Assembly (NCBI GenBank): GCA_025330725.1
Contig: JAIWND010000021.1
Span: 534,235-598,234, forward strand
DNA length: 64,000 nt
Direction: 5' to 3'
DNA from: Chlamydoabsidia padenii
Taxonomy: Eukaryota; Mucoromycota; Mucoromycetes; Mucorales; Cunninghamellaceae
Part shown: piece after piece, positions 1 to 64,000 of the stretch
Layout: every line of letters begins with the position of its first letter
Numbering within the stretch: the first letter of the stretch is position 1
Notes under the pieces: model-generated
What the model was told of the DNA's origin: nothing
Database searches by the model: none
The model's input: the letters and a program-made list of their open reading frames with translations, nothing else
Translations under genes and position numbers: made by a program

Positions 1-1824
1 GAGAGAAAGAGAAAGAGAGAGAGTGTGTGTGTGTGTTAAGTATTCAGCAGTTTTCATTTTTGGTTTACATATCCTATAATAGTTACCTCGTCCTGTTTGA
101 TGGCATTTTCGACCCATTCTGGTGTGGCATTGTTGGTAGTTAGAAGCCAACGTCGGACATGTGACAAAAACCAGGATTCAACCTTGAATAATGCAGCCTT
201 GTTTCTAATAGACAGATTTTAAAAAAAAGAGATAGTAAGTAAAATGGTAGCAATCTATCCTGATACAAAAGTACACAAGGTACACAATACTTACTTTGGT
301 CCATGTTGATCATATAGTCGCTTCAAGCTGAGCACCTTGTGGTATAATTCAAAGGTAACTTCAATTGGAGCAGACTTGCAATCAGGCATATACGACCAGT
401 TTTCGATTTCCAAGGCAAAATAGGGCATTTGGCGGGCCATGATAATACCAGGTACATTGATAATACTATATAAACATTTAACAGGAGACAAATATTAGAC
501 TACCATGCAATCTGGACCTGCTTTTTTCTTCACCTCCGCTCCCCCCCCCTTTTTTTAAAAAAAATGCTGACTTACTCTTTGAGTGGTGTTTTGAATTTCT
601 TGTTGGTAAGAGAGACATATTCCTTGATTAGTTTGTCGGCAAGAGTTAATAAGTTTGTCAAATCGTCTTCGTCTGGATTGGTCGTTTCCCCACCGAGCAA
701 TCGCCATCTTTCAACAGCGGCACCCTAGTATTAATCAAAAGATAATTAGTTTCATTATTCGTAACATCAATGTCTTTCACTTACCTCGACCACTTCTTCG
801 AGATTGTGTAATTGTTGTATTGGATTAGCATGGTCTTCCAAGTAGGCCGGGTTTTCATATATCTTGTCCAACATTGCAATAATGTCACTAATCCATTGTG
901 GGCTATAAAACAAAGAAGTCAGATAGTTAGCAAGCAATCATCACCATTTATACACGTTTATACTTGCCTGATTTTCCAATAAACAGATAAAGCATCGGCC
1001 AATTCATGCAACATTGTCTGGTTCAATCCTTCAAAGACACGGATCAAGCTTTCACGCTAAAGAAAAAAAAGTAAATAGTCAATCAGTATATCTTTTTTTT
1101 TTTTCCAGTCTGTTACTTACATCGTTGATGGCCCAAGTGCTAACATCATATTCCTTGATGACCCGATCCAAGGCGCGAGTAGCATCATTTACATCATCGT
1201 GATTGAGTTGTTCATAATCAAACCGAGTTTTGACCAATTCCAAGTAGAGTACAGCACGATAAGGAGCAGACAATCGCCAGGTTTTCCAACATTCCCTTAA
1301 TATTTCATCCGACTGTTGTGAGAGGACACTTGATTTTGCGCGTTCAGCATCTGCATTAGTACTTGTATCCATTTCAATGCACAAGTCCATCAGTAATCGG
1401 TAATAGGATCGAGGGTCATTTGGAATATAGGTGAATGCACTTTCTGGTCTCTATAGTATGATACAAGCAAAAAGTTAGATAATTTAGTTCGAGGTATGAT
1501 GAATCTTACATTTTCACCATCAGTGCTTGATACAGAGGATCTATTGCCAGAGAGTAGATTTGATTTGCCAACATCAGTTTCACTGCCAGCACCAAGTGAT
1601 AAGTTCGGATTCATCAACATGAGGGATTTCATCAATTCGGTCAGTTGCTTCAGTTCACGTTTTTGCCAATTATCGTAAACCTGTTGAGATGCATAATCTT
1701 CCCGACGACCAGGGAATGGTTGATTAGTGTGTACATTATTGATACATTTCTTCAAATCCAGTAAGAGAGCCTAATAAACAAAAAACACATTGTCAGTTAA
1801 TCATTTAATCGTACGTCCTCGTCT

Positions 1825-1877
<53 letters not shown>

Positions 1878-2681
1878 TTTATTACTTACCGATTCAGAAC
1901 ACAATGGTTCCAATTCACGTAGTTTCTTGCGATGTTCCAAATCATCCATTTCAAAGACCATCTTGACAGTTTGCACCATAGGGAACTTTTCCAAAGCTTC
2001 AAAAGAGTCTGCACCTGTTTTTTCGTTACCATTATTGTTACGTTGATCCGAGTTATTGCGTTTAGAAGGACCCAAAAAACCATTCAACTTGTCCATCAAT
2101 TCAGGGGTTGCCAAAGCCGGAGCGTCTTCTTCCACCGTTACAATCACCAGTTCAGCAAAACAAGCCATATGTTTGTTCAGGTCACCATACCATACTGCAG
2201 GATTAGGGTTATCCCGTTTGAGTTCAACTTCACTTGTTTTCAAAAAGATGATGACCAGATCATTAACGGTGCCTGTAGGTTTATATCGATGTTGTTGAAG
2301 TACCTTTTGGAATTGTCGAATGACCGTGAGGAAGTGCTTGTCAAGGTATTCAGGTTTGACAGTATTTTCACCAGACGATATATCTTCCAAACGTCGAATG
2401 AGGCCACGCACGATTTCTTTTGTCAACTTGTCAGGTTTGCCACCACTGTCAGTAATGCTACCAAACATATCACCCATGCCACCCATGCCAAGATGTACTG
2501 AAGTATGTCGTTCAGGTTTTTCCTTCTTGATCACCACGTCGGTCGGTTGGAGTTGTTCATGGAACGCCCGGATTGCGCAGCGTAAGGCGTATTCGTAGAC
2601 AGCTTTTTTGTTAATGGTTCTGCCCGTACGTCGTCCACCTGCACCACCTCTTCGTAAAGTGGACCCCTTTTTCACTTCCAT
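1..2681 (-). CDS. MUN-domain (Munc13/UNC13-like, Ync13-type) protein, 3' part missing
   Basis: Candidate Munc13-homology protein of the vesicle-fusion type; family proteins prime SNARE assembly, and fungal members act in exocytosis and endocytosis at growth sites. The ATG at 2681 opens a basic N-terminus. Exons are about 2681-1890, 1770-1510, 1450-1121, 1056-968, 902-785, 724-576, 465-295 and 204-87, all joining in frame; the last intron runs off the left edge, so the C-terminus is missing. MHD1-like segments include RQMPYFALEIENW (about 425-380) and VESWFLSHVRRWL (about 180-140). The fourth intron (967-903) starts with GC, not GT. The first intron holds a tract of about 45 T on the + strand. 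The exon chain is well supported; the family call rests on remembered motif shape and is less certain. Confidence 0.7.
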
Positions 2682-3353
2682 TGTTTATAAAGAGAGAGAT
2701 AGAGTATAATAAAAAGAGGAAGAATGAATTTAAGGGTTGCAAAAAAAAAAAAAAAAAGAGAGAGAGAGAGAGAGAGATGTGTAAAGAGAAGAAAAGATAA
2801 AAATTGAAAGGGGACTTACACAGAAATATTTGAAATTTTCGGCGATTGAAATTCAGGAGTCTATCTTGGGTTCATCACCCTTTTTAACCTTGTCAATACG
2901 ATGCTATAGCCATACTATTTAAAGAGTACTTCTACTCTAAAGAAACAAACAATATCTGTCATCAATATCGAATCTAGTTTTATGAAACAATCAAATGATC
3001 AAGTAGAATAAAAGACCCTTTTTAGCTTGTTTCAAAAGACTTTCCCCTCTTAGTTATTTATATGCTCGACGGTATCCCCGGTACAGGGTTGCAGGTGACA
3101 CAGGATAGGTAAAGAAAAAAAAAAGAAAAAGAAAATGTCATACCCATATTATTATTAAAATCATTCCACTAATCATTATCAAATACATTATATGTATATA
3201 TACAAGACATAAGACAATCATTTATTATAGGTATAAGATAATCAAAGACTAAGGACATACATACTTTATTATTTGGTCAAAAAGATAAAAGAAGAAGGAG
3301 CTTAAGGGGGGAGAGGATATGAATAGACACACCAATTTAAGATAAACTATAAA
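2682..3353. other. Intergenic, no gene seen
   Basis: 5' region of the MUN-domain gene and 3' region of pacC. It holds A tracts, a GA repeat near 2757-2777 and a weak form of the recurrent promoter motif (a GGCGATTGAAAT block near 2840). Confidence 0.5.
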
Positions 3354-5497
3354 CTAAGCTACATGTAGAGTGGTTGAATGTTGTTGTTGTTGTTGAGTAG
3401 GCTTGTTGGCTTGTTTCTTCTTATTGTAGTTACTGTTAACCCATTGACTGATCCGTGATATCAATTGTTGATGTTGATGTTGCTGTTGCTGTTCCAATGA
3501 TGATGTCCGGTATTGGTTGTTTTCGGGAAGAAGTGTCTGCTTAGTTGATCGGGATGGTAATGGAGGTTTTATTGAGTTTTCATCCTTCGATAAAGCAGTA
3601 ACAGAATAATCATTATCTTCATCCACATTAAGAGCAGACATATCACTGGTCAATAGGTTCATAATGTCAATGTTGGTGGGTAATTTGTCGTCTGCTGTTG
3701 TTGTTGTTTCCTCCTTTTCTATTCCGGTCGAGTCGTTATTCTTAGTTGAAGAAGCCTTGTAATCCGATGTAGTGTTGTCATCAGTCCTGCTTGCAAACAC
3801 ATTCACCATTGTCGCCAAATTCTTTTTGTCTTCATGAGTATCCTTCTTTTCTTCTTTGCTTGGGACAAAAGTGTCTTGTTGTTGTTCCTTGTCAGTTTCA
3901 CCACAGCTAGGATTGTTGTCGGCCTTTCGAGATATGTTTGCACTTTGGAAGGCCATGGTGGATTGGATGTTGGGCATAAAGTAAGGAGACAAAGAGATGT
4001 CAGGTGTGACTTGATAAGAATGTCGTAAACCAGTAGTACCAAGAGATCCTTGATACTGTTGCTGTTGCTGTTGATGTGATGGTATATATTGTTGGTGATG
4101 AAGTTGCTGCTGTTGATGTGGCTGTTGGAATAAATGTTGTTCATACATGTTCATGTTCATATCCGTGTTACCATATAAGTGAGAAGGTGATATGGTTTCG
4201 TAATCCATACTTGACATTGCTGAGTTGGTGCCACCGTGGACAGGATGAGATCGGACATATTGATCACTTTCTAAGGATGGATACAAAATGGAAGAATCAG
4301 GAGAGGGTGTATTGAAGGACTGTAACATGATATTGGTGTATTCATTATTAGGGTAAGATTGTTGCTGCTGTTGTTGTTCTTGCTGGTATGGTTGATGTTG
4401 CTGATATTGCTGATATTGCTGATACTGTTCTTGCTGCTGCTGCTGCTGTTGTTGTTGTTGTTGATTCTCCATTTGAATATTGTTGGACAAATCTAAAAGC
4501 CATTTGTTGATATCAGATAGTTGTTCATCATTCGATATACCAAAGTCCATATTATCAAAGCCTAAACCAGAGTCCATCATATTTTGAAGTAAGGTCAGTC
4601 GATCGGCCACATCTAATTGTCATAAAAATATATTGTTAGTATAACTTGAAGATCACTTCATTTATATATTATACCTGTGTTATATTCTGGTTTCATGTTA
4701 GTATCCAAAAGGTCAGTGATAATTTGTTCAGGTGTGTTAAAGGATTCCATTTGATTGAACCCACAGTTTGATGCTTGTTTTTGAGATATTGGTCCAAAGT
4801 GATCATCATGGTCAGTATAAGGTGAGATACTAGAACGTCCAGCCCAACTTTCATAAGTGAAGTCTATAAATAGATTAGTTAGTAATAAATAAATATAAAA
4901 AAAAAAAAAGAGAAAGAGAGATGTGTGATCATTTCTTACCATCAGAGTGTGTGCTTTGAGGAGGTGATATCGGTATTTGATTAGGTGTGGTGGGATTCAT
5001 AGGAGATGATACCGTCGTCGAGGCATCTTCAGTTCGTAGTAGTCTTGGTGGTGTCAGTGGGTGATTCAAAATTGTCGAATGTGCTGAATTATTATCTTCT
5101 TCATTATGAATCCTTTCATGTTTCTTCAAATCCTGAGGTCGCTTGAAGGATTTGTCGCATGACTACAGTTTCATCAGATAAGTATATAAACAAACAAAAA
5201 AAAAAAAAAAAGAAGGGTGAGATACAATCAAGTGTTATTTCAAGTTAAATCATGAGGTATACTTACATGACAGTGGTGAGGTTTCAAGGGAACATGGACC
5301 CGGAGATGACTGGTAATATGGTCCCGTTTAACCACCGTAACGTCACAGTTTTCCCAATGGCAAGTTAAACAAAGGTTCCCCATGGATTTCCGTCCAACAT
5401 GGTCGTTCGTCAAATGATGGTAAAGTTGTTCAGGGTCAGTATATTGATTGGAGCACTGTCCCCAATGGCAAGTAAACAGTTTGTGTATGGATTCCAT
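3354..5497 (-). CDS. pacC: PacC/Rim101 pH-response C2H2 transcription factor
   Basis: Transcription factor of the ambient-pH (Pal/Rim) pathway. Exons about 5497-5267, 5162-4940, 4863-4675 and 4612-3354 give 633 aa. Three C2H2 fingers sit in the first 110 residues: CHWGQC...HHLTNDH, CHWENC...HLRVH and a third finger split by intron 1 ([17 protein letters not shown]). The VKRDHITSH...VPLKPH linker is typical of PacC/Rim101. Finger 1 begins within the first ten residues, so the N-terminus is very short. The long C-terminal half is Gln/Asn/Ser-rich with poly-Q runs near 4080-4140 and 4360-4460. Family members are activated by proteolytic removal of this region; I see no obvious processing signal. 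Divergent from UTP10, with 232 bp between start codons. Confidence 0.93.
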
Positions 5498-5620
5498 CAG
5501 TGTTTAAGAATGAGTTTTAAAAAAAGAAAGTAAAAGAGAGGAAAAAAAAAAAAAAAAAGCTGCGCAAAAATATCATTTGTTGAAACTGGATGCAATCTAA
5601 TTGGTTTATCCGGAGCCATT

Positions 5621-5635
5621 GTCGGGATTTGAAAT
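5621..5635. promoter_or_regulatory. Recurrent motif GTCGGGATTTGAAAT, shared pacC/UTP10 promoter
   Basis: Lies 124 bp 5' of the pacC ATG and about 95 bp 5' of the UTP10 ATG. A clean example of the motif described in the findings. Confidence 0.5.
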
Positions 5636-5729
5636 ACCCTCAGATTTCCCACAAATTTTATAGCTCTCTCAGCCACAGCATTTTTTTTCGCTTCTCTTTT
5701 CAGTTCTTTGACATTTATCATATTATATA

Positions 5730-8700
5730 ATGGCCTTGTCACTGCAACAACAGCTGAAGAAGATCGGCACGGCGGATCTGAAAGGTGTTACTGAAGGATC
5801 AAGAAAACACAAACCTTCCTTTCTCTTCACCTCAAAAGAAGCAGCTGATCAAGATCTGGAAACAATCTACTCATTGGCTCATAACGGCTTTTTGGAGCTT
5901 GTCAACTTGGATTCTGTCTTTGCACCTTATGAAACCACCTTGTTTTCTGAAAAAAGCAAATCTATCAATCGGGTCCTACTGGTAAGTGCTTCTTGTACTA
6001 TAATGTTTACTTGTTTTACTGACAGTTCTTCTTTTATATGTTCACACAATAGACTGCCAAAGAAAACACCAAACTCAACGACAGTATCTCTGGTTTCCTT
6101 CGCCAACTATCTCCTTACTTTTTATTGAATCCTGCTGGCAAGGTATTGGAATGGCTCATTCGTCGATTTGATATTCAAAAGCACAACATTGAAGCGGTCT
6201 TGGTCTGTATCTTCCCATTCCACGAAACAAAGGCATTTGTCAAAATGGTCTCTCTATTGAATATACCGTGAGTCTCTTTCAGAATAGAAAAAAGAAGAAC
6301 AATGATCTCTGAAACTCACACCTTGTTTAATGAACCATATGTTTGATAGTGATAACTCTCCTTGGGAATTCTTAAAGGTGATTCGCACCAGCAATGTCCA
6401 CCTCGAACGGGACGTTCTTGTCGGCAAACTCAACAAAAGTCGCTATGTGTTGGATTTCATTTGCAAAATGGTCACAACCTCAACTGTACATTTCTCGACG
6501 CTTTATACGTTTTATGCCGCCACTATGATCGACTATATCAAATCATCTCGCCTTGTCACTGACGATATGGCTGTTGCAATGACAAAGTACCTATTGGACG
6601 GAATTGCAGCATCAAATGTGCCTGAATTACAATTAGCCACCTATATGATCCTGTCTCAACTCTCCTCCAAAACCACCTTCAATAGCAAAGCAATCTCAGC
6701 CATCACTACCACCATGATCAAGGACTGTAATGATGATCTATTCAAACACTGTCTACTCACCATCATTCATATGGCTCAATCTCAATCCACCTTTACTTTG
6801 GTTGAGGACACTTGCACCACTCTGATCAACCAACCTGCTTTTGATACACACTTTGCCGAAATCGCCTCTTCTTATGCAACGGACCGGTTTATGGCGTTTA
6901 TGATTCCTCACTTTATTACTGGTGGCAAAACTGGTATCTTGGAAAATGCTTTGGTGCGGGATGATATCTCGCGTGACAATGTCCGTTTGATTTGTGAAAC
7001 AGCAATGGATGGATATTTGAAGATTTGGACCGACAAGAAAAAGTCTCGTACTTACATAGAGCACATCAAACCTTTGTTGGCCATAATCTCTCAACGTTAT
7101 ATGGAAGAATTGGATATGGTTTTGGAAACCAAGTTAGATGCGTCAAGAGCTAATCAAGATCTCGCCAATGCTCTTTATGATCTCTCCTCTAGTGTCTTCC
7201 GAGGAACTCGACATCAACTGATTCAAGAAGCAAATACTACTTTGTATCTCTGTCTCAACAACCCTTCGTCAAGCATTCGTCTATTGGGTGTCAAGAAATT
7301 GGTAGATGTGCTGAAGTCTAGTGATGGCTCTTTGTTACAGGTAAAATAAAAGCGATGTTTGATTGGAAAGGATGAGCGAATTGATACTGACTCTGTTGTT
7401 TATTTTAGTCTGCCGATGTCACGGAATCTGCTTTTACTAGTTGTCTCGAAGAATATGGTGATTTGTTGGACTACACTCTTACCGATATACCTGATATTCT
7501 TTTGAACCATGTGCCTGCCAATGTTATCCTATCTCGCTTGCAATCTGTTTTACAAGTCTCTGGTGCTTATACACACAAGCAAGCTGTGGTGGTTATCAAC
7601 TTTTTACTGACCAAATTTGTATCCCGACATCCAACTGAAATCACCAATGTTGCTCGCCTATTTGCTTCCTTTGTCTTTGCTGCTTCTCACAAAAATCTGT
7701 CTGAACTTTCCAAGAAGATCTCCAAGACCAAGTTTGGCAAAAACAGACTGGGTGATATGGTGACTTCCTTCTCTGGTGCGATGAAGAACTCTGATCCTGC
7801 GCATGAATTCATAAAACAACAAGCCCAGAAACTCGGTGATTTGGACTTTTGGTTGACTATGGCGAAGAGTACTACTCAAGTGGAAAGAATAGTGTCTCTC
7901 TTGGTGGTCGGTTATGCTATTTCCATCACCAAAGGTACAACTCAAATCGAAATGACGTCTAGTCTCTTTAATACTATTATGGGTGTTTACAATGACAAGG
8001 ATATCCTTTACAAGACCCAACTCCCAAGTGACTTTGCTCAATCCGATAGCCTATGCTCTTTGCCTTTACTCAAGCAACTCAGAGACTTGGAAAATTTGAC
8101 AGCAGACTTGGAGGCGAACCTTGTCCAGCTTGTTCTTCTCACTATGGTCAAATCCCTGGATGCTATGGACTCTATGGATTGGTATAGCGATACTCCCAAC
8201 ACTGGTCGTGACCTCCTCACTGGCTTATTCAAACTCTTTGTGGGTGGACCTGTCCTTGGATGCTTTGAAAATATGCTGACCATCATGGTATCTTCTCACT
8301 TGAAAAATGACTTACTCTCATTCTTGGTCTGTCAATGGGCAAACAAAGGTAAGGAAAAAAAAAGTTGGGTTCTCGGTACTAATCATTTTGTTTATGTGGT
8401 GAATAGATAACAACGCTCTTGTCCGAGCACGGTCTCTCCAAATTGGTGCTACTTGCATTCGGTCATATGCCTCTCAATATGGTGTGAACGACTTCCAACA
8501 TGTTGTCCCTACGTTACTACCTTCTTTAACCGACGACGAACAGCTTATCCGTACCACCTCTCTCATGTGCTTCAATAGCATCCAGGCTGCTTATCGATCT
8601 ACTGGTCTTCCTGCGACACCTGCATTCTACAATGGATCTGCTGCGTCTTCAAAGAAGTCAGTTTCATCACCTGCCAAATCCGTTACTTGTAAGTCATCCT

Positions 8701-11700
8701 TGGTTTATGGTCCTTCTGTATCCATTGTGAATGGTCGTGCCCCTGAAACGGCTCACTTTGTCGATCATCTACTCCACTATCGACTCGAAATTGGTCAAGA
8801 TGCTGGCTATGTAAAGAAGACGGTCAAGAACTACCTGGACTTGTGTCTTCAATCCAAAACCAAGCAAATCAGGGACATCAATGGCCGTATTCTGGATCTT
8901 TTACTCAACCATGTCTGTAAAGCACCTGGAGCTCAGCTTCAAATTGCCATTTTGGAATTCTTGGATGATGTGGATTCTGAACGCAAACTCGATAAACTGA
9001 TCGATCTATTGGAAGAAACCTTGAACACCAAACGTACGGACACCAACACTGTTTTGATCACTTTACTGATCCGCTGCTTCACACCAAGCTCTGGCGGCAA
9101 GTTGAAGGGCAAAACTCTCGATATCTTTGTGCGATTATTGTCCAACCAAGATTCGTTACACGGTGAAGATGACGAAGGATGGCAAGTATCTACCCGCCGT
9201 AACACTTTACGACAAATCACCGCCGACTTCTTCTCCAGTATGCCTGCTGCCTCTCAAGGGACGATTCTCACACTGATTATTGGTATTGCTACAAATGAAC
9301 AACAACACGATGTCCGTTTGGCCAAGAATGTATTGATGGTCATCCCTATCCCTGCCAACATGATTGAAGCCTATTTGATGTCCTCTGCCAAGTCTCTCAT
9401 TGCTCCTGAACAAGAAGTGGAATCTAACAAGCGGGCACGAACTGCTAGGTAAGTCAATCATGCATGATTTAAAATAATTAAAACGGCACTTGAAAATTAA
9501 ACTAATCATTTTTTTTTCTCCAATAGGAGCGCTCCTGAAAGCACAACGGATCTATATGAACTGGTAACTGTCCTTGAACTTGTGGAATCGAAATCAACCA
9601 CCAATGATATCCTTTTGATCAAGCCCTTGTTTGAAGTGTTGACTGCTTTGGTAAATGCTGACCTGCGCAACTCCCCTGTGTCTTTGGAATACATCAACCA
9701 ACTCATTATGTCTGCCTTGACTCGCATCATTCAATCAGCTGAAGACGATAAAATTGCTGTGGACGAATCAACTCTTCGGGTGGACGTTGTGGTACAATGC
9801 ATCCGTATCACCGGTAATCCTCAAACTCACAACCAAGCACTTCTCTTGATGGCCACCATTGCATCCATGTATCCTGACAGCGTCTTGCACAACATCATGC
9901 CTGTGTTTACCTTCATGGGTGCCAATGTCCTTCGCCAAGATGACAATTACAGCTTCCAGGTGATTCAACAAACACTGGAAAAGGTGATTCCTCCTCTTGT
10001 GGCTTCTCGTCGTCTTGCAAGTGACAATGATGCAGTGGCTTTGGCTATCCAGGTGAAACCCATCATCAAGGTATTTGTCGATGCACTCTTCCATATTCCC
10101 AAGCACAGACGTTTACGGTTATTCTCGGTACTTATTCAAACTCTCGGTCAAGACGAATTTTTGGCGACGGTGGTGTCTTTGCTCTTGGAAAAGTTTACCG
10201 AAAAGCTTGCCAAGGATTCTCGTGTGGAAGCCGATTCTCTGATGGAATTCAGTCTCGTGGTCAGTCAACAATTCAGCCCTCAAACTCAAATGAAATCTAT
10301 CCTAGCCCTTTTGAATGGTTTACTGCAACTGCCTAACGAAAAATACGATGATGACACGGCAATGCAAATTGATACTCTATTTAACATTAACGAACACTCT
10401 GCGAAACAACTCCGACAATACAAGCTCGTTACCATCAACCTTGTCGATCAAATTCTCGGCTCAAAGAGCTTCTTGAACAAGGTAATGCAAGTCTCTCAAT
10501 CTTTGGACACGGTGGAAGATCAAATGCAACCCTTCTTTTTGGAAGCTGTGGAACTCATTCTCAAGGTGGTGACCTACTTTACCGAATTCCGTGATCAATA
10601 CTCTGTGTCTGAAGGTGCTCATCCTACAGTAACCAAGTTCTGGCGCGCGATTCTCAAGGTGGTGTATGAAGTCTTGAACAAATTGAATGCCTTGCTCCCT
10701 CTCCATGCCTTCATTGATGTCGTCACCCATTTGGTCAAACATCCTCAAGTACCTATTCGTCGCAAGGCCATGGCTATCTTTAACGACAAGATGTCCAGCT
10801 TCAATCATGCTCCCGAAGATGTCGAACTTGCTCTAGTTGGAATGGTGAACACATTTACTACTGCCATTCAAGATGAAAGCAAGACTGCTAGTGATGAAGA
10901 CACCGCAATCAACAAACAGGCCGCTCTCCTTTGTATTGTATCTCTGGCGAATCTCCTCGGTCACATTCATGTCTCTGCCTTTGTCGATGCCCTTCCTATC
11001 ATTGTGGGTCCTGAATGTTTACAAAATGTGGATACTCAGCTTCAAGTGTCAAGTCTTGTCTGTCTCTCGGTAATTTGGTAAGTAACCATTGGTGAAAAGA
11101 ATTACACTGCTTGGAAATCGACTGTGATTCTCATTCTCTCTCTTTTTTCCCCCCTTCTTCTTGTAGCCAACAAGTGGGACCACGTGCTGTACCTCATTTG
11201 CCCAAGTTTATGCCTGTGCTCCTGGATATGTTGTTGGCGACAGTCAATGCTCAAAAACCCAACGCTATCTTACAATTGGGTGTGATCTCTGCTTTGGAAA
11301 CTATTGTCACCGTGCTCCCTCACTTCTTGAGCCCTTACTTGCCTAAATTACTTGATGGTCTTTTGAACGAATCGATTTACAACTTTGATGCAGCGGATGA
11401 TCAACGCTCGGTTTCTCTAACCAAGGTAGAAAATGTCTTGTCTGAAATGGCAACCAATGTACCTCCTCGTGTATTATTAGCTCCTGTATTTGGTCACTTT
11501 GACAAGGCGGTTGCAAACGGAACAAAGGTAAATGGGGTTTGTTAAACAATGGGTATCATCGTCATCAGTGATCTATAATCTAACTTGTCTTTTTATATTT
11601 TTGTCACTAGTCAACCTTGGCTCTTTATACTCTGGTGGCTCAAGCAATCCAATCGATGTCTCGGGATGTGATTACTACTCATTACAAGCAAATCTTCAAA

Positions 11701-12594
11701 TTCTTTTTACTGGCCTTTGATATGCGTCGATCGAACAAGAACATCAAAGCTAACGATCTTGACGAACTGGAGAACTCCATTATCAACTCATTCTTGGATC
11801 TGGTGATGAAGCTGAACGAAACCTTATTCAAGCCTCTCTTCCTTAAGGTTGTCGATTGGGCCACTGTTGAACAAGGTGATGATGCGGATCGATCTCTCTT
11901 CCTTTACAAGCTATTGGATGCCTTATTGGAAAAGTTAAAGTCTATCTTCACGCCTTATATCGGATATGTTGTGGACGACATGATCACCAAACTGAATCAA
12001 TACAACAATGGCATGACACCCGATACATTGTGGAACTATCTCTTCACCACGCTTCGTAAATCTTTCTTGTATGATAACGACAATTTGTGGAATGCCGATC
12101 GCTTTGATAAGATTGTCAACCCTGTTCTGGATCAACTTTTAGTGACTGAAGCAGGTGATGCCGATAGTTACCTTACTCGCATGACGACTTATCTGGTGCC
12201 TTGTGTGGGTCAAATGGCGGTGACCGTCTCTAACGATACTCTATGGAAACCTCTGAATCACAAGGTATTGATGAAGACTCGCGAAGATGATCCTGAAATC
12301 CGTCTGGCTGCTCTCCGTGTGATTGAAGAATTCTACACTCGTCTTGGTGATGAATGGCTCCTCTTCTTGGCTGAAAGTATCTCATTCCTTGCTGAACTTA
12401 TGGAAGGTAAGACACATAACAACAACAACAACAACAGCAACAACAACAAAAAAGCTCCCCCATGATTACATAAACTAACTTTCTCTCTCTCTCTCTTTGT
12501 AGATGATGATGTCCGGGTTGAAAAACTCGTCCAACAAGTCAATGCACAAATCGAAACTCATTTGGGTGAAAGCTTGGATAAGTTTTTTAGTTAG
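5730..12594 (+). CDS. UTP10: U3 snoRNP-associated protein UTP10 (HEATR1 family)
   Basis: Large HEAT-repeat protein of the t-UTP/UtpA part of the small-subunit processome, needed for pre-rRNA transcription and 18S processing in the nucleolus. Nine exons (about 5730-5981, 6053-6267, 6350-7340, 7409-8348, 8407-9448, 9527-11077, 11167-11527, 11611-12406, 12503-12594) join in frame to 2079 aa, in the family range. The N-terminus matches the UTP10 pattern: MALSLQQQL, then FLFTSKEAADQD, SVFAPYETTLFSEKS and VLEWLIRRFDI. The rest is helical-repeat sequence with a BP28CT-like C-terminal region (about residues 1700-1950). AATAAA lies about 80 bp after the stop. No frame breaks, a useful contrast with the right end of the window. 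Confidence 0.95.
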
Positions 12595-13296
12595 ATGATT
12601 CCCCCCCCCCCACTTCCCCTTCATGTTTTATCATTTTACTTTTTTATACATTTACATTATAATACATTAGACAAATAAAGAAACGTTATGTTTTATTATT
12701 GCATGGATTTCACTTGGATGCAGGATGGGCGGGATTTCAAATTATCGGGATGGACGGTAGCTTAATTGGGGGGGGATAAAGTTGGTACCTGAAAAAAGAA
12801 AAAAGAACCTAATTGGTTATATGGGTAATTAACAAGGGCCGATACTTTTTAGTTCCGCCTTCCTTTTTGAATACATCGATAATGATGATATCTCTTGATG
12901 ATATCATTCCTCTCTTCATTATTAAAAACAAGCATGAGATGAACTCTTTTGCTTTTTCTTTTTCATGTGTTTGGTGTAGGTCAATTCTTTTCCTTTTCTT
13001 TTTCATGTGCTTGGTGTAGGTCCCTTAAAAGAACATGATATTATGTAATCCTTTTAACTAGAAGGATCATCATGTGCAAAGGAAAAAGTGGCTAAGCTGT
13101 GAATTATTTTTGGTCTTTTTTGAGTTGGAAAAATTGATAATGCCGGTAAAAATACCAGGCGATCTCGTGATTGGCGGGGAAAGGGCAAATTAGTTCTTTT
13201 CTTTTCGACTCTTTCTTTTTTTTCTTTTTTTTTCTTCCTCTTAATAATTCCTCAACTTATATATTCCCCCACATTTACTTTTTTAACTTGATTTGC
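12595..13296. other. Intergenic; promoter motif and a short tandem duplication
   Basis: UTP10 3' UTR (C tract just after the stop, AATAAA near 12675), a strong motif copy GGCGGGATTTCAAATT at 12728-12743, and a near-perfect direct duplication of about 30 bp (12952-12982 and 12993-13022, sharing TTCATGTG-TTGGTGTAGGTC). No gene seen. Confidence 0.6.
12728..12743. promoter_or_regulatory. Recurrent motif GGCGGGATTTCAAATT
   Basis: One of the longest matches to the motif. It lies 134 bp after UTP10 and about 570 bp before the PH-domain start, so its target gene is unclear. Confidence 0.35.
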
Positions 13297-15152
13297 ATGC
13301 TTCATGAATACTTCCATTGTAACGATTCCTGTATAGACCCAATGTTGCTGTCTATGCCACCGTCACCACCATCTCCTTCCGAACCAACGTCTAAACACCA
13401 AACTATAACGAATCCAACCACACCACCATCACGCTCTTCATCCTTTACAGAGAAACCTGAAACTACTGGCAACAATACAACTATTCGACACTCCATTGTA
13501 TCTCATTACTCTTCTACAACAGCAAGTGGGTCCTCACGACGAAATAGTTTTGGAAGTAGTGATGGTGCTGACCTTGACGACGACGACGACGACGACGAAC
13601 AAGAACAGCAAGAAGACAACAGCGACATTAACAACATTACTGAAGAAATTGGTCCATTAGACAATGCTGAAGATACTGGTCATGGTGTTCCAGCACATAG
13701 TTACCGCCGCCGCCGCCGGCGGCGGCCTTGGTCTGGTGGTTCTTCGGAACACGTGCCTTCAGGTAAGTTTTTTACTTCATTTATTTTTGGAAAACGGTGA
13801 TTGGATTTGTGTGTAATCGGGGGGCCAAATTGAAAAAAAAAAAAAAAACTACTAACTGGGATTTTATATTAACTAATCTCTTCTTCTTTTTCTTTCTAGC
13901 TTCTTTTTCTACCTCGGCTGGTTGCTCTTATTCTTCACTACAACCTTCCTCTCGATTCCTATTATCAGGTGCGACAAGTGCAGAAACTTTTCGACAACAA
14001 GAATTATTACGTTTTTATCCGACCTCCTCCTCCTCAACAACAACAACAGCGGCAACAACAAGAGCAATAGCACCAGCCAAAGTACCTGTACCACCCACTT
14101 CAACTACACCTCGACGGATAAAAGCGCTGTCTGATTCTTTTGTGACCATGCCATCTCTTGCTTACTCAATACAACCAATGTACCCTCAACCCATGATCTA
14201 CGATGGTGCTCTATCGTCTGCAAGCACTTCCACCACCACCACTTCCACCAGTAGTAACTCGACTCAACGACAAAAATCCCTTGACCCTTGGTGTATGTCG
14301 GTGAAAATGGCTCAAGATTCTGCGGTATGCTCAAGTTGGTTGCACAAGTACGAATCCCCAACATTTGCTTTTACTCGGTCTTGGAAACGCCGGTTTATTG
14401 TGCTGACTGATCAAAATGTCTATGTCTTTAAAACCGACACCAAATCAACTGCGCCTGCTCGTGCTCACTTTTTATTAACCGACGATACCTTGATCTTTGT
14501 GAACGAAGACTTTAACAAACAACAACAGGGGTGTGTCATCGAAATTCGGAAACCTTTGTGTAAATGGTATTTACGGTGCGAATCCATTGCTCAAATGAAA
14601 ACTTGGTTGGAAGCGATGAAAAAGGTGGTGGCTTGCTTGAAACTGGGATACCGTGGTACTTTGACAGCTTCTCTTTTGGATACATTGATTTTGACGGATG
14701 ATTCTAGGTTATTGAAGACAAAGAAAACGGACGAATTATATCATCAACAACGGTCTCGGTTATCACAACAATTCAGTGAAGCTCAACCCAGTCAATATCG
14801 AACAAAACGTAGTAGTACACCAGTCATACCTTCATCCACTTTACCAACACCAACAACGAAACGACAATCTTTGGCACAAATACCACATTGGGAAAAGATG
14901 TTACCACCTTTGATGCCGCCACCGACATCATTACCTCCACCTCCACCACACCGACTTTATCCATCTTTATCATCATCTCTCCCTACTTCAATACCCTCAC
15001 ACCGACCACAAGGAAGCATGCATCGACCTTCTTCGGCTATCTATCCAAGTCATGGTGGTGGTGGTTTGCCATCATTCAATTTACCTACTGTCTCGGAAAC
15101 ACGAATGGATCCTATTGATCCGATCATGATCCCTTCTCACTCTTCCTCTTAA
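13297..15152 (+). CDS. PH-domain protein with low-complexity flanks
   Basis: Two exons (about 13297-13762 and 13900-15152) give about 572 aa. A pleckstrin-homology domain occupies roughly residues 300-410: WLHKYESP...RSWKRRFIVLTD, VYVFKTDTKS and, at its end, MKTWLEAMKKVV with the usual C-terminal Trp. PH domains bind phosphoinositides or proteins at membranes; ligand and pathway here are unknown. The N-terminal 200 residues are Ser/Thr/Pro-rich with an Asp run and a stretch of seven Arg; the C-terminus is Pro/Ser-rich. Start choice: ATGs at 13297 and 13342 are in frame, and a TATATA lies about 40 bp before the first; the open frame upstream begins at a TTG and is probably UTR. AATAAA near 15322. 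Confidence 0.8.
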
Positions 15153-15481
15153 CTTTGTATATCCCCCTCTCCCCCTTTGTTGTGTTTATATTATTATTAT
15201 ATATATATATATCATTTGTATTTGTCCTTTTTATATGCTCCCCCGTTATATAGTCTTTGTATTCGTAGTATAGTTTCCCCTCCTTCATCTTTTGATATAT
15301 ATAAAACGTCTATTTAATGAAAATAAAGATATAGTCTTCTTTAACCATCATCATTCATTCTAATTTGGAACAGAAACGATCATCTAATGTGATATCATAT
15401 GAAAGTCAGCACTTGATAGATTGATGTCATTCTTGCTTATATGCATTATTCTATTCTCAAACATCATCCCGAAATAATCGT
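15153..15481. other. 3' UTR and intergenic, no gene seen
   Basis: Holds an AT dinucleotide run, the AATAAA of the PH-domain gene near 15322 and AT-rich sequence up to the dispersed repeat. Confidence 0.5.
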
Positions 15482-15867
15482 CTACCTTGGGTAACTTGAA
15501 TTTTTCGTTGAATAAGCGGAGGATGAAATATCAGTTAATATTATGTGGGAAGTATGTAGTTTCCTTTTACCATTGGCCGAAGCCCCGTACCCATCCCTCT
15601 CAAAGGAGGGGTGCCAGTCATATTCTCATCCAAGAATGGACTGACAAGTTGTTGTTGTTTGGGTGGGCACCCCCCAAGGAAAGCTGAAATGAATTTAAAA
15701 AGCTCTTTTATATGGTGTGAAAAAGAAAAAATCAAATGATCAAAACCCATGTATTGTCAAATTACAACAATCTTATACAGGACATTGACCATCATAGTTC
15801 GCATTAATGAGATGAAGACTATAGGAAGCCACTCGGGCTAAAGCTTACTCTAATCGACGCCTACCTT
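15482..15867 (+). mobile_element. Dispersed retroposon/SINE-like repeat, copy 1, with 7-bp target-site duplication
   Basis: The 372-bp body (15489-15860) starts GGGTAACTTGAATTTTTCG and ends TAATCGACGC. It is flanked by CTACCTT at 15482-15488 and 15861-15867. The same sequence, with substitutions and small indels (by eye about 85% identical), lies in the opposite orientation at 44841-45236. Shared hairpin-like blocks include CCCTC-TCAAAG-GAGGG and AGCC-ACTCG-GGCT. No pol III A/B boxes are recognisable and no protein is convincing. Confidence 0.75.
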
Positions 15868-16173
15868 ACTGGCGGAATTTAAAATGTGATACTGGCATAG
15901 AGAGAAAAAAAAAAGAGGGGGGTCTTTTCAGTTGATAAAATACATCAAGATGGAGAATCATCATCGAGGTCCAAGTATTCATCACGCTATTAAAGTAAAC
16001 ACATAACTTGCATAAAGTTGTATGTTTTGCCAGTCAGTATATCTAAACAGTAAAAATAAAACAAGACATTCATATGACTTGAAATCATTGTCACCCCCTA
16101 ACATCATCACATTACAAAGCATTGTTGCACCATCCTTTAAATAACAGTCATCCACCGTTTTTTATTATTACAC

Positions 16174-16218
<45 letters not shown>

Positions 16219-16247
16219 CTAGTACATGAACTAATAATGTGGATCCA
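15868..16247. other. Intergenic, no gene seen
   Basis: 3' flank of the peroxidase gene, including an A tract of about 36 bp at 16179-16214. Confidence 0.5.
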
Positions 16248-16455
16248 TTAGGCATGCGTTTCACGCACAGACTTGATACAGCTGTTGACACGTTTGGCGA
16301 GTGGCCAGGTAGCCAAAGGTTTTTCCATAGGGTACCAGTCATCAGGAATACGTTCATTCAACAAGAAGCTTTCAAGATGTTCCACCGAGATTTGATGATC
16401 GCGACCAAGGAAATTCAACAGTAAAGCACATTCGACGCCCGCATTTAACTACATC

Positions 16456-16504
<49 letters not shown>

Positions 16505-17209
16505 TGCCAAATCAGTATCTGTTAAATGTAACGGATCCCTCCTCCTTACCTGAAACATGATCCCAAAATGATAATCAAAAGGTTTGTTTATTGAATCCAT
16601 CCATATCTTGCGCCGGAATTCAGCCACTTGAGGTCCACCCACCACACCTTGATGTGCCAAGGCCATCAAAGAGCGCACGCGATCTTGATCAGGATGAGTA
16701 AAATCAGGTTTTTCCGAGACATCCAAACGAGAGAGTGACACATCATGTTCGAGTATATTGTGTTGACCGAGTTGATGAAGATTGATACCGGCCGCAGGTG
16801 TCCAGTCATATGTCATTGGTTGACTTGGTTCGAATTCCTTGTAGGCCCGGAAGGTAAATTGTAAAAAGACTTTAGCCGCAAGAGGTGAAACACCAGCCAG
16901 TGTCATTGCCTTGTAAAAGTCGTCAAAGGTCACATTTTTACCATCACGGGGAAGGATGCCGTGATTTGCAAACGTGTTTAAAAAGGGACAAGGGGCGCGA
17001 GAGGCATCGGGAGCAGGTGCTTCATAAGGATGTTGCTCAATAAAGGCATCCCATTCAGTATGAGTCATGGTGAGTTTTGGACTTTTCAGGAAATAAAAGA
17101 TGGTGAAGAGGCAGAGATTGAGGACACCAGACAAGATCCATTTCGTTTTGCTGAATCGAAATTTGTTGTGTGTTGGAGAAGAAGAGCGAGGAAGAGTCCC
17201 TTTTTCCAT
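16248..17209 (-). CDS. Heme-thiolate peroxidase (chloroperoxidase/unspecific peroxygenase family), membrane-anchored
   Basis: Two exons (about 17209-16550 and 16448-16248) give 286 aa. The family (PF01328) uses a cysteine-ligated heme and H2O2 to oxidise or oxygenate organic substrates. Visible motifs: PCPFLNTFANHGILP with the proximal heme-ligating Cys in PCP (about residue 76), and ILEHDVSLSRLD, the EHD motif of short-type enzymes. The C-terminal exon has NFLGRDHQISVEHLESFLL and ERIPDDWYP. Residues about 22-42 (KWILSGVLNLCLFTIFYFL) form one hydrophobic helix after a basic N-terminus: a signal anchor rather than a cleaved signal, unlike the secreted, characterised enzymes. The intron holds a long homopolymer (sense T) before its 3' splice site. 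Confidence 0.86.
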
Positions 17210-17966
17210 CTTGGCAATGTAAGACTAAAAAGTGATTAAAAAAAGAAAAAGTGGGGATTAAGAAAGATGAATGAAAAGGAAAAGAAGAAGAAAAGAGTGC
17301 CTCACATCGGGCAAACATTTTATTTTAGTCTTTGGGCGTCGTCGGGGTTTCAAAATCGACCATTGGTTAATTTCATGCGTCTGTTCCCATCTTGGTCAAC
17401 CCCGAAAAAGTTTCAAGGATGTGCGACAACATGCGATCGGACTTGTTCTACCATTCATTCGTGATGTTAACAAAAGGAGAGTATGAAAAAGTAAGGGGTT
17501 CATTTGTTACTTTTTCAAAAACCACGCACTTGTCATTCCCGGGTTTTCTTTTTGAGATCCTTTTGATGTAGGGATTTTTGATTGGTCTTTGCTTTTGGAC
17601 AGAGAGAGAGAGAGAGAGAAAGGTGCATGCCCCTTAAATTGTTTGACGTCACTTGATGGATTCAAATAGAAGATGCGTAACTTTATTCTTTTATTCTTCG
17701 TCGTTTAAAACACAAGTAGAATACAGTACTTGAGCATGAAAAAAAAAAAAATGAAATGCCTAATCAAGGGATCAAAAATGGCGGCATTTCAATTTTCAAA
17801 AAATTCAGTCCCCCAAAAAGGGAGTCTCCCCGTATTGTTTATTCTTTTCCCTTTCTTTCGATTCCCCCTCACTTTTTCCTACTTGTTTCTACTTTTTAAC
17901 TTTCTTCATCTGTTTATCCAAAATCTACTTTTATTCTGCTTGTCCATACTTTGGCCCTGATTACCA
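17210..17966. other. Divergent intergenic region, two motif-like blocks
   Basis: Between the peroxidase and PHD-finger genes. Motif variants GTCGGGGTTTCAAAAT (17341-17356) and GGCGGCATTTCAATTTT (17780-17796) lie 132 bp and about 170 bp 5' of the two starts. A GA repeat is near 17600. Short ORFs here have no supporting features. Confidence 0.5.
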
Positions 17967-19754
17967 ATGAAGACCCCAAGGTAAGGGAATAAAAATTAAA
18001 AATTAAAAAAAAAAAAAGCAAAGAAGACAATGGAATGCTGTATTTTTATCCGATATTAAACTAATGCTTCTTTCTTCATATCTTATTCTTAACCTTGTTA
18101 GGCAACAAAAACAACTTTTTATCAACTGGTCTACTTTCAAGACACCCAAGAAACCAACTCCTATGCCTCATTCGCCTCGATCACCACCTAATGAATCACT
18201 ATCCAATGTGCGTGCTGTTACCAATACAATGAAACAGCGCATGAAATCTGCTGTCAATAACATGGTAGGGAGATGGATCAACGATAATGACAATAGCAAC
18301 ATTCCATTATCTCATCCATCATCATCATCATCAAGTGTCACATCTGGTCTCAAGAATCTGACCTTACTGAAGCAATATCTGGCCTTTGTAAAGGAAGAAA
18401 AAAGTGATCAATCAAAAACTAATCCATCATTGTCAACTATTCATCCCTTGGCTTCTTCTGGTGCTGCTCTAATTGAATACATGGTCCATTCATCCTCCTC
18501 TGACAAATATAGTAAGTTCTTGTTTGAAACTTTATGCTTTCACGTCATCTGGGTTTTAACTTTTTTTTTTTTTTTTTTTTTGTAGATCATCATGTGCGTA
18601 GCCAAGCTCACTCTTCACCACATTTAGAACAACAAACAATATCATTGGCCGATATTACCAACCAAAAACAACCAAAAACAACAACAATACTCCCAACAAA
18701 AGTAGAAGCAGACAACTCGGTGATTCAATGTATTTGTGATGCTCCTCGTGAAGATGCTGGTGCGATGGTGCAATGTGATGATTGTTCACACTGGTTGCAT
18801 CTGGACTGTTTGGAGATGAACAAAAACTCATTAGGTGAAGTCTTTCGATGCCCATCTTGCTATGTCAAACTAGGACCTGGACAAGGTATTACCACTAGCG
18901 CTGTATCTTGGAGATATGCGGCTCTTGTGAAAGCGAAACGACTGGCAAAGCGATATCAATCCAAATCTCGTCACTATCATGCAAATCACCGGGCGGGACT
19001 TAAATCACAAAAAAGAAGGTACGAAATGTTTATGCAACAACAACAACAACAAGCGGACAATACACTATTTGAACCTCAGCAACAACAACATCAAGCAAAA
19101 CGACCACGTACACAGTTAGACCAATCATTATCATCAGTCGACCCTGTACCCAGCGGTTATATCGTGGGATACGACAGATTCGTACAACAAAATCGATCTT
19201 GGTCCATTCCCAAAATGGCAATCGACCCTTCCATCACCTTCAGCCAGACCAACTCTACTGGAAATGTCCTCTTCCATTCCAGCAAACCTAATCATTCTAA
19301 TCATATCGATAATCATATCGAGTTACTAGATTCGGACACAACAGAATCGGATGTCGACTCAGTTTATCAATCAGGGGAATACCCACCATCATCACTCACT
19401 TTGTCTCCCTCATCTTCTTTGACATCCAGCGACATTCATACTCCAAAGGAGATCATTAACTTGGACGACGACGACGAAAAACTGGTGGAAACAGCAGCAA
19501 CTCCCATGGATCAAAATGATGTCACTCGGTACTCTTGGTTAGCTTTTATGGAATCTTCACTTGAACCCACCATCAAGAATCCATACTTCACCAACGTATC
19601 TGACGTCTTCTTGGGTGGGGACTCTTCTTTGCCTTACTCACCACCTATCGACTCTTCTGCATCGACTTGCTCTTTTGCCAAACTTGATACTCCTCCTTCG
19701 GCCTTATGTGCCAATGAATTGCATGAATTCGACTTTACTGCCTTCCCATTTTAA
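17967..19754 (+). CDS. PHD-finger protein
   Basis: Exons about 17967-17980 (14 nt, four codons plus two bases), 18102-18511 and 18586-19754 give 530 aa. One PHD finger lies at about residues 190-235 with the C4HC3 order: CICDAP, VQCDDCSHWLHLDC, then RCPSCY. PHD fingers commonly read histone H3 tail methylation; the DCSHWLH core suits a methyl-lysine reader, but the target is not known. A basic region after the finger (KAKRLAKRYQSKSRHYHANHR) could be a nuclear-localisation signal or DNA contact. The remainder is Gln/Ser/Pro-rich with no other domain seen. The tiny first exon was chosen because ATGAAGACCCCAAG followed by GTAAGG joins in frame to exon 2. The second intron ends in a T tract. Confidence 0.82.
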
Positions 19755-20104
19755 AGGCCCGCTTGATGATATCCTCCTCCTTACTGGAATACCTGTATCA
19801 TAATCATCACTTTAACATAGCTGTATATACATTATTTTTTTTTACTTTAATAAAAACATGGTCATTTTTACATAAACATTAAACTTTGTGGGGTTTTTTT
19901 TGGGGGGGGGATAATGCTTGGGGTATCTGGTCGGGGTGAAATAATGTATACATCTTCAACCACCACCATAGACACATCAAACATCACACATACAATTAAA
20001 AAAAGAGAGAGAGAGAGTGATAGAGACATTGTTTATTATAAAAGTAAAAACTAAAAAGATAGCATCTATCATCATAAAAGGTAGACATGGTAAGCAGTAG
20101 TATA
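19755..20104. other. 3' UTR and intergenic, no gene seen
   Basis: AATAAAA near 19850, a T8G9 tract near 19895-19912 and a GA repeat near 20003. Nothing else recognisable. Confidence 0.5.
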
Positions 20105-20405
20105 CTATTGGGGTTTCCTTTTGCTTGTTTTCATCCACACAATCCAAGTCCAAGGGGGCGGGGTTTCTTGATATATCATGTAATCCGCATCGTCCCAAGA
20201 ATGAGACCGTTCAAGCCAAGTCAAAGTAAAGAATTCACAGTTGTTGTCTTCACCAAATGGACCATGTTGTTTCCAAAGAGGGGTGATGCATATGGACTGA
20301 AGAGAGAATGTCGTAAGGGTTTTTTTTAAGCTGTCGTTATGAGTGAATGTATGATTTGTTCGTGTGAATGCGAATTGCAGTTTCAAAGCCTTGACCGGAA
20401 AACAC
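20105..20405 (-). pseudogene. Decayed spliced coding relic, product unknown
   Basis: After a consensus acceptor (ACTAG at about 20406) the minus strand reads VFSGQGFETAIRIHTNK..., meets an in-frame TAA, then continues RQLKKNPYDILSS. Further down, another frame is open and protein-like (GPFGEDNNCEFFTLTWLERS, then ETPPPWTWIVWM) to a TAG at 20107-20105. So it reads like a small gene with one nonsense change and one frame change, or two exons with an unrecognised splice. The promoter motif at 20528-20540 lies upstream on this strand. I do not recognise the protein. Confidence 0.35.
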
Positions 20406-20527
20406 CTAGTTTCATAGAATAAAGAGTAAAAAAGAGGGGAGACTTTTTGATCAGTAAGGATAGATGTAAAAAAGAAGAAGGAAGGAAGAAAAAGGGACAA
20501 CCCTTCATTTTTATGACACAAATGGTT

Positions 20528-20540
20528 TTTAAATCCCGCC
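20528..20540. promoter_or_regulatory. Recurrent motif TTTAAATCCCGCC
   Basis: Exact core of the recurrent motif, upstream of the relic at 20105-20405. Confidence 0.4.
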
Positions 20541-20683
20541 ACCGGCCATACCTACATTTTACTACAATTGAGCTATCCAACATACTGTACATGTATTTTA
20601 TTTCAATGCAAAACATCAATATCTATTGTCTAAATGTATTTTGATGTATCTATAAAGGGACTATGTTGATTAGGAAGGATGAT

Positions 20684-23600
20684 TCATTTTTCAAGTTGCA
20701 TAATAGGCCACCAGGGATGATACTTGAATGCCAAAGTCACTTTTTTACCAGGAGCATCACCGTTTTTCAATAGTTGTTGGATAACGATATTGTTGGCAAC
20801 GCATGTTTTCACCATAGACAGTAGCACCTAGTAAAAAAAAAAAAAAAAAAAAAAAAAAGCCAACATGTGAGCAATGAGAGGTGGTGGTGGTTTGCCTACC
20901 TTTTGCGATGAATCATGACACAATTCCGTTCGAGAGACTTCCTTCGGCACCCGGAGTAAACCTTCCAAAGATTTCTTTGCCGTTGAGAAATCTTCAGCTG
21001 CCGCATTCAAGAGTGTAGAACTTTGGAGATGATCTGTCGCAGAATCTTGTAGGAAGCGATCATAGCCTTGGAAGGGAGGTGAGGTCAATGTGGTAAAAGG
21101 TTTGAGGCGGTGATTGAATCGAGTTTCAGGATCGTCGAAACGTAATTGCTGTAGTTTCCATTGCCCTGCTTTTTTCGCCGCCAGTAGTAGCTTGAATGTT
21201 CCGATGGATAAGTCTTTTTTGATACTGTTCAATTGTTGTGAATAATGGGCATGTGATACTTTGTTGTCATGCTGTTGTTGGTCTTGTCGTTCGTAGCACC
21301 TTTCTAGCACCGATTGTAAATACCAGTGATACCAATAGATTGTTGCATATTCACAGTCGCCGTACAGATCAAGTTCAAAACCAAGTAGTAAAATTTGTTC
21401 CATCATCTTCATTTTCATGTTGTAAGCCCATAAAGAGAAGTGGTATATGTTTTGCAAGTCCTGTTTGTTGAGTATAAAAAAAGGGGGGGGTTGATGATAA
21501 GTATCAAGCCAGCGTTTAGACAGGATTCATCCATTTTCTTACCTCGGTCTGTTGACTTCTGCCTTCACCAAGAAGTGCGATCTGGTTGATGATTATGGAA
21601 TCAAGTTAGTTGGTAGGTTGGTAAGGTTCGCATGTACGTTTGTATATTACTTACCTCTGCATCCTGGAATTTCCTATCTAGATGGAGTGCCTAAAATAAA
21701 ACCAGATCAGTATATATGTTATGAGGACAAGGCTATATTTTATTTTCGGTACTTACTTCCTCTTGTATACCTTCCCATTCACCAAGCACTTTGCATAGTA
21801 TACGACGTTGTCTTGCGCGATTATGACATTGGATCTTGAAGAAGTCTACAAAGGGCTGTTAAAAAAAGGGGAGTTAGATAGAGGTATAAACAAAACTTCT
21901 TTGTTTTTATTTCTTTTACTTACCAGAGCAACATTTTGATCCAAAAATCGACGGAGAGATAGCTTTGCATCGGCAAGTGGTTTCGGATCATCGGGATGAG
22001 CAAGTTCGAGCCAATATTGTGGAAGCTGGACATAGTCGAGTATAGAATCAGTGACCAGATCAGTAGCATTCAAAGTGCCAAATACACGGCCTTCAGAGTA
22101 GAATAGAGACTAGAAAATAAGAAGAAAGTATTAGTGAGGTATCGTCCCGCGTACAAGCACGTATCGAACTTGTTGACGACTTACGTTCAATTTCGACCTT
22201 GAGAATGCATCTGGATAAGGCTTGTCTCCAGCAAACCGAGCAAAAAAGTTCTACAGCACCAAAGTAAAATGAAAAAAAAGGGGGGATGTCGTTAGTCAAC
22301 TAGTACCATTACTTCTTTTATCCCTTTTTTACATTCTTACCATGAGCGATGCCACAGAGGGAAGTGATGGAGGTGATGTGGCAGATGGAGGATCAAAGAT
22401 AGTACATATAGATTCGAGGCGTTTGATGATTAGGATGAATTCCTGATATGCTTCTTCATGTGTTGGCAAAGAGACGGTCCTTGGTGGAGCTTGTGATGTA
22501 AATTTACGGTTAATATTAGGATCAAATGCACCTTTCACTTCTTGTCCAAGTTCCAAGCTGTCAAAGATAGATGTCGCACTTTTGTCGGTAGGTGAAGGAT
22601 CCAATTGTTTGATAAGGTCAGCGAGTGTTTGCTGAGCTTCATTCAAATGGGCAGATTGAGTTGGAGCAAGATGCAAAAGACTTTGTAGGAATAACTTGCA
22701 TGATAAAAGGCGTTGATGTATGGCTTCGATTACTACATTAAAAGTCGAGATCAATACCCTTCTTACCTTCCTCTCCCTTTTTCAAAATTGTTTCTTACCT
22801 TGTGATTTGTTGGAATCCATATACATTTTGAGCATGCGTAAAGCTAGTTGTAGTTCGTTCATAACGTCTGTGTCACTGATATCGTCGTATAATGACAATC
22901 CAAAGAGATTTGTCGTGAAATCTTCTTCCTAGTTATAAACATTGGTTAATATTAGATCATCCTTACTATCTTTCTTTACTTACTTCATATATATTTCCAG
23001 AAATCATTTCATTCCAGATATGATGACAAGTCTTGACGGATCCCAGCATGTATGCCCTAAATACAGCTTGCATAAGAAGATCCAAGTTCACAACATTGGT
23101 AGACAGTGATGGTGGATTATCTTGATTTCGGACGTGGTGGAAGTAGATACAGGTATATACAGTTTGCGCCAATGAGTGACCCGACAACCACGCCATCTTT
23201 ATTATTTCAAAAAAAGGTATAGGTTAATCATGTCAAATATATATGTAATTGAAGGAGTTGTTGTTTCTTTGTTATTCACTTACTTCACAAGCCAAAAGTC
23301 GATCCATCATCCAAAGTACTTGAGAAGGACTTAACATTTGGTTTATATCGTAGTCAGTCCCCTTCGATTCATTGTCTTCCATCACCATGCCAGTGTCCAT
23401 TCGAGGATCCATTATTTCTATTGCACTCATCGCATCGAATAGAGTAAAAGACTGCAAGTGGACCAGTTCGCCTTCCTCCATTTCTATATAATAGTAGACA
23501 TAGTTAGTTGGTTATCGCCACCTACTTCCTTTAGACACTTTTACTTTTTTTTTTTCCATGTTTTACCTTTTGTTGCTTCATCCAAAAAGGTAGTAATGTC

Positions 23601-23802
23601 CTTCCAAGGAGGTGCCAAAAAAGTGGGATCAGTCCTGCCTGGAGTCTTGTCGTCACCCGTGTCAGTAATGTTCATACCAGATATTGCGTCTAAATGGATA
23701 AGTCGAGGCAAGATAAAGTAATTATAAGTGTTAGATTCCAATTAATATTATTATTTTCATTCTATACCTACTTCTAATATCTCGTAAAGGAAATTGGTTC
23801 AT
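20684..23802 (-). CDS. MAK10: NatC N-alpha-acetyltransferase auxiliary subunit NAA35/MAK10
   Basis: Non-catalytic subunit of the NatC N-terminal acetyltransferase, which acts co-translationally on hydrophobic Met-Leu/Ile/Phe starts. Thirteen exons from 23802 to 20684 join in frame to 739 aa, close to yeast Mak10 and human NAA35. Conserved blocks: [26 protein letters not shown] (exon 3), ILWMMD-type helix [28 protein letters not shown] (exon 4), and the C-terminal [13 protein letters not shown]. Exon order about 23802-23772, 23689-23567, 23483-23284, 23196-22984, 22928-22799, 22732-22341, 22250-22185, 22109-21924, 21855-21757, 21690-21655, 21581-21543, 21460-20900, 20827-20684. It shares a 196-bp promoter with SF3A3. 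Confidence 0.93.
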
Positions 23803-23895
23803 CTATAATGTTACAAAGAGGTAAAAATTAAAAGAGTAGAAAGAAAGAAAGAAAGAAAGAGGGGGAGGAGGAATCCATTTTAGGGCCGTGACCGC

Positions 23896-23910
23896 ATCGG
23901 GATTTCAATT
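23896..23910. promoter_or_regulatory. Recurrent motif ATCGGGATTTCAATT, NAA35/SF3A3 shared promoter
   Basis: Lies 94 bp 5' of the NAA35 ATG and 89 bp 5' of the SF3A3 ATG, midway in a bidirectional promoter. Confidence 0.5.
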
Positions 23911-23998
23911 ATTTTTTTTATCAAATTCAGTCTTCCCTTTCAACTTTTTGTATTCTTCTTCTTTCGTTATAACTGTACCATTGAACCAAACAGACCCC

Positions 23999-25861
23999 AT
24001 GGATAACATACTCGAAACTCAACGACTGTAAGTAACAAAAGGAAACAAAAGACAGATTTAAAGGTCTATTATAAAGGTTTTTGTCTACTCACTATATACT
24101 TTTTATTTTACTAGTGCACACGAAGTTATCGAACGTTTGGAAGAAGCCAGTGTCCAACAGTTCATGACTGATTCCAAAACTTATCGTGGGCGGCTTCAAA
24201 ATGAACATACGATCGATCGATATTTGACTCGTCTTGACAAGGAAAGTCAAAAGCTCATAGAACTTTATGAAGACAAGGATGGGTAAGTGAAAAGACAAAT
24301 AAAAAGACAAATAAATCAGTAACTGTAACAAGATGACTTGTCTTGCTAGATCAAACACGCGTGTACTAACTCGACTTTTCATCCTTTATTGTATTTCAGA
24401 CAACGTCAAAAAGCGATCGATTCACTCAGCAAACCATCAATAAGCCTGGATGAATTCTATGAACAACTCGGTCAAATTAAAGACCATCACCAGAAATACC
24501 CCAACGAACCTATCGAAGCACCAGAATTCGAATTTATGCGAAATATGAATCAACAAGACTATGAAGAAGATGATAATATGGAAGAAGCTGAAGATAGTAA
24601 GTAACCATGACATAGTGATGAAACTGGTAACTAATACATCTTTTTTTGTTTAAACCATAAAGTACTAGATAATCTCTTCTCTGGTGAAGAAAACTTGGGA
24701 CGATACGTGGACTTGAACGAACTACATGCGGAATATCTCAACCTGAAAGGTGTGGATCGATTGGACTATATCCCTTATTTGGATCGATTCGACCGGTTTA
24801 CCGACCCCAAGGTGTATCCTATCAACTTGAAATCCAACAACGACTATCGACTCTATTTAGATCATCTTCACAACTATCTACAAGGCTTCTTCCGTCGGGC
24901 TAAACCATTGGAGGATGTGGCATTATTAGAACAGAACGCCAAATTGGAATTTGAAGAGGGTTGGAACCAGGGTGGCAACGAATACATCAAGGCGGAGGAT
25001 GCAAGTGGTCTATTTTGTAAGGCTTGTCAAAAATTATTTACCAAACAAACTGTCTATGATGCACATCTCAAGGGGAAGAAACATGTCAAGGCTCAAGAAA
25101 AATTGAATCAAGAAAACAACAACAATGACGACGGGACAATCAAGATGGATCGACGAAAAAAGACGGCATGGATGGAAGCCCTGATCACAGCTTATATGAA
25201 GACATTGGACACTATCAGGACAGAGTCAAAGGCTAATGTGGAACGAAAGCAAGCTTTGACTGATCGGGAACGAACGGTAAAATGTGGATGGGTAGTAGTT
25301 TGAAAACATGATTGAGTATCTAACTTTTTATATATGTATATATAGCACGAACAAGACCAAGAAGATATCGAAATTCAAGATGAATCCGACGATGATGACG
25401 ATGAAGACCGAATCTATAATCCACTCAAATTACCACTTGGATGGGATGGCAAACCTATTCCTTATTGGCTCTACAAATTACATGGTCTGGGTGTGGAATA
25501 TCCATGTGAAATCTGTGGTAACTATGTTTATATGGGAAGAAAGGCATTCGACAAACACTTTCAAGAATGGCGTCATGCTCATGGTATGCGATGTCTTGGT
25601 TTACCGAACAGTCGTCAATTCCATGAAATTACTAAAATCGATGATGCTTATGCCTGTAAGTAACAAATCTCTGTGCGGGGGAGGGGACATGATACTAATC
25701 CCTTCTTCTTCTTCTTCTTCTTTTTAGTGAATGAAAAACTCAAGAGTCAAAGCGTTAAAACAGACGTCAAGGCTGAAAACATGGAAGAATACGAAGACGA
25801 CGAAGGCAACGTATTCAACAAGAAAACATATGAAGACTTGAAGCGACAAGGAATCATTTAG
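23999..25861 (+). CDS. PRP9: Splicing factor 3A subunit 3 (SF3a60/PRP9)
   Basis: Component of the SF3a complex of the U2 snRNP, needed for 17S U2 formation and branch-site recognition. Six exons (about 23999-24027, 24115-24282, 24400-24596, 24663-25276, 25346-25655, 25728-25861) give 483 aa. Typical features: N-terminal [17 protein letters not shown], the [19 protein letters not shown] block, a C2H2 finger [24 protein letters not shown] (about residues 270-295), a second zinc motif [20 protein letters not shown] and the diagnostic C-terminus [13 protein letters not shown]. Followed within about 70 bp by the piggyBac element. Confidence 0.95.
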
Positions 25862-25868
25862 ACTTAGT

Positions 25869-25913
<45 letters not shown>

Positions 25914-25945
25914 TATCCTCCTATCATTAACAAGTAAAGATTTTG

Positions 25946-25982
25946 GCGGCCTTTTCCGGTCGATTCGACCGAAAAAGGTCGC
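25946..25982. repeat. PiggyBac subterminal palindrome
   Basis: The left half GCGGCCTTTTCCGGTCGA pairs with the complement of the right half, differing at two positions. Related half-sites lie near the other end of the element. A transposase-binding role is inference. Confidence 0.7.
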
Positions 25983-26164
25983 TACTTCTAATTAATATTT
26001 TGACCAATAAAAAACCTCGGATCGTCATCCGCTTTTGATCCTGGGAACTAAAAGGCACAAAAAAGATTTCGTAGCTTTGGAAATTTTTTATCTCTTCTCT
26101 CTCTCCTTTAAATCCGTTTTACATTAACAGCAATCTACTATTTTCAACCTCGATTTACCTAATT

Positions 26165-28254
26165 ATGCCTCCTGTCAATTCTAACTTGTGTGTCGACTCA
26201 CCAGTCTCTGTGTCGGTACGGTTCCTTAGACGAACGGACTTCCTCACCTTTGTCGACGACGTGGACGTTAACGCCCCTGGCTGTAGCTTTGACGGCAAGA
26301 TTGTTGAAATCTATGAACAATCCAACCGCCAAATGTGTAAGGTGATCTTCGATCGGTTGCCTGACAGATCCTTTGATCTTGGTCTTGGCTGTTGTAAATA
26401 CAGAGGTGCTAGAGGCCGGCAACAACAACAACGGGCGGTAGACATCGACGCCGACTCTGTGGACGATCCCGACTATTTGGAAGACGCCATTCAGGAAGAT
26501 GATGATCTCGAAAGTGACGAAGAAATCGTGGATCTTGGATGGGAAGAAACGACTATCACTGTGGACTCTCGCCTGGCAAACCAAGAGGAGGCATACAACC
26601 GTATTAATCCAACCATCCGACTTGCTGGTGCTGCTTATGCCTCTCCTTGTCAGTACTTCTTGCACTTCCTTCCGGTGGAACACCTCCAAACAGTAGTTAT
26701 TCCCGCCATCAATGATCATGCGTCTTCTCAGGTCTCAACCTGGGAGCCCTTGGACTGGCCTGAGTATCTTACGTGGATCATGTTGCTGGTCATTATGACG
26801 ATCGTTAATTGTAATGATCGTAAAATCTATTGGCATCTCGGTGATATACCTTACCGCCTCAACGTCAACTTTGGTGACTATATGTCAATGGCGCGCTTTG
26901 ATGCAATTAGAAAGTGGCATGTTTTTGTCGTCCCTGACAATGATCTGTAAGTAAAGATAAACTAATCGATATCTGGAAATTGACTTGAACTTTTTCATGT
27001 GATTAGGTTCAAGTTGGATCCTTTGTATCAGGTGCGATCATTCTTCAACGGGCTGAACAACCATCTGGAAACGACAATCATCCCTGGCCGATACATGTGC
27101 GTCGACGAATCTATGAATCAATGGCTCGGTCAGGGTATGCCAAACCTCAAAAAGGTACCTAGGAAACCTCACCCAATCGGACAGGAATACAAGTGTATCG
27201 CTGATAATGTTACGTCAATTATCATGCGTCTTGACATTGTTGGTGATCCTTTGGCTCCGCGTCGGGTGCCTGCTGGCCAAGATCGCACCATTGTGGCCAC
27301 GGTCAAACGCCTAGTGGATCCATGGAAGTACTCCGGAAGAACAATCATTGGTGACTCTTGGTTTGGCTCTCCGGAAATGGCAAGGAAATTGAAGGAAATT
27401 GGGCTACATTCAATAATGCAGGTGGCAAAGCGGGCATACTGGCCTCGGGGTATGCCTGCTGTGGATATCATTCAGTCTCTTGGCCCCGACTATGGTGATG
27501 TCAAGTGTATGAAGTCGACCGCTCCCGGGGAGCATCTGTTTGTGGCCACATACCGTGATCTGAAAGCGAAGGCGTTGGTGTCAACATGCAGCACCACGAC
27601 ACCCGGCAGCACACGGAAATTCAAAGATCCAAACACTGGAGTGGTCGTGGAAGTGGTCCGTCCCGTGGTCTTTGATGACTACGAAACCAATAAAAGTAAG
27701 TGGAAAAAAAAAAAAAAAAAAAAAGATGTGATGGGATGTGATGGGGCGGGTGGGGTGATGATTTTTATTTTATTTTATGATAAGGCTCCGTGGACATCTC
27801 CAACAACCGCCGTGACAACATGATCGGGTTTCACGACGTGTTGAAAACACAACGCTGGGAACTTCGGTGCTTGGCCTTCTTCCTCGGGATAGTTGAAGCA
27901 AATGCTTTTTCTGCCTTCAAACATTTTCGTGATGAAGGTGAAGATGTGTTGCACACAACATTCCGTTGGAGGTTGGTGGAAGGCCTGAAGGTCCATATCA
28001 ATGGTATTAAGGGTGGTAATACCGGCAACACTATGGTGGGCACAAGGGGGCAGGTACACAGGGCTGATTATCATAAACTTGTTCCCTTGGGTAAACACTC
28101 TTTGTCAGGGGATTACATCCGGCGGGTCTGCATAAAGTGCAAGGTTAGAACCCAGCATAAATGCATTTGTGCTGGGGACGCCTTGTGCCAAAAATGCCAT
28201 CCCAAGCATGTCCTGGACGTCGAACGCTCGGCAAATAGATTAAATAATTTTTAG
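26165..28254 (+). CDS. PiggyBac transposase (DDE_Tnp_1_7 with C-terminal zinc-binding domain)
   Basis: Cut-and-paste transposase acting at TTAA sites. Three exons (about 26165-26946, 27007-27695, 27785-28254) join in frame to 646 aa. Catalytic Asp candidates fit the family pattern: D in RYMCVDESM, D in TIIGDSWFGS and D in SVDISNNRRDN. Other family motifs are MSMARFDAIRKWHVF and MNQWLGQGMPNLKKVP. The C-terminus has a Cys/His cluster (CIKCKVRTQHKCICAGDALC followed by CHPKH), the usual DNA-binding zinc domain. No stop or frameshift is seen once both short introns are removed, so the protein may still be made. Intron 2 has a homopolymer just after its donor. Confidence 0.92.
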
Positions 28255-28556
28255 TTGGTAGATCTTTGCTTTTAAGCTTTTTTTTTAAATAAACTCTTCT
28301 TTTAACATCTTTTATGACCGTTCCAATATGCGGCCTTTTCCGGTCGCTCCCAAAAAAGGAAATACTATCGATTTTTAAACATTGATTTAGACATCTAGAT
28401 TTTATTGTAACCACTTCAAACCCACTTCATCTTTTCTTTACACCCTAAAGAGTCGTCTAGTTTGTTTAAAAGATTTTTATTTATTGTGGATTTTTATATA
28501 TATATATTTGAAGGTGCGGCCTTTTCCGGTCGATTCGACCAATAACCACTTGTTAA

Positions 28557-29076
28557 ATAAAAAATCGTATACTTGTTTTATAATAAAAATGGCTTGTCTT
28601 GCTGTTGTAATTATTCTTTTTGACCCTAATAGATCAAGTAATTTATTCGGCTATGGGTTCATGTACGAGTAATGTAGCTTTGCTTTTTTACTTTGAACAT
28701 CCGTCCGCTCCGAAAAAGAAAACCACGGTATCACATATAATGTAAACAATTCATGTAAGTACATAAAGCAGTTCCAAGTCTAAAGGGGGAAAAGGATCTT
28801 AATGTATCACAGAAGGGCCGGGATGATTACCACTTGAAGACTTTTTACATATATCTATTCCATTCCACACAGATTTATAACTTTATTAAAATAAAAATAA
28901 AAGAAGGGTGAGGAAGAGACATATTAATGTTTACATCCAATGATAAGACTATGTTTAAAAAAAGAAGGGGGTAAAAGTAAGAAGAATAGAATGTAATGCA
29001 TCACTAATATGTACAAGTAAAAATGTGGGTAAAATAAAAACAAAATAATAAATGTTGGGGGGGGTTAAATCATCCA
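28557..29076. other. Intergenic between piggyBac and transcription-factor gene
   Basis: AT-rich. A block near 28690 (GTCCGCTCCGAAAAAG) loosely resembles piggyBac subterminal sequence but lies outside the TTAA border. A 26-codon ORF (MACLAVVIILFDP...) from about 28590 is unsupported. Confidence 0.4.
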
Positions 29077-30977
29077 TCATCTAGAAGGAAGGTAATTTGA
29101 TGAAGGTATAAATAGAGTGGAAGAGGATGATTGTTCATTACTATAAACTAGTGGAGGGTTGTTCAAGTAAGATGAGTAAGATGATGGAAGGTCAATGGAT
29201 CCACCAAGAGAAGCATCATCATAGGACATCGGTGCTGAAGTCGCCGTTGTTGTTGTTGATGATGTTGCCAAATGCACAGGTGTTATCAAGTGGTTCCCAT
29301 CATTGTTGTTGGTCGATGCGAAAAACTGTTCATACAATAAGGAAGATGAGTGATCCCCTGTTAATCCATCACCAAAAGTAAAAAGAGTGTTCATGCCGTA
29401 TTCCATTCCTGATGTGCCTGCACTTTGTATGAATGACTGATGTGATGAGTTGGATGAGGTCTGTGAGTCGCTATACACAGGCATGACTTGATTTACGTGC
29501 TGATAATGTTGATTCGATGTCTGATAAAACTGATGTTGTTGACCATCCATTATACCACTGGTAGGCAATAAAGAGTTGGTGCTGTCATCGTTATTTCTAA
29601 CGTCATTGTTGATCGTGTGATTGTTGTCGATGATGAAATGTTGAGAAGATCCCATAGGTGTGGTCTTTTTCGTCGTTGGTCCTATGTTTGTTGTCGGTTC
29701 CCGAGATTCCTTGTGATTGTTCAATGTTCGTGATGGTCCACGTCGCTCATCTTCGTTGATGATAATTGTGTGACCTCCAGAACGTTGCCTTGTGTTGTTA
29801 CTAGTGCTGGTGTTGAGTTTACTGTTGTTGTTCGGATCGATATTGGGTGGAGTCAATGATTTGAATTTCTTTTGTTTTCCTTTGGATGGGTGGACCTCGA
29901 TAATCTTCAGTTTCTGCATTGGTTTGGCCATTGTATTTCCATTACTATTACTACTGCTGTTGCTGTTGCCATTGTTGTATCCAGATGTAAAGGAATCACT
30001 TTCGTAAGGACGTTTCGATGATGAGCCATTAGGATCACTGTCAAAGGAGGAAGTCGAGCCTTCACTTTGTGTAGAAGCAAGTCGAAGTCGGCTATCCAAA
30101 GACCCAGATAGTCGAGGACTTGAAGAATACTTGGTGTAACTACTAGATGGTCGAGTAAACCCAGAGAGGATAGATGTTGGTCGCTGCTTATATTGATTTT
30201 CCAAAGAGTCGATCGATTCGGATAACATGGTGCCTGATTTAGTTGTTGTAGTTGGTATCGTTCTTAATAGTTCCAAGGTATGTTCAAAGTTGATTTCACC
30301 AAAAGCCCCTGATTTCTGATCATGTGCAGAAGCAGATGCATTGAGAAGGTGGATCCGGAGTGCCATTATCATCGCATAAGTGACCATTGGTGATGTTTTC
30401 GATAAATAGACCAACGTATCTGTTGAAATATCTGCTGTGAGTTGAGTGATGATCATGGCTGTATGTGAGCATATATCTAATGATGGTCGAGATGTGTTGT
30501 TGTTGCCAGTATAACTGTTGTTGGTACTGTTATTGCTACTACCATTAGAAGATTTTGCCGCTGAGTGTTCCTGGATGTACGGTCGATGCAAGAGGATAAG
30601 TAGTGTATATAGTTCCAACCGTCGAATGATGTTTACATGTTGTCTTTTTACTGCCAATCTTGTGATGTCTTCGCTAGGAGAGAAGTCTTTCAATAGTGAT
30701 GTGATCCAAGAATCCAAAGTTGACAACATGGCGTCCTGGTGCTATAACAGATGAGTAAAGTAGGGTGAGTAAATAAAGTTAAAAGTCAGTAAGGCTTTGT
30801 AGTTTTTGTATTACCCTGATTGGACCCCTTTCGGATGAATGTGGCGAGTAATTAAACTTTGCAACCCTTCCCATGATTTTGCAGATATCAATACGGTCGA
30901 GGAATGTGGCCATCCAAGTAATTGTGTCTTGATCATCGTGTTCTAGAGCCTTTGGTAGTGGGACATCACTGCAATTA

Positions 30978-31024
<47 letters not shown>

Positions 31025-32413
31025 AGTTTAGTGATACCATTTCCTGTCTTTCATTGACGCTGCCCATCCATCACTGCTTCCCTATATTCGGCCCGAGTGA
31101 TGAATTTTTCCTTTTCAGTTGCACCAATATTGTTTTTCCATTTATACTTACATATCTCTTTCCTCCAAGGTAAAAGGCCGACCATATACCAAGCTAAGCG
31201 AGCGATCAAACACAAAAGCGGCCCAGAAAGTCCGAATGCCGAATTGTTCACAAGCGTTGTGTTCTATTGTTGCCAATTCCGCGCTATCCATGGGGTCGCA
31301 CAGTGATGATGATGAAGATGAGGATGTCAGTGGTGATGATGTTGATGAGCCTGTTTTGATAGGAGGTGATGATATGTTGGTGAATGAATTATATCGATGT
31401 AAGCCCAGGTCCAGAATCATTCGAAACGCTTCACCAGCCCATATCCAAACCCTGCTGAATTCTTCATGTCGTCTTGACTGTTCCAAGTGCAAAGCCATGA
31501 GGAGGAGAGCAAATACCGTGCTGATTCGTGGTTGGTGTAGGTAAGTATCTCGGAGTTGATTGGCGTATTGTAAACACCGAGTTGCAAAAGAATCGATGGT
31601 TTGATCTGTGTTGCTGTTGTCAATGAATCGATGAGGTTCGTTCGAGAAGGGTGCAGATCGGGCAAATAAAGCGTAGAAAAATAAAGGTGACAAATAGGAA
31701 GGCTGCCCAAGATTACAACGATCCAGTTCCAATAGCAAGTCTTGTCTGTTGATCAGAGGCAAATGTGGATGAATGTGAGTATAGTAAACATCAATCAGAT
31801 GAAGCTGGGTATCCAATGTCAATTGGGGTGGTGGAATAGGTGTGGATAAAGCATAAAGTGATCGCGTGACCAGATCAAGTTGCATTTTATCTTGCTGTAG
31901 TGGTGAGTAAGATAGTGAGTTGCTGTAGTAAGATGTTTCACCCATAAAATGACCATGTTGACTAATATATGTTCGTGGTCGAGTTTGTTGTGATAACACC
32001 ATTTCGTAAAGAGAAAGTACATTGTTGTTGTTATCTGGTATCACTGTGTTACTGGTAGAGTTCATATCTAGGTGTGAGCCAGCCAGAGTACTAGTATCGT
32101 GTTTGCATTCATGAAGCCTTCCATCGTTCTTTTGTTTCTTGGTTTTACAGCCAGAGTAGTCGTTGATGAATATTGATTTCGTTGTTGAAGATGTTGAAGG
32201 TGTTGCAACTAAAGAAGAAGTTTCGTCTTGACCAAATCCCGGTTTTTCGAATTGCTTGATGACAAGAGATACACCAGTATTTTGACGGAGTTCAGCTTCT
32301 ACTTTGTTAAGGTCTTCAATAATCCCTTTGGCTAGTGATTGCACCAGTTGAAGGGAAGGAAATCCTAAGGGAGGAGGAGGTACTAGTTGTATGGCGTTAC
32401 CATTGTGCTGCAT
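29077..32413 (-). CDS. Fungal-specific transcription factor (Fungal_trans domain) without a visible Zn2Cys6 cluster
   Basis: Exons about 32413-31152, 30968-30815 and 30741-29077 give 1026 aa. The middle homology region is clear: LIDVYYTHIHPHLPLINRQD, ARSAPF, RISTVFALLLMALHLE, FRMILDLGLHRY and FGIRTFWAAFVFDRSLSLVYGRPF, continued by the exon-2 segment starting DVPLPKALEHDD. Such proteins are nuclear regulators of catabolic genes; targets are unknown. The N-terminus (PPPLGFPSLQLVQSLAKGII) begins where sequence after a zinc cluster would usually start. The 330 bp between the ATG and RPS7 contain no Cys6 cluster in any frame. The C-terminal 500 residues are Ser/Asn/Gln-rich. The first intron carries a homopolymer of about 40 T (sense) before its acceptor. 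Confidence 0.78.
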
Positions 32414-32745
32414 AATAATAATAATAATAATAAGAGCAACAACGGTGACAATAAAGTAAAATAAAGAAGAAAAAAGTAAAAGTAAAAAAGTAAAATAAAA
32501 AAGTAGTGGGGGAGTGGAAAAGTAAAAAGAAAAGAGGAAAAGAGAGACAAAATCAAAAAAAAAATCACAGGCACTAAAATTTAAACAGCACCCGTCGCAC
32601 AAACCATCCAATAAGCCTTGTTCCCTGTATCCCACAAAGTCCAGACAATCCCAAATGTCAAAAAAGAGCCTTGTTTTATTTATTATATCAAAGAGAAGCC
32701 TATACTATTAACTAGAGTAATGATATTTATACATCACAAACCTTT
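32414..32745. other. 5' region of the transcription-factor gene, no gene seen
   Basis: ATT-repeat and T/A-rich sequence (plus-strand A) between the factor's ATG and the RPS7 stop on the same strand. Checked for a zinc-cluster exon; none found. Confidence 0.5.
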
Positions 32746-33496
32746 TTAAAACAATTCAGCATTGGCGGGGAATTCAAAGACAACATCCTTGCCAGTCAAC
32801 TTGCGGTAGACAGAGGAGAAGGTGTCGAGCTTGTATTCCAAAGAGGTAGCATCCTTGGTATCCAAGAAGCACTTGATAGTCTTGGAGCCATCGACCTTGA
32901 CACGGGTACGCTTACCAACGATTTCGGTAGGGTAGACCAAATCTTCGAGGACAGCATCGTGGACAGCAGTCAAAGTACGAGAGCGAGGACGAGGTTGCTT
33001 GGGGTTTTCGTGACGGCTGGGCTTCTTGAGGATACGGCGTTGAGCAACAAAGACAACATGACGGTCAGAGAACTTCTTTTCCAATTCACGGGTCAAACTA
33101 TGGATAATAATACAAGAGTTTAGTTGCCATCCTTTTTTTCTAATCCATCGTCATGGTTTCCACTTACCGTTGTTGGATCTTGTGGAAAGCCTTTTGTTGA
33201 GGGACAGGCACAAAGATAACGATAGCCTTCTTGCCAGCACCGAGTTCGACCTATTACAAGTTTAGACAAAAAATAAAAAGGAAGGGAGAGAGCAGGAATA
33301 AGTTAAACTACAAGTCATAATATATACATGCATCGTTCGTACTACTTACTTCCTTGGCACCAGTGATGTTGAGAGGACGCAATTCCTTCTTCAATTCGGG
33401 GACAGAGTTTTCGAGATCAATGATAGCTTGACCAATAGTAATTTCGAATTCATCAACGGGCTTGGCGCCAGCAATTTTAACGATCTTTGAAGACAT
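32746..33496 (-). CDS. RPS7: 40S ribosomal protein S7 (eS7)
   Basis: Small-subunit protein. Exons about 33496-33350, 33250-33168 and 33097-32746 give 193 aa, the usual length. Diagnostic runs: [61 protein letters not shown] and TYRKL-type end [15 protein letters not shown]. The motif ATTCAAATCCCGCC lies about 290 bp upstream, between this gene and the relic on the other strand. Confidence 0.97.
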
Positions 33497-33783
33497 AGTC
33501 GTTTCTAAAATGTTGATTAAAAAAAAAAAAAAAGAGGGTGATGTCAGTAAACTCCTCCAATCATCCATCCATTCCCACATCCATCCATATATTCTGTTGT
33601 ATCTAATCCATCCATATCCATCTTGATGTATCCGAGTCCATTTCATCCTTTTCTTTTCTTTTTTTTTTTTTTCTTTTTTTTTACATATTGGAGTTTGATA
33701 CCTACAAGGTTAACCACAGTAAAAAGAAAGAGCAAGCAATTGGGACAAGCGCCCATCAAAAAAAAGGACGGTTCCCAAAATTA

Positions 33784-33800
33784 ATTCAAATCCCGCCATT
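33784..33800. promoter_or_regulatory. Recurrent motif ATTCAAATCCCGCCATT
   Basis: 78 bp 5' of the ATG of the relic at 33878 and 288 bp 5' of the RPS7 ATG. Confidence 0.45.
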
Positions 33801-33877
33801 TTCCTATATCCAAAGCGACACTCAGGTAGTCTTTCTTCCCTTTCTCTTTTACTTTTTTTTTACAACCCAACCCTTTG

Positions 33878-34520
33878 ATGAACGAACCATGCTTCTATAG
33901 TTCATCGGGGTAAACGATGTGAAAGAAAAAAAAAAGGTATTGTATGAATAGAATAAAGCTGGGGCTTGAAATGACTTGTACTAAACTTGTTCAATCATCT
34001 TTATAGATTACAACACTCTTTTTGAAAAGGACACTATGCTTCTCATACCCGTAAAAATGCTACCCAAAGGAACTAATGTAAGTTAAATGGTCCTTGCACT
34101 AATCTTTTATCTAACAACACTTCTCATGTAGATAACGACTCTTCTTTGTCAGCCTTATAATGAACTATTTATCAAGTCGGATAGCCCTTTGGAATAGCCT
34201 TGACAAGAACATCCTACTATCAAGTCCAGTAAATGAATGAATCACCAGGTAAAGGATGGAAGCGGATGAATCTTTAAAACCTTTATTCTCACTTTGATGT
34301 TTATAGAATCCCTTCATCGACTAGAATTAATTAACGGCGGGTTTAACACTGGAGGAACAAACAATGCTGGATAATGGGTTCATTCTCACTCGTCTGGTGC
34401 TACTCTTTTTAGTATGGTTTTGATAAACAACTATGGGGAGAACTAAAGGTCAAGTCTGGCGATTCTACAGCGTGACATTTATTGGATCTCTATTGCTTAG
34501 CGGAACTCTCTCTCTCTCTC
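33878..34520 (+). pseudogene. Decayed multi-exon gene, product unknown
   Basis: An ATG (MNEPCFYSSSG) ends at a donor (33910), then exons with consensus borders follow: about 34007-34077 (YNTLFEKDTMLLIPVKMLPK), 34132-34248 (TTLLCQPYNELFIKSDSP...) and 34307 onward (LHRLELINGGFNTGGTNNAG). The reading is protein-like but holds in-frame TAA, TAA, TAA and TAG (after VQ, AG, EN and SIA), a likely one-base loss in a C run near 34185 and a phase mismatch at the first intron where a GGGG run abuts the donor. All four stops could come from CAA or CAG by one C-to-T change. No family recognised. Confidence 0.4.
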
Positions 34521-35333
34521 TCCCCTTTTTTTATTCGCAATCGTTGTCTAGTTTAGTTTTATTTTGTAGTTGATAAATAAAATCTTATCTTTGTACCTTT
34601 TATGAACATCGACTCTTCTTCTTTATGCGTGATCTTCCCCGCACAGACGTAGGCGGTGTTGGAAATGTACAGTAACCGAAAAAAGAACAATGGACTTTTC
34701 TTCTTCTCATACTAGATATTGCTATAAATGATTTTAATGGAATGTAAAGCCAAGTGATAAAAAATGCTTTGTCTGTTATACCAAGCTCAAGATGATATGA
34801 ACTGGTAATTGACTGACTTGACGGGATTTCAATTATTTTTGATCTTGCATGACGAGCTCATATTCAATCTTGTTGCTTTCTCTATCAGCTAATTGTAAAC
34901 AGTATTTCTTCAATTCATGAATAGATACATAGTTGATTTAAATTTTTTAATATATGCGTCTATATACAAGAAAAATGGATAGTAAACAGTGCCATATCCC
35001 TTTTTCGTACGCATAATGTAAACCCCGACTGATCCGACCAACCCTTTTCTGTACCTTTTATATTTGGCACATAGCCCCTCCCCATCACCAATAGACATAC
35101 ATCACATAGCTATAAACCACCATACAGGTTTATACCTTCTAACGTAATTGACTACAATTAGTGATCTAAATCCCCGTTGGATAAGGCACTCCCACCCAGA
35201 TTGATTACAACACGTTGTGATCAAAAGATATACTTTTTTTTAATTGAATGATTTAAAGAATAACTATTGATATAAATGTACTATACTATGTAATGTAGAT
35301 CCAAAAAGAAGGAAGAAGAAGAATATATATAAT
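34521..35333. other. Intergenic, no gene seen
   Basis: CT repeat near 34507-34522 and one isolated motif copy GACGGGATTTCAATTA at 34820-34835 with no gene start that I can attach to it. Possibly part of a further relic; not resolved. Confidence 0.4.
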
Positions 35334-36185
35334 CTAGAGAGTGAATTTTTCATGTATCTGAGCAGATTCGTGGGGTATGAAATCCATTGTAAGATGCATA
35401 GGCAAATTCAACAATTCCCTAATGTTGTGACTAAACAAGAAGAGAGAGAAAAAGAAAGAGATGGTTAGAGAGTCGGCCCTTTTTGAAGGATCATCCTTTA
35501 TCCTTACCCAATAGATTCCAAAGATTCATTTCGTTGAGAAGTCTTGGTCCACAAGGCAATACGGAAGTAGTTTCTACGAATGGCAATCACAGTACCACAA
35601 ACTTCACCTTCAACAAATTGTTCACCAATGACAGCCAGTACCTAATCAAAGATCAATTAGTTATCATGATATATATATATATATATATATATCACCACAT
35701 CAAGTCCTCTATCCCTACTACCACCACTTACCATGTTCAACCAGAAGAGATTGATAGTGTTGCCACTGCGTGCACGAGGGAATTGAATGACAAACTTGCC
35801 ACCATTAGCATTAGCGGGATCTTCCCATTCAGGTCGGATGCCTTTCTTGAAGAAATGATAGTTGGAGTTGGGTTCGAGTTGATCCACCTTGGTCAAATTG
35901 TTAAAGGCACTATATATATATCAAGAGAGTTAGTGTCAATCCCACTTTCTTTTTTTTTTCGGTCACTTACCCCCAAAAGGCTTCGACAGTATCGACGGTA
36001 ACAAGTTCCTTTAAATTTTCCGCCCACGATTGTGCATTAGTGTTGGTCAAAGGATTGTCGAACCACATTGTCCAAGCATTTTCCAAAGGATGGGATACCG
36101 TCAAATCAAGTCCTTCGGGTACAGGCACAGTGCTTTTATGATTGTCGGGTGTAATGCTGTGCCATTCGTTGTCTGCTTGAGCCAT
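35334..36185 (-). CDS. EIF4E: Translation initiation factor eIF4E (cap-binding)
   Basis: Binds the m7G cap and recruits eIF4G. Exons about 36185-35971, 35909-35732, 35641-35508 and 35430-35334 give 207 aa. Cap-binding tryptophans and surroundings are visible: HPLENAWTMWFDNP, TVEAFWGAFNNL, YHFFKKGIRPEWEDPANANG and GTVIAIRRNYFRIALWTK. The end LLNLPMHLTMDFIPHE matches the family C-terminus. Intron 2 contains a TA dinucleotide run (about 35667-35692). Confidence 0.93.
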
Positions 36186-36765
36186 GATGGAAGAGAAGAA
36201 AAAAGAGGGTGGAAAAGGAAGAAGAAAATAAATCCGTCCCACAGTTTTTTTCTTTTTTTTTTTTTTCCTGCCCCAGAAAGAAACGCAGTCTCGCCTTTTT
36301 TGATTTCAGGTACCGCCCCTGATCTCCTCTTCATGACGATAATACTTTTTTCCCCTCTTCCTGTATGACCATCCATAGATATAGTTTGGCTTGTTCTCAT
36401 CATAAGGACTTGCCTATTCAATTGTGACATCTGCAATGGTGAGTATGTTGTCAAGTCATTTTACCAACACAAATAAATCCGGTTTTCAAACACCGTCGTT
36501 GATGCACTCATACAAGTCTGTTTTGGTATATAGGATAGAAGCTTAAATAACACAACAAGTAACAACTATAAGTTGTTCTATCGTTATAGAATTATAATTC
36601 ACAACTACATGCATAAGTATTAGGAACACGGAAGCCAATTTTGAGTTATGCATATTCAAATCCCGCATTAGGTCGGGAATTCAATATTTCGAGGGGGATA
36701 ATTATCTGCGGTCTGGTGCCAAAAGGAATGGTTCTTTCCTTTTTTTCTTAGCAGCGGTTAACACC
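36186..36765. other. Divergent eIF4E/RPS6 intergenic region
   Basis: Contains two adjacent motif copies (36652-36669 and, in opposite orientation, GGTCGGGAATTCAATATT at 36671-36688) about 80-115 bp 5' of the RPS6 ATG. No gene seen. Confidence 0.5.
36652..36688. promoter_or_regulatory. Inverted pair of the recurrent motif at RPS6
   Basis: TATTCAAATCCCGCATTA then GGTCGGGAATTCAATATT: two copies facing each other, about 80-115 bp before the RPS6 start. Confidence 0.5.
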
Positions 36766-37805
36766 ATGAAGGTACAAATCACAACTATCAACACCATCGA
36801 CTTGTCACCACCATCATAATTCTTATCAACTTGCTTATACGAATACGATGTTATTGGATGGATGGATAGATGGATGGATGGACTTTTTTTTTTACTGACA
36901 ATCTCTTTTTTATATAAAATGTAGTTGAACATTGCTAATCCAGCCACTGGCTGCCAAAAGTTGATCGAAATCGATGATGAACGTCGTCTGTAAGTACATT
37001 ATCTCTTTATGATGATACAAAAAAAAAAATAGGCAATACCCAAAAAAAAGGGGGGTGTTGCATCATTCATGGGTGGGGTTTTAAAAGGCACATGACACTC
37101 ATTCTCTTTCCTCTTTACTAACTAACCTGTCATTCTTTTTTTAAAAAAAGTCGTGGATTCTATGACAAGCGCATGTCTCAAGAAGTTCCTGGTGATGCTC
37201 TCGGTGATGAATTCAAGGGCTACGTCTTCCGTATCTCTGGTGGTAACGACAAGCAAGGTTTCCCCATGAAGCAAGGTGTGCTTTTGCCTCATCGTGTGCG
37301 TTTGTTGCTCTCCAAGGGCCACAGCTGCTACCGTCCTCGTCGCACTGGTGAACGCAAGAGAAAGTCCGTCCGTGGTTGTATCGTCTCTTCCGATCTCGCC
37401 GTGCTCTCTTTGGTGGTGGTCAAGCAAGGTGAACAAGATATCCCCGGTTTGACTGACATTGCCGTGCCCAAGCGTCTCGGTCCCAAGCGTGCCTCCAAGA
37501 TCCGCAAATTCTTCAACTTGTCTTATGCTGATGATGTCCGCAAGTATGTGATCCGTCGTGAAGTCCAACCCAAGAACCCTGAAAAGAAGCCTTACACCAA
37601 GGCTCCCAAGATCCAACGTTTGGTCACTCCTGCTACTCTCCAACGCAAGCGTCACCGGGTTGCCATCAAGCGCAGACGTGCCGAAGCCTCCAAGGAAGCC
37701 GAAGCCGAATACAAGCAATTGTTGGCCAAGCGTGTCAAGGAAACCAAGGACAAGAAAATGGAACGCCGTCGTACTTCTTCCATGCAAAAGTCTGCTTCTG
37801 CTTAG
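36766..37805 (+). CDS. RPS6: 40S ribosomal protein S6 (eS6)
   Basis: Small-subunit protein, phosphorylated downstream of TOR in other eukaryotes. The first exon is only ATGAAG (36766-36771), joined to [19 protein letters not shown] (about 36925-36989) and then [20 protein letters not shown] (37151-37805), giving 241 aa. The two-codon first exon is chosen because the open frame at exon 2 has an in-frame TAG just before TTGAAC and ATGAAG|GTACAA supplies the invariant MKLN start. The C-terminal [13 protein letters not shown] keeps the phosphorylatable basic/Ser tail. GC-rich codon choice suggests high expression. Intron 1 holds GGAT repeats. Confidence 0.97.
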
Positions 37806-38215
37806 ATGATAGCTTTTTTATGTTGTTATTAGTCTTCTTCATGTCACACACACCCTTTTTATATTAAATAAAGATGTTTACTTTTGTATATTGTTTATTA
37901 ACATGTGTGGTTTGGTTTGGTTGCATATTTAGACTACGCTTTTTGTGATACTTCCCCCTCTTTTTTTAACCTCTGCTGGGAAACGGCGGCTTTTGAAATC
38001 ATCCCGAGGAACAAGTGGTAGGCACCACAGCCTTTTTTTTTTTTTTTTTCACTCTTCTTCTGCTCCTTCCTCTTTCTTTTGCCGCTCTCTCCACATTATA
38101 CATCCTTTTGAATTTAATCTGATTCTCTTTTATCTCATACTTATACATATACACCCATACATATCTTTGCTTACTTTTATAGAGAATCTATTGTCCTCTC
38201 CCTTTTTAATTTTTA
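37806..38215. other. Intergenic, promoter region of the next gene
   Basis: AATAAA for RPS6 near 37867; a motif variant GGCGGCTTTTGAAAT at 37985-37999, about 220 bp before the next ATG; a T tract near 38033-38049. Confidence 0.5.
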
Positions 38216-38832
38216 ATGGTCAATAATCATAACGCACAAGAAAGCTATTCGAACGAAAATGACAACTCCACAGAAAGCACCAACCAAACGACGCTAAACT
38301 TCCATCCTCCCTTTGATTTTGACAAAGAGGTAAAGTAAAAACTATTATTAACATACAACAAATACAACAATGAAGAAAAAAGGATGTATCTAACTAGCAA
38401 TCTTGTTTTGTTGTCATTGTAGTTTGCTATCCACCGGTTAGCCATTAGCCAGGGTAACGTGGAAAAGGCGATTCAATCGTTTGTCTTATTGTAAGTATGG
38501 TTCATTGATCTTGGGGTAAACAATAGGGAAACCCCAAAAAAAGAACACTTATCTCTTTACTAATCAACATTATGTTTTTTTTTTCTTTTGATAGGCAGAG
38601 TAATAGTGGTAATAGCGACAAGTACAACGACTATATCATTGGACTGGCCAACCATATCGACCCTGTAAAAGACTCGGATTCAAGTCGTAAGTCATGTTAG
38701 ATGTTTCAAGAAGTAATATGCATAAGAACCCTCTGATATTAATCATATTCTTTTTTGTGTGTTCTAATTTAGGCTTCTTCCAATCTTTACCATCCCTCAT
38801 TCAATCAACTATAGTGGACACTGCCTCAGGTA

Positions 38833-38878
<46 letters not shown>

Positions 38879-41800
38879 ATACATGGATGTAGGTGTACTG
38901 ACTTTACTTGTTTACGTATAGCACATTTGGAGAAAACCAGTTACTTGAAGGCCTATCGAATCCTATTTGATTATATTCAAGCCTATCCTCGTCATGCTTA
39001 CAAATACTTGGTAAAGGAAGAACATTAAAAGAAAAACAATCCAACATTTACTTACTAACACCTTTTCTTCTTTTACGCAATAGATTCGTACAATGAAACT
39101 ACTGATATTGGGTGCCCAGGGTAGAGATAAGGATCATTGTATTCACACCTTAGGTAAATAATGTCTTATCATTGATAACATAAAAGGGAAAATTAACTTT
39201 AGTATGTTTTTTAACTAGTAACCAATCTCTTCCCAAGGCTGTGGAAACAACGAGTGTTATTGACAAGTAGTGGATCTGCACCAAGTATCAAATCAACAGA
39301 CGGCAAGCACTATCTCATCATTCCCAGCAACTTGTTTGAAGAATTTCTGCGACTTGGTCAACGCTATTATATTGATCATCGACAATGGAACGACAATATC
39401 AAGTTTACATGCTCCATGTTGGATTGTTGTGGTTACGAAGGATTGGCGCGATTGGACTTTTTATCACACACCAACCGATTCCAATATCTTAAAGAACAAC
39501 GACAATCTCTTCCAGTGTGTCAAAAAGAACAACCTCCTTCTGGACAACAGACATCGACTTTTCGTGACGATTTGACATCGGGCCGCGCAGGTGGCAGCAA
39601 TAGTACGCCTACTACCAGCAATAACACGAACGACAATACCCATATCAGCGATCATTGTAACAATAACAAAGCGACCACGACATCATCGACTAAACTCACC
39701 TCACCTCTCATATCAACATCAGCCACTTCTGTGTTGGGTACCAATGCGGATAAGGATACATTATCGACCTTGGTGGCGTTTACATGCGAATACATGGCGG
39801 TCTCCTCTCAATTCACTCAATTTGCATTCGAATATTATCGAGCCATCTGTGTCCTTGATGGTACTGAATCTGGTGGAACTGATTCTGCTTCTGATGGTGG
39901 TACCAGTCAACGTCAAGAAAAGGCATGTTTGATTCCCATTTGCGCCATTCAGTCTTCAAATAATTTGATCGGCGATCATTGGAAAAAGTCAACAACAACA
40001 ACAACGGCAGCGGGACATTTCCAACAAGGCGGGACTCGACAAAAGAAGAAGAACAAATTGGATGATACAAGAGGTGGTGGATTGGATTCATATTGTATGG
40101 AAGGTGTGGATCAAACTTTGCAAATCCTCAGTAAAGCGGCGGATTGTTTACGGCATTTGGTCAACCTGTGGGATTGGGTAGTACATACATCACCTGATAT
40201 TGACTGGACAACTTTATTTGGTGGTTGGGAAACGGAATTCACTCGGGTCATTGATGCTTACCAACTTCCGTTTGACATTTACAATGCTATTCTACTGGTA
40301 CGAAGTGATCTGGCATTATCAACGGTAAGAAGAAATGTATAATGGAGTTTTTTTATTTTTTATTTTTATTACTATTATTGGTTAACTAACGATTTACTCT
40401 CATTTGTATAGCCTTCGATCCCTGGAAATTTATCCAAGGCGCTTAAACTCTCTCAATCTATCTGTGATCGAATTGAAGTACAACGTCGTCAAGGAAAAGA
40501 AAAGGCCCACTTGGTTGAATACAACATTCCCTTTATGTTTGCATTCCGTGTCCTTTATACTATTGGTGTAATCTATCTCTTAGTGGGTAGTCTCCAGGTA
40601 AAAGTAGAAAACAAACAAAATATGTTGCTCGAACGATATCTAAACTTTTTTTTTTTCGTAATAGCAATCTACTTTAGAAATCGCCATTATCCTCTCTGTA
40701 TTCCCGATACCTCAAGAATTGAACGACAAGGATTTTATTACGGATGAACTAGATTGTCACACAGCAGGAACAGTTTTCCGTGATCATGAATATGGACTAA
40801 TGCATGTTACGCAAAGGGGACTTGTCGTGCGTTGTATTAAGCATCTTATTGTCAGTCTTGACAATGAAACTGGACAACAAGGTGGTATGGCATCTTTGGA
40901 TTCAGCAATGCGATGGGATGAAAAAGCCGGCAATATGATGGTGTTGATGCAATATGGTTGGCCTTACTGGAATACACGGACCGACTTTTGGGACAAGGTG
41001 ATTCATCAAATGAAAGAACGGCGGACATTTAGAAACAGAAGCGTGCTGGAATACATATTTGGTAAGACAAAGCAAAAGGCTTTCACACTTAGATTAAATT
41101 AAATGACTGACATTTTTAATTTTAGTGCCTGAAATGCTCCAAATCTTGAAAAATCTCCATGAATCGAAACAAGTGGCAATGGATATACTCTCTTCCGAAT
41201 TCATCATGCGAAATGGACAATATCAAGCTCAACAGCAACAGCACCAACATGAACAACACCGATCGGCATCATCATCTACTACATCACCTACAATCCCGTC
41301 ACGACGATTAACACATGTAAATACCACCTCTACCGACTCAACAACAGCGCCAGTGATTAGTGCAGATGACGACCGGACATTACCTTCTTTAAGCTCATTA
41401 CCACTCTCCTCAAAATCTATGGTACGACCTCCGCCCACTTCCTATGAACCTTCAGTAACAAACACAATTCTACCCAGCATGGATATGTCACCCTCCTGGT
41501 ACTCTGTCTCCACTCAAAACACATCTCAGGTCAATTGGATGTCACCTTCCTTTTATTATAGCCGCCCTGCAACATCGGTGGTCATACCCAAAAAGAAGAA
41601 GAAACGAACAGCGGATCAAATCAGTGGTAGCGGTGACGAAGACGATGATGATGATCAAGACGATCAAGATGGTGGTAACCATGACAATACGGCGGAATCA
41701 CAACAAACTAGTGAACATCAGCGTGGTGATGATGATGAGGATGGATTATCTGGTACAACAAATGTAGTCCCGAAACGAAATTTTATGTTGAATGAAATGA

Positions 41801-41925
41801 TATCACGGTATTTGGATCAACGTATTCAACGGTTTACGAATCATAAAATCTCACCTCAACGGCTACGACATGTCTTGCAACACTTTTTGAAGAATATGGT
41901 AGTGAAAGGAAGCGAAGAAGATTAA
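38216..41925 (+). CDS. Large helical protein, possibly Integrator subunit 10-like (tentative)
   Basis: Ten exons from ATG 38216 (about 38216-38329, 38423-38490, 38595-38686, 38773-38829, 38922-39010, 39084-39153, 39219-40324, 40412-40596, 40665-41061, 41126-41925) encode about 992 aa; nearly all joins keep frame. Helical segments include LKAYRILFDYIQAYPRHAYK, IPSNLFEEFLRLGQRYYID, FDIYNAILLVRSDLA and FMFAFRVLYTIGVIYLLVGS, with long Ser/Thr/Asn- and Gln-rich inserts and an acidic patch near 41640-41760. The run of short helical repeats and the LFEEFLRLGQRYYI segment remind me of INTS10, but this is a weak resemblance and the gene should be treated as uncharacterised. Intron 4 has about 40 A after its donor. 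Confidence 0.75.
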
Positions 41926-42263
41926 CTCGGATCGACACAACATACTCTCTCTATCATACGCGGGCGGACTTTATTTGGGTGGGTGGATTATCTCGAGTCT
42001 ATTTTTAGACCCTTAGGTGTGGCACAATCCAGGATGGTGGTTTTTTTTTTTTTTTTTTTTTTTTTTGGAATAAATATCAAGGCAGGTGCCTGGTCTCTCT
42101 TCTCTCTCTTTCCTTACTCTTTACTTCTTCTTCTTCTTTTTACCATTCCTTATATCTCCATTCCTTTTAATACTCTCTTTTATCACAAACACCTTCCCCT
42201 TCCCCTATAATCTACTCTCTACTATCTACCCTCTCATCCTCTCTCATTAACATATATTAAAAC
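41926..42263. other. Intergenic, no gene seen
   Basis: T tract near 42041-42066 and a long CT-rich stretch leading into the next ATG. Confidence 0.5.
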
Positions 42264-43583
42264 ATGGTGGATAAAAGTCGAATGACCTTACAAAAACTAG
42301 CTCGGTGGAATCCAAACCAATCTCATCCTGTACAAGATCGGAAAGGATCGGCTGCTCTTTGGGAAGGTACCTTACAACCTCTAGACCATGAAGACTTGAA
42401 ACAAGGTGCTCTTTACATTATCAAGATCCATCACGTCTCAGTTGGCTTATTTCAAGGTAAAGAAGAAGAAAAAATTATAACTCTACATGTCCAATATACT
42501 AACGTTATTATCCTTCATAGGTTGGAACGATGATATGTGTTGTTTTGCTGTACTTCGTAAGTTACCATTCGGGATAAAATAAAAACAATATGATGATGTG
42601 ATGCACGTGGTAGCTTACCACAATTGAAGGTGACAAAACTGATCTCTTGTTTTTTTATAGGGTCTGAAAACTCACCAATGCGATGGTCACAGGCTCGTTA
42701 TCTTCCAGGGGATTTCGACGCCTTTGATGCCTTTGATGAAGCTGGTAATCCCCCTGTACATCTATGGACTCGTTACTTGCGTGTGGAAGTCCCTGTCAAT
42801 TGGTTTGCCATCTTTGAAGAAGCTAGACGTAAACAACGGGAATGGGCAACTCATATACTCGAACAACAACAGCAGCATCTTCATACCTCTTCTACTCTAC
42901 CTGGAGGAATGATGATGGGTGGCAATAGTGGCGGCTACCCCTCTTTAATGGCAGGATTACACCATCATCATCATCATCAACAACAACAACAACAACAACA
43001 ATCTCTTTTGGATGAAGATTACAATGATCTTGGTACTTTCTCAGCAGCACCTTCACAATCTATGCGATCTGAACAATTCTCCTCTATCTCGAGTCTCCCT
43101 CTGGAGCCAACTGACGACCCATTATCATCATCACCTACGGAACAAATCACCTCACGCCCTCATCCTCCTTCGACTACTATAGTACACTCATCAGATCACA
43201 CTGTCGCCACTTGTCCTATTGGTGAAGGTGAAGGGACCAACACAGATTACATTACTGCAACAACATCTAACCAACATACCAATCTATCACCTAATCTTAC
43301 AACGACACAGATACCAGTAACACCGACATCATCAGCCTCATCATCCCCTACAACCATGACGGATGAACTAGCAAAATTGAATAACATGACACCTTCTCAA
43401 AAACTGGATATGGAATTGGGTGATTTATCATTCCCTCACGATGATGATCGATTCTCTATTCACTCTGATTATCAACCTAGTATTCATCTTCGTGACACTT
43501 CATCTCCTCACAACAACCAAACTTGGAAAAAACGATCCATCAAGAAAATGCTTAGTCGATCATCCCATCATAATGTAAAATAG
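42264..43583 (+). CDS. Uncharacterised fungal protein
   Basis: Exons about 42264-42456, 42521-42556 and 42661-43583 give 383 aa. The first 150 residues are ordered and look like a compact domain: RMTLQKLARWNP, ALWEGTLQPLDHEDLKQG, GWNDDMCCFAVLR, then MRWSQARYLPGDFDAFDAFD and LWTRYLRVEVPVNWFAIFEE. The second half is disordered: six His, poly-Gln, Ser/Thr/Pro-rich, ending in a basic KKRSIKKMLSRSSHH tail. I recognise no family; the frame and splice joins are clean, so the gene itself is likely real. A C tract follows the stop almost directly. Confidence 0.8.
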
Positions 43584-43764
43584 TGCCCCCCCCCATCTTT
43601 TATTTTCATCCTCCTCCCCCTCTCTTGTTTTACCATACATATACATTTCCCCCCCCCTTTTTTTTTTTTACACAGATGTAGTAGATGTTATACAATATTA
43701 TTTATTTAATTAATTATTCTAATAATAAAAAAAAAACTATAAAAACTAGTTGGTATATACATAT

Positions 43765-44531
43765 TCAAACTTGTAGGACTTGACGGAAGGATTGGGCCAC
43801 CGTCCATCGACGCATCGCACAAGCCACGGGTAAAAGATAGTTAGCCAAATGTCGGATTTCAGTCTTGGTGCCTTGATGTTGGAAGCGTTGCCATAATGCC
43901 AATACCTCTTTTTCTTTATAGACTATAATACAAAACAGTTTAGATCGCTAAGAAGGGGGTGGGGAGGTTCGTCTTGTCTTACCCGGATAGGATGACTTTA
44001 GTTGTTTAAAAAGAAGCCATTTGACCGTCCATAGTGTCAATGTTGGTTCAGTTGTGGTTGGTGGTAGTGGTTTGATGGATGCATAAACGGGTGGCGATGA
44101 CATGATACGATGAAGAGGTGACGATGGTGGTGATGGTGAAGTAGGCTGATGGTATTCGACAGGTGATGTTTGTCTGGCTCGTTTAGTCGGATGAGGCTGA
44201 TCGGGCTGCTGTGGTGGTGGTGGTGGTGGTGGTGGTTGGGTAGGGTGCGGTTCATCAGTCCAGAATGCTTCTTGTAGTGTTTCGAGTACATCTAAAAGAT
44301 TGGATCGTGGTACGTCAAAGATGTTTTCACATAGTGCTTTATACTAAATGATTGGGATTAGTTCGTGGAGGGATGGTTGAGTTTGTTTACCTTTGGTTCG
44401 GTTGGTTCCGTGGCAAATATATTTAGCTAAAAAGATGAATATAAACAAGAGAAGGAAGAGTTTAGCAAGTTGACATGGAATAGAGTAAAATGATTTATAT
44501 GGTTTACCTCTGATAGAGATGGTTGTTCCAT
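43765..44531 (-). CDS. Small proline-rich protein, weakly SRA1/Sec31-C-terminal-like
   Basis: Four exons (about 44531-44508, 44426-44391, 44343-43983, 43922-43765) give 192 aa and were assembled from splice signals because no single long frame shows it. It starts MEQPSLSELNIFATEPTEPK, continues YKALCENIFDVPRSNLLDVL, has eight consecutive Pro followed by a Pro/Ser-rich middle, and ends in a helical block (EVLALWQRFQHQGTKTEIRH, then CAMRRWTVAQSFRQVLQV). The Pro-rich middle plus helical C-terminus resembles the SRA1/Sec31 C-terminal fold in pattern only; function unassigned. The motif GTCGGGATTTGAAATT lies 68 bp 5' of the ATG. Confidence 0.65.
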
Positions 44532-44598
44532 TAAAAGAGAAAGGAGCGAAAGAAGAAGAGAAGCTTGAAAAAAATAAAAATAAAAGATGTTAGAAAAA

Positions 44599-44614
44599 GT
44601 CGGGATTTGAAATT
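44599..44614. promoter_or_regulatory. Recurrent motif GTCGGGATTTGAAATT
   Basis: 68 bp 5' of the start of the proline-rich gene at 44531. A second copy (TTTAAACCCCGCCAT) lies at about 44816-44830, next to the dispersed repeat. Confidence 0.45.
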
Positions 44615-44831
44615 GTGCCCTGGCTTGCCTGTAGAGCGCCTTGATCACCATTGGACGGATCATACAAGTTGAGGCTATACACTTTCAACTAGACATGTAA
44701 ACGTCTGACCCTTGATGATTTATTCTGTCCATTATACTGTAAATACATCAACTATTCCAAGATACACTACCTACATGGTGGCAAGATGGTGCGACAGACC
44801 AGCCAAATCAATATATTTAAACCCCGCCATC

Positions 44832-45245
44832 ATGCAAAAAGAGTAAATTTAATTTTTTGTCGATTAGGGTAAACTTTAGCCCAAGTGGCTTCCTATAGGC
44901 TTCATCTCATTAATGCAAACTATGATGGTCAATGTCCTGTATAAAATTGTTATAATTTGACAATGCATGGGTTATGATCATCTGATTTTTTCTTATAAAA
45001 GATCTTTTTAAATTCTTTTCAGCTTTCCTTGGGGATGCCCACCCATTTAACAAACAACAACAACTTGTCAGTCAATTCTTGGATGAGAATATGACTGCAC
45101 CCCTCCTTTGAGAGGGAAGGGTACGGGGCTTCGGCAAACGGTAAGTAAAAAAAAAAAAAAGGAAACCACATACTTCCCACATAATATTAACTGATATTTC
45201 ATCCTCCGCTTATTCGACGAAAAATTCAAGTTACCGATGCAAAAA
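44832..45245 (-). mobile_element. Dispersed retroposon/SINE-like repeat, copy 2, with 9-bp target-site duplication
   Basis: The 396-bp body (44841-45236, minus orientation) starts GGTAACTTGAATTTTTCG and matches the copy at 15489-15860. It is flanked by ATGCAAAAA at 44832-44840 and 45237-45245. It differs from copy 1 by an inserted A/T homopolymer, a few small indels and an A/T-rich 3' tail after TAATCGAC. Different flanking duplications at the two loci show two independent insertions. Confidence 0.78.
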
Positions 45246-45449
45246 AAGATAGCGTCCATTTTAAAACCACACATAACAAAAAGAGATATAAGAGAATGAT
45301 TTACATATGTTTATTATTAAAACAAAATGGGGATGGGTGACTAAGTTATTGTAAAGCGTGGGGGGTGATGATGATTAGATGTTTACTATAAAGATATTAA
45401 AAATAAAATAAAAAGATGAGTGTCAAATCATTGAATATCCTGTTTTAGT

Positions 45450-46108
45450 TCAACTTACTTGTTGCATAGCTTCCTTCTTTCCCTTACGATCGAGGATAGA
45501 TTGACGGCTGTGATCCAACTTGAGCTTGTTGATGACGACGTTGGAGGGATGGATACCGATAGGAGCAGAGGCACCATTGACCTTTTCACGAGTAACACGT
45601 TCGATGTGGATGACATACTTTTTACGATAGACTTGGACCACCTTGCCTTCACGACCCTTGTAGGTACCACGGACAACAGTGACTTCATCATCACGACGGA
45701 TGGGCATGGCACGGACCTAAAGAGAGAGAGAGAAAAGGAAGGTGTGAGTTGACATTGTAGTGGTGAGTCAATGGCCCGACTTACGCTGTGCTTTTCCTTG
45801 AGTTCCTTGGACAAAGGAGCACTCATGATCTTTTGACGAATATGAGAAGGAGCAGAGAAGTGGGCCTTTCTGCACTTTCGTCGAGAGGAAGTAACGTCTA
45901 CAATGAGAGAATAAGAGAATGAGTAATGGTGATTCCCATGATGAACTCCCCGCCCCTGACATATCAAGTCATCCATCCATCCATCCATCCATCCCGTATT
46001 ATTGTTGGTGTTGTTGTTGCTTATTTGTTGTTTTCATCCCATCCATCCTCGTACGTCGTTTCGTGTATATTTGTTGATCATCCCATCCTTACCAGCACTG
46101 AATTTCAT
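45450..46108 (-). CDS. RPL26: 60S ribosomal protein L26 (uL24)
   Basis: Large-subunit protein near the exit tunnel. Exons about 46108-46093 (MKFSA plus one base), 45897-45785 and 45716-45450 give about 131 aa: [20 protein letters not shown], then [20 protein letters not shown] (the KOW region) and [13 protein letters not shown]. The printed frame ends QQVS; alternatively a further intron starting at that GTAAGT could place a stop directly after QQ. Head to head with ASF1, 199 bp between starts. Confidence 0.95.
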
Positions 46109-46178
46109 GATGTTTTATGTAGAGGAAGAGAAGGAATTCAAACATGCAAAAAAAAAAAAAGAATGCAACCCTCCTTCA

Positions 46179-46196
46179 TTTTTCAAATTCCGCCTG
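46179..46196. promoter_or_regulatory. Recurrent motif TTTTCAAATTCCGCCTGG, RPL26/ASF1 shared promoter
   Basis: 71 bp 5' of the RPL26 ATG and 111 bp 5' of the ASF1 ATG; one mismatch to the core. Confidence 0.45.
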
Positions 46197-46306
46197 GTCT
46201 CCAGCGTTGAATCCCCGACTTTCTTTCTTTTTAAAAAAAAAAAAATCGCGTGCCGTAGCGGAACACGCCGCTTCTTCTTCTACAAATCACTCTTTTTTAA
46301 TACATC

Positions 46307-47121
46307 ATGTCACTGGTCAATATTCTTAATGTAAAGGTGCTAGATAATCCTACACACTTTAACAATGACTTTAACTTTCAAATTACTTTTGAATGCAACG
46401 CTGAACTGAAGGATGGTAAGTACCCCCCCCCTTTATATGGAAACCCTTTCACTCACCTTATATAATTGATAGATCTGGAATGGCGAATGATCTATGTTGG
46501 CTCAGCAGAAAACCCTCAACAAGATCAAGTACTGGATTCTATCATGGTTGGTAAGTGGACACTTTACACAAAAGAACAAGGGTATCTAATTCACTTTTAT
46601 TTTTAAACAGGACCTGTCCCCGTTGGTGTGAACACTTTTGTATTTTCGGTAAAGTAATGAAACGGACCCCCGTGGACCTTTGACTCATCTCTCTCTCTCT
46701 CTCTCTTTATGTAATAGGCACCTGCGCCTAAACTCAACCTTCTACCTCAAAGTGATTTACTTGAAGTGACAGTGGTACTCTTATCCTGCTTGTATCATGA
46801 AAAAGAATTTGTACGTATTGGATATTATGTTAATAATGAATATACCGATGAAGAATTACGTGAAAACCCACCTGCTCAAGTCATTGTCGAAAAACTACAG
46901 CGTAATATTCTGGCTGATAAACCCAAAGTGACAAGGTAAGACATGTTATTATATAGGCTCATACTCATACTATTTTGTTTATAGGTATACCATCAACTGG
47001 ACTGGTGAAGATAATGTCCAACAGACACAACCTGTGGATCAAGTAAGTTTAAAATTAATCATTCAAGATAAATTGAACTAATTGATCCTTCTCTTTGATA
47101 TAGGATATGATGGTCCAATAG
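46307..47121 (+). CDS. ASF1: Histone H3-H4 chaperone ASF1
   Basis: Carries H3-H4 dimers to CAF-1/HIRA during replication and transcription. Six exons (about 46307-46415, 46473-46550, 46611-46648, 46718-46935, 46985-47042, 47104-47121) give 172 aa. The Ig-fold core is well conserved: [55 protein letters not shown]-type [20 protein letters not shown] and [15 protein letters not shown]. The acidic tail seen in yeast is almost absent, so the protein is little more than the core. Confidence 0.95.
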
Positions 47122-47395
47122 AGTCTTTACTTTGGTCACATATAGAATAGTCTTTCGTATTTAACTTGAAAAAATAAACAATATAATTGGGCCTGATTAG
47201 ATGATTGGATAATATGTTTTTTTATTGATTATAGAGATTGGGTGGGAAATAAACTAGTATGTATATAAATAGAGGGATATAGATAGACTACTGTATATGT
47301 ATTGACAAAAGAAGGGTAGATGATATTGGGGGTATACTAGAATCTAGATCAGTATCAAGTTGGCTGCCATGGCAATATCCCCTCTTTACCTTGTC

Positions 47396-48203
47396 TCCTG
47401 TGGGTCGTTGCATGATGACGCTTCCATTGTAATTCCACCATCATCATCTAATTGATGAGCATAAAGAAATCCTTGATTCAATTCCATGTTTGATTTGATT
47501 TTTATTTTCCAGGAATCAGTTTGCAATGTGGACATCTGTCAAATAGGATTAGCCAATTCATGCATGACTTATTTACATTTTCAAACCCCGCTGATGTGAG
47601 CCTTGGCCGTATCCTATTTTTGATATTCGATTAAAATCAACCATCTAACCTACCTTGTCCAATGTGTCATGATGATATATCCGTATCTTATTGTAGATGG
47701 AGTGACCTGTAGTGTGTGTGTGTGTGTATGTATCAGCATGGTGTGGAAGAGGTGTCACTATTCTTCGCTGGAAAGGTAGTTTATTACAGAAGGAGCTGAG
47801 ACCATGTCAAAAATAATTACCTGTTCCATGTCCGTATTAGTCGTGGTGGTGAGTGACAATTTGTTGTAGGCATTGTTGATCCAGGAGTGCTAGAGCAGAA
47901 TGAATAAGGTGGCCCAATGTCGATCTGGTGTTAAAAAGACAGAGCCAGGAGAAGACCCAATGAGTTTTGCTTGAGAGGAATTTCCACTGTTGAGCCAAAG
48001 ATTGATGATGGGTGAACAGTTGGACTTTTTGGTTCTTGTTGATTAGTAAACTTGAATGAGACTCTATTGAAATAAAAAGGGCTACCCCACAAAAAGGGGG
48101 TAGATTGATAAAATTGTTTCTTTTGTGTGTGTGTGTTTTTTCATATTTATACTTAACAACTGTATTGGCTTTTATTTTGTTCCACCAGCCATTGTTTGGT
48201 CAT
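47396..48203 (-). pseudogene. Decayed or unresolved multi-exon gene, product unknown
   Basis: Coding-like exons with consensus borders: about 48034-47821 (SPIINLWLNSGNSSQAKLIG, GSVFLTPDRHWATLFILL), 47767-47654 (HSIYNKIRIYHHDTLDK) and 47535-47396 (LQTDSWKIKIKSNMELNQGF, then LYAHQLDDDGG), ending TAA. The first piece has one in-frame TAG at 47892-47890 (LL-stop-HSWINNAYNK), which a single C-to-T change from CAG would explain. A likely first exon (MTKQWLVEQNKS) starts at 48203, 93 bp from the motif at 48296-48312, but its join is unresolved. No family recognised. Confidence 0.4.
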
Positions 48204-48675
48204 CGTGAGCAAAATGTGAGCAAAGCAGGAAAGAGAAGAGAAAATAGCGCCCAGACTTTTTTCCTTGTTTCATTGTGAAGAGGAACAGCCACTGGTATTC
48301 AAACCCCGCCTGTCAGTTTACAGGTACTTTACGATCCCAGGAGCCATGGTATGTTGCTAATCCTCTTCCCTCCCCTCATTTTATTTCTGTACCAAGACAA
48401 TGATATATTCTTGGCACAAACTCATCTATCAGAATGGGACGTTACAGCATGAAGAGGGCAAAACATTAGCGGAATTCCAATTTTGAAAGGCGCTATAAAG
48501 ATTGCTCAATTTATTTTTGGATCTGGGCTTTTCTTTCACTCTCTTTCCTTCTTGGTATTTTAAATTAAAAAGGTAAACTAAAAAAAAAAAAAAAAAAAAA
48601 AAAAAGGCAAAAGAATGGTTTAATGCTCTGTCTTTAATTATTACACACTTATCAGCTCATCCTCTTGTTTAGATA
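48204..48675. other. Intergenic, promoter region of the kinase gene
   Basis: Motif copies at 48296-48312 (TATTCAAACCCCGCCTG) and 48469-48484 (GCGGAATTCCAATTTT); an A tract near 48577-48605. No gene seen. Confidence 0.5.
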
Positions 48676-50260
48676 ATGTCATTCTTCTCTGCTTTGTTTG
48701 ATGGTTTGATTGCTGCCACAAGCTGTTGTATCCCTAATCCCAATATCACCATCAATGGGCGTGCCTATCGTATTATCAAACTTCTTGGCGAAGGGTAAGT
48801 AGAAAGGAAGGAAAGAAAAAGTGGGTGTGAAGCTATTTGCTTCCTTAGCAAACAAGTGACTAACCTGATTACTTTTTTTTTTTATATTCTTATAGAGGTT
48901 TCTCGTTTGTTTACCTTGCTCAGGATGCATCTGGAAACCTATACGCACTCAAGAAAATACGATGTACTTTGGGAACTGAAGAAGCGGAACAAGCACAACG
49001 TGAAGTGGATATCTATCGTTTGTTCGAACATCCAAATATTATTCGTATGCTAGTAAGTAGACAAGAATAAGAAGAAAACACACACACACAATGAACTAAC
49101 ATGTCTTGCTTCTTTGAAGGATACTAGTACAGTAACAGACGCCGATGGTAGCAAGACTATTTATATCTTCTTGCCCTATTACAAGGTAAAAATTTGAAAG
49201 GAGGGTCAAAAAGAATAGGATGTTACTGACTCTTTGGTGTGATTTTATTTGAATAGAAAGGAAACCTACAGGATGCTATCAACCGTAATAATCTCAACAA
49301 GACACATTTTACCGAACGACAAATGCTCCAACTCTTCCGCGACACTTGCGTAGCTGTCGCTTACTTGCATAGCTATACACCTCCTGATGCAACAAGGACC
49401 CAATATGCTGCTAATGGACAAAACCCGATCGAAGATGAAGATCACCCTCGACCAGATCAACAAGCTTTACTCAGTGGTCAACAACATCAGAATGAATCCT
49501 CTCGAATCGAAACACATCAACCAGGCATGGAACATCAAATTGTCCCGTGGGCTCATAGGGATATTAAACCAGGGTAAATGATAAATGGAGAAGGAAGAAA
49601 CCCTATATTATGAACTAATCATTATCATCTGATATATAGGAACGTTTTACTCGCTGATGATGGTACAACACCTATTTTGATGGATTTCGGATCAGCATGT
49701 CAAGCACGTATCTATATTCGTACAAGACAAGAAGCACTTCAACAACAGGTAAGCCTGACTCCCTTGATACACATTTACCTTCTCACCTCTCTCTCTCTCT
49801 CTCTCTAAATAGGATCTTGCTGCTGAACATTGCTCTATGCCATACCGTGCCCCTGAACTATTTGATGTTAAAAACGAAACGACTTTGGATGAAAAGGTGG
49901 ATATTTGGTCATTGGGTTGTACTTTGTATGCTATGGCATATGGACAATCTCCTTTTGAAGCGGGCATGAATGAACAAGGTGGATCGATTGCATTGGCGGT
50001 CCTGAATGGTCAATTCCGTTTTCCGAGCGACCCTGAATTGGACCAACTCTATTCCCAAACCATCAAGGATTTGATCTCATGGCTTTTAATTGCTGACCCT
50101 ACCACTCGCCCAGATATTCACCAGGTAAAATGCTTACAAGAAGGTCATTGTGATGATTGCACTGACTGACTTTTTTTTATATATACATATTTGGTGATAG
50201 GTTATTGAAAAACTGAACCACATATTGGAACGCGAAATGACCGAAGATACTACTAGCTAG
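48676..50260 (+). CDS. STK16/Env7-type serine/threonine kinase (NAK family)
   Basis: Membrane-associated kinase family acting in Golgi/vacuole traffic. Seven exons (about 48676-48794, 48896-49052, 49120-49185, 49257-49573, 49640-49748, 49813-50124, 50201-50260) give 379 aa. Motifs: GEGGFSFVYLA (P-loop), YALKKI (catalytic Lys), EVDIYRLFEHPNI, HRDIKPGN, DFGSACQ and YRAPELFD with VDIWSLGCTLYAMAYGQSPF. N-terminal adjacent cysteines (TSCCIPN) before the kinase domain fit palmitoylation as in Env7 (inference). A 45-residue Gln/Pro/His-rich insert sits just before HRD. A long C, CT and CA run follows the stop (50280-50337). Confidence 0.92.
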
Positions 50261-50306
50261 GCTAACTTGGATACCCTTTTCCCCCCCCCTCTCTCTCTCT
50301 CTCTCT

Positions 50307-50337
<31 letters not shown>

Positions 50338-50744
50338 CTATTGTAGTATTAGTATTGATGTTTTGATATTTATAATAAATGTACTTTTTTTATGATCCTG
50401 TAAAACCTGTATAGTTGTTTGTCTTCTTCCTTATCTCTTGTCTTTTTGTGCAGTAAGATAAAGATATTATTATTATTTTAAAGTGCGCAAGAGGCATTAT
50501 CAATGACTTTTTCCAAATGTAGAAAGAAAAGATAAGACACATGCACTGATACCATGCCATTACAGTAACATTTCCCCTTTTTTATTGTCGCCACCAAAAC
50601 AAAAGATATGATAAAAGATAATAAAAGTTTATTTAAAATGACATCACTACAACTACACTAAATGACCATTCTATTCATTCATTGTTTAAAATAAATAAAT
50701 AAATAAAAAGAGAGAGAGGCCATCCACATAATGTTGGAGGGAAT
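50261..50744. other. 3' flanks of convergent kinase and GATA genes
   Basis: C10, CT and CA runs at 50281-50337, then AT-rich sequence. No gene seen. Confidence 0.5.
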
Positions 50745-51242
50745 TCATTTGGCAGGTTTGTTGGTGTCGGAGGGATGGTGTTGTTCATAAGAGTCCATAC
50801 TATGTCGTCGTCCCATGGATGGAGAATGCCTAGTGTTACCAGATTTACTGGTGATGATCATTTCGATACTTTCTAAAAGCCCTGACGATTGTTGGAGGAG
50901 TCGATTGATATGTTCCACTTGTTGTTGAAGTTCTTCACGTCTAGACTGGAGAGATTGGCGAAATGAGGCTGGGTCCAATACCATGGTGGCAATAGCAGAG
51001 ATCAGATTGTTGGGGTCAAACAAGGATCGATTAGGGTTGGTATTCGGTTGATGTTCTTCGGCAATTGTCTTGATGGATTGTAATGCAGGTAAAAGTATGT
51101 TTTGAAGTATGTCAGTGGATATCGTAGATTGTGGTGTGGATGATGATGGATCGGCTCGAGTATTTGATAATGCATTTAAAAGAGGCGGACCTAAAGGAGC
51201 GTGGTGTGGGGTATTTGGTGTCGGTGGTGAGAAGGATGATAC

Positions 51243-51273
<31 letters not shown>

Positions 51274-51593
51274 GGTATAGAATCGGTATGATAGTTGTTT
51301 TGTTGTTGCCGGTGTTGTTCAAAGTGAATGATTTTGCTGTATCGTTTTCTTTTTTTGATGACACTTTTCTTCATGGTGATAGGTCGTTGAACGTTATGAA
51401 GCTTGTAATAAAGACCACATGCATTACATATCGTATTACCGTTTTCATTGCGTCGCCAAAGAGGAGTGGTGATAGTTTCACAATTAAAACATTTGGTGAC
51501 AGGCGGTCGCCATCGAACTTGACCAGAGTACCCACTGTCGTTTGTATTAGTAGAGGCTCCATTCATCATCGGTAGATTTGACGAGTTTTCCAT
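50745..51593 (-). CDS. GATA-type zinc-finger transcription factor, AreB/Gzf3/Asd4-like
   Basis: Intronless, 282 aa. One GATA finger at about residues 35-59: [19 protein letters not shown] then [18 protein letters not shown], a C-X2-C-X17-C-X2-C finger with the basic tail [13 protein letters not shown]-terminal helix rich in Gln/Glu/Leu ([20 protein letters not shown]) looks like a coiled coil. A single N-terminal finger plus a C-terminal coiled coil is the layout of AreB/Gzf3/Asd4, which modulate nitrogen-catabolite genes and can dimerise; two-finger siderophore regulators are excluded. His- and Ser-rich linker in between. Motif 5' of the start at 51727-51746. Confidence 0.88.
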
Positions 51594-52008
51594 GTTTAAC
51601 TGTTATAAAGGGAGGGAGAAAAAAAAAAGTGAAGAAGAATGGAAAGAGAGACGAAAGAATAAAAAAGGGGTCAATCACTCCGATTATCATATCCCGCAAA
51701 AAAAGAAAATTTCAAGATAAGGACTTAATTCAAATCCCGCTTTTGGATGATACGCCTATCAATTTTTTCCACAATTATGCGATACCCGTTTCAGTGATGA
51801 AAACAGTTGGGATAGGTATCACCTGTTCCTTGATAACACTTTAGGCATTCCAAAAATTAGGGCCTGTCATCATCACCAGATGATTTGGTATCAGATTCTA
51901 CCTCGATAACAAACATACAGACTCTTTATGCCAGAAAAACACTGAAACAAGTAGTATAAAAATGGATTTTATTGTTTGTTTTTTTAAATGAATAAAAAAG
52001 TTAGTAAT
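51594..52008. other. Intergenic, GATA-gene promoter
   Basis: Motif AATTCAAATCCCGC at 51727-51740, about 135 bp 5' of the GATA ATG, and a second partial TATCCCGC near 51690. No gene seen. Confidence 0.5.
51727..51740. promoter_or_regulatory. Recurrent motif AATTCAAATCCCGC
   Basis: About 135 bp 5' of the GATA-factor start. Confidence 0.45.
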
Positions 52009-52927
52009 CTATACTACATTATATACTAAATTATAAGGATAGGGTGTAATAATGATCGACATAGCATCTGGACCTGATAAAGAAGAAGGATGATCCATAT
52101 TAAGACCAATTACAGCAGGGTCATAAAGACTTTAAAGGCAAGATTGCCAATGGAAGTTCCAGACCTGTATTGACCCCTTTGCCCATTTAGATTACCCTCG
52201 AATCAGTCCAAACGAGTTGACCATCCACAAGATTAATAGAATCGAAGTAGATCGTATGTATCAAGTGATGATGCCCAGTATATCTAATAGAATCGATGAC
52301 AGATTATAAAGAGGAGAGTAAAATAGTAGTAACAATATAACCTTTTCATCCGATCACACATACCCGTCCCGTTTTTTTTTTTTTTTTTACTCTTTACCTT
52401 TCACCCTTATACCCCGGAGTAGACCAGCAGCGATACCAGTTGATTATGTCATAGGAGTCAAAGAGAGCGCTAGGAAGCACTTTCGTGATGCCAACCAGTT
52501 GAAGATTGTTGGTGCCCGATAATTATAAAATAATAGTATCATTTGAATAGTCGTTTGAATGCTTAGTCTGTTGAGTAGCCCCCTCCCTTTTTTTTTTTTT
52601 TTTTCTTCATCAGTCAACAAGGTGTTAATAAATGTTGGTTGGAATCGATAGGTAACCTACTGTGAGAAGTGATTAGTTTTCATAATGACAAGGGTCAGTA
52701 ATATCAAGGATAACAGAATGTGTATAAAATAGTGTTATTGAATTGACTTACCTAATATCAATTCATTTACAGAATGTTGGCACGTTGGTGACAAGTGTTT
52801 CTGGTCAATAATGAAAAGCGTCCAGTTTTCCGTTTTATTCTAATTCAAGAAGATTAAAAAGTGATACGTTAGATAGAAGAGTAACACTAGATAGTTTACA
52901 ACATTGACTTACTTTTATTCTGTACAT
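52009..52927 (-). pseudogene. Decayed multi-exon gene, product unknown
   Basis: Starts MYRIK (52927-52913), then exons at about 52839-52752 (NWTLFIIDQKHLSPTCQHS), 52567-52398 (GTNNLQLVGITKVLPSALFD, then INWYRCWSTPGYKGER) and 52283 onward (HLIHTIYFDSINLVDGQLVW, LELPLAILPLKSL, SLYDPAVIGLNMDHPSS), last open frame ending TAG at 52009. Exon joins with consensus GT/AG keep frame, but TAA interrupts it after IPTNIY, TIIL and SRVI, and a one-base loss separates LPLKS from YDPAVIG. Each stop is one C-to-T step from CAA. The protein-like character is strong; the family is not recognised. Confidence 0.42.
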
Positions 52928-53800
52928 GAAGTAGTATTAAGTTGTTTGATTTAGTTTGGACCAACAGAGAGAAGAAAAAGAAAAAAGAAAGCGGGGAAGG
53001 ACCAGACCAGATGAAATCGTGGGCGGTCTTTTAAAATATCGGGATGCGGGTGACCTTCCGCTCTTCTCATGATAACGTAAATTGTAGCCTTTCGCCATCT
53101 TATTACTGTTGTATATGATGCATGGATAAAGTATATGTTTGTGGATTTATTTAAATGTGGATTTATATAAATCAGGTTTGATTCCCTTGACTTTTTGAAA
53201 AGAAGTATCATGTTCTTGTCCAAGTGTTAAATTCACTCACATAGCTAGATCACTTTTTCAGGGAAGGATCATAAATGACAATAGTTATTTCATCAAATTA
53301 TCAGTAATGCACCCAGTATTTCTGTTTGTTTGTTTTTTTATGTAAAAAGGTAGACAAAAGAAGAGAGGATGAAAATGCATAAAGGAACGGCTTACTATAT
53401 TTGGATAATACGGTGTAGGTTGGTTATCAATGGATGATGAGCCCATTGTGCTCATATAATAGCATTGGTACGATTTAACAATGGGTTTTACATCAAAAAC
53501 ATAATATATCCTTTGATTTTCTACAACGTTTCCACAGTTATGAAAAAGTAAACCCAATGTCGGTTCTTGGTCAAGAGTATATAATAAGATCAATCGAAGG
53601 ATAATGTTTTATTGTTCCATAAAGAGGTTATATTTATACTAATCTGAATCTAAACTAAAAGGGATGGAAATATCGAGAGAGTGATGGATAAAAGTAAAAG
53701 AGACGGAGAGAGACGAAGGAAAGTTCTGGAGTTTTGTTAATAAATCCAAACACCAACCTGTATTCACACCCCGACCAAAGGTTAAAAACAAGAAAAAAAG
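52928..53800. other. Intergenic with a coding-like minus-strand fragment
   Basis: Minus strand 53593-53395 reads TLDQEPTLGLLFHNCGNVVE and DNQPTPYYPNI up to a donor-like GTAAGC, then joins a short exon (KYWVHY, stop). It lacks a clear start: a TAA precedes the open part. A weak motif variant is near 53022-53038. It may be a further relic downstream of the tRNA. Confidence 0.35.
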
Positions 53801-53872
53801 CTCTCAGACGGGGAATTGAACCCCGGTCTCCCGCGTGACAGGCGGGGATACTAACCACTATACTATCTAAGA
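53801..53872 (-). tRNA. tRNA-Asp (GTC)
   Basis: A 72-nt cloverleaf on the minus strand. Acceptor stem TCTTAGA/TCTGAGA pairs fully (one G-T), discriminator G at 53801. A-box region TAGTATAGTGG, anticodon loop CTGTCAC with GTC at about 53839-53837 in a CCCGC/GCGGG stem, variable loop, and T arm CGGGG-TTCAATT-CCCCG. No intron, no encoded CCA. The 5' end directly abuts the LINE at 53873, and bases 1-16 are repeated at the far end of that element. Confidence 0.95.
53857..53872. repeat. LINE target-site duplication, tRNA copy (16 bp)
   Basis: ACTATACTATCTAAGA on the + strand, identical to 59256-59271. It equals bases 1-16 of the mature tRNA-Asp; the match stops at both edges. Confidence 0.9.
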
Positions 53873-54352
53873 GAGAGTATAGATAGTTTAACGCGCGTCG
53901 AAATTTCTCTCTCTTTTATACTTTTTTCCACGGCATTACCCCTTAAATTACACCCCTTGTGACACCTGACACATACCATTTTTTACCCCTTGATTTAAAC
54001 TCCGACATTTATTTCCTTTTTCGACCATCAACACCCCCATTTCTAAAAAAATTATTTTACCCCTTGATCCAAACCCCGACACACCGTCACCTCATCCCAA
54101 CAACACTTCACTCACCACCATTCCCCCTGTACCACCCCCTAATCAACTGCTTCCGACCCCTCCTCCCGGTACTAAACGCACTCGCGACCTCCTGACTAAA
54201 GTACCCCTTACCCCCTCCCAAGTATCAGCCAGAAAACGACAGGCTACCCCCATTGCTACCCCCCAAAAAACCCCCATTTAGAAAAAACAAACACACACAA
54301 AAAAAAAAATTACCCCTCACCCCTTCCACTAACCACCACCCCGGATTCCGCC

Positions 54353-55369
54353 ATGGCAACCCCCCCTAGCAACGCACTTCCAGACTGGGCACTCCAGATG
54401 GAAAAACGACTTTCTAGCATGGAAGCCATCATTAAAGAAAACCAAAACCTTCGCACCGAACTCATCGCTGCCAAACAACTCATAGAAAAACTACAACAAC
54501 AAATACAAGATCAAAACCCACCCACAATTTCAAACAACGGAAAAAACCATGCGACTTTTTCAAACACCGACATACGACCCCTTTTGACTCATGATACCGT
54601 TTTCGATCGTCATACATCCACGCAGGACTCGATATATGCAACAGTACCAAACACCACCACACCTCACTCCTCCTACGCCGCCATTACCAAGAAGACAATA
54701 CCACCAAAAAAAAAAAAGCCAGCCCATCTCCAACAAAAAAAAAAAAAGGAGATGGATCGCCTTCGACATCCTTCTGACGGAATGGTGGAATGGGCACTTC
54801 GACATTTCAACGAACCCGCTGGACCACAAGGGTATACCTTTGTGTATCTCCCCTCTCCTAGACGCACCACACCAAGTGAACTCCGAAAGACACTCACTAT
54901 CCTCGGCATTAACACCAAACGAATTATTGATATTCACACCCCGACAAGAAAGGTCATCGGTATATTGATTCACCAATCCTACGCAGACGAATTCACAGAC
55001 ATATTAAAAAAAAAGAAGCTAACCCCACTCACATTTGATCCCACAGCAGCTTCCGTCCTTGTAGATCCTCGCTTCGACCATTACAACGAAGAACAGCGCG
55101 TACAGACAGCCACCACCATCCACCAAAAACGAATCGGCACCATCTGTCGCCGTATGCGCAACCAGCACCTCGGGAACGCCCTCATCTCATTTTTTCATAA
55201 CACCGACGGCCCCCACCACATCAATGATGATATATACACCGATCACTTCCAATCATCCACAGCAACTCGACCACTCAACCTCGATTCCCAAGATTCCAAT
55301 CCCGACACCCAGGACATCGACCCCAATGACATGGACATCCAAGATTCCCAAGGTGAATCCTGCTCATGA
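54353..55369 (+). CDS. LINE ORF1 protein
   Basis: 338 aa. Residues about 10-50 form a heptad-like coiled coil (WALQMEKRLSSMEAIIKENQ and following Leu/Gln-rich helix), then a Thr/Pro/Lys-rich linker and a basic C-terminal domain (TPSELRKTLTILGINTKRII, RRMRNQHLGNALISFF). ORF1 proteins coat element RNA; no CCHC knuckles are seen here. The stop overlaps the ORF2 start as ATGA. Confidence 0.85.
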   Translation: MATPPSNALPDWALQMEKRLSSMEAIIKENQNLRTELIAAKQLIEKLQQQIQDQNPPTISNNGKNHATFSNTDIRPLLTHDTVFDRHTSTQDSIYATVPNTTTPHSSYAAITKKTIPPKKKKPAHLQQKKKKEMDRLRHPSDGMVEWALRHFNEPAGPQGYTFVYLPSPRRTTPSELRKTLTILGINTKRIIDIHTPTRKVIGILIHQSYADEFTDILKKKKLTPLTFDPTAASVLVDPRFDHYNEEQRVQTATTIHQKRIGTICRRMRNQHLGNALISFFHNTDGPHHINDDIYTDHFQSSTATRPLNLDSQDSNPDTQDIDPNDMDIQDSQGESCS

Positions 55370-58300
55370 TGAGGGTCCAACAAAATCAACCTCCAAGTGC
55401 TCTCGAGCACACCAAAAAAATAATAAAAATCGCTCAACTCAATGCACAAGGAATTGACCGACTCCCTGACGAAGTCATCACCTTCTGCACAAAAAAAAAA
55501 ATAGACATCCTCTTACTAACCGAGACATATCTTTTAACAGGTAACCTTCACACCACCTGGACACAATACCACACCTACGCCACCAAAGCACCCACTGCAC
55601 ATAGAGGTCATGGAGGATTATCACTACTAATCCGCCCTGACTTTCCTCATCACGTCCACCATCATCCCACCATAAATCAGTACACTATCACTTGTTCCAT
55701 AGATAAATATACCATCCATGGCCTCTATCTCCCACCACAACTTGATCTAGTCCAGTATCGATCTACTTTATTTAATATCCCAATCCACAGCAATACTATT
55801 ATACTAGGAGACCTAAACACCAGATTAGGACCAACAATTGGAGACACCAGGACGAACAACCGTCACCACACCTTTGAGGAATGGCAGAACACCCACGACA
55901 TCATCAACTGGAATCAAGTTTATGCTTTTGGCCAGCCCACACTTGACACCATCAACGGAAGGAGCATCATCGATTTTTTCCTATCACCACAGGGTCCCAC
56001 TGCCGCCAACGAAGTCATCATCCACCATCAGCATTCGTTTAATTCCGACCACCATCTATGTGAGGCTTCCTTTGTAATAGACCAGACCATCGCAATCCTT
56101 CCACCACCACCTCCAGGCAGACGACAATGGAAACTCCAACGATTAACCGAGCAGGACCTAACCAACATATACATTAATACCTTCACCACATCCACCCTAC
56201 CAATAATAGAGCGCCTTCACACCCTACATTCATCCTCACCTACCTACTGCGATTCTGATGGCTACCACCTAATCGAAGAGATTGCCACCCAGATCACCAC
56301 CAACATCTACGACGCGTTGGATGCCAGTGTCACCCCAAGCAAAGTCAGGCCCAAAAATTGGAAATGGTTTTGGACCGAAGAACTTCAAAACCTAGCCACC
56401 AATCGACAGCACCACTACAACACATGGAGGAATACCACCAACCCCATCGCCCAAATCGCCACATGGAAGAAATACATCCAAGCCAAGTCCAAGTTCACCA
56501 ATGCAGTCAAGCTAGCCAGGGCAATACAATGGCGACAATTTGCACAGGATCTACAGGCTTCAACAGGTAATGAGGTTAATAAGTATATTAAAAGAAGAAA
56601 AAAAACATCCACACCCTCCCCCACATTTTCCACCCCTCTCGGCCCCCAAGATGCAGCGGATCAAATGCGCAATCATTTAGCCACGGTCTTTGGAGGTCAT
56701 AGGCAGAGCACCCAACCACCCAACCCCACTCCATTTTCGTCTCCCATACCCTCCTTTTTCTCTTCTGCTAACTTACATAGAATCATCACCACCGAATTGC
56801 CGATGCGCAAAGCTCCAGGTAAAGACCATATCACCAGTGAGATGCTACGACCCATCGCCGATCCATTATCCAAAGTCCTATCACCACTTCTCCATATGTG
56901 TTGGGTATGGTCCTATATTCCAACAATGTGGCGTACTGCCCAAGTGGTGCCAATCTATAAAAAGAATGATATAACCGACCCCAGCAACTACCGACCCATT
57001 AGCTTAACCTGTACATTCCGCAAGATCATCGAGCGTACCCTATTACCTGTACTGAAAAACCAAATGAAGGCCCTAGACTTCGTCCAAGGTGGTTTCCGAG
57101 AGAAACGAGGCAGTCTTGATCAAGCATTCAACCTTCACATGATCATCCGGGAATACAAGCGCCAATACCACCATTCACCAACACTAGCCTTCTTGGACAT
57201 CAAACAGGCCTATGACTCCGTCCAACGCACCATTATCTGGACCAAACTACACGATCAAGGCGTCCAACCCGAGCTATTATCTATTATCAGAAATATGTTC
57301 GAAGAGGTGAGTATTCAAATCATCATCAAAAATTATCTATCCACCCCTATCCACCCCACCACCGGTGTCCTACAAGGTTCTATCTTGAGTCCACTCCTGT
57401 ACGCCGTTTTTATAGATTCCTTACCTGAAGCCCTAAGGATAACAGGTAACCACCCCATCACCATTCGTACCCTACCTCCATCATTATTATCAGAATCAGC
57501 CATCCTACAAAAGAAAAGAAAAAAACAGAAAAGCCAAAAGGTTAGACACCCAGGTAAGTATAATCAATTCCACCCTTTTTGCCGACGACGTTGCCTTGGT
57601 TGGTTCTGCCGAAGATATCGCCAACATGCTTACCATCGCTGAACGCCATTCCCAAGATAATGGTTACCAATGGAGTCCAACCAAATGCGAACTAGTCAAT
57701 CCTTCGCCTACCATTCCATACACCATCTACAACCAGCCCTTACCTGTATCGACATCATTCAAATATTTGGGCATTCCTTTCAACGAAGACGGTATCTGTA
57801 ATTCCCAACTGGTCCATCAAGCCATTACCAAAGCCACCAACCAACAACAAGCCCTCCGTCGAATAGGTCTACACCAATATGGGCTAGGCATCCACCAAGC
57901 CATCAAAGCCTATCGCACCTTTATCCGCCCCATCCTTGAATATGGTCTGGCCATCGTCCAACTTCATCCAACACACCTTCGTGAAATCCACAAGTGCCAG
58001 CAGAGATGCATCCGTCTTCTGTTGAATCATAACATCACAGCGAATTCACCCACCACCATTATCGAGCACATTGGCAATATACCGACTACCGACATTCGTA
58101 TCAAGATATTGCAATTCAAGTTCCTTGCTCGTATCCACCAACTTCCACCATGTGTTTTTAATCGCTAATATCGTCGCTTCATTCCTTCCGTTTGTGTCCC
58201 GAGATGCTGAATGGTCAAAGATGATTAAACGTAATAACCTATATCAATTATTTAAAAAACAACAAGAAAAAAAAGATAAAATATGAAGAAGAAAAAAACA

Positions 58301-58985
58301 AAAGAGATAAAAGAAACAAAAAAAAAGAAGATAAAAAAAAACAAAAAGAAAAAGAAAAGAAAAAGAAAAAGAAACAGAAAAACTTAAATTATCGTCACAG
58401 CACTAACCCTAATTCGGATACACCCACTTCAGACTCAGATTCTGATTTAGAATTAGATCCCCCTCCCCCTAGTATAGATTCCATCACTACCATTATCACA
58501 GAACACCGAGATGCTGATCATCGCACTCGCCAACAACAACATGTCACCCTCCAGAGATCACGTCCTCCTCCTCTTCCTCGCCGTATGGACCCTATAATCA
58601 CCATACCTGCCACTACCAAAGAACGCCATCGCCTCATCAAATGGAGGATGCATTGGCTCCCACACATCCTACACCAACTTGCTCCTGCGATCATATCAGT
58701 TCAGGCACAAGAATCCATTACACCCAAGAATGCCACATTCTAGAACCCTTCATCATTCAGCTCCAAATGACAATGGCCCGGTACAACCTCCCACCAATAC
58801 CAACTCACATCCACCATCTTAATATCATTGATCATTTCCTCAACCTCCTTCCGAGTGATCACAACAAGATGAAGCTCCCACACTCCCACTGGCATCGAAC
58901 ATGGCCTCTTCTTCTCTCCACCCTTCTCGCCATCGATATCCACTCCCACCCAACTGCCACATTTGAACCCGAACCATTGACCTAA
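55366..58985 (+). CDS. LINE ORF2: AP endonuclease and reverse transcriptase, frame-broken
   Basis: Opens at the ATG inside ATGA (55366-55369). Endonuclease at about residues 25-235: QLNAQGI, LLTETYL, GHGGLSLLIR, LGDLNTRLG and the final SDHH. The RT begins with APGKDHITSEML and continues PIYKKNDITDPSNYRPISLT, AFLDIKQAYDSV and GVLQGSILSPLLYAVFIDSL. A frame change in an A-rich stretch (about 57511-57540) precedes FADDVALVGSAED, which continues to a stop at 58168. A later frame (58641-58985) has the Cys-His pattern CSCDH...HYTQECH of the C-terminal zinc domain. The A-rich stretch 58250-58400 separates them. Non-functional as printed. Confidence 0.88.
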
Positions 58986-59255
58986 GGTGGATGCAATCTG
59001 CTCCATCCCCATTCACCTCAACATCATCATGATCATTCATGCAACATATTTTCAACACCCGACCTTCCCATCTCACTCTCCACACAACCTACTTTTTTTT
59101 TTTAAATTCTGATCAGGCACTACCTGATCACTTTCTTTTTTTTCTGAATCCCTCCCCCCAGTCCTCCCCACAAGCCAACCATATACGTTTCGTGCTCGGT
59201 TTTTCTAGTGCTTGTTGTTGTTTGACACACAACCTTTAATAAAAATAAACTTTGA

Positions 59256-59271
59256 ACTATACTATCTAAGA
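59256..59271. repeat. LINE target-site duplication, distal copy (16 bp)
   Basis: Second copy of ACTATACTATCTAAGA. It is a truncated tRNA-Asp 5' end (bases 1-16) followed by the original upstream flank TTCCATATTTTTATAG. Confidence 0.9.
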
Positions 59272-59766
59272 TTCCATATTTTTATAGACATTAATGTACT
59301 ATATATATCACAAATCAATATTTTAGGCTCCGGCGCAATATGATTGGTGCGGAATCAAATTTTGCGTCATTTTCGGAACTACTCCCTGGTGATCTGTTGG
59401 TCTTGATGCATACACCACGGTAACTATTATTACATGAAATGTTTTGGCGCATTAATGTTATTATCACCAATTATCATTTTATTATTAAGTTAATTGTTTA
59501 TTATAACATTATACTAATACTAGAGAGATAAAAAGCTATAACTAGTGGAGAGAGGGAGAGGAAGATGAGGATGGTGGGTATACAAATGTATAACAAGAAT
59601 GTTTTCTATTGCTAAAAGACAGATACAGATAATCGTCGCGGGGGTTACATACAGAGACAAAGTCATTCCAAAAAAAAAAAAAAAAAAAAAAAGGATAGGA
59701 GGTCCGGTATGATTCTATTTGCATCCCTATCCACTTTATATATATCAGTTTACCTTTTACTTGACT
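59272..59766. other. Intergenic; one short exon-like stretch
   Basis: A plus-strand fragment near 59340-59420 (MIGAESNFASFSELLPGDLL) has an F-box-like look and ends at a possible donor, but nothing continues it. An A tract is near 59671-59692. No gene called. Confidence 0.35.
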
Positions 59767-60188
59767 ATGGTATTAAGTTCCAGTGTCAGCATTTGTATGC
59801 TGTCGGTTGATCTCATATATGAATGTCTACCGCATTAATGTAGATATTCTGTCCTGGTGAGATTGTCAAGATGATGGGTATCAAGTATGGGTGTGATGTG
59901 TGGTAATACTTGAGTCACTATGGACGCTTGTCAATGTTAAGGTTGGTGCTGGTTATTTTTCTGATCCTTCGAGACTGAATTCCACGTATGCGTACAAAAC
60001 AAGTAGTGGCCATCGTAGAGTGTTGATTCAATCTAATGCAGTTTCAAGATTCCATAGATAAAAGAAGGTTAGTTATCATACTTTATAGTATCAGATTAAA
60101 TCCTTACCATACTTTTGCGTCAATGAATTACTTGCACAAAAGTTCGTACCATGGATTGACCAATAAGCAGAATCAAGTGGATTCGAAT
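59767..60188 (-). pseudogene. Decayed coding relic, product unknown
   Basis: An exon with both consensus borders at about 60188-60108 reads SNPLDSAYWSIHGTNFCASN. Below it the frame from about 60013 (MATTCFVRIRGIQSRRIRKI) runs through TAG-TGA, then YLIPIILTISPGQNIYINAV, then TGA, TGA and TAG. Here the stops include TGA, so they fit CAG, CGA or CAA turned by C-to-T rather than a reassigned code. The motif AATTTAAATCCCGC at 60334-60347 lies upstream. Confidence 0.35.
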
Positions 60189-60768
60189 CTATAACAAAAA
60201 ATAAGAGTATCTTTTTCACAAGCAAATTGCACAATATTACTTGTCAATTGCAGACATACAATAAAGTAAAAGAAGAAAGAATGAAAAAATTTAGTATGGG
60301 TTCTTTTTTTTTTTTTTTAATCCAAGGAAATCTAATTTAAATCCCGCAAATGGTACGTTTTTGATGGAACCCTGTATCATATGATGGAGGCCGCTCGCCC
60401 AAGTTGGGAATAGGATTAAGAAAGAACCTGATTAAAACTCATTTATTATCATGTTGGGCATTGCTATTCATAATTCAGGTTGTGTTGGATTCGAATTCGT
60501 GTGAAAGTATCCAAATCTATTGATGGGTATTACTCTCACTTGGCTTGGTCTGTCAACAAAGTACGTTCATGTTGATGATATATCAAGTGGAGCATTATAT
60601 TCACAAGGGGCATTAGCATCTCATTAGAATATGGTAATCGACGTTTAAAACGTCTGCATATGTCGGAGATGAAATCAATTTTCTATTTTTCTCACTATTT
60701 TGATTTTTTTTCATTCTTCTTTCCTCTTTTCTACACACATTTTGTTTTTTTAATCCGCTGATTGATCA
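60189..60768. other. Intergenic, ESA1 promoter side
   Basis: T tract near 60306-60318 and motif AATTTAAATCCCGC at 60334-60347. No further gene seen. Confidence 0.45.
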
Positions 60769-62283
<1,515 letters not shown>

Positions 62284-62568
62284 ATAGTGAACTAGTATAA
62301 TATTAGTTTATGATTAATTGTAATAAAGCTTTGATTTAAATAAAAAAACCCTCCCCATTGAATGGTCTTTTATACATACAATACATGCACTTTATGACCA
62401 TCAGTCCTTGATTGAAAATTTAACGCGCCGATTTAATACCTCACTTTAATTTCTGCCATTTACAGACCTTGGGAAAAATCTCTCTTCTTTCACTCACTTC
62501 TTCCTTGTGGGTCTACAATAATCCTCTGTCGTTGTCTGATTGTAGTACTCTCTTCTCAACAACATGAA
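62284..62568. other. Intergenic, promoter of the Zn2Cys6 gene
   Basis: AATAAA near 62320; no clear motif copy, only a distant TTTAACGCGCCGATTTAA block near 62420. Confidence 0.4.
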
Positions 62569-64000
62569 ATGTTTGCCACACTCGAACTACCTATAAGAGG
62601 TAATAAAAAAGAAACAGTAAAAGGAATATTCTATTTGACTCCTGACTTACTTTATATTATCCCATCCTCCTTAGATGACAGCAGACACAAGCGACTTCAA
62701 GGTGGACGGGCATGTCACCAATGCCGAATGAAAAAAGTCAAGGTATAGTATGAATGGTCGTTTACAATAAAGGTTTATACTAACACACCCTACTTCTCTT
62801 CTTCTCTTGTTGGCAGTGTGATGGGAAACAACCATGTATGCAGGTAATATCTCCTCCCCTTCCCCGAAAAAAAAAAAGACACATTGTTTCATATTAGATT
62901 CTAATGTTTTTGATACCCTCCTACAATGTTAATGGACAAAAGTGCAAAGGTAAGTTAATAACAACTTTCTCTCTATTGACCACTTGACTAATAAAACATA
63001 CATTATATATTCCTTGGGTGGCAATTGTAGCTCGCAGGCGGAAATGTATGTTTCTAAAGAACCCCACTGACACCTATATTCGAATGGACGATTCCTTGAT
63101 ACCAGGCAACGACAATGACAGCAATATGGATGTTACGAATAATGATGAGCAACGGCAACGAGGACGAGAAGAATATCTATTCGCTAATGGAAAAGGGGCT
63201 CAATCAAAAGCAGCTCAAGGTAATGGTCATCTGGATCCCTTTACTCGAACTGAAAAACTGGTGGAACAGCTTACTGATGGCTTGACTCGGTTGGCTCTCA
63301 ATCAACAAGAAGATCGTTCCACACTACGACAGGACCATCCACATCACCACAAGCATCAAAACCTATCAACAACAACGATACTATTACACCATGGCTAAAC
63401 TTTGGCGACTTTGTTCGTTGGGCACCCGAACTGTATCCTCCACCAATTACTCTGTGTTATTGGATATGCCCAGCCGTGCGATACAAGAACAACTTATCAG
63501 CACCTTCTTCTCTCACTGTCATCATCTTTTACCCACCATCTCACGACGATTGTTTTTATGATCAACTTGAAATAAAAGGGCCTTTGATTACACCTCTTTT
63601 ACTCAACATCATGTATGCGCATGCGGCAAAGCACACCTCACACTCAAGTAAACCATTCTACACTCGAGCACGACAACTGGTGGATGACTTTATCGACACT
63701 CCTCGTATCAGCACTGTCATGGCGTTACTGTACCTGGCAGCCTTCGATGATGGGACATGGTCTAGTCGATGTTGGATGTATAGTGGTATGGCGGTACGGA
63801 TGGCATTGGATCTCGGTTTATACAAGGCAAACTACTATAGTAACGAAATGTCTCAATTCGATGTGGAACTACGGAAAAGGGTGCTTTTGGACGTCCTATG
63901 TCATGGATCAACTCTACAGTACACTGATGGAACGGCCTCCAATGTTAGCAACTGATATTATCTCTCTGGACCTTCCCACACCTTTACCCGAAGACAACGA
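62569..64000 (+). CDS. Zn2Cys6 fungal transcription factor, 3' end beyond window, frame-broken
   Basis: Exons about 62569-62599, 62675-62742, 62817-62843, 62943-62949 (7 nt) and 63031 onward. Spliced, the N-terminus carries a complete binuclear zinc cluster, CHQCRMKKVKCDGKQPCMQC then KARRRKC, spread over four exons. Further on lies the Fungal_trans domain: QEQLISTFFSHCHHLLPTIS, PLITPLLLNIMYAHAAKH, RISTVMALLYLAAF, WMYSGMAVRMALDLGLYK and YSTLMERPPML. The domain is open only if the frame changes at about 63358-63361 (A run), 63445 (AA), 63553-63557 (T run) and 63885-63888 (T run). It continues past the right edge. Targets unknown. Decay and assembly indels both remain possible. Confidence 0.85.
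62943..62949 (+). other. 7-nt microexon of the Zn2Cys6 gene
   Basis: TGCAAAG between an AAAAG acceptor and a GTAAGT donor. It supplies Cys-Lys and one base of the Ala codon. Without it the zinc cluster lacks its fifth cysteine and the frame to exon 5 is lost. Confidence 0.7.

Follow-up and report, generated by a model that had tools for sequence, protein, structure and literature searches.

A LINE inserted at the 5′ end of a tRNA-Asp gene and the evidence that such genes are its target

The window, a stretch of 64,000 nucleotides, contains an intact tRNA-Asp(GTC) gene on the minus strand, which was placed at 53800-53872 by ARAGORN and at 53801-53872 by Rfam (RF00005, 60.8 bits). The two programs agreed that base 1 of the tRNA is 53872, and the gene (53801..53872) is whole, including its internal promoter region. 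The sequence ACTATACTATCTAAGA, which is tRNA bases 1-16 in reverse reading, is present at 53857..53872 and again at 59256..59271. Between these two copies of a target duplication lies a non-LTR retrotransposon (LINE) of 5,383 bp on the plus strand (53873..59255), its limits being drawn from copy-to-copy comparison. It starts at 53873, directly adjoining tRNA base 1 and head to head with the tRNA, so that the tRNA is whole beside the 5′ end of the element while the far end retains a 16-nt tRNA stub. An earlier, sequence-only reading had described the duplication, the start and orientation of the element, and the intact tRNA with its distant stub; the sequence match and the two tRNA predictions agree with each of these, with the reservation that the 3′ flank of the window is possibly chimeric. 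A 22-base string spanning the 3′ junction (up to 3 mismatches) matched once in the window and in 0 of 100 shuffles.

The element has two reading frames. ORF1 (54353..55369, plus strand, 338 aa) gave no Pfam domain above the cut-off, and its end overlaps the start of ORF2. In the window copy the ORF2 frame is broken: the first part (55366..57642, plus strand) holds the endonuclease (aa 24-229) and the reverse transcriptase (aa 532-691), the continuation is in a different frame (57596..58168, plus strand), and a further piece is found at 58641-58985. The frame shift lies at ~57.5 kb, since the match to other copies stays in frame only up to aa 726, and the frame is broken again downstream. In a copy on contig C56 (L010) ORF2 is open over 1,221 aa, and at least one copy (L010) has both reading frames open. 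Based on Pfam, the N-terminal endonuclease is an Exo_endo_phos domain (aa 24-229, E=7.1e-9, 36.2 bits compared to a cut-off of 24.5), which assigns the element to the APE type, and the RVT_1 domain of the C56 ORF2 (E=1.7e-25) assigns it to the LINEs. No restriction-like endonuclease, the type found in the NeSL/R2/R4/CRE clades, was among the Pfam matches, where such domains are poorly covered, and Pfam found no zf-RVT or zinc-finger domains in the proteins of this element. The PDB matches of ORF2 included LINE-1 ORF2 and R2; the endonuclease part searched alone against PDB gave no match, and a scan of IMG/VR for ORF2 relatives gave none. The named close relatives of ORF2 are from Absidia, Parasitella, Circinella, Mucor and Phycomyces (Mucorales), with Albugo candida as the exception, and judged by these relatives the host is most likely a mucoralean fungus. 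For a UTP10-like protein of the window, the named matches were distant.

Further features typical of LINEs were 5′ truncation of two copies (C75A and C78) and duplications of differing length (16 and 11 bp). No terminal repeat beyond the target duplication, as expected of LTRs, was present at the junctions inspected. The conserved 3′ terminus, ACAACCTTTAATAAAAATAAACTTTGA (59229..59255, plus strand), had 10 matches in the genome. The 3′ ends of the element are precise, with no poly(A) tail at the 3′ junction, and a run of A near the terminus varies from 5 to 7 among copies.

The genome (34.2 Mb, 95 contigs) was searched for tRNA-Asp genes, for the target 16-mer and for both ends of the element; the counts are lower bounds, as diverged copies may escape. 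Eight full, identical tRNA-Asp genes were found, and in six of them a copy of the element stands at base 1. These are the window gene (on C14), two genes on C56, and one each on C67, C21 and C75, the copy on C75 being 5′-truncated. Five places in the genome have the complete 180-base stretch that runs from the tRNA into the element. In C56 1013953 and in C21 the joint lacks 2 bp, having one GA fewer; because the element starts with GAGAG, tRNA bases 1-16 can still be read there, and these shorter joints look like microhomology. The unoccupied genes are those on C23 and at C14:505224. An element relic (element positions 671-1131, 93%) is located ~300 bp upstream of the C23 gene, whose upstream flank is 91% like the flank following the C19 stub over 263 bp, which makes C23 a paralogous empty site relative to that stub flank.

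The target 16-mer occurs exactly 17 times genome-wide, compared to 0 for the reversed control and about 0.016 expected for a random 16-mer at equal base use. The 17 occurrences are accounted for by the eight tRNA-Asp genes, one partial tRNA-Asp (39 nt, C32) and eight stubs. Ten 3′ ends were located with a pattern covering the final 27-29 bases of the element, and a similarity search using its 3′ region led to the same 10 places. Directly behind nine of the 10 was the target 16-mer, once with a single mismatch (C13a); with the possibly borrowed flank of the window left out, the count becomes eight of nine. C13a is the most diverged copy and has the stub, with no tRNA on its 5′ side. Together with C78 it forms the exceptions among the 5′ sides, seven of nine of which are at the target: the six tRNA genes and, on C75, a second copy (C75B) that adjoins a stub. 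The majority of copies is thus found at one exact sequence, as in a target-specific LINE. Targeting of the tRNA-Asp 5′ end had been raised tentatively in the sequence-only reading, together with a listing of junctions across the genome; the listing finds tRNA-Asp 5′ ends in seven of nine 5′ sides, counting C75B at its stub, and with six of eight genes occupied and nine of 10 3′ ends at the 16-mer the suggestion has become considerably firmer.

Two loci bear on the nature of the stub. In C78, the tenth 3′ end and a 5′-truncated copy, the element is followed by ACTATATCTGGT and the duplication is CTATATCTGGT. Where the other 3′ ends have the stub, this one has a duplication of another sequence; the stub therefore derives from the target and not from the element, and a further candidate explanation, that the element carries the tRNA along with itself, is ruled out by the same observation. 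C78 also has an extra A that its target lacks. The element may therefore end in ..TTTGAA with a 15-bp duplication, or the RNA may read 1 base into the former target, and the boundary of the duplication is accordingly uncertain by 1 base (15 or 16 bp). On C75 the order is tRNA, 5′-truncated copy (C75A), 16-bp stub and second copy (C75B). The two copies have 0 private substitutions each and are too alike to tell which arrived second, and the arrangement indicates that either a stub or a rebuilt junction can serve as a target again.

Taken together, the junctions strongly support targeting of tRNA-Asp by an APE-type LINE that is real, base-precise and repeated. We consider it highly probable that this non-LTR retrotransposon of the APE type is site-specific and normally inserts at the 5′ end of tRNA-Asp genes. 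In the mechanism proposed, the element ribonucleoprotein would first nick the tRNA-sense strand just behind tRNA base 15 or 16, a position which we take to lie in the A box. Reverse transcription would be primed by the 3′ end thus released and would start at a precise RNA end lacking poly(A) (..AAACTTTGA), and the primer, ..TAGTATAGT, would perhaps pair with a stub-containing read-through RNA (ACUAUAC..). Cleavage of the second strand would fall at tRNA base 1, at a distance of 15-16 bp from the nick, and fill-in would duplicate bases 1-16. In target-primed reverse transcription generally, a first nick precedes cleavage of the second strand, and it is from this general scheme that we infer the nick positions, the strand order and the RNA pairing.

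The site is most likely recognized chiefly through its DNA sequence, because the cut is exact to the base and concerns one isoacceptor; attraction to Pol III genes may come first. The C75 locus favours recognition of a short sequence as well, since one insertion there hit either a stub, which has no B box, or a tRNA preceded by foreign DNA. We regard as rather unlikely a different order of events in which tethering comes first: Pol III factors (TFIIIB/TFIIIC) would be bound by ORF1 or ORF2, a proposal made for TRE5-A of Dictyostelium, and the exact base would be set by DNA left open by the complex or by a short preference such as CTATA. It is C78, the lone off-target copy, that speaks for tethering: it lies 81 bp beyond the 3′ end of tRNA-Ser(AGA), with tRNA-Ser(GCT) nearby, a distance near the approximately 100 bp given for TRE3 in the available text of PMC5006619. 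The chance of falling less than 100 bp from a tRNA gene is about 0.1-0.3% on the assumption of 150-400 tRNA genes; 174 are given for Lichtheimia corymbifera and 239 for Rhizopus oryzae in the available part of PMC4133162. This is, however, a single off-target event spotted post hoc. Among the ten 3′ ends found, exact insertion occurred at tRNA-Asp alone, whereas the 30 tRNA loci drawn from the best scores are other isoacceptors and 30 of 38 tRNA flanks examined retain TTTATATA; the C75 insertion, at a 16-bp stub without a B box or at a tRNA whose upstream DNA had been replaced, also tells against it. Sequence recognition appears the likelier, with the off-target insertion near tRNA-Ser as a hint that endonuclease specificity and a Pol III partner may both matter.

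The other LINEs of the genome were compared in this respect. A related family is represented by C36 and C81, which agree at 98.4% over 4.3 kb and share 41% protein identity with the tRNA-Asp element; no tRNA gene is present in the DNA retrieved around either copy, and the flanks of the two differ (in C36 the 5′ end of the element was not placed). For the LINEs on C71 and C54, no tRNA gene was present in the surrounding DNA examined. A LINE relic on C30 (56% identity in its best stretch) lies between tRNA-Phe and tRNA-Arg, and this tRNA-Phe retains its upstream TATA box. A general liking of all LINEs here for tRNA genes is ruled out by these surroundings. On this evidence, drawn from the stronger LINE matches, exact tRNA targeting appears to be a trait of the tRNA-Asp element family and not of every LINE in the genome.

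Several copies are 99-100% alike and many pairs differ by 0-1%, so the number of independent jumps has to be judged from differences between flanks. Duplication or recombination could have multiplied a tRNA-element unit from a single insertion, in which case the apparent independence would be false. The low divergence would fit this, as would the 3′ flank common to C14 and C56, the 88% likeness of the C13b and C4 flanks in the 42 bp next to the stub, and a repeat shared farther out by C4 and C67 (up to 667 bp, 83%, opposite orientation). Yet the six tRNA-side flanks (1.2 kb, E <= 1e-6) share only 140 bp at 76% (C56b/C67), the six junctions include one 5′-truncated copy and two with the 2-bp difference, and the flanks following the stubs of C56a, C67, C19 and C4 differ. 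Spread of a single insertion is thus already largely refuted by these flanks and is considered very improbable.

The window itself shows where the assembly limits the analysis. The window ends where contig C14 ends, and everything from 59272 onward is a repeat of C56:1019352-1024089 (99.75% over 1,630 bp; 100% over 3,401 query bases in a second search), and the 3′ flank of the window may for this reason be chimeric and foreign to this tRNA locus. Aligned with the C56 copy that has the same flank, the window element shows 10 substitutions over the 5,378 positions compared, plus 10 gap columns. Both the broken ORF2 frame and the right flank of the window copy may be contig-end errors. At the level of sequence, proof of the insertion pattern rests on the C56 and C67 copies and not on the window copy: C56 975479-970091 (C56a) and C67 362612-367907 are clean insertions with their own flanks on both sides and the duplication. 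C14, C21 and C75B have a trustworthy 5′ side only, and C4, C19 and C13b a 3′ side only, as the contigs end inside the latter three. From three 5′ halves and three 3′ halves we infer three broken insertions, the pairing of particular halves being presumptive, which brings the total to nine, eight of them at tRNA-Asp. That an assembly artefact produced the duplication of the window is suggested by the copied C56 sequence at its right end and by the equal numbers of 5′ and 3′ halves. Such an artefact would apply at most to the 3′ side of the window, whereas C56a and C67 have both junctions with flanks of their own, and it is rated as marginally less probable still than multiplication of one insertion. 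Random insertion with selection, whereby the survivors would be copies at tolerated sites in a compact genome that purges gene insertions (a general argument), is refuted by the junction census and given almost no weight, as one base of one isoacceptor was hit in eight of nine inferred insertions (uniform chance about 3e-55 for the eight genes found) and a related LINE family is located elsewhere.

The upstream regions of tRNA genes were then considered, using 38 distinct 5′ flanks from 36 loci; this is a biased sample, since the loci were picked by high tRNA score or had been previously obtained. A strong TATA box upstream is typical of tRNA genes in this genome. In 30 of the 38, TTTATATA was found, always at -41 to -34: at -36 (16 flanks), -35 (11), -34 (2) and -41 (1). 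TATA occurred between -41 and -29 in 35 of 38, and near -34 in both unoccupied tRNA-Asp genes. A tRNA-type TATA near -34 was also found behind the stub in five of seven flanks (C56b, C4, C13b, C13a and C19), a count that omits the window flank, as a repeat of C56b, and the C75A stub, behind which lies an element. In the remaining two flanks TATA was misplaced (C67, at -46/-44) or missing (C56a, none there). These two flanks belong to the two cleanest insertions. In the window the tRNA-type upstream flank is 59272..59341 (minus strand), whose TATA words stand at -36, -34 and -32 relative to the stub, positions being counted on the C56 copy. This stretch is the same as the C56 flank and is perhaps chimeric in the window.

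In most cases the far flank is recognizably the tRNA's own promoter region, which speaks for the target also at loci that lack the tRNA side. The TATA behind the stub in five of seven flanks means that insertion separates the tRNA body from its upstream promoter, and the site need not be harmless. The harmless ‘safe haven’ of the sequence-only reading is therefore not established by these data: the tRNA body is kept, and the internal promoter region of the occupied tRNA-Asp genes is untouched, but the TATA near -34 is left beyond the element in those five flanks. The 5′ end of the element gives a TATAAAA pointing at the tRNA, in the window at 53914..53920 (minus strand, -48 to -42 from tRNA base 1). 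This word begins at -48 in C14, C67 and C56a and at -46 in C56b and C21, that is, in five of the six occupied genes. Nothing TATA-like was found at -36 to -29 of the occupied genes, and the gene with the truncated C75A has neither box. Supply of a canonical box near -34 by the element is consequently ruled out. With a position matrix built from native flanks, the best score of the element was at -90, a score equalled by 4.7% of random window pieces.

A promoter swap, by an element tuned to the gene that hosts it, is conceivable, if improbable. Were this so, the stagger would be set to rebuild every transcribed tRNA base, and the TATAAAA of the element (-48 or -46) would replace the lost box near -34. 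The 3′ end, which in reverse reads as T5-T7, would be a possible Pol III terminator, halting transcripts that start at the orphaned promoter and stub. As a fresh target, the stub would let one tRNA gene gather elements in tandem, and most tRNA-Asp genes (six of the eight found) would use element-borne upstream sequence. In any case, the occupied genes lose the TATA near -34 and so provide a natural test of the role of the upstream box in tRNA genes of this group. The short, exact, single-isoacceptor target and a copy with open frames (L010) would also make the base precision of an APE endonuclease, by sequence or by Pol III factors, directly testable. The element illustrates a way of living in an essential gene family, by duplicating precisely what would be lost, and such elements could be leads for site-directed DNA insertion.

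The sequence-only reading held that known tRNA-linked LINEs insert at a distance from the gene. For the TREs this is correct: in the available text of PMC5006619, TRE5 inserts ~50 bp upstream and TRE3 ~100 bp downstream. The generalization does not extend to Dp_NLTR-A, placed there at 2-6 bp upstream of the tRNA, nor to the NeSL-related elements specific for tRNA genes, namely NeSL-1_TV (tRNA-Pro), LIN15_SM (tRNA-Arg) and LIN25_SM (tRNA-Glu), as named in the part seen of PMC4640811. In-gene tRNA targeting by non-LTR elements is thus already published for the latter. Like the present LINE they are non-LTR elements specific for one tRNA gene type; the NeSL clade is counted there among those with a restriction-like endonuclease, in contrast to the N-terminal APE domain of the present ORF2, while an APE-derived endonuclease is ascribed in the same portion of the text to the R1 and Tx1 clades (PMC4640811). 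The TREs share with the present LINE the targeting of tRNA genes and the arrangement of ORF1 with an APE-RT ORF2 (PMC5006619, available text). They and Dp_NLTR-A differ from it in that here the exact tRNA base 1 is used, bases 1-16 are duplicated and a single isoacceptor is involved; the TRE distances (~50 bp upstream or ~100 bp downstream) are not those of the present copies, and only C78 resembles TRE3. Dewa of zebrafish is target-specific and linked to tRNA-Leu, and sits in the spacer rather than in the gene, according to the available text of PMC3706591.

Fixed sites inside tRNA genes, including tRNA-Asp, are used by Dada-tD and other Dada DNA transposons, and in three Dada families the duplicated bases belong to the A box (PMC3706591, PMC8869645, as far as the available texts go). 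Dada differs in its DDE transposase and 6-7 bp duplications. Elements of the SART1/TRAS/R1 type are site-specific LINEs like the present one, SART1 and TRAS using telomeric repeats; for SART1, pairing of the element RNA with the target was hypothesized and a longer poly(A) tail was needed (PMC7265360, available text). In a mucoralean fungus, Grem-LINE1 of Mucor likewise combines an AP endonuclease with an RT. It is pericentric, and zf-RVT and zinc-finger domains are named for it, neither of which was found by Pfam in the present LINE; the word ‘tRNA’ is absent from the text of the Grem-LINE1 paper in the form available (PMC7377519). In a literature search, largely outside subscription journals, no title or opening of an abstract described a fungal or mucoralean LINE in tRNA genes. 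Compared with these systems, what appears less usual here is that the duplication restores the gene body yet strands the promoter region on the far side, and that the stub or rebuilt joint can take a further insertion.

At C75:44309-48073, the tRNA-Asp gene is followed by a 5'-truncated copy of the element, then by the 16-bp stub (the duplicated bases 1-16 of the tRNA) and finally by a second element, so that this locus holds tandem elements at a single target. A further 5'-truncated copy, at C78:460210-461824, is off target, lying 81 bp past a tRNA-Ser(AGA) gene and close to a tRNA-Ser(GCT) gene, with CTATATCTGGT as its target duplication. C32:213110-213148 holds a partial tRNA-Asp of 39 nt (95%), in which bases 1-16 are intact and no element is present.

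On the minus strand, the sequence just beyond the stub (window 59229-59255) is the 3' end of the element in reverse and carries a run of T5 to T7. The same run was seen in all ten copies located in the genome by the 3'-terminal pattern; the pattern itself requires five A, and a similarity search free of that demand returned the identical ten places. This T run may act as a Pol III terminator.

Comparison of 38 tRNA 5' flanks revealed a TATA box near -34 relative to tRNA base 1, about GTGCTTTATATA, common to the tRNA genes of the genome. A CACGTG motif, present at -71 to -51 in 11 of these flanks, could be a second upstream element. Seven tRNA genes of equal score were found on a single contig (C49:6580-120474), four of them forming two close pairs with a spacing of about 165 bp.

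The final 4.7 kb of contig C14 (window 59272-64000) is a near-exact repeat of C56:1019352-1024089, probably reflecting an assembly overlap or a recent duplication. The repeat takes in a reading frame at window 60769 that appeared Esa1-like by eye.

A second LINE family, with the 3' terminus AATAAAAAATCCTTTATCTTC, was represented by copies at C36:192899-197236 and C81:11939-16247 (98.4% alike), and no tRNA gene was present in the retrieved DNA around either. By eye, its ORF1 resembles that of the tRNA-Asp element in the C-terminal half.
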